Assembly (NCBI GenBank): GCA_021806765.1
Contig: JAJZQR010000253.1
Coordinates: forward strand, 1-7,873
Origin: Chloroflexota bacterium
GTDB taxonomy: Bacteria; Chloroflexota; UBA6077
DNA: 7,873 nucleotides
Reading direction: 5' to 3'
Every line of letters starts with the position of its first letter. Positions within the stretch are counted from its first letter, which is position 1. Under the pieces are notes generated by a model. It made no database searches. It saw nothing but the letters and a program-made list of their open reading frames with translations, and was not told where the DNA came from. This document shows, piece by piece, positions 1 through 7,873 of this stretch. The position numbers and the translations under genes were made by a program.

Positions 1-44
1 TCGGGGGAGCGAAAGCTGTGGAGATGCAGGTCACATTTCAGCAC
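1..44 (-). CDS. PHP-domain protein, N-terminal fragment cut by window edge
   Basis: Only the first 14 codons are inside the window. From a GTG at 44-42 the minus strand reads (M)LKCDLHLHSFRSP. The DLHLHS stretch right after the start is the classic first motif of the PHP (polymerase and histidinol phosphatase) fold, whose HxH pair binds the catalytic metals; the family holds metal-dependent phosphoesterases, including nucleases and nucleotide phosphatases. The GTG lies 2 nt beyond the TAG of the DUF212 gene, with a weak GGG about 7 nt upstream. The frame stays open further upstream but offers no better start there. Close packing suggests it is the next gene of the operon. The subfamily cannot be told from 14 residues: a short phosphoesterase, a PolX-like or a DnaE-like protein are all possible, though an HxH this close to the start fits a stand-alone phosphoesterase best. 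Confidence 0.72.
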   Translation of the reverse strand, partial: MLKCDLHLHSFRSP

Positions 45-46
45 GT

Positions 47-478
47 CTATACCCAGAAGATAGCCATGGCGATCCCCAGGCTCGCACCCACCAGAACCTC
101 CACGCGGGTGTGTCCCAGCAGTTCCCGCAGCTTCTCCTCGTTCCACCTTTGATGTTTGAAGTACTCGTCCAGCATCCGGTTCAAGATACGTGCCTGAATA
201 CTCACTGCCTGCCGTATGCCCGCTGCATCGTACATGACCACGGCGGCGAAAACCACGGCCAGAGCGAAAGTGCTGGACTTGACCCCATCGACCATGGCCA
301 CGCCCGTGGCCAGGGCGGCCACCAGGGCCGAGTGGGAACTGGGCATCCCCCCGGCGCTGACTAGCCGCCACAGATCGAGCCTGTGTTCCTGCATCAGGAT
401 GACCAGGACCTTCAGGGCCTGGGCCACGGCCCAAGCCACCAGCGACACGATCAGAATACGGTTCTGCAGTATCTCCAA
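47..478 (-). CDS. DUF212 / divergent PAP2 family membrane protein (YuiD-like)
   Basis: A small integral membrane protein of the DUF212 family (divergent PAP2, relatives of acid phosphatase/vanadium haloperoxidase). The family signature is clear: SAGGMPSSHSALV (residues 41-53 from the TTG start), with the PSSHS core of a PAP2-type phosphatase, and YDAAGIRQ (83-90). Four hydrophobic stretches are visible, near residues 7-28, 50-62, 71-84 and 128-143, and a charged segment (about 104-122) precedes LGHTRVEVLVG. The substrate is not established; a lipid or prenyl phosphate would fit the fold. A longer frame begins at an ATG at 520, but that start lies inside xseB, has no good ribosome site, and adds residues encoded by a palindromic repeat. 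The TTG at 478 follows AGAGG with a 5-nt spacer and gives an N-terminus, MEILQN, that resembles Bacillus YuiD as I remember it. The protein is then 143 residues long, normal for the family. It ends 2 nt before the PHP gene. Confidence 0.88.
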   Translation of the reverse strand: MEILQNRILIVSLVAWAVAQALKVLVILMQEHRLDLWRLVSAGGMPSSHSALVAALATGVAMVDGVKSSTFALAVVFAAVVMYDAAGIRQAVSIQARILNRMLDEYFKHQRWNEEKLRELLGHTRVEVLVGASLGIAMAIFWV

Positions 479-483
479 GATAA

Positions 484-488
484 CCTCT
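484..488 (-). promoter_or_regulatory. Ribosome binding site deciding the DUF212 start
   Basis: AGAGG on the minus strand, 5 nt before the TTG at 478-476. The same AGAGG with a 5-nt spacer precedes the TTG start of xseA. The upstream ATG at 520 has only a poor purine stretch, so this site favours the shorter protein. Confidence 0.6.
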
Positions 489-495
489 GGTATCG

Positions 496-513
496 GTAGG
501 AGCCGGCTCCTAC
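496..513. repeat. Perfect 18-bp palindrome, REP-like, across the xseB stop codon
   Basis: GTAGGAGCCGGCTCCTAC equals its own reverse complement. As RNA it can form a 7-bp stem with a CCGG loop. It contains the TAG stop codon of xseB (512-510) and ends 8 nt before the ribosome site of the DUF212 gene. No U-tract follows on either strand, so it is not a classical terminator. GTAGGAGC-type palindromes recall dispersed REP-like repeats of many GC-rich genomes; copy number here cannot be judged from one window. Confidence 0.75.
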
Positions 514-746
514 AGCTCATTGCTCATGACTGGTATCTCGTCCCCGCCGGCCAGCAGCCGGCTCACCCTCAGTTCTGCCTGGTCCAGCATGGCGGTGCAC
601 AGGTTGGCCAGCCTCATGCCTGATTCGAACTGCTCTATGCTGGCCTCGAGGGTGAGGCCGCCGTCCTCCAGGGCCTGAATGGTGGCTTGCAGCCTCTCGA
701 AGGCCTGCTCGAAGGAGAGTTGTTCGAAGACTCTCTCCTCGCTCAT
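510..746 (-). CDS. xseB: Exodeoxyribonuclease VII small subunit
   Basis: The 78-residue small subunit of exonuclease VII, which binds in several copies to the helical region of XseA to form the processive single-strand-specific nuclease used in repair and recombination. The family pattern is plain: SFEQAFERLQATIQALEDG (residues 11-29), then LTLEASIEQFESGMRLANLC (31-50) and a second long helix with LDQAELRVSRLL (54-65). Length is typical. The ATG at 746 overlaps the xseA stop as ATGA, so translation is coupled, and a strong GGAGG lies 7 nt upstream inside the end of xseA. The last codons run into a palindromic repeat that supplies the TAG. The pairing with xseA on the left side of the cluster is the usual arrangement. 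Confidence 0.96.
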   Translation of the reverse strand: MSEERVFEQLSFEQAFERLQATIQALEDGGLTLEASIEQFESGMRLANLCTAMLDQAELRVSRLLAGGDEIPVMSNEL

Positions 747-1954
747 CGTTGCACCTCCGTCACCGTCGAATGGATCCTGCCGTCGGCGACCCGGATCTCC
801 AACAGATCCCCCGGTTCCACTTCCCGATGGCTCCGGACCAGCCTCCCCCTGGTTCGGTTCTCGCAGAGGGAGTAGCCCCTCTGGAGGGTCTGCAGGGGGC
901 TGAGGGCCTCCAGCTGCATGCCGGCTCCCCGCACCATCTCTCGGGTCATCTGAAGCCGGTGAGCCAGAGTACGGTGGGCTCGCTCCAACAGGTCGTCCAC
1001 GCCCCTCCGGCGGATGTCGATCTGGGCCGTTGGAGAATGACGCTCCAGACGGGTCCGCGCCCGATCCAGGGCACCTTCGTTCCCCTGCAGCTGATCCTGC
1101 ATGCCCCTCATCAGCCGGCGCCTCAACTCCGCCAGCTGCATTCGGGAGTCTAACATATTGGGCGTCACCAGTTCCGCTGCGGCGGAGGGGGTTGGCGCCC
1201 TCAGATCGGCCACGTAGTCGGCAATGGTGTAGTCGGTCTCGTGGCCGATGGCCGACACCACGGGCACCGTGGAGGCGAAGATGGCCCGGGCCAGTCCCTC
1301 GTGGTTGAAGGCAGAGAGATCCTCCATAGAACCCCCGCCCCGGGCGATCACGATCAGGTCCAGGGGGCGGCGAGTGAGGTGGTAGTGATTCAACTCCTGA
1401 AGGGCCGCGATCACCTCGGGGGGTGCAGTATCTCCCTGGACCGCTGAGGGCGCCAGGAGGATCTCAACCATGGGGTACCTACGACTCACGATGTTCAGGA
1501 AGTCGTGGATCACAGCCCCCGTGGGCGAGGTAATGAGACCGATGCGCTGCGGATAGACGGGCAAGGAGCGCTTGCGCTCCGGGGCGAATAGCCCCTCGGC
1601 TTCCAGCTTGGCTCGCAGGGCCTCGAACTGGAGGTAGAGTAGCCCCACCCCTTCGGGTTGCACGGCGTCGGCATACAGCTGGCAGCTGCCCTGGGCCTCG
1701 TAGAAGGAGACCCTCCCGTGAACCAACACGCTGAGACCGTTGGACAGATCTACCCCCAGCTTCCGCTGGGAGGCTCGGAACAGGGCGCAGCGCAGTTGTC
1801 CCTGGCCGTCCTTCAGGGTGAAGTAGAGGTGACCCGCGGTGGAGCGGGTGAAGTTCGATACCTCTCCATGGACCCACAGGTCGGCCAGCAGTTCGTCGTA
1901 GTCCATCAGTTGCTTGACGTAGCCGGTGACCTGGCCGACCTCGTAGATCTGCAA
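743..1954 (-). CDS. xseA: Exodeoxyribonuclease VII large subunit
   Basis: The 403-residue catalytic subunit of exonuclease VII, which cuts single-stranded DNA from both ends. An N-terminal OB-fold (about 3-97, with LWVHGEVSNFTRS at 26-38 and GHLYFTLKD at 41-49) is followed by the catalytic domain: GLITSPTGAVIHDFLN (139-154), VIARGGGSMEDLSAFNHE (202-219) and SAIGHETDYTIADYVADLRA (234-253), then APTPSAAAELVTP. Residues 265-345 form the long Arg/Leu-rich helical region where XseB binds, and SPLQTLQRGYSL (352-363) is the conserved C-terminal motif. All expected motifs are intact. The start is a TTG at 1954, with AGAGG 5 nt upstream; MQIYEVGQVTGYVKQL matches the usual XseA N-terminus. A 154-nt repeat-bearing gap separates it from the accB-like gene. 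It overlaps xseB by 4 nt. Confidence 0.96.
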   Translation of the reverse strand: MQIYEVGQVTGYVKQLMDYDELLADLWVHGEVSNFTRSTAGHLYFTLKDGQGQLRCALFRASQRKLGVDLSNGLSVLVHGRVSFYEAQGSCQLYADAVQPEGVGLLYLQFEALRAKLEAEGLFAPERKRSLPVYPQRIGLITSPTGAVIHDFLNIVSRRYPMVEILLAPSAVQGDTAPPEVIAALQELNHYHLTRRPLDLIVIARGGGSMEDLSAFNHEGLARAIFASTVPVVSAIGHETDYTIADYVADLRAPTPSAAAELVTPNMLDSRMQLAELRRRLMRGMQDQLQGNEGALDRARTRLERHSPTAQIDIRRRGVDDLLERAHRTLAHRLQMTREMVRGAGMQLEALSPLQTLQRGYSLCENRTRGRLVRSHREVEPGDLLEIRVADGRIHSTVTEVQR

Positions 1955-1970
1955 GGGAGCCTCTCAGCCT

Positions 1971-2000
1971 TCAGCGATCAGCGATCAGCGATCAGGGATC
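1971..2000. repeat. Heptamer tandem repeat, left array
   Basis: Three exact copies of TCAGCGA (1971-1991) followed by a variant, TCAGGGA (1992-1998), and TC. On the minus strand this reads as GCTGATC units. It lies 16 nt upstream of the xseA start codon, within the mRNA leader of xseA if transcription reads through from accB. A related array in the opposite orientation occurs at 2092-2108. Such 7-bp autocorrelated arrays recall the short tandem repeats of Chloroflexota and cyanobacterial genomes. Confidence 0.85.
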
Positions 2001-2059
2001 TGTGGCGTTGGGGACGGTGCAGGTACAGTACAGCATCTGACGGAGCCCACGCAAGATAC

Positions 2060-2083
2060 GAGCAGGGTTCTGAAACCCTGCTC
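2060..2083. repeat. 10-bp inverted repeat (hairpin) between accB-like gene and xseA
   Basis: GAGCAGGGTT (2060-2069) and AACCCTGCTC (2074-2083) are perfectly complementary around a CTGA loop. It sits between the two heptamer arrays, 25 nt beyond the accB-like stop on the transcribed strand. No U-run follows, so intrinsic termination is doubtful. It could slow RNA decay, cause partial attenuation, or simply be the core of a repeat element. Confidence 0.75.
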
Positions 2084-2091
2084 CATCGACT

Positions 2092-2108
2092 GCTGATAGC
2101 TGATAGCT
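2092..2108. repeat. Heptamer tandem repeat, right array
   Basis: Two copies of GCTGATA (2092-2105) plus GCT, abutting the TAA stop of the accB-like gene. The unit differs from the left array's minus-strand unit, GCTGATC, at one base, so the two arrays face each other as imperfect terminal inverted repeats of a stretch of about 138 nt (1971-2108). Confidence 0.75.
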
Positions 2109-2552
2109 TTAGGCCGGTCTCAACGCCATCAGAGGTTGTCCGTACTCTACGGGCTCCCCATCCTCAACCAGGAAGCTGTCGACGATCCCCTCGGCGGTGG
2201 AGAAGACGCTGTGAGGGATCATCATGACCTCGATGTAGCCGACGACGTCTCCGATGGAGACCTTGCCCCCGACCTCCACCTTAGGGGATGTGGAAGCCCT
2301 CTCCGCCCGGGTGAAGACCCCCACCGCCAGGGCCCGGACCACCCGTGGTTCCTCCGGCGCCGGCTCCGGCGATGGCAGTGGGGTCGAGGCGGATTCCTGC
2401 CTGGGCGAGGTCTCCCGCGTCGTACGGCGGAGGGATAGCTTGAACTCCCCCTGCTCGATCTCGCACTCCTCGACGTCGCTGCCGGCCAGCAGCTCCATCA
2501 GCCTGCCGATCTCCTGGGTATCGATCCCATCGAGGTCGAACTGCGATCCCAT
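2109..2552 (-). CDS. BCCP-like protein (AccB family) lacking the biotinyl lysine
   Basis: This 147-residue protein has the layout of the biotin carboxyl carrier protein of acetyl-CoA carboxylase. It has the N-terminal helix region (IDTQEIGRLMELLAGSDVEE, 10-29, then CEIEQGEFKLSLRR, 30-43), a Pro/Ser/Glu-rich linker (about 47-69), and a biotinyl/lipoyl domain (71-147) ending in EDGEPVEYGQPLMAL. The biotin acceptor is missing: the usual EAMKM reads E108-V-M-M111-I, codon 111 (2222-2220) being ATG instead of a lysine codon. The alignment to E. coli BCCP runs without gaps through this hairpin. Neighbouring conserved positions differ too (IPHSVFSTAEG instead of a MNxIEAxxxG-like run), which argues against a single sequencing error. 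It cannot be biotinylated at the normal site, so I leave the symbol empty; automatic annotation would say accB. The ATG shares a base with the efp stop (TAATG), implying coupled translation. No accC follows. A non-carrier regulatory subunit, a domain for another ligand, or a relic are all possible. Confidence 0.88.
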   Translation of the reverse strand: MGSQFDLDGIDTQEIGRLMELLAGSDVEECEIEQGEFKLSLRRTTRETSPRQESASTPLPSPEPAPEEPRVVRALAVGVFTRAERASTSPKVEVGGKVSIGDVVGYIEVMMIPHSVFSTAEGIVDSFLVEDGEPVEYGQPLMALRPA

Positions 2553-3112
2553 TATCCGACTCGCTCCAGATAGGTGCCGGTGCGGGTGTCCACCCGGATC
2601 GTCTCGCCCTGATTCACGAAGAGAGGAACCTGGACCACCAATCCGGTCTCCACGGTCGCGGGCTTGGTGCCGCCGGTCGCGGTGTCGCCCTTGAAGCCGG
2701 GCTCGGTGTGTTCGATCTTCAGGTCTACCGTGATGGGCAGCTCGACGCCGAGGGGCTGCTCGTTGTAGCTGAGCAGCTCCATGGTTAGGCCGTCCTTCAG
2801 GTAGTTGACGGCGTCACCGAGGGTGTCTCGAGTCAGGACGATCTGGTCGAAGCTCTCGGTGTCCATGAAGTGGTACTGGTCGCCGTCGGCGTAGAGGAAC
2901 TGGACGGTTCGGTGGTCCAGCCGCACCCGCTGGAACTTCTCCGTCGCCTGGAAGCTGCGATCGGTGACCTGGCCCGTTCGCACGTTGCGCATCTTCAGCC
3001 GCACCTGGGCGCTGCCCCGCCCCATCTTGATGTGCTGGAAGTCGATTATCTGCTGGAGCTGGCCATCCAGCTCGATCATAATCCCCTTCTTGATCTCCCC
3101 GACGTTAATCAA
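2552..3112 (-). CDS. efp: Translation elongation factor P, arginine-type tip
   Basis: Elongation factor P enters the ribosomal E site and rescues ribosomes stalled on polyproline. It is full length at 186 residues with three beta-barrel domains: KOW-like domain 1 (about 1-62), the OB domain 2 (about 66-125) and C-terminal domain 3 ending in VNQGETIRVDTRTGTYLERV. The loop that reaches the peptidyl-transferase centre reads FQHIKMGRGSAQVR (25-38). The usual PGKG tip is MGRG, with Arg32 in the position that is lysylated in E. coli (Lys34) or rhamnosylated in Pseudomonas (Arg32), and Met in place of the preceding Pro. No modifying enzyme is encoded in the window. The start is a TTG at 3112, 2 nt after the aminopeptidase stop, with a strong GGAGG 7 nt upstream. 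The stop overlaps the next ATG. Confidence 0.97.
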   Translation of the reverse strand: MINVGEIKKGIMIELDGQLQQIIDFQHIKMGRGSAQVRLKMRNVRTGQVTDRSFQATEKFQRVRLDHRTVQFLYADGDQYHFMDTESFDQIVLTRDTLGDAVNYLKDGLTMELLSYNEQPLGVELPITVDLKIEHTEPGFKGDTATGGTKPATVETGLVVQVPLFVNQGETIRVDTRTGTYLERVG

Positions 3113-3114
3113 AT

Positions 3115-4218
3115 CTAAACCTCCATTGCTTCAAGCTGCTTCGGCGCTCGCGTCAGCACGACGAGCTTGCCCCCCTGCAAGGTTACCAGATCCTCGATCC
3201 TAATGCCTCCCCAGCCGGGAACGTAGACCCCCGGCTCAACGCTGAACACCATCCCGTCCTCGAGGATGTCTTCCGAGGTCCGTCCCAGCCTTGGGCTTTC
3301 GTGGATTGCCAGCCCCACGCCGTGGCCGAGGGAGTGAGCGAACTGCTCGCCCATGCCGGCCGCTTCGATCGCCTTGCGGGCCAGGGCATCGGCCTTGATC
3401 CCCACCATACCGGAGCGGATCCGCTGTTCCGCTCTCGTTTGGGCTTCCAGCACCACCTGGTACCGTTCCTTCAGTTGCTGATCCGCTTCTCCCAGGACGA
3501 TGGTTCGGGTGATGTCGGAGCAGTACCCGTCTACCCTGGCGCCCCAGTCGATGATGATCGGCTCGCCCTGCTGGAGGGGTCGGTCGCAGGGGACGTGGTG
3601 GGGCCTGGAGGCGTTGGGGCCGGAGGCGACGATGGGATCGAAGGCCACGCCCTCAGAACCGTGCTTTCTCAAGAAGGCCTCGATCTCCCAGGCCAGCTGC
3701 TTCTCCGTCATCCCCGGGGTGACGATCCCCAGCAGATGGGTAAAGGCTTTGTCCGCAAGTGCAACCGCCGCTTCTATGGTCTCCAGCTCTTCGGGCTCCT
3801 TCACCGCTCGCAGCCAGTCCACCAGGTTGTAGGTGGGCACTAGCGTGGAATTGGCGTCGAGGACTCCCTTCACCTCCTCATAGAACCGGTAGGTCAGGTG
3901 GTTTCCCTCGAAGGCGATCCTGGACACCCCCATGCCGGGAAGGATCTGAGCCAGGGTCGAGGGCAGCTTCTCCTCGATGCGCACCACCTGGTAGTCTGGA
4001 GCCTCCCCTTCGGCCTGCTCGGTGGTTCGGCCGTCGGTGAGCAGCAGGGTCTTGCCCTCCGTGATGAGAAGGTACCCGGCCGAGTCCATGGGTGGATGGT
4101 CGTGCCCGGTGAAGCCGCTCAGGTAACGCCTGGACTCGGGCTGCGAGATGAGATAGGCATCCGCGCCTATGTGGGTCATCTTTTCGCGTAGTGTTGAGAT
4201 GCGAGAGGCTACCGGCAT
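3115..4218 (-). CDS. Xaa-Pro aminopeptidase, M24B family (YqhT/PepP-like)
   Basis: A cytosolic metallopeptidase that removes N-terminal residues preceding proline. An N-terminal creatinase-like domain (about 6-133) precedes the pita-bread M24 domain (about 143-360). All five metal ligands can be seen (numbering from the TTG at 4224): D226 in IIIDWGA, D237 in YCSDITRT, H301 in SLGHGVGLAIHE, E330 in VFSVEPGVY and E344 in IRIEDLV. HHVP (209-212) and H308 are the usual substrate-side histidines. There is no signal peptide. I place the start at the ATG at 4218, because AAGGAG lies 9 nt before it but only 3 nt before the TTG at 4224; the protein is then 367 residues. The stop is 2 nt before the efp start. 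The adjacency to efp and accB matches Bacillus (yqhT-efp), and an enzyme for proline peptides next to the polyproline factor is suggestive but not proof of joint function. Confidence 0.93.
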   Translation of the reverse strand: MPVASRISTLREKMTHIGADAYLISQPESRRYLSGFTGHDHPPMDSAGYLLITEGKTLLLTDGRTTEQAEGEAPDYQVVRIEEKLPSTLAQILPGMGVSRIAFEGNHLTYRFYEEVKGVLDANSTLVPTYNLVDWLRAVKEPEELETIEAAVALADKAFTHLLGIVTPGMTEKQLAWEIEAFLRKHGSEGVAFDPIVASGPNASRPHHVPCDRPLQQGEPIIIDWGARVDGYCSDITRTIVLGEADQQLKERYQVVLEAQTRAEQRIRSGMVGIKADALARKAIEAAGMGEQFAHSLGHGVGLAIHESPRLGRTSEDILEDGMVFSVEPGVYVPGWGGIRIEDLVTLQGGKLVVLTRAPKQLEAMEV

Positions 4219-4266
4219 CGTCAAGGTCTCCTTGTACGCTCGCGTTGAACCCTGATCCCAGAATGG

Positions 4267-4344
4267 CGTAGGGCAGGGCGCTCTGGCCTGCCGCCATGCC
4301 TTCCGTGGCTCGACGGGCGGCGGGGCACAGGGCCCCGCCCTACG
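4267..4344. repeat. Imperfect inverted-repeat element with 13-bp ends (MITE/REP-like)
   Basis: CGTAGGGCAGGGC (4267-4279) pairs with GCCCCGCCCTACG (4332-4344) in 12 of 13 positions. The right half holds its own stem, CGGGGC (4321-4326) with GCCCCG (4332-4337). It lies between topA and the aminopeptidase, about 49 nt upstream of the latter's ATG. It encodes nothing. The composition recalls the GTAGGGC/GGGGC-type dispersed intergenic repeats of GC-rich bacteria. Confidence 0.65.
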
Positions 4345-4346
4345 TT

Positions 4347-4394
4347 CTCACCCCTTTTCTCCCCTCTTCCAGTGGGAGAGGGAAAGGGGGTGAG
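4347..4394. repeat. 48-nt imperfect palindrome after topA
   Basis: The ends CTCACCCC (4347-4354) and GGGGTGAG (4387-4394) are perfectly complementary, and the interior continues as a pyrimidine-rich arm facing a purine-rich arm (CCCCTCTTCC against GGGAGAGGG) with AGT at the tip. It begins 12 nt after the topA stop on the transcribed strand. It could fold into a long imperfect hairpin in the topA mRNA 3' region. No U-tract follows, so a terminator role is unproven; CTCACCCC...CCCTCTCCC palindromes look like a common dispersed repeat. Confidence 0.7.
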
Positions 4395-4406
4395 GTTGCG
4401 CCAACT

Positions 4407-6602
4407 CTACGCCGAACGTCGCTTGCTGGTCGTGCGGGCGGTCTTGGCCCTGGTTGTCTTGGCTGGCGCCCCCTCCCCCGCAGAGACGGCTCCGTCCCCA
4501 GCCTCCACAGGGCTGCACCGGATGCAGCGAGGTCCTCCCTTGCCCACCTCCACCATCAGCCCGCCGCAGTTGGGGCATGGCTCCGGCACCGGTTTCTGCC
4601 AGGAGGTCCACTTGCACTCCGGGTAGCGACTGCACCCGTAGAAGGTGCGGTGCGCCTTCGTCTGCCTCTCCACCAGGTCCGCGCCACACTCGGGACAGGC
4701 GACCCCGATCTTCTTCAGCAGCGGCTTGGCGTTCCTGCACTCGGGGAAGCCGCTGCACCCCATGAACTTCCCGAACCGTCCCATCCGGATCACCATGGGA
4801 CGGCCGCACTTCTCGCATAGCTCGTCGGTGGGCTCCGGCTCGATCTTCACCCGCTCGATGCTCTCGCCGGCCTTCTCCAGGTCCGCGTGGAAGGGCTGGT
4901 AGAACTCCCGGATCACCGGCACCCAGGGCCGCTCGCCCGAGGCTACCTCGTCCAGCTTCTCCTCCATGTTGGCGGTGAAGTCCACGTCGATCACTTCCGG
5001 GAAGTTCTCCACCAGCAGGTCGTTCACTATGCGACCCAGCTCCGTGGGCCTCAGCTGCTTCGCCACTCGCTCCACGTAGCCCCGTTCCTGGATGGTGGAG
5101 AGGGTCGGTGCATAGGTGCTGGGCCTGCCGATCCCCTTCTCCTCCAGGGCCTTCACCAGGGTGGCCTCGGAGTAGCGAGCCGGCGGCTGGGTGAAGTGCT
5201 GGTCGCTGAGCAGCCGCACCAGATCCAGATCCTCCCCGTCGGCCAGTTCCGGCAGCGGCTTCTGGGTGTCCTCGTCCTGCTCCTCGTCGTCTCTACCCTC
5301 GCGGTAGACGGCCAGAAAGCCCGGGAACACCACCAGGGATCCCGTGGCCCGGAATAGGTAGTTCCCGTTGGACCGGGTGCCCCTGGCTGCCACGTCCACC
5401 GTGGTAACCTCGTAGCGGGCCGACGCCATCTGGCAGGCGACGAATCGCTTCCAGATCAGGTCGTACAGCTTGAACTGGTCCGAGGTCAGGTGCTGCTTCA
5501 TCCTCGCCGGTTCTCGGAAGACCGAGGTAGGGCGAATGGCCTCGTGGGCCTCCTGGGCCAGCTTGCTCTTGGTGCGGTAGACCCTTGGCCCCTCCGGGAC
5601 GTTGTCGGGCCCGTACCGCTCCTGAATGAACTGTCTCGCCTCCTGGACGGCCGATTCAGCGAGTTGGGTGGAGTCGGTACGCATGTAGGTGATGAGGCCC
5701 ACACTGCCCTCGGACCCCACGTCCAGCCCCTCGTACAGCTGTTGGGCGACCGCCATGGTTCGTTTGGCGGTGAACCCCAGCTTCCGCCCGGCTTCTTGCT
5801 GCAGGGTGCTGGTGGTGAAGGGGGCTGCTGGAGCCCGGTTCTGCTCCTTGACCCGCACCTCGGCGACCCGGTAGGTTGCGCCCTCCAGATCGGTCAGCAC
5901 CCGGCGGGAGTCCTCCTGGTTGGCCAGTTCGGGCTTCTTGCCCAGGGCCTGCACCAGGGTGGTCCGGAAGGTGGTCTGCTTACCTCGGCCGGCCTTGGCC
6001 AGCTTCTTGGCCAGTTCGGCTTCCACCGTCCAGTACTCGATCGGGTTGAAGCCCTCGATCTCCCTCTCCCGCTCGACCACCATCCGCACGGCGACCGATT
6101 GAACCCGCCCGGCGGAGAGCCCCCGACGCACCTTCTTCCAGAGCAGCGGGCTCAGGTTGTAGCCCACCAGCCGGTCGAGGACGCGCCGGGCTTGCTGAGC
6201 GTCCACCCGCTTCATGTCTATCTGGCGGGGTGCTTTGACTGCCCGCTGGATGGCTTCCTTGGTGATCTCGTGGAACTCTATCCGTTGGATCGGCTTGCTG
6301 TCGGCCCCGATGGCCACGGCCAGATGCCACGCGATGGCCTCCCCCTCGCGGTCGGGGTCTGTAGCCAGGTAGATCTTCTGGGCACCCTTGGCCTTTTCCT
6401 TCAGTTCCTTGACTACCGACCGCTTGTCCCGAGGGATCACATATTTGGGAGAGAAGTCCCGCTCCGGGTCGACGCCCAGTTCGCTCTTCGGCAGGTCACG
6501 GACGTGCCCCATGCTGGCGTCTACCGAGAAGTCTCTCCCCAGAAACTTCTGAATCGTCCTGGCCTTGGCCGGAGATTCGACTATTACCAGGTTTTTTGCC
6601 AC
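4407..6602 (-). CDS. topA: DNA topoisomerase I (type IA)
   Basis: A 731-residue type IA topoisomerase, which relaxes negative supercoils through a 5'-phosphotyrosine link. The TOPRIM domain opens the protein (NLVIVESPAKARTIQKFLG, 4-22, with E9) and carries the acidic triad D82, D84, E86 in TDPDREGEAIAWHL. Then follow VLDRLVGYNLSPLLWKKV (141-158), GLSAGRVQSVA (161-171) and the active-site motif GLITYMRTDST, with nucleophile Tyr306 and Arg308. Near the C-terminus are three zinc ribbons: C596/C599/C616/C622, C636/C639/C657/C663 and a shorter one, C676/C679/C693/C696. A basic tail (KTTRAKTARTTSKRRSA) ends the protein. The start is a GTG at 6602, 6 nt after the dprA stop, with AGGGG 10 nt upstream. 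dprA-topA is a widespread gene pair. No catalytic residue is missing. Confidence 0.98.
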   Translation of the reverse strand: MAKNLVIVESPAKARTIQKFLGRDFSVDASMGHVRDLPKSELGVDPERDFSPKYVIPRDKRSVVKELKEKAKGAQKIYLATDPDREGEAIAWHLAVAIGADSKPIQRIEFHEITKEAIQRAVKAPRQIDMKRVDAQQARRVLDRLVGYNLSPLLWKKVRRGLSAGRVQSVAVRMVVEREREIEGFNPIEYWTVEAELAKKLAKAGRGKQTTFRTTLVQALGKKPELANQEDSRRVLTDLEGATYRVAEVRVKEQNRAPAAPFTTSTLQQEAGRKLGFTAKRTMAVAQQLYEGLDVGSEGSVGLITYMRTDSTQLAESAVQEARQFIQERYGPDNVPEGPRVYRTKSKLAQEAHEAIRPTSVFREPARMKQHLTSDQFKLYDLIWKRFVACQMASARYEVTTVDVAARGTRSNGNYLFRATGSLVVFPGFLAVYREGRDDEEQDEDTQKPLPELADGEDLDLVRLLSDQHFTQPPARYSEATLVKALEEKGIGRPSTYAPTLSTIQERGYVERVAKQLRPTELGRIVNDLLVENFPEVIDVDFTANMEEKLDEVASGERPWVPVIREFYQPFHADLEKAGESIERVKIEPEPTDELCEKCGRPMVIRMGRFGKFMGCSGFPECRNAKPLLKKIGVACPECGADLVERQTKAHRTFYGCSRYPECKWTSWQKPVPEPCPNCGGLMVEVGKGGPRCIRCSPVEAGDGAVSAGEGAPAKTTRAKTARTTSKRRSA

Positions 6603-6608
6603 GTCGAC

Positions 6609-7688
6609 TCATCCCCTAACGTAGTTCATTCCGCCGGCCTGACGCGCCAGGCCCTTCAACTCTAGCATGGTCAGGGTGCTGGACACCACGGCCATAGGAA
6701 GACAGACCGCCCGCCGGATCTCGTCGATGTGAAGCGGCTCGTGGCCGAGACAGCGGAGCACCGCCACCTCAGTTTCGCTCTCGGGGATGGCGCCCCTGGC
6801 CTCTCTCTGCTCTACTGCCGTCTCCAGATTCAACTCCTCCAGGAGATCCCTCAATTCGCAGGCAGGCTTTGCTCCCTCCGATATCAATCTATTCGGCCCG
6901 CGACTCGCCGGGCTGAAGATGTTGCCGGGCACCGCAAACACGTCTCGCCCTTGCTCCAGGGCGAACTCGGCGGTGATGAGCGCGCCGCTGGTCTCTCCAG
7001 CTTCCACTACCAGACTGGCAAGGGACAGGCCAGAGATGATCCTGTTTCGGCGCGGGAAGTTGACGCCGTCGGGTTGGGTGCCCAGGGGAAACTCGCTCAC
7101 CACAGCACCCCTCTCCGCGATCTCGGCGGCCAACTTCCGATTCTCACCTGGATAGATTATATCAAGGCCGCTCCCCAGAACCGCTAGGGTGCGACCTCCC
7201 CCCTCCAACGCCGCCCGGTGGGCGTGGGTGTCGATCCCCTTGGCCAGGCCGCTGACCACCGTGACCCCATTCTCCGCCAGACCTCGGGCGAACAGTTCGG
7301 CTGCCTGCCGTCCGTACACTGTAGGCATCCGAGTCCCCACCACTGCGACGGCCAATTCATCTCCCGGGAGCAGTTCCCCTCGCAGGTAGAGGACCGGCGG
7401 CGGATCCGCGATGTTGCGGAGCGGCCGGGGATAATCGGGGTCCTCCAGGGTGAGCATGGTCACTTCTAGCCGCTGGAGCTTCTCCATCTCCCGCTCCAGG
7501 TCCACCCTGACGCGGGCGGCAACCAGCGCCTCGATGGTCCGCCGGTCCAACCCCACCTCGGCCAGGAGGGCCGGGCGTGCCTTCCAGGCTGCCTCGGGGC
7601 TGCCCAGGCTCTCCACCAGTCGACGGAACTTGGCCGGACCTATGCCGGGCACCAGGCTGAGCCCTACCCAGTACGCCTTCGGATCCAC
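6609..7688 (-). CDS. dprA: DNA-processing protein DprA (Smf family)
   Basis: DprA binds incoming single-stranded DNA during natural transformation and loads RecA; homologues are also present in bacteria not known to be competent. Numbered from the GTG at 7697, an N-terminal helix-hairpin-helix region (LVPGIGPAKFRRLVESLGS, 15-33) precedes the Rossmann-like core: VVGTR (119-123), SGLAKGIDTHAH (149-160), LGSGLDIIYP (174-183), FPRRNRIISGLS (214-225), ETSGALITAEFA (235-246) and AVPGNI (255-260). A C-terminal winged-helix domain (about 307-360) is complete. The upstream frame allows GTG 7697 or ATG 7694, but the only good ribosome site, AGAGG extended to AGAGGTGAT, begins at 7701 and overlaps those codons; it lies 8 nt before the GTG at 7688, so I choose that start (359 residues). 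It is the first gene after the promoter at 7777-7805. Confidence 0.96.
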   Translation of the reverse strand: MDPKAYWVGLSLVPGIGPAKFRRLVESLGSPEAAWKARPALLAEVGLDRRTIEALVAARVRVDLEREMEKLQRLEVTMLTLEDPDYPRPLRNIADPPPVLYLRGELLPGDELAVAVVGTRMPTVYGRQAAELFARGLAENGVTVVSGLAKGIDTHAHRAALEGGGRTLAVLGSGLDIIYPGENRKLAAEIAERGAVVSEFPLGTQPDGVNFPRRNRIISGLSLASLVVEAGETSGALITAEFALEQGRDVFAVPGNIFSPASRGPNRLISEGAKPACELRDLLEELNLETAVEQREARGAIPESETEVAVLRCLGHEPLHIDEIRRAVCLPMAVVSSTLTMLELKGLARQAGGMNYVRG

Positions 7689-7696
7689 CGCCATCA

Positions 7697-7701
7697 CCTC
7701 T
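7697..7701 (-). promoter_or_regulatory. Ribosome binding site deciding the dprA start
   Basis: AGAGG, extended downstream to AGAGGTGAT, a long match to the anti-Shine-Dalgarno sequence. It overlaps the two upstream candidate start codons (7697 and 7694) and has an 8-nt spacer to the GTG at 7688-7686. Just upstream, GAGGGAT (7704-7710) and ATCCCTC (7712-7718) form a small inverted repeat that could pair in the mRNA leader. Confidence 0.55.
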
Positions 7702-7776
7702 GGGAGGGATGATCCCTCGGGGGGCTACCGGGGGTCTCGACGTTCTTCTACTACCACCCTAACCGGGCGGTTGGCG

Positions 7777-7805
7777 ATTGTAGCACAGGGAATCAACCCT
7801 TACAA
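7777..7805 (-). promoter_or_regulatory. Sigma-70-type promoter for dprA and downstream genes
   Basis: On the minus strand the -35 box is TTGTAA (7805-7800, 4 of 6 to consensus), the spacer is 17 nt, and the -10 box is TACAAT (7782-7777, 5 of 6) preceded by TGC, giving an extended TGnTACAAT. The start of transcription would be near 7770, leaving a leader of about 82 nt before the dprA GTG at 7688. This is the only convincing promoter in the window, so much of the block may be read from here. The stretch to the right, 7811-7873, shows no gene I can support. Confidence 0.65.
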
Positions 7806-7810
7806 AGGGT
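7796..7810. promoter_or_regulatory. Inverted repeat over the -35 box, possible operator
   Basis: ACCCTT (7796-7801) and AAGGGT (7805-7810) are a perfect inverted repeat around ACA and cover the -35 box of the dprA promoter. A repressor bound here would block RNA polymerase. No cognate regulator is encoded in the window, and a chance dyad of this size is possible. Confidence 0.35.
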
Positions 7811-7873
7811 ATTCTGAAATTGCACCATAAGGGAGCGTCTTGGCGACGGCCGCAGGAAGGAATCCTTTGTAGG

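Follow-up and report, generated by a model that had tools for sequence, protein, structure and literature searches.

The window (the whole stretch of 7,873 nucleotides analysed here, from a Chloroflexota contig) encodes a relative of the biotin carboxyl carrier protein (BCCP, AccB) in which the biotin-accepting lysine is replaced by methionine, and comparison of the sequence with its relatives indicates that this is probably a non-carrier BCCP paralogue of the heteromeric acetyl-CoA carboxylase, working like the plant BADC proteins. Comparison among genomes establishes that the lysine has been lost, that its loss is conserved, that in related genomes the lysine-less protein co-occurs with a lysine-bearing carrier and that, in some relatives, its gene is linked to accC.

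The reading frame matches the Biotin_lipoyl family PF00364 (E 5.4e-10) and scores 69.3 bits against TIGR00531, the acetyl-CoA carboxylase BCCP equivalog model, which is below the curated cut-off of 115.2 bits. Residues 108-112 are EVMMI where BCCP has EAMKM, codon 111 (read 2222-2220) being ATG, and the protein thus lacks the E-x-M-K-M biotin-acceptor motif of the TIGR00531 BCCPs. This substitution had been pointed out in a preliminary description of the DNA, together with a gap-free alignment to E. coli BCCP and an intact coupling to efp, and all three hold: the codon reads as described, the family profile aligns to E. coli BCCP (4hr7_B, 1a6x_A) with no gaps across the biotinyl domain, and the ATG of the BCCP-like gene shares one base with the efp stop codon. 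The features are located in Table 1.

Table 1. Positions of the BCCP-like gene, its parts and its neighbours in the window.
Feature	Position	Strand	Basis
BCCP-like protein without biotinyl lysine, 147 aa	2109..2552	-	ORF; PF00364; TIGR00531
Codon 111, ATG (Met), site of the biotin-accepting Lys	2220..2222	-	Sequence; E. coli BCCP alignment; homologue tally
N-terminal helix and hairpin, residues 12-43	2424..2519	-	Alignment to N-terminal region of full-length E. coli BCCP; model
Biotinyl-type beta domain, residues 70-146	2115..2345	-	Model pLDDT; Foldseek 1bdo, 4hr7
VEYGQ motif, residues 135-139	2136..2150	-	Alignment of 57 sequences
efp, upstream gene	2552..3112	-	Three EF-P Pfam domains; sequence
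xseA, downstream gene	743..1954	-	PF02601 E 5e-98

An AlphaFold2 model of the protein (mean pLDDT 72.9) has the BCCP fold, with both an N-terminal region and a biotinyl domain, the N-terminal part being modelled at modest confidence. Blocks 71-80 and 101-147 exceed 90, block 91-100 averages 86 and block 81-90 averages 63; residues 47-66 fall below 50, and the N-terminal blocks, which hold a helix (12-23) and two strands (29-34 and 37-42), lie between 52 and 71. Four residues of this N-terminal region (L22, D26, E29 and R43) are invariant in 57 close sequences. The two top Foldseek matches of the model are the biotinyl domain of E. coli BCCP (1bdo) and the E. coli BC-BCCP complex (4hr7_G), with the Arabidopsis BCCP1 domain (9a87) seventh. 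A separate search of solved structures for a lysine-less relative gave none by name among the entries listed (60 of 72).

Between the BCCP-like gene and xseA (1955-2108) lie a 14-nt repeat in two copies (1964-1991) and a potential hairpin, made up of a perfect 10-nt inverted repeat around a 4-nt loop (2060-2083). At 47-520 on the reverse strand, after xseB, lies a 157-aa reading frame that matches none of the NCBIfam models and which we take to be of a divergent PAP2 type; many relatives have a comparable gene after xseB.

A protein database search with the window protein returned 62 proteins, and the aligned set comprised 57 close sequences, the window protein included, and 5 distant ones. 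Lysine is absent from the codon-111 column in all 57 close sequences and present in the 5 distant hits. The column is variable (G 26, M 13, R 7, N 5, T 3, A 3), which rules out methionine as a conserved functional residue. The preliminary description had proposed looking for Met or another non-lysine residue at the efp-xseA locus of relatives, and it is the absence of lysine, not Met, that turns out to be constant; close relatives with a normal EAMKM, which it held would count against the idea, number none of the 57, and its view that this is not simple decay agrees with the conservation of the neighbouring residues. E108 is kept in 54, V109 and P113 in 56 each and H114 in 55 of the 57; E136, Y137, G138 and Q139 are invariant, and 13 columns in all are invariant across the set.

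The lysine-less state extends well beyond these sequences. A second search, with a broader lysine-less alignment as the query, returned 1554 proteins, and among the best 120 all 114 new proteins lack the lysine (N 102, R 8, G 4); because the query was itself lysine-less and the best-matching rows were those examined, this shows the breadth of the family and not its frequency. Named members include proteins of Dictyobacter kobayashii and Thermogemmatispora that are annotated as biotin carboxyl carrier proteins. A general scan of contigs gave ordinary BCCPs among its best 80 matches, the best of them at no more than 36% identity, with no close relative of the window protein among the 80. Of their 58 distinct BCCPs, one is lysine-less, from a named Armatimonadota record (L060), and it has efp 1.2 kb upstream. 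The VEYGQ count in this set is uninformative, since that motif was one of the two scan patterns.

Genomes closer to the source of the window were found by TopA, which was compared among 400 genomes from the phylum of a Chloroflexi locus (L027). The window's TopA is closest to that of genome G092 (80%) and then G076 (68%), both in one class of 29 genomes, within which the locus dprA-topA-pepQ-efp-X-xseA, or the portion of it present on a contig, was compared. A BCCP-like gene occupies the efp-xseA locus in 13 of the 29, in every case without the lysine (G in 8, R in 5), and in 12 of these 13 a lysine-bearing BCCP lies beside fabF/fabH; the exception, G050, is a small draft genome that yielded no fabF either. 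Three of the other 16 (G092, G022 and G140) were read at the efp locus, the G140 contig ending too early, and 13 were unread. In G092, the closest genome compared, efp and xseA are direct neighbours without a BCCP-like gene in between, and none was seen after efp in G022, so the gene appears to be dispensable in some lineages. The short efp/xseA gap of G092 (L157, about 7620-7660) carries a repeat of the GATCAGC type resembling the one in the window, which gives the impression of a clean loss of the gene.

Carriers of other kinds also occur in this class. G092 has four loci with other lysine-bearing carriers. Among such carriers in the class, L163 sits beside an accC-like gene, and L187 and L188 sit beside genes that look, by eye, carboxyltransferase-like; these three probably belong to other biotin-dependent enzymes. 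A BCCP-like match above 31 bits is absent in 14 of the 29 genomes, though fabF was found in all 14, and weak carrier matches beside accC in four genomes (G022, G116, G132 and G203) hint at a different carboxylase layout.

For the wider survey, phylum labels were those of the named records L027 (Chloroflexota) and L060 (Armatimonadota), and gene labels came from BLAST to a few reference proteins. These labels were checked against family models for EFP, XseA, TopA, DprA, XseB, FabH, BioA, BioB and BioD and likewise, matched by coordinates, for AccC and FabF; for the label PepQ, aminopeptidase models matched only below their cut-offs. Because the majority of loci were chosen for scoring best against lysine-less profiles, the proportions without lysine are not prevalences. 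An efp-linked copy without lysine was found in several Chloroflexota groups, including Ktedonobacteria-like genomes with N at the lysine position, a 41-genome class (G, N or D) and a Q group; one of the Ktedonobacteria-like copies has exactly the sequence of the Dictyobacter kobayashii protein named above. Among the Chloroflexota loci read, a lysine-less copy in the neighbourhood of efp, xseA or accC occurs in 65 genomes, 62 of which also yielded a second, lysine-bearing BCCP: 59 beside fabF/fabH, 2 in the same accC operon and 1 (G289) at a contig edge. The remaining three (G050, G065 and G246) showed no second BCCP of the fab-linked type; G065 and G246 contain other lysine-bearing carriers (L377 and L368). 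Eleven Chloroflexota genomes have an efp copy that keeps the lysine; in 6 of these it is the sole TIGR00531 match at E 1e-8, and in all 11 no fabF/fabH marker was seen beside any further BCCP match (E 1e-8, about 3 kb read per match).

In Armatimonadota, 61 genomes were searched, most of which contain two BCCP-like matches, and loci were read in 31. These gave 29 distinct copies of the efp/accC type, 22 without the lysine (G, R, T, D or S) and 7 with it, and an accC-like sequence lies within 1.5 kb on the same strand in 19 of the 22. All 21 distinct second copies carry lysine, as do 7 further ones that reach the hairpin, and no fabF or accC marker was seen beside second copies in the approximately 5 kb read. 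A second, lysine-bearing copy was read in 20 of the 22 genomes with a lysine-less copy; the other two had no readable second copy, G432 giving one match only and the second copy of G461 running off its contig. In the 7 genomes whose first copy keeps the lysine the second copy has it too, so a split between carrier and non-carrier is not universal in this phylum.

The two kinds of copy also differ at the VEYGQ edge. In Chloroflexota, VE[YF] is present in 65 of 68 distinct lysine-less sequences and in none of 49 fab-linked carriers; in Armatimonadota, it is present in 20 of 22 lysine-less sequences and in none of 21 partner carriers. It is missing as well from both partner carriers inside accC operons, and the lysine-less sequences without it number 3 in Chloroflexota and 2 in Armatimonadota. 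Lysine and VE[YF] occur together in the lysine-keeping copies at the old locus (12/12 efp-linked copies in Chloroflexota, 7/7 efp/accC-linked copies in Armatimonadota). This distribution over the two copies leads us to conclude that each paralogue retained one of the two features, the lysine in one case and the VEYGQ edge in the other.

Selection was measured in one group of the 41-genome class, on reading frames taken from stop to stop that may include a few upstream codons. Values of dN/dS were 0.09-0.22 in 20 of 21 lysine-less pairs (seven genomes) and 0.37 in the remaining, very close pair; carrier pairs gave 0.07-0.16 in the 14 with an estimate (six genomes). A first tree of Chloroflexota, the A2 family and other phyla (133 rows after thinning of near-copies and generic rows, with the trait columns omitted) places the lysine-less copies mainly in one 60-row group (SH-aLRT 86) and the 6-row Q group, and places the fab-linked carriers and the two accC-operon carriers in another group (SH-aLRT 95); it can be reconciled with a single change of lysine state if forks that lack support are treated as open. 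A second tree, with Armatimonadota added (172 rows), needs 6 changes, of which 5 fall among copies of the efp/accC type, 4 within Armatimonadota and 1 within Chloroflexota, and well-supported branches force fewer. Tree support is weak, and the lysine has perhaps been lost several times. Both forms of the first copy share the Armatimonadota locus beside a lysine-bearing second copy, which suggests that duplication came first and loss of the lysine later. We advance, tentatively and with slightly less than even confidence, the broader proposal that two or more bacterial phyla have divided the BCCP of their acetyl-CoA carboxylase between a carrier and a non-carrier, the lysine having been lost, perhaps repeatedly, at the old efp(-accC) locus, with the non-carrier, which databases name BCCP, as a standing subunit in parallel to plant BADC.

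The window protein resembles bacterial BCCP (AccB; TIGR00531, PF00364) in fold, N-terminal region, biotinyl domain and efp linkage, and differs from it in lacking the biotinyl lysine and in falling below the TIGR00531 cut-off. With plant BADC it shares being a BCCP homologue without the biotinyl lysine; coexistence with a lysine-bearing BCCP was observed for its relatives, in 62/65 Chloroflexota and 20/22 Armatimonadota genomes read. The plant proteins are described as BCCP relatives that are not biotinylated because the biotinylation motif is missing and that coexist with true BCCPs, and they have been proposed both as inhibitors and as assembly glue; the same account calls BADC unique to the plant enzyme (PMC11926652). 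Interaction with BC and BCCP has been shown for BADC and would be a prediction for the lysine-less bacterial proteins. The likeness proposed here is one of anatomy. Chloroflexota depart from the E. coli layout in a further way, through the fused BC-BCCP (BC1) of Chloroflexus aurantiacus, which, unlike the window protein, keeps EAMKM and is biotinylated (PMC11077971). A statement in PMC3199775 says that BCCP phylogeny was not analysed there, and no bacterial counterpart of BADC was found among the matches listed in the open-licence PMC literature searched.

Several steps can be envisioned for such a protein. Since it retains the fold and N-terminal region of BCCP together with the VEYGQ edge but has no lysine for biotin attachment, it would leave carboxyl transport to the second, lysine-bearing BCCP, whose gene in Chloroflexota relatives usually lies beside fabF and often fabH. 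The lysine-less protein would most likely associate with biotin carboxylase, with the carrier BCCP or with both, and this association would assemble or limit acetyl-CoA carboxylase, as BADC does in plants. It is by analogy with the plant proteins that binding to the enzyme, a stoichiometry within it and either its activation or its inhibition may be expected.

As a counterpoint to this carboxylase reading, the gene in Chloroflexota usually adjoins efp and xseA instead of accC, a setting that may be nothing more than a relic of an old efp-accB arrangement. A different possibility, which we consider unlikely though deserving of weight, is that the protein no longer takes part in acetyl-CoA carboxylase and works with a different partner, for example one linked to its efp or xseA neighbours. 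Throughout most of the Chloroflexota loci read, the constant neighbours are indeed efp with xseA or efp with pepQ, not accC, and the PH pair just past the hairpin tip (55/57) is unseen in the lysine-bearing BCCPs compared, which have N there. Against this, 10 efp-linked BCCPs among the best 80 matches of the general scan carry the lysine, so that the efp neighbourhood is probably inherited; the lysine-less copy co-occurs with a lysine-bearing BCCP; and accC adjoins the copies in G267 and G281, as in 19/22 in Armatimonadota. In those two Chloroflexota genomes accC, the lysine-less copy and the lysine-bearing copy follow in a row, and the accC of G267 passes TIGR00514.

It is more doubtful still that the protein acts on biotin protein ligase, as a decoy or sensor through which biotinylation of the true carrier, and not carboxylase assembly, would be tuned. 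E108 and E136 are kept in 54 and 57 of the 57 close sequences, and their counterparts in E. coli BCCP, also glutamates, are important for recognition by biotin ligase; bioA, bioD and bioB adjoin the G267 accC operon on the other strand. However, across Chloroflexota only 30 of the 62 lysine-less copies linked to efp have E108. That the protein is still a carrier, with a different residue or cofactor in use at the hairpin tip, is highly improbable: the fold and hairpin are intact in the model, but the tip residue varies between lineages (G, M, R, N, T, A, Q, D, H or S) with no constant acceptor, and an alternative attachment residue is rejected because of this variation. A sequencing error, an isolated mutation or a decaying copy can be dismissed for the family, with a residual chance close to nil, on the 57/57 absence of lysine, the 13 invariant columns and dN/dS well below 1 in the more distant relatives.

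Several proteins of this kind, including those of named Dictyobacter and Thermogemmatispora species, bear the database name biotin carboxyl carrier protein despite missing the lysine that would carry biotin. Should these proteins prove to be subunits of the carboxylase, fatty-acid synthesis in both phyla would begin with a step that has a part absent from E. coli, and the disputed role of BADC in plants, as inhibitor or as assembly glue, would become approachable through simple bacterial proteins.
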